Assembly: GCA_027603945.1 (NCBI GenBank)
Contig: JADIIU010000212.1
Location: 1 to 14,016, forward strand
DNA length: 14,016 nt
Source of the DNA: Terramyces sp. JEL0728
Lineage: Eukaryota > Chytridiomycota > Chytridiomycetes > Rhizophydiales > Terramycetaceae
Direction: 5' to 3'
Made by a program: the position numbers and the translations under genes. Below are positions 1 through 14,016 of this stretch, piece by piece. Below the pieces are notes generated by a model. It did not search any database. It saw nothing but the letters and a program-made list of their open reading frames with translations, and was not told the DNA's origin. How positions within the stretch are numbered: position 1 is the first letter of the stretch; every line of letters starts with the position of its first letter.

Positions 1-422
1 AAATATGCGGCCAGATACCCATTTAGATTTGTGGTCGTGTTGAAATCATCGGAAATCAAAAAGCAGTATGAAACACCATTGGCAGCCTTTGGTATAGTGT
101 CCAATCCGTATCCTTCATCATAAAAAAGCGTGTATCCAGACCAATATGGCTGCGATAAAGAATACTCTGTTGTGACGATACAGGTTTCCCCTGGCATTGG
201 TACATATACCAGCCCGATATCATACGCCGATACTTCATCAGAATGGAATTTGAAAAAAGGTGGCCAGGTTTCATTCAGATCTGAGGACCACGAGATATAG
301 TTGTATGTGTTGACTGTTTCAAACACGTAAATAGTATCTGGCGGACCATTACAGTCTTTTGTAAAATACGCACCTTCCATTAACTGATCTGCATTTGCCA
401 AAGTAATTAACAGTGAAATCAT
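1..422 (-). CDS. Receptor-like membrane protein, copy 1 (5' part only, runs off the window)
   Basis: The reading frame is open from the ATG at 422-420 to base 1, giving about 140 residues with no stop. It starts with a short signal peptide (MISLLITLANA) and continues into the Cys-containing ectodomain shared with the two downstream paralogues (KDCNGPPD, YVFETVNTYNYISW, NETWPP, GETCIV, PYWSGY, SYCFL). Most residues match copy 2, and bases 1-49 equal 1720-1768 exactly. A TGA lies in frame upstream, which fixes the start at the signal peptide. The membrane-spanning half must lie left of the window. Role is inferred from the paralogues: a surface receptor-like protein. Function and ligand are unknown. 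Confidence 0.8.
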   Translation of the reverse strand, partial: MISLLITLANADQLMEGAYFTKDCNGPPDTIYVFETVNTYNYISWSSDLNETWPPFFKFHSDEVSAYDIGLVYVPMPGETCIVTTEYSLSQPYWSGYTLFYDEGYGLDTIPKAANGVSYCFLISDDFNTTTNLNGYLAAY

Positions 423-549
423 AAAGATTTTCAGATATAACAGACATCATTGTATGACCTCATTGTGCAAACCAAACAATAGCAGACAATCACACAAAGC
501 CAAAATGAAAATATCCGCTCGCTTTAGGAAGAAAGACAGCAATTTTATT
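423..549. other. Spacer between copies 1 and 2 of the receptor-like array
   Basis: This 127-bp AT-rich spacer holds the upstream region of copy 1 and the 3' flank of copy 2. An ATGATG just upstream of the copy 1 start resembles the ATGATG that opens copy 2, but here it is out of frame with the signal peptide. No other feature is visible. Confidence 0.5.
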
Positions 550-2177
550 CTATGGGTGAACATTTGTTGCAGGTCTTACGGTGTGCACAGTCTTTAAACT
601 CTTTTCACTAGGAGCAATATGTGAGGAGGAGGTTTCCTTTGTTCCTGTAGACAGATGGGTGCCAGCGCTGCTTGCATGCCTACTCGATTTCAAAATGATT
701 AAATAAATCTGGCCAGTTAAATAAGCATGGACGCTGTAGGTAAAGGTTGATATTGCCCCCATATCCAGCTCTACAAAGTCGCTGTACAACAAGGTAGAGT
801 ATTTCTTGATGTAAAACACAGTTGCGTAAACGGCGAATGATAGAAATTGGCCCAAGATGTAGTACTTTAGGTATGGATCCACTATGTTGAGATTCCTGAC
901 TGATTTGCCGCCGGTTGACAGATACAAGATTTTTACTGCGACTAAAACTGGAACAACCGAATTGAAGGCGTACATGAAGACTGTCCAATAGATAATGTAC
1001 TTGTCCCATTCAAGGATAGGATTGATAAAAGACATTGGGTATCCGCCAATGTCTGCAAAGTAGTTGAAATATGCCCCTCCGAATAGCCCAAAGTGAATTA
1101 AAGCCAAAGCAATTGGATTGATGATTCTCAGCAATTCTTTCTTGTGGTGGAACAGGACTTCAGACACAAGGAACGATGTTAAATGGCAGGAACAAAAGCT
1201 AGCAACCCCCATAGAAATAGAAATCCATTCGGACAACCAGGAAATAATACCGAAATCGGTGACAGTTAATGCCCAGAAAGTGACCGCTAAATTAGAATAT
1301 TCTTACATAATACGAAATTTAAAAGCCAGAATAATGCACTGATGATAGTGATTATTTGAGAAAACAGAATCTTTCTGGCGCTTTTAGCTTTTGCGATTGA
1401 GTTGTAGAGTACATACAATCCAATCGCCAAACTGAGTATGTATGCCACTAGCGAGACGTAATCCATTGGGATATCGAATTTCGGTACCAAAGATTCAACA
1501 GGAATTGCCAACAGCCAGCTGAAGAATACCGTAGCATCTTGCACTTTGTAAAACTGAACAGAGACATTTCCCAAATTTGCTGATATCAACGGGAGGAGGT
1601 CTGGGGTAAGAGAAACTGTTTCTACGGATCCACTGCAGCCGGTGCCGCTAAAGTACTGAAAAGTGCCATTGGTAAAGCACTTGTAGGAATCGTCGTAGCA
1701 AACGTTGTTGTTTGGACGGAAATATGCGGCCAGATACCCATTTAGATTTGTGGTCGTGTTGAAATCATTGGAAACCAAATAGCAGTAGGACGTTCCATCA
1801 GCGACTTTCGGGATAGCATCCAAACCATAATCGCCATCATAGAAGAGAACGTAGCCGGACCAGTACGGCTTTGAAGACGGGTAATTCGTGGTCACAATAC
1901 ACGACTCACCTGGAATGGACACATATACCAGTCCGGTATCATACACAGATACTTCATCAGAGTGGAATTTGAAATAAGGAGGCCAGGTTTCATTCAGATC
2001 GGGAGACCAAGAAATGTAGTTGTACGTGTTGACTGTTTCAAAGACATAGAGCGTATCTGGCGGCCCAACGCAGTCTTTTGCAAAGTAAGCTCCTTCGATT
2101 AGTTGGTCAGCTTTTGCCAAAGTGATTAACAAGAGAATCATTCTGGATCGTTTTGTAAAAATATAAAACGTCATCAT
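550..2177 (-). CDS. Receptor-like membrane protein with Cys-rich ectodomain and seven membrane spans, copy 2 (one 20-nt intron)
   Basis: Exon 1 is 2177-1307 and exon 2 is 1286-550. The intron 1287-1306 (GTAAGAATATTCTAATTTAG) has a CTAAT branch-like motif. Unspliced, the frame hits TAG. Spliced, FVLSVTFW aligns without a gap to YVGSVVFW of intron-free copy 3. The product is 535 aa, or 523 if it starts at the Met at 2141, which heads the signal peptide MILLLITLAKA. The ectodomain has the six cysteines of the family and several N-glycosylation sequons. It is followed by seven hydrophobic segments and a Ser/Thr-rich tail ending in TAG. This is most likely a plasma-membrane receptor-like protein. 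No family name is recognised and the ligand is unknown. It is the middle member of a head-to-tail array. Confidence 0.85.
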
Positions 2178-2368
2178 GTAAAATGAATGTCTGTCACATA
2201 ATGTCGGTTCGACAAAACAGAGCGCGAAAAATCAAGGTAATTTAATCAAAGCAGTAAGGTTTCACGAGAGACCAAGCGGGTTTGTATGGAACACTATCAA
2301 AGATTGCTTGCTGGGAAAATCGGTTATAAATATTTATTTCAGAATTGCTATGGATTCACGTTTCTTTG
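2178..2368. other. Spacer between copies 2 and 3 of the receptor-like array
   Basis: This 191-bp non-coding spacer contains the presumed promoter of copy 2. No repeat, RNA gene or clear regulatory motif was seen. Confidence 0.5.
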
Positions 2369-3895
2369 TTACGTTGCAATGTTGTGACTGTCTGTTTGTT
2401 GAGTGGATCCAATTGCAATTGAGGATTTGTTGCGCAAGTATTTGGCCGAGTTTGAGATAATTTCGTAAATCCTGGTTGTTAGCAAAGAGTGGACAGCCCA
2501 AGTGAAAATCGAGTAAGGTGTCGTGTTGTTGTACATGAAATCACTGCCCAATAAATAAGTGTCTGTCTTGACAAAAAACATTATTCCGTTGAAAGCAAAC
2601 GTGAGAAACTGTCCTAGAATGTAGTATTTGAGATACGGGTCAATAATCATGATTTCTTTGTGGGCAGTCTTTTCTGTTTGAAGACTAATCAGTTTCCATG
2701 CAACTAGGATTGGAACCACGCTGTTGAACGTAAACACAAAGAACGTCCAGTAAACCAAAAACTTGTACCACTTGAGAACAAATCGTACAGTATCCATGGA
2801 ATATGTTGGCGGCCCCACATTAGCAATGTAGATTCCTCCATAGCTTGATCCATAGAAGCCAATGTGGATCCCAATCAGCAACACAATGTTTATGATTCGA
2901 ACTACATATCGATGGTCGTGGAATAGAATTTCAGAAACGAGATACGAGGTGACCAATGACATCAAAAAAGTTGCCACGCCAAATGCAACACTATTCGCTT
3001 GTGAGACGGCACCAATTACTGATTGATTGTTGGCAACTAGACACCAAAAGACAACTGATCCAACGTAGAATATCATGTACAATACTTGGGCAATAATATT
3101 GCAGATTTGCGTAAAGAGGATTTTTCGTGCCTGTTTAACTGTGCGGTAAGTGTGGCAGCACATGTAGATTCCAATTAGCAGTGTAATGATGGCGAAAAAC
3201 AGCGCAAACCAGTCGCCGGTATTATCAAATGACGGCACAATATCCTCTTCAGGAATGGCGGTTATCCAGCTAAAGAATAATTCGGCTCCGCTAACACTGT
3301 ATAGCTGAATACTTATATTCCCCAAAGTTGTAGAATTGTATGATGCCAAATCAAGTGGTAAAGTAATATTTTCTTTCAAATTAGTACATCCAGCGTCTGC
3401 ATAATATGAAAATACTCCTTCCGAATTACACTTGTAGTGATTGTCGTAACATATATTGTTGTTTGGTCGGTAGTAGCTTGCTTTATATCCTTGAAGGATT
3501 TTTGAATCATTAAAATTGTTTGAAATCAAGTAACAATACTGAAATCCGTTTGCTGCGACTGGAAGCGTATCCAGCCCGTATCCGGATGTATAGAATATAG
3601 AATATCCACTCCAGTACGGTTTAGAATCTGCGAAATTGATTGATTCGATGCAATTTGTTCCTGGAATCGACACATACACGTTTCCGTAATCTCCAATGGA
3701 CACTTGGTATGAATGGAAATTAAAGTATGGTGCCCAAGTTTCATTAAGTGCGGACGACCAGTGTATATAAGAATAAGCGTTCTGCGTTTCGAATACGTAA
3801 ATGCTGTCTGGAGGTCCTAGACAATCTTTTCCAAAGTACTGGCCCTCCATGATCAAATCTGCCTTGATTAACGCTATAAACAACGAAATTGACAT
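2369..3895 (-). CDS. Receptor-like membrane protein with Cys-rich ectodomain and seven membrane spans, copy 3 (intron-free)
   Basis: This is one uninterrupted frame of 508 aa from the Met at 3895. The frame is open 41 residues further up, to an ATG at 4018. The 3895 start is preferred because it opens directly with a signal peptide (MSISLFIALIKA), as in copy 1. Numbering from the 4018 Met, the ectodomain spans about 53-268 with cysteines at 66, 123, 162, 190, 197 and 211. Hydrophobic spans lie near 270-288, 300-328, 341-364, 371-392, 418-445, 464-484 and 502-521, followed by a short polar tail. The topology (signal peptide, extracellular Cys domain, seven helices) is that of a receptor. No G-protein-coupled-receptor signature is recognised, so signalling is inferred only from architecture. 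The 20-nt intron of copy 2 is absent here. Confidence 0.85.
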   Translation of the reverse strand: MSISLFIALIKADLIMEGQYFGKDCLGPPDSIYVFETQNAYSYIHWSSALNETWAPYFNFHSYQVSIGDYGNVYVSIPGTNCIESINFADSKPYWSGYSIFYTSGYGLDTLPVAANGFQYCYLISNNFNDSKILQGYKASYYRPNNNICYDNHYKCNSEGVFSYYADAGCTNLKENITLPLDLASYNSTTLGNISIQLYSVSGAELFFSWITAIPEEDIVPSFDNTGDWFALFFAIITLLIGIYMCCHTYRTVKQARKILFTQICNIIAQVLYMIFYVGSVVFWCLVANNQSVIGAVSQANSVAFGVATFLMSLVTSYLVSEILFHDHRYVVRIINIVLLIGIHIGFYGSSYGGIYIANVGPPTYSMDTVRFVLKWYKFLVYWTFFVFTFNSVVPILVAWKLISLQTEKTAHKEIMIIDPYLKYYILGQFLTFAFNGIMFFVKTDTYLLGSDFMYNNTTPYSIFTWAVHSLLTTRIYEIISNSAKYLRNKSSIAIGSTQQTDSHNIAT

Positions 3896-4515
3896 TGAGT
3901 CAGAGTTTCTACCCACGTCATCGACTAGTAGGTCCTTTGTCGGAGAATTTTTTCGTACAAGTGATCTAGAGACACTGATATTATCTGCTGCCGTATTCAT
4001 AAGTGCGTGTATTAACATTGACTTTGCATAGAAAGCGCGTTAGAGTCTTTGAATAGATACTAGTGAATCTGAGAATGCAACAAAATATGGTTAGTATTGC
4101 TAATCATTTCCTAAAGGTACAATATAAAAAATGACTGCATTCATAGCAAATATAAGAATTTGGACGATAACAACTAGCTTGTAACCTTGAAGAATACTAG
4201 AGCCGTTGAAATCGTTTGACACAAATAGCAGCGCTGATACCACTGTGGAATAGTATCGAGAGATGCGTAGAATAACGAATACCGCTCCAGTAAGTGTCGA
4301 GGAAGAAACCTGACAGATTCAATACAATTTGCAATTTAAATGAAAAGATGGACCAATCTTGTTTGTCGGAACGCGTTTTTTAATTTACCGATAACCTAGC
4401 AGAATTATCGCCAACAGTCTGGTAATTGAAATGCAAGGGAACTTTAGTATTGGATAGAGAAACCTAATACCCGAGATAATCATTAACCAAGCTTCAAATT
4501 GACCCGCGATATTTA
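3896..4515. other. Spacer between copy 3 and MND1, containing a decayed receptor copy
   Basis: This stretch holds the 5' flank of copy 3, including a possible in-frame N-terminal extension to 4018, then the receptor relic at 4170-4335, then about 180 bp of AT-rich DNA with no feature up to the MND1 stop codon. Confidence 0.5.
4170..4335 (-). pseudogene. Decayed fragment of a fourth receptor-like ectodomain
   Basis: On the minus strand this stretch matches the ectodomain of copy 3 (plus coordinates about 3475-3660), in the same order and spacing. It reads NCIESVRF, then YWSG, then short pieces of the YC-L and NDFN region followed by LQGYK-like sequence, but each piece is in a different frame. 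Several small indels and the loss of both ends make it non-functional. It sits upstream of copy 3 in the same orientation, consistent with the remains of an older tandem duplicate. Confidence 0.7.
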
Positions 4516-5205
4516 TTAAACATAGTCAAGATCATCTGGGATCCCAAAATTCTTGTTGATTTCCTTCATGTCCATATTAAACTTTTTCACATAGGTCTGC
4601 AAATTGAAAATATTGTCTGTTTAGTAAAACATACCTGTCCATCGGTTCGCTGCTTTCTTTACAACTTTAGAATTCTTTTGCAACATGGCAAGTTTCATTT
4701 TTGCCTTTAAATCTTTTAATTCCATCTGTTTTTCCTGTTTTTGTTGAGAAACCGACTCCAACTTTTCGGTAATTTCAGGTGGTAATTGCGTTGAATATTG
4801 TTTGATCTTTTCTTCTAAATTTTGGGATTCCTGAGTGAGTGATTCAATTGACGATTGGAGCTCTTGATTTTTGCGCTTTTTCTGCTTGATATCTGCTCCT
4901 TTAACACTTTGTTAACTGTTTCGTACCTGTTGTTAGTACTCATCCAACCTCCAGTAGTAATTGGAAGTCCCAATCTTTTCGGTAAATGCAATTCCATCTG
5001 GATCCTTAGATATGTAATACCTCCAACCATGCTTTCCACTACATCTTTTACGGTTTTTTCCACAATTCCTTTTAGCTTTGGAGCAGTTTTTTCAAGCTCC
5101 TTCATTGTGTAGAAATCATTCGTCTCGTGAAACAATTCCAACATTCGTTTTCTCTTTTCCTCGATCGTAAGTGATTTTTTTGTCCTGAATTAACAGAGAT
5201 TACAT
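4516..5205 (-). CDS. MND1: Meiotic nuclear division protein 1 homologue, five tiny introns
   Basis: The family partners HOP2 in the nucleus and helps Dmc1/Rad51 capture and pair homologous DNA in meiosis. The spliced protein (about 193-198 aa; human about 205) shows the diagnostic landmarks in order: EEKRKRMLELFHETNDFYT, KELEKTAPKLKGIVEKTVKDV (split winged-helix), EKIGTSNYYW, a long Lys/Glu/Gln coiled coil, KKAANRWTDNIF, and the C-terminal FGIPDDLDYV. Introns: 5185-5203 (19 nt, splits the start codon AT|G), 4998-5020 (23), 4927-4948 (22, with TACTAAC), 4882- or 4885-4907 (26 or 23) and 4617-4634 (18). The 4885/4882 boundary is uncertain: both choices keep frame, and a single 33-nt intron covering this part is a weaker alternative. 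A TAA lies in frame just before the ATG, so no longer N-terminus is possible. Confidence 0.93.
5185..5203 (-). other. MND1: 19-nt intron interrupting the MND1 start codon
   Basis: The sequence GTAATCTCTGTTAATTCAG follows AT and precedes GACAAAAAAA, so splicing builds ATG ACA AAA AAA TCA. In unspliced RNA the same position reads ATG TAA, an immediate start-stop. It has the TTAAT and CAG elements seen in the other introns. Confidence 0.8.
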
Positions 5206-5339
5206 TTTTTAGTGCAACTTTTTCATCCAGCTCAATTCGGACATTAACCAGTAAAGTGCCAATGTGTGAGTAATAATGCAGTGTCAGCCATTGTAGTCGC
5301 ATTATTGTAATGTAGTAACACGTCACTTTTTCTTTTAAA
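5206..5339. promoter_or_regulatory. Shared divergent promoter of MND1 and the plus-strand seven-span gene
   Basis: Only 134 bp separates the two divergent start codons, so the control elements of both genes must overlap here. An 8-bp inverted repeat, AATAATGC (5272-5279) and GCATTATT (5299-5306), with a 19-bp spacer, lies near the middle. It could be an operator for a dimeric regulator. No TATA box or known meiotic element was identified with confidence. Confidence 0.5.
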
Positions 5340-6304
5340 ATGGGACCTTTCACAGTAGGATACACTCTCTCCACAGCGCCTTTTCAGGTCATTGATTATT
5401 CCAGTCCACTAGCAGTGATTTCAATTATCGTTGCGTTGATTTATCTCTTTTCCTTTGTCGGAATGCTGGTGTTTATTGCACGAGGATGGGTGGTAATTAC
5501 TATTGATTGTAGGGGGTCAGAGCAAAAGTTCTTTATTTTATATGGATTGTGAACAGCATGGGCTTGATCTGGTGTGTTTTGAACATCATCACGCATGTCC
5601 CAATAGTGACTCCGTTTACTTCATGGCTGTACAATGTCTTTGGAGTGTTGAACATTTATGTGACGGTTATTGGGCAATTGGATATTCTAAAAGCATTTTC
5701 CACTGGTACGATAATGACGAGGGAAAGAATCACTTTTTTTCAGTATGGATATACTGTGTACAATTTTATTACCATGTTTGGGCTGTACATGACTGTTGGG
5801 TTTCTGGGAGACGGGAGACCAACCTTTGTAGATAGCGTAAATTATACTAAAGCAGTGGAGTACATATGGATACATTGTGTTTGCCATCGGGTCGCTTGCA
5901 TACGAAACATTCCATGCTGTTTTTGTAGCGAGAGCCGTGGTGAGGCAAATTGAAAAGAGGAGGGAAATTATAACTTCAAAATCTACTTCTGACTATTCAG
6001 CGTTTTATACGCTATTCCGATTGGTGATTACAGGTGTGATAATTGATTGGAGCGCAGCAATTATATGGTTGTTAAGCTGGTTTACAGGAGGCAGCACCGG
6101 GGTTTGTCTTGCGTAAGAATGAACTAATGCAGGGTTATTGGCGCTAGTATAGGCACTGGCCATATACTGTTCATGACTGTAATGTTCAAGATGATCAGAG
6201 TCGTGAATTTGAGGAGCAGCGGATCTTCGTCTTCACACGTAAATAATTCTACAGTGCATGCGGGGCCATCAGTCGCTACACCGATTGCACCTACCCCTAA
6301 ATAA
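5340..6304 (+). CDS. Seven-membrane-span protein, three tiny introns
   Basis: Exons are 5340-5492, 5513-5836, 5856-6112 and 6133-6304. Introns are 5493-5512 (20 nt; 23 nt from 5490 is also possible), 5837-5855 (19, ACTAA) and 6113-6132 (20, ACTAAT). The spliced frame is exactly 301 codons plus TAA. Hydrophobic spans lie near 23-47, 57-80, 90-112, 127-149, 161-187, 208-234 and 240-266. A Ser/Thr/Pro-rich tail of about 35 residues follows. There is no signal peptide and only a short N-terminus. The pattern of helices, including the Arg-Ala/Lys start of helix 2 (RAKVLYFIW here, ARKILFTQI in copy 3), suggests a distant relative of the array at 1-4018 without its ectodomain. That relationship is inferred. 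Likely a membrane receptor or sensor; function unknown. Unspliced, the gene breaks into three overlapping frames. Confidence 0.85.
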
Positions 6305-6398
6305 ATGTTTAAATTGACGGTATCTACCTCGAATTTATCCACTGAAACTATAGGCAGAACGCTGTATGTTGACAGTTTCGCGCAATCACTAAAATAGA
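6305..6398. other. Convergent 3' spacer
   Basis: This 94-bp stretch lies between the stop codons of two convergent genes and must hold both polyadenylation regions. AATAAA-like sequence overlaps the stop of the plus-strand gene. Nothing else is visible. Confidence 0.4.
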
Positions 6399-8532
6399 TT
6401 AAACCCCAAGTTTATTGAAACTGACGACATTCTTTTTGGTTCCAATTATAATATTTGGCCCATCTTCGTTTTCCAGTGAGGATCGGTCGACTCCAAATCG
6501 TGCGACTCTCTGCCGAAGTCTGAGCAATACTTCGTCGTCGGTAGTCATGTAATCGTAGCGCTTGATGTAGTTTTCTTCAAACAATTCTTCAGACTTGCTC
6601 GAATCATGTGCAAATCTAAACCGGTTGCTAATAGATCTATACGCATAATTTAAACTCGAGTCCAGTCCATACATTAAATATATCCACCACGCATGCATCA
6701 ACATTGTCACACCCAAGATTACAACCAGTACTTGAATAGTCAGTAAGATACTTTCGCTAGCCGACAAGTATCCTGACCCATTCAGCGCGTAGTAATCGCA
6801 CACATCAATCCCGGAAGCATTGTATTGCATCAACAGCATGTGCGCGGTAGCAGCCAAAGCACCAAGAACACCCTGGGACATTAGAGAATCATGGTAATAA
6901 CGATCAGGCAGCTTTGTTAATCCCCAATTACCGTTGCCCATTGGAACATGTTGCTAAATACATCATTTTTCGCAGCGGTAAATGTTGCATTATCAAACAA
7001 TGAGCGCAAAAGGTTGAGGTAGTTACCGGTTAGGTTATATCTGTCACCTAGATTAGCAGAAGTTACTGCTCCGGTGCTGGTCAAAATCAGCATAGTACAT
7101 GGGTTGATTTCCGTCAGCAGTAATAGTATTGCTTCCAACACTAATCGATACCACTTTTTTGAAAGCTACCATTTGCCATTCATCAGATGCAAACCCGTTT
7201 TCTACAATTCCATCAAAGAATTTTGCAATAATTGTACAGTCCTGCTTGTACCCAGTGGTGCTCTGCAATTGTTGGTAGTCTTGTATAATTGAATTCGGCG
7301 GTGTATAAACTGTAATTACGCCTCGCAAATCGTTTCCAATTACGCGCAGTCCGTCTGTCCAAGTTCTGGTATTCGCATACAGCACATCTGATGCGTATAC
7401 ATCTGTGCAATCACTTTGCATAAGATACACAAACCCGGGATGTCTTATAGAGAACGAGACGGAAGGGTTTGTCAATGGCCAAGCTGCCCAGCCCCCCAAA
7501 ATGCCATCTTGTAATGGAATTGCATAGGACGTAATAGGCGAAGGATTTACATCGCCTTGGAGAAAAGCAGCAAGTGGCACTTTAATGTCGATCGATTCGT
7601 ATCTTGCCGGGATACACGAATCACTTGAATATTTAGTGATGATTGGAGTCCAGGAAAAGCCAAATGCAGCATACGATACCAGTACAGCTATTAAAAGTGA
7701 AAGGAACCACATTGTGTTTCTTATTTGATATCCCGGGAGTGAGGATTTGGAGAGTGATGCATGTAAATTGTCCAGAGTGCATCCGCGCGAAACCAATTTG
7801 CTAGCTAGTATCCAACTGTGCATGTAGTGTAAAAGCTTGTCTGTAGAATAAAACACCAAATGTCCTGACAAGGTAAATGAAATGTGATAGGCTAGTTAGC
7901 TGATCATTACCATTGTAGTCTGAAAACTGTGGAATCGCTGTATTTTGCACCAGCACCAGCGATACAGAAATAAACAGCAAGAGTACAACGAATAACAAAA
8001 AGAACATTGAAATCTTCCACGGTATTGAACGAAATACATATCGTAACTTTCTTACAAAAGGCGATTCCTTGACCTTTATGTAATAGTTTTCCAGCCGATG
8101 AAAAATATTCTCATTCAAGTGCGAGAGAGAAGACATATTGTCTACTGAACGTCTTGCAGCCAGTGATTCTGAAGAGGCGACTTCAAAAATCGTAGGCTGT
8201 TTTACTGGTGTGGTTTCTTTTTTTAATGGACCTGTTATTGACCGTCTCTGTGTAGTCTACAGTTATATCCAAATACTGGAACACTAGGCCGCATTGGCTC
8301 TCCTGAATCTGACGACGAATCATCCAGCGAAACTTCAATGGAATCTCCACCAGTGAGCGGCCGCCTTTTAACGGAATTTGAATGGCTTAATATTGATTTG
8401 ATTGTCGGGTGCTGTTAGTGAGTAATTGTTTACTTTAACAATTTTCGTGGGTATTTCATTTGTGCTATCGAAAGCTTCAGAGTATATTTCCTGTGATATT
8501 GCTGGCATTGGGGCGTTCATTTGATTTTCCAT
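6399..8532 (-). CDS. Unrecognised three-membrane-span protein with large ectodomain, five tiny introns
   Basis: Exons are 8532-8434, 8411-8277, 8256-7911, 7891-7067, 7047-6932 and 6911-6399. Introns are 8412-8433 (22 nt), 8257-8276 (20), 7892-7910 (19), 7048-7066 (19) and 6912-6931 (20). Spliced, it is exactly 677 codons plus TAA. Residues 1-155 are polar, Ser/Pro-rich and probably disordered. Spans lie near 160-182, 254-273 and 562-587. Residues about 275-560 form a large loop with four cysteines and several N-glycosylation sequons (such as NLTG, NATF, NASG, NGSG), so it is probably extracellular. The last 90 residues are charged and cytoplasmic. The start is fixed by an in-frame TAG directly upstream. 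No family is recognised. A surface protein with a cytoplasmic N-terminal tail is the simplest reading. Confidence 0.82.
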
Positions 8533-8538
8533 CTACAT
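8533..8538 (-). promoter_or_regulatory. Start-stop micro-uORF abutting the start codon of the 677-aa protein gene
   Basis: On the minus strand the sequence is ATGTAGATG. A one-codon upstream ORF (ATG TAG) ends immediately before the main ATG at 8532. If transcribed, it could slow ribosomes or lower initiation. Its function is not shown by the sequence. Confidence 0.35.
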
Positions 8539-8959
8539 TAAAAGGTAGTAACTGAGTGTAATTTATTTGGTGCTTGCGTATTATTAGACTTTTCGTTCTT
8601 TCGCGACTGCCCGTCCTTGAATGAAACAACACTGCTGCGTCTCAATTCCTTGATTATTATTAATCTACTGGTGGTACTTGAGCTGGTGAGAGGTTTTTAA
8701 GGGCATCCTCTTCCATCTCGACGCGAAACTAAATAAAAAAGTATCGACTGCTGCAAGTATTTCTTTGAATGGGTTTATCCAAGTTTCTACTCTTCAATAA
8801 TAAAATCTATTGCAAAGCACTTTGTCAGTGCTGTAATAATCAGAAACAGCCAGCGATAGAAATGCGGTTATTTTATATCGGTTATTTAAGGCGACTCAAT
8901 CTGTATTACCATTTCCATTCGTCGAGTGAATATACAAAGCACTTTATTTAAACTTTTTA

Positions 8960-9457
8960 CATTCCCCAGACTTGCTTGATTACAGCAGCAAAAGTCACAA
9001 TGTCCATTCTGACTCCTCCAACAGAGAAGGAAGGATTTCTTTGAACAGCGTTTGACTGCATAACTGGTAGTGCACAACCCATCTTTAATTCTGCTTCAGT
9101 TATCGTTTAATTTATAGCACCTCTGAAACAGCTGTTTGAGCTTTAACAATGGATGAAGCGTGTTTCAGCCAAGAAGGTTCACTTGGTTTCAAATGCAAAT
9201 CCACACGTTAGTGATTCGGATCTAGTAGGCTATAATTTTGGATCAGCAATCTGACTATCGAATCACCAGTGAGATGTTTGGCAAAGTATAGAAATTGACA
9301 CAGTAACTCAAGATGGTGATCTAACAGCGAATGGGAATGCATTTCAGAACTTGTCGATGTGTTGTCTCCCTTGAAACGTTACACTCTGGAGGTTTCTGTA
9401 GTGGCAAAGAATATCTGCAGCGCTGTTTGTTACAGTATGTGCCTTACTCATATTTGA
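8960..9457 (+). CDS. Possible small gene with many tiny introns (tentative)
   Basis: Short open segments on the plus strand can be joined in one frame by removing GT-AG intervals at 9002-9024, 9050-9070, 9099-9117, 9134-9158, 9225-9246, 9269-9291 and 9303-9327 (19-25 nt). The joined product includes KDFFEQLHNPSLILLH, SAKKVHLVSNANPHVSDSDL and SELVDVLSPLKRYTLEVSVV, and stops at TGA 9455-9457. The 5' start is unresolved. One option links to an ATG at 8862 or 8769 through a longer intron. Several of these introns lack the CTAA motif of the secure introns, and freedom in choosing junctions makes a chance assembly possible. No family is recognised. A decayed gene is the main alternative. Confidence 0.3.
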
Positions 9458-9627
9458 GATCAATCAAATAAATGTCTAATAAAAACACCCAGGATACTTT
9501 CATTGGGGTAGCCAAATTACCCCAGAGTGCCCATTTCAACAGTTGGGATATTCGATCCTTGTGAAATATCATGTAAAATGAATTGGAGTTGTGATTGCCA
9601 CAACATTTTTCCTTGTCGATTTTGTAG

Positions 9628-11136
9628 ATGGAAATTAAACAGCGACCAGGAGTGCAAGTGGTTGAATATCAACTGCCAATGTCTTACAAATTTCTTGAAT
9701 CCGCCTTCTATGTCAGAGACTGCTATCCTGAATACTACGAATACATTACAACTACATTGGCAAACCCAAGAGTGGATTATATATCATTGACTGGAACTCC
9801 AGGTATCGGAAAATCGATTTTATACCTCTATTTCTTCCAGCGGTTCAGAAAAGAGAATCCTGAAGCAACCATCATCACTGCCTCCTTTGGAAAGAACAGG
9901 ACTCTCAAAAAGTGTCTTGTATTTGAGCCAAACTCAAAGAATGGGGTAAAAAACAAGGAAATTCCGGATATCCCTGAATCTCTTCATTTATATGATGGAC
10001 CACCTGTTATCGAGCCATCAGACAACAAAATGGTTTGCTTCACCAGTCCAAACTTTACTTGGCTCGATGGAATGGCAAAAGCACAAAACCACATTGAACT
10101 TTATTTGCCGTTTTGGAGCTTGGAAGAACTGTGGGATGCAAATGATTTGCTGGGACTTGGATTGGACAATGATGCAGTTGAAAAGCGATTTTTAACCTTT
10201 GGTGGTTCTGCTCGCTACTGTCTTTCTCAAAATCAGAGGTTTTACAACGGGGGAGTGGAAGAGCTGGAGCAAAAAGTGCATTCAATTCAATCCTTTATGG
10301 CAATTAAAGAGTGTTTGGAAATGAAGACCGACAAAGCAGATATCTGTCATCGAATATTTCACTACGTGCCTGTTTTCTTTAAAGAATCTCCCTGTTTCTA
10401 CAATTTGGTTTTTTGCTCAAATGCAATTGCCAGAATGGTGGATGAATGCATAATTGATAAAAGTGACTCCAAGCGTAATGAACTTGTGCAGTGGCTCAAA
10501 GGAAGTTCGAAATGCACCACCCTCATTGGCTGGCTGTTTGAAGGTTACTCCAACAAAGTATTGTCGGCTGGTGGAGATTTTACAATCAATCCCCTATTAA
10601 CGTCTCTAATTCAGTTCAACCTTCATCTGGATGCTGGTGATTATCGGCCTGCAAAAACTGATAATTGCGAATCTTTGGATGGATATTACCTTGATGGTAG
10701 TCAAAAGATACTGTATCTGTTCCAAATGACGCGAAATTACATTCATCCAGTCAAGGCAAATGGTATTATCAAGCTCTTTGAATCGATGAACCTCAACAAG
10801 AAACCACAGGAAATTGAGGTGCGTTTGATTTTTGTTGTTCCAAGGAGTATGGGGGATTACAAAAAGCAAATGATCAATATGGATGATGTTTCAAAAGGGA
10901 TTTTGTCTGATGTCGCAAAAGTCAGGGGAATCGGGCCCAAATCACTTTCGATACTCGCTGGCAAAGGTATCACAACAGTTCAACAATTGGAAATCGGACT
11001 CAAAAAAGACAACTCTCTCAAGAGATTTGAAAACAACTATAACTTGTTTATGAAAGATTTCAACTCGGCTTCCGATTGGAAATTTCTTGCTGATATCCCG
11101 CAATATGTTCTTGAACTTGCTGGTGATTTCAAGTAA
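9628..11136 (+). CDS. CRN/RHS-type P-loop NTPase with nuclease-like region and C-terminal helix-hairpin-helix
   Basis: This is a single 502-aa frame without introns. Walker A is GTPGIGKS (56-63). A Walker B-like LHLYDG (119-124) is followed by a CFTSPNF strand (137-143), then the family hallmark PFWSLEEL (161-168) and FGGSARYCL (191-199), the lid region. After about 140 residues comes the PD-(D/E)XK-like core typical of Crinkler/RHS proteins: DGYYLDGSQKILYLFQMT (351-368), with Gln in the acidic position and Thr replacing the usual Lys. Residues about 425-455 contain VRGIGPKSL and GITTVQQL, a helix-hairpin-helix DNA-binding signature. CRN/RHS proteins act mostly in nuclei as effectors or in conflict and retroelement control. 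DNA targeting is inferred from the HhH. No secretion signal or LFLAK header is present. It is followed 179 bp later by a second family member in the same orientation. Confidence 0.85.
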   Translation: MEIKQRPGVQVVEYQLPMSYKFLESAFYVRDCYPEYYEYITTTLANPRVDYISLTGTPGIGKSILYLYFFQRFRKENPEATIITASFGKNRTLKKCLVFEPNSKNGVKNKEIPDIPESLHLYDGPPVIEPSDNKMVCFTSPNFTWLDGMAKAQNHIELYLPFWSLEELWDANDLLGLGLDNDAVEKRFLTFGGSARYCLSQNQRFYNGGVEELEQKVHSIQSFMAIKECLEMKTDKADICHRIFHYVPVFFKESPCFYNLVFCSNAIARMVDECIIDKSDSKRNELVQWLKGSSKCTTLIGWLFEGYSNKVLSAGGDFTINPLLTSLIQFNLHLDAGDYRPAKTDNCESLDGYYLDGSQKILYLFQMTRNYIHPVKANGIIKLFESMNLNKKPQEIEVRLIFVVPRSMGDYKKQMINMDDVSKGILSDVAKVRGIGPKSLSILAGKGITTVQQLEIGLKKDNSLKRFENNYNLFMKDFNSASDWKFLADIPQYVLELAGDFK

Positions 11137-11315
11137 TAATTATGTATTTATAATAAAACGAGCTGGATTGTTTATACATCCACACTTTAGCGTCAAGAAC
11201 CAGAGTTTTTCAACTACTATCATGGAACATTAGTTGAATTTACCATTGATATTAATTGAAATCTTTAAATTTCCTCAGAAAGTTTAAATTTGTTTCATAA
11301 AATTTCCTTTTTTTC
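11137..11315. other. Spacer between the two CRN/RHS-type genes
   Basis: This 179-bp AT-rich spacer has an AATAAAA sequence near 11151, a likely polyadenylation signal for the upstream gene. The rest is presumably the promoter of the downstream gene. Confidence 0.45.
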
Positions 11316-13609
11316 ATGGCCGAAAATCACAAGAAACTTGAAGCAGTAGAACAAGAAATCAAAGACTTGAAACAAAAAAAAATGGTATTAGAACAGAAAA
11401 GAAGAAGGGAAGCACTATCCCCTGGTGAAAATGTGTTATTGAAAAACCTAATAGAAGATATAACAGACTTGAAGAAGGATAAAGATTATTGGAAGCGTAT
11501 TATCGAAAGCAATTCCCAAGGTATACTTATTTCTTATTATTAGCATTATTTGATGAACAGCTCAGAAGGAAGGAAGAGCAGCTCAGAGAATTGCCGATCC
11601 ACAAAGAGAGCGAAATACAAGGTATCGCTTCAAACCTAACAGCAGGAAATGATATGGATGTTGATTCTACTTTTCAAAGACCCCCATTAGTGCGAACAAA
11701 GAGTGACGAAGAGTTTATCAAATCCAACAATTTGGACTTGCGAAAGCCGAGCGACATCCTCAAGTATCTGATATACCTTCTGGAGAAAACTGTGGATGTA
11801 TCAAAGCTACCGAATAGCGCTGCATTCCACGACAATTGTTTGGAATATCGTCTTGATAGGAGGACAACCAATTACATCCCCGATGGTGCTGATAATGTCA
11901 AGTTGCTTCTTGCTGTTTCTGGGGCAGGAAAGACAAGAATGCTTTTAGAATTACTGCACTCAAACTTTGGATATTACTTTACTTCCAAGCTTTCTCAAAG
12001 AGATTTTGGTTCTGATGATTTAGCTCAATGTCAGGCACATTGCGACATGCATAATGAGCCCGAAAACGTTAAACGAGCGATCCAATTGTTGTACTTTGTT
12101 CGTTCTGCTGTTTGCAACTACTTGATGGAAAAAGGATTCGACAAGCCTTGGCAAATTCTTTTGGCTCAGCTGCATCCCATTGCATTCTTTGGAAATGACT
12201 TGTTTGAGCGTCTTTTTACTGCCCTCTTGAAAGAGCAAATATTTGTTGCAACTTCAACTGTACCTACGTTTACATTCGCAGCAATTGATGAAATCCAGAT
12301 CTTTGTAGAAAGTGGCTCTGTACACCACTTGTCAGGCGCTGCGAATATGCGTCCATTTTTCTCTCCCCTGGTACACTATTCCAAGATGATGCAAAATTTC
12401 CCTCAATTCCTACTATCAGGCACTGGTATAAACTTTGAATATGTCAACGGAGCTATGGAGTCCAATACAATGAAGCTACATCAACAGACAAACTATGAAG
12501 TTGTATCAAGTTTTCACGCTCTGTCACGGTCAGATATTGAAATGTATGCTAAGCAATTTCTACAAGAACATCAAGTACTGGAGGTGGATGATGTTGTCTC
12601 TAGAATTTCAGGCTTTGAATTATGCCACGGAAGACCACGTTTTTTAGCCTATATTCTAGATAGATATATGGATTCAAAGGATATTGATGTTGCAATCGGT
12701 GAATTTGTTGCAGGTATATCTACGGTAAACGGACAGATTTTCCCGCTCAGATTCTTGAAAAGAGATCTTGATAAAGACATTAACACACTCCATAGAGTCA
12801 TTGACAATGATACCTTCTCACGGATTATCCGAGATGCTCTACTTGATGCCATTTGGAAAGGAAAAGTGCAGCTTGAATTGACAGACCAGTATAGTGCAGA
12901 AGCTATGCGTTACGGGTTGGGCTTTGGTGAAGTTACTAGTGGATTGCTACATTCTATTGAAGTCCGGGAGTTGGCAGTGGTCGAGTGTCTCCGTTACTTG
13001 ATCCCTTTTGCATATATAGTCAAAAGTTTTGCACAGAGAATTAATTCAAGTCCTAACCCTCAAAGTGTTGGTTATATGGTGGAGTATTTGGTTGCTTTTG
13101 CTTTGGTGTCCAAGCATTCTGGTGTTGATGCAGCCAGTATAATCAAGGCATCCAACGGATTTGTATTCCAATATTTGCGAAGTAACGATTCGAGCCAAGT
13201 ATGTTTTCCCGACCATATGTGTGGGCCTGATATCATTTACAAGTGTATGAAGACAAAAACTGTGTATATTGTTCAAGTGAAATTTGTCAAGGGAATGTCA
13301 AAGCAGGAAGCAGCAAATGCGTGCGATACGACAAATCCGGACCATTTCTATTGCAAGCGAAAGGATAATGAGGTGTTGAAAGGATTTGAGGACAAGCGGA
13401 AAAAGCTGCTTGAAAGTTTAAGGAATCTACAATTGGAAGGATTTTCACTTCAGCAAATGCTGTTTATTCATTCTGGAGGAAAGCAGAGTTCGTTTACGCA
13501 AGGCGCGCTTACAGTTACGAAGGGTAGTGATCCAGAGTTTTTCAACACGATTTGTCCGGGTATTTGGGAGTTTTTGGATAATGTGAGGAGCAATTTTCAA
13601 AAGGGCTAG
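11316..13609 (+). CDS. CRN/RHS-like NTPase-nuclease with N-terminal coiled coil, one 23-nt intron
   Basis: Exons 11316-11520 and 11544-13609 are joined across intron 11521-11543 (starts GTATAC, ends TTAG), giving exactly 756 codons plus TAG. Residues 4-85 are a Lys/Glu/Leu-rich coiled coil that the intron cuts at residue 69. An acidic/Ser linker follows. The NTPase core shows Walker A SGAGKTR (194-200), Walker B FAAIDEIQ (313-320), a sensor-like LSGTG (359-363) and GRPRFL (431-436). The C-terminus has a restriction-endonuclease-like fold signature: E582 (VEYLVAF), PD at 630-631, and VQVK with Gln646 and Lys648 (a Q-x-K variant of D/E-x-K). The K is kept, unlike in the upstream gene, so nuclease activity is more plausible. 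This is probably an effector- or conflict-type protein acting on DNA. The CRN/RHS family assignment is by architecture. It is the last gene before the telomere. Confidence 0.83.
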
Positions 13610-13963
13610 GGTTATTGAGCATTGGTGGCGCTGTATCCATATAGGGTTCTGTAGATAATAAATGTTGCATTATAGGATTAGGTTTATATTTAATGCTAGA
13701 GCCTCATAGGGTTACTTGAGATTCATAGGGTTAGGGTTATAGTATTGGTTTAATAAAAATATTACTGCTTGGTATCTTTATTGTTCAAAATATTAGAATC
13801 ACACTCCAAACCAATTCACAACTTGAATGGAAAAACAAACAAGAAATATAGTTATTCAGCAAGAGGATAGTTTGATTGTAGAACAGTTTTGGATGTTTAT
13901 GGGTTGGAAAGGGATAAGTAAGAGTGTAGTATGAGAGAGAGTTGTTTTTGATGTTGTATTTTG
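13610..13963. repeat. Subtelomeric non-coding DNA with degenerate telomere motifs
   Basis: There is no gene in this 354-bp stretch. The motif TAGGGTT recurs at about 13607, 13642, 13707, 13726 and 13732, including the tandem TAGGGTTAGGGTTA at 13726-13739. All are in the same orientation as the terminal telomere. The first overlaps the TAG stop codon of the upstream gene. A TCATAGGGTTA unit occurs twice (about 13704 and 13723). The last 150 bp are T/G-rich on this strand. Confidence 0.7.
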
Positions 13964-14016
13964 TTAGGGTTAGGGTTAGGGTTAGGGTTAGGGTTAGGGT
14001 TAGGGTTAGGGTTAGG
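13964..14016 (+). repeat. Telomere, (TTAGGG)8 plus TTAGG
   Basis: There are eight perfect TTAGGG hexamers and a partial ninth, running to the last base. The G-rich strand reads 5'->3' toward the end, as expected for a right-hand chromosome terminus. Purity and the terminal position argue against an interstitial repeat. The true telomere length is not visible. Confidence 0.97.

Follow-up and report, generated by a model that had tools for sequence, protein, structure and literature searches.

The window (the whole stretch of DNA analysed, 14,016 nt of a contig from the chytrid fungus Terramyces sp. JEL0728) carries a receptor-like gene (550-2141) with a paralogue (2369-3895), an MND1 gene (4516-5205, reverse strand), two further genes (5340-6304 and 6399-8532) and a telomere-proximal gene. 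It ends in a TTAGGG telomere repeat (13963-14016, forward strand), as initially annotated, and this contig end was the only match in an assembly search for four exact TTAGGG in a row. The initial annotation listed 14 introns of 18-23 nt in these genes, and their coordinates proved exact: each segment begins with GT and ends with AG, with lengths of 18 nt (1), 19 nt (4), 20 nt (5), 22 nt (2) and 23 nt (2). CTAA or TTAA lies toward the acceptor in 11 of the 14, in keeping with the annotation's "most"; the exceptions are 5493-5512 (TTGA), 8257-8276 (ATAA) and 11521-11543 (none).

Once the segments are excised, the receptor-like gene and the genes at 5340-6304 and 6399-8532 are open in frame to the stop codon. 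The receptor-like gene has a predicted intron of 20 nt (1287-1306, reverse strand) with the branch A at nt 15, and its spliced protein is 47% identical to that of the paralogue and aligns gap-free near the join, at a site that had been described as required by homologues. For the gene at 5340-6304, GT...AG ends, an open frame and branch geometry all point to introns of 20, 19 and 20 nt (5493-5512, 5837-5855 and 6113-6132, forward strand), and the same evidence applies to two introns of the gene at 6399-8532 (6912-6931, 20 nt; 7048-7066, 19 nt; reverse strand). Three more predicted introns of this gene, also on the reverse strand, are 7892-7910 (19 nt), which leaves an open frame and ranks 160 of 502 by motif matrix; 8257-8276 (20 nt), which has GT...AG ends, an open frame and the branch sequence ATAAC; and 8412-8433 (22 nt), which has atypical spacing (A at nt 19) and ranks 138 of 502. 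The weakest case of the listed set is the 23-nt candidate in the telomere-proximal gene (11521-11543, forward strand), which has GT...AG ends, lacks a TRA branch motif and was assessed with no homologue. Twelve of 15 introns in the window place the branch A at nt 14 or 15. When 200 kb of another contig served to train a position matrix, this matrix separated the 14 segments from the 487 other GT...AG stretches of 18-23 nt in the window (AUC 0.88, P 6e-7). Four of the 14 ranked worse than 130th of 502, so the motif alone is no arbiter of single cases.

MND1 and other conserved genes

MND1 comprises 195 codons after removal of its short introns, all on the reverse strand. A protein of Terramyces sp. 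JEL0728 is the best match to the spliced product, and on this ground an origin from a mikrocytid or another member of Ascetosporea, suggested by intron size, was discarded. Excision of 4617-4634 (18 nt) yields NRWTDNIF, excision of 4998-5020 (23 nt) yields DGIAFTEKIGTSNYYW, and a 19-nt intron (5185-5203) splits the inferred start codon as AT^G. The initial annotation had stated that removing the listed introns restores exact frames in every gene, which is true of the three genes above; MND1 needs more than its four listed introns removed, as the frame is broken past 4927-4948 (22 nt) unless a further 20-nt segment that abuts it (4907-4926) is removed too. These two may be tandem introns; a single 33-nt intron (4907-4939) restores the frame equally, and 4907-4948 is possible as one 42-nt intron. 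In the deposited MND1 protein, 4617-4634 and 4907-4926 have apparently already been spliced out and 4927-4948 is read as coding, and the conserved stretch restored by excising 4998-5020 is missing, seemingly because the 23-nt intron was overlooked. MND1 is thus a warning that deposited gene models in the family of Terramyces can be partly wrong.

We also excised short introns from RPA1, MCC2 and U2AF2. Together with MND1, the resulting proteins align to solved relatives almost without gaps at the joins, and throughout the aligned parts (the ends of RPA1 and MCC2 excepted) the introns needed are 18-23 nt long, except at MND1 4907-4948. Motif matches include false ones: a first model of U2AF2 with five introns ran into a stop, and one 20-nt candidate turned out to be exon. 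A 6-nt microexon in U2AF2 was likewise rejected, the frame being stopped. Searching the PDB with a DEAD-box protein at E 1e-80 yielded no match. In a search with RPA1 at E 1e-150, 13 proteins were among the matches scored (part of the candidates) and none was named Terramyces or Boothiomyces; this may reflect mis-annotation and proves nothing alone.

Frameshifts from assembly error or gene decay, with GT...AG present by coincidence, would also produce broken frames, and some window genes are multicopy and one relic-like fragment lies near 4140-4330. We nevertheless regard this explanation as extremely improbable. The initial annotation had named, as grounds for abandoning its claim, homologues that show frames broken by random indels rather than GT-AG units; RPA1, MCC2 and U2AF2, all conserved, carry the short introns at positions that homologues require. 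Nor would coincidence give a sharp 19-22 nt peak that combines GT and AG ends with a regularly spaced branch motif, as found in the 200 kb and again on four further contigs (below).

Length, branch site and donor across the assembly

A survey of intron lengths beyond the window, as the initial annotation had proposed, revealed one narrow class. In the 200 kb of the other contig, a gene finder run with a flat length preference called 203 introns, 121 of them 19-22 nt long (19 nt, 18; 20 nt, 58; 21 nt, 31; 22 nt, 14), and no other length between 15 and 300 nt had more than 3. All searches outside the window demanded GT...AG ends. A frame-restoration test gave a GT...AG excess at 19-21 nt, slight at 22 nt, and no peak at 19-22 nt in six control dinucleotide pairs; the control pair TG...GA rose to 167 at 16 nt for no evident reason. 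The pattern GTA...YTRAY...AG occurred 162 times at 19-22 nt versus 35 for a scrambled control, and 81 versus 75 times at 14-18 plus 23-30 nt (200 kb; one-sided Fisher P 9e-10). The excess recurred on four other contigs (32 versus 5 scrambled; 40 kb, lengths to 60 nt). Across the whole genome, a strict motif based on GTAATT had 180 matches versus 69 for the pattern read backwards, and 82 of 100 listed places, which include some duplicate copies, were 19-22 nt long. GTAATT was used in place of a strict GTAAGTAT pattern, which matched only twice, at 21 and at 20 nt, versus 2 matches in its control. A test with YTAA gave 39, 61 and 19 matches at 19, 20 and 21 nt versus 25, 27 and 10 for one scrambled-branch control; this test is weakened because scrambled-branch controls also rise at 19-21 nt, as expected if scrambled patterns overlap real introns and so pick them up. 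Most of the short introns thus measure 19-22 nt, and 18 and 23 nt are the tails of this class.

Ordinary fungal introns of at least 40 nt might nonetheless predominate, with the 20-nt introns a minority picked out by the method. The gene finder is blind to stop-free introns whose length is divisible by three, 80 of its 203 introns exceed 24 nt, and at 31-300 nt the motif matches that rescue the frame number 254 versus 142 in the control. Against this, the longer gene-finder introns never exceed 3 at one length, and many seem to span neighbouring genes; we read the longer ones as probable links across genes or as the result of short exons being missed. Raw motif counts at 31-300 nt were 1856 versus 1648 in the control with no 30-nt bin prominent, the YTAA motif had no excess above control from 23 to 120 nt, and the introns needed in the aligned conserved genes all belong to the short class, the tandem site in MND1 apart. 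We therefore consider a predominance of longer introns very unlikely; in the 200 kb tested to 300 nt, and in the 40 kb of four other contigs tested to 60 nt, the range is narrow and a longer class is absent.

Of 123 short introns in the 200 kb, 43 lack YTAA, and in 70 of the 80 that have it the branch A is nt 14 or 15. YTRAY lies 2-4 nt before AG in 80 of the 121 introns of 19-22 nt and is absent there in 41, and a peak in the distance from A to the intron end, at 5-6 nt, is confined to this class. The commonest donors of the 121 are GTAATT, GTAAGA and GTAAGT. Minor (U12-type) introns have a GTATCCTT or ATATCCTT donor, unlike these; in this search of GT...AG introns, GTATCC was outside the 15 commonest donors of the 121.

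Splicing machinery and proposed mechanism

The initial annotation had pointed to U2, U6 and branch-point factors as worth examining. A U2 snRNA was found in the genome at 140 bits, carrying GTGTAGTATCTGTT, which we take to be the stretch that pairs with the branch site, along with a U5 snRNA with its loop and U2AF2. U1C was found as well, from a family that also scored in two bacterial controls, one above the cut-off. Genome searches gave no convincing match for U1 RNA or for U6 RNA (two weak matches were unlike U6), and the search for U1-70K was empty, its control being silent too. The inserts are short, uniform and frame-breaking within coding sequence, as would suit removal from DNA in the manner of ciliate internal eliminated sequences, to which we give almost no credence given the GT...AG ends, the U2-matching branch motif at fixed spacing, and the genome's U2, U5, U1C and U2AF2. 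Ciliate eliminated sequences have TA ends.

The length peak, the branch motif at fixed spacing, the restored proteins and a U2 with a branch-pairing stretch fit ultra-short U2-type introns and support the spliceosomal reading first proposed for the window. On this sequence evidence, the GT...AG segments are very probably U2-type spliceosomal introns of a chytrid fungus, whose sampled class is 19-22 nt with no second class to 300 nt. We propose base pairing of U1 and U6 with the loose GTA(A)(T)T donor, and of U2 with YTRAY. As the branch A is usually nt 14 or 15, the 5 or 6 nt that follow it within the intron are too few to hold a polypyrimidine tract. Spacing this regular would allow each intron to be recognised by the spliceosome as a single unit, a ruler step that we infer from the spacing alone, and intron retention would usually cause a frameshift or add a stop. 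We lean toward the view that a length-locked spliceosome, measuring the distance from donor to branch, evolved independently in a fungus, holding thousands of nuclear introns at 19-22 nt with the A at nt 14 or 15; size would then carry much of the recognition signal, with a relaxed donor (GTAATT in place of GTAAGT) and without space for a polypyrimidine tract behind the branch. If this is true, Terramyces introns would be, to our knowledge, the shortest in fungi and animals together.

Comparison with known ultra-short introns

We compared these predicted introns with known systems. Stentor coeruleus, a heterotrich ciliate, has introns of 15-16 nt (PMC9505925) and shares with Terramyces a very narrow length, GU-AG ends, A+U richness and a fixed branch A with 5 nt after it, and its U2AF2 is listed as present; its branch A is the tenth of 15 nt, whereas in the fungus it is usually nt 14 or 15 of 19-22. 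The introns of the mikrocytid Mikrocytos mackini (16-17 nt, PMC10245619) are likewise very short, with a narrow length range and conserved motifs. However, this parasite has 224 introns and a small spliceosome, while we extrapolate to about 9,000 introns in Terramyces and found U2AF2 and U1C. Introns of chlorarachniophyte nucleomorphs (18-21 bp, as cited in PMC10245619 and PMC5014332) have near-identical lengths, and intron size has been proposed there as a recognition cue, although the nucleomorph is a relic endosymbiont nucleus and Terramyces has a fungal genome. Paramecium, a ciliate, likewise has ultra-short introns and no others, but longer ones (about 25 bp, PMC5014332). Among fungi, Cryptococcus neoformans also has nuclear introns, about three times longer (mean 63 bp, PMC8476143); that paper calls chytrids intron-rich and includes two Chytridiomycota in its density table, and the 20-nt class is unmentioned in the parts examined.

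No fungal report of introns this short was found in the literature searched. Ultra-short introns are a known kind, of which an independent fungal case appears to be new. So far they have been associated with ciliates, with relic nuclei and with reduced parasites, and a chytrid host makes them more surprising. A fungus that has them together with U2, U5, U1C and U2AF2 is a relative of well-studied yeasts in which to ask how small a removable intron can be and what sets the limit.

Probable short introns and reading frames in the window

All 14 segments that the initial annotation had proposed as introns in five genes were found where it had placed them; each begins with GT, ends with AG and measures 18–23 nt, and 11 of the 14 carry CTAA or TTAA toward the acceptor. 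It had also claimed that their removal restores an exact frame in every gene. This held for 550–2141, 5340–6304 and 6399–8532, which are open to the stop after splicing, whereas MND1 (4516–5205) needs one extra short intron, 4907–4926, adjoining the proposed 4927–4948. At 4907–4948, two short introns (22 + 20 nt) appear to adjoin directly, leaving no exon in between. The MND1 frame is also kept if a single 33-nt intron or one 42-nt intron takes the place of this tandem pair. Other fungi are reported to have nested twin introns (PMC9024468). The inferred MND1 start codon is split by the intron at 5185–5203.

For MND1, introns had been said to sit where homologs require them, and this is supported by protein comparison. 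Splicing raised the Pfam Mnd1 score from 54.9 bits (one unspliced frame) to 87.3 and the LZ3wCH score from 16.6 bits (in another unspliced frame) to 68.2, and the alignment to solved Mnd1 (4y66) spans residues 2–195 of the spliced protein. Its best match was HDV01_003211, the deposited MND1 of Terramyces sp. JEL0728 (Chytridiomycota, Rhizophydiales, Terramycetaceae), with 86% identity over 93% of the query, followed by Boothiomyces macroporosus (71% identity). Compared with the DNA, the deposited Terramyces protein already has the 18-nt 4617–4634 and the 20-nt 4907–4926 removed, and short introns are therefore partly present in the deposited annotation. In the same model, 5185–5203 is not treated as an intron, 4998–5020 is read through, which shifts the frame, and 4927–4948 is partly taken as coding. 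The deposited Boothiomyces MND1 is entirely without the stretch DGIAFTEKIGTSNYYW, as if annotation there too had missed flanking short introns.

The comparison of receptor-like copies also stood: the paralogs at 550–2141 and 2369–3895 are 47% identical and align without a gap near the join, and the intron is therefore present in one copy and absent from the other. These genes form a tandem array on a telomere-bearing contig. A partial further copy lies at the contig start (1–412, compared with 1720–2131; 79% DNA identity to the second copy), and short broken stretches at 4140–4330 match a receptor-like protein and are probably a relic copy. For two large telomere-proximal genes (9628–11136 and 11316–13609), no Pfam family reached its curated cut-off; their products may resemble Crinkler- or RHS-type proteins.

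Intron lengths across the genome

The genome-wide length survey suggested with the initial annotation used the assembly of 15.0 Mb (231 contigs). A 19–22 nt class dominates positions 1–200000 of contig C1 and recurs on C2, C20, C60 and C100. In the C1 stretch, frame-rescuing GT...AG segments were over-represented at 19–21 nt and slightly at 22 nt. No peak at 19–22 nt was seen for any of the six dinucleotide pairs used as controls; one of them, TG...GA, had an unexplained high at 16 nt. Requiring a YTAA motif placed the peak on C1 at 19–22 nt, where scrambled motifs also rose, less strongly. GTA...YTRAY...AG occurred 162 times at 19–22 nt in the C1 stretch (35 scrambled; frame-rescuing subset, 105 vs 15), compared with 81 vs 75 at 14–18 and 23–30 nt. 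Stretches of the other four contigs gave 32 vs 5 for the motif and 18 vs 1 for its frame-rescuing subset. At 31–300 nt, frame-rescuing counts summed over nine bins were 254 vs 142 in the control, with no single bin prominent; real sites paired across exons may account for this surplus.

In the same C1 stretch, a gene finder that treated all lengths from 15 to 300 nt alike and used no splice matrix placed 8, 20, 15 and 6 introns at 19, 20, 21 and 22 nt (n = 88; no other length had more than 2). After a matrix had been trained in two rounds, using no length information, these became 18, 58, 31 and 14 (n = 203; no other length had more than 3). Extrapolating this method's count from 1.3% of the genome gives, roughly, 9,000 introns. 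Across the whole genome, a strict motif matched 180 times, compared with 69 for the motif backwards, and 82 of the 100 matches listed were 19–22 nt long, duplicate copies counted. Identical 19–21 nt matches occur in pairs on C15, C18, C29 and C36, and C199 and C111 share one 3.1-kb stretch (98.9% identity); we read these copies as recent duplications or unmerged haplotypes.

Conserved genes outside the window were examined similarly. Unspliced, U2AF2 contains four stops and scored 251.7 bits; with four introns of 19–20 nt removed it reached 324.7 bits, above the curated 310.3. Both joins within the region aligned to the solved U2AF 65 kDa chain (6tr0) are gap-free. For MCC2, 3/3 joins are gap-free against the solved MCC beta chain 8j4z and also against a Boothiomyces protein (454/465 identical). 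RPA1 has four joins in the part aligned to solved chain 4gnx (deposited unnamed, with named RPA 70-kDa chains ranking next): three are free of gaps within five residues, and a one-residue gap sits about three residues away from the fourth.

Intron anatomy, splicing machinery and other fungi

Among 123 short introns (17–24 nt) from C1, the donor is GTA, with A at +3 in 90%, T favored at +6 (62%) and G at +5 in 24%. Of the 121 that measure 19–22 nt, 8 have GTAAGT as the donor and 96 have TAG as the acceptor. YTAA was found in 80 of the 123, and the remaining 43 carry variants including TTGA and TTTA; the putative branch A, its position read from the motif, is nt 14 or 15 in 70 of the 80. Intron interiors have 25% G+C (39% in the whole C1 stretch). 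In the window, counting 4907–4926, the putative branch A is at nt 14 or 15 in 12/15 introns, with the motif placing it at nt 16 in 4927–4948 and nt 19 in 8412–8433, and 11521–11543 having no motif branch A.

The genome contains a U2 snRNA with GTGTAGTATCTGTT and a U5 snRNA with a CGCCTTTTACTAA loop, which are presumably the usual functional stretches. U1C was found at 52 bits, a family that also matched two bacterial controls, one above the cut-off, and genome searches for U1 and U6 found neither.

The data establish the length class, the motifs, their spacing and the continuity of the proteins. Judged from sequence, excision would be by the spliceosome, the intron may be defined by spacing, and a polypyrimidine tract is probably not required. 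The matches listed in a literature search, thin on subscription journals, included no report of such introns in a chytrid or other fungus, and priority for a fungus is not proven. Short introns also occur in microsporidia, which are related to fungi, down to about 23 nt.
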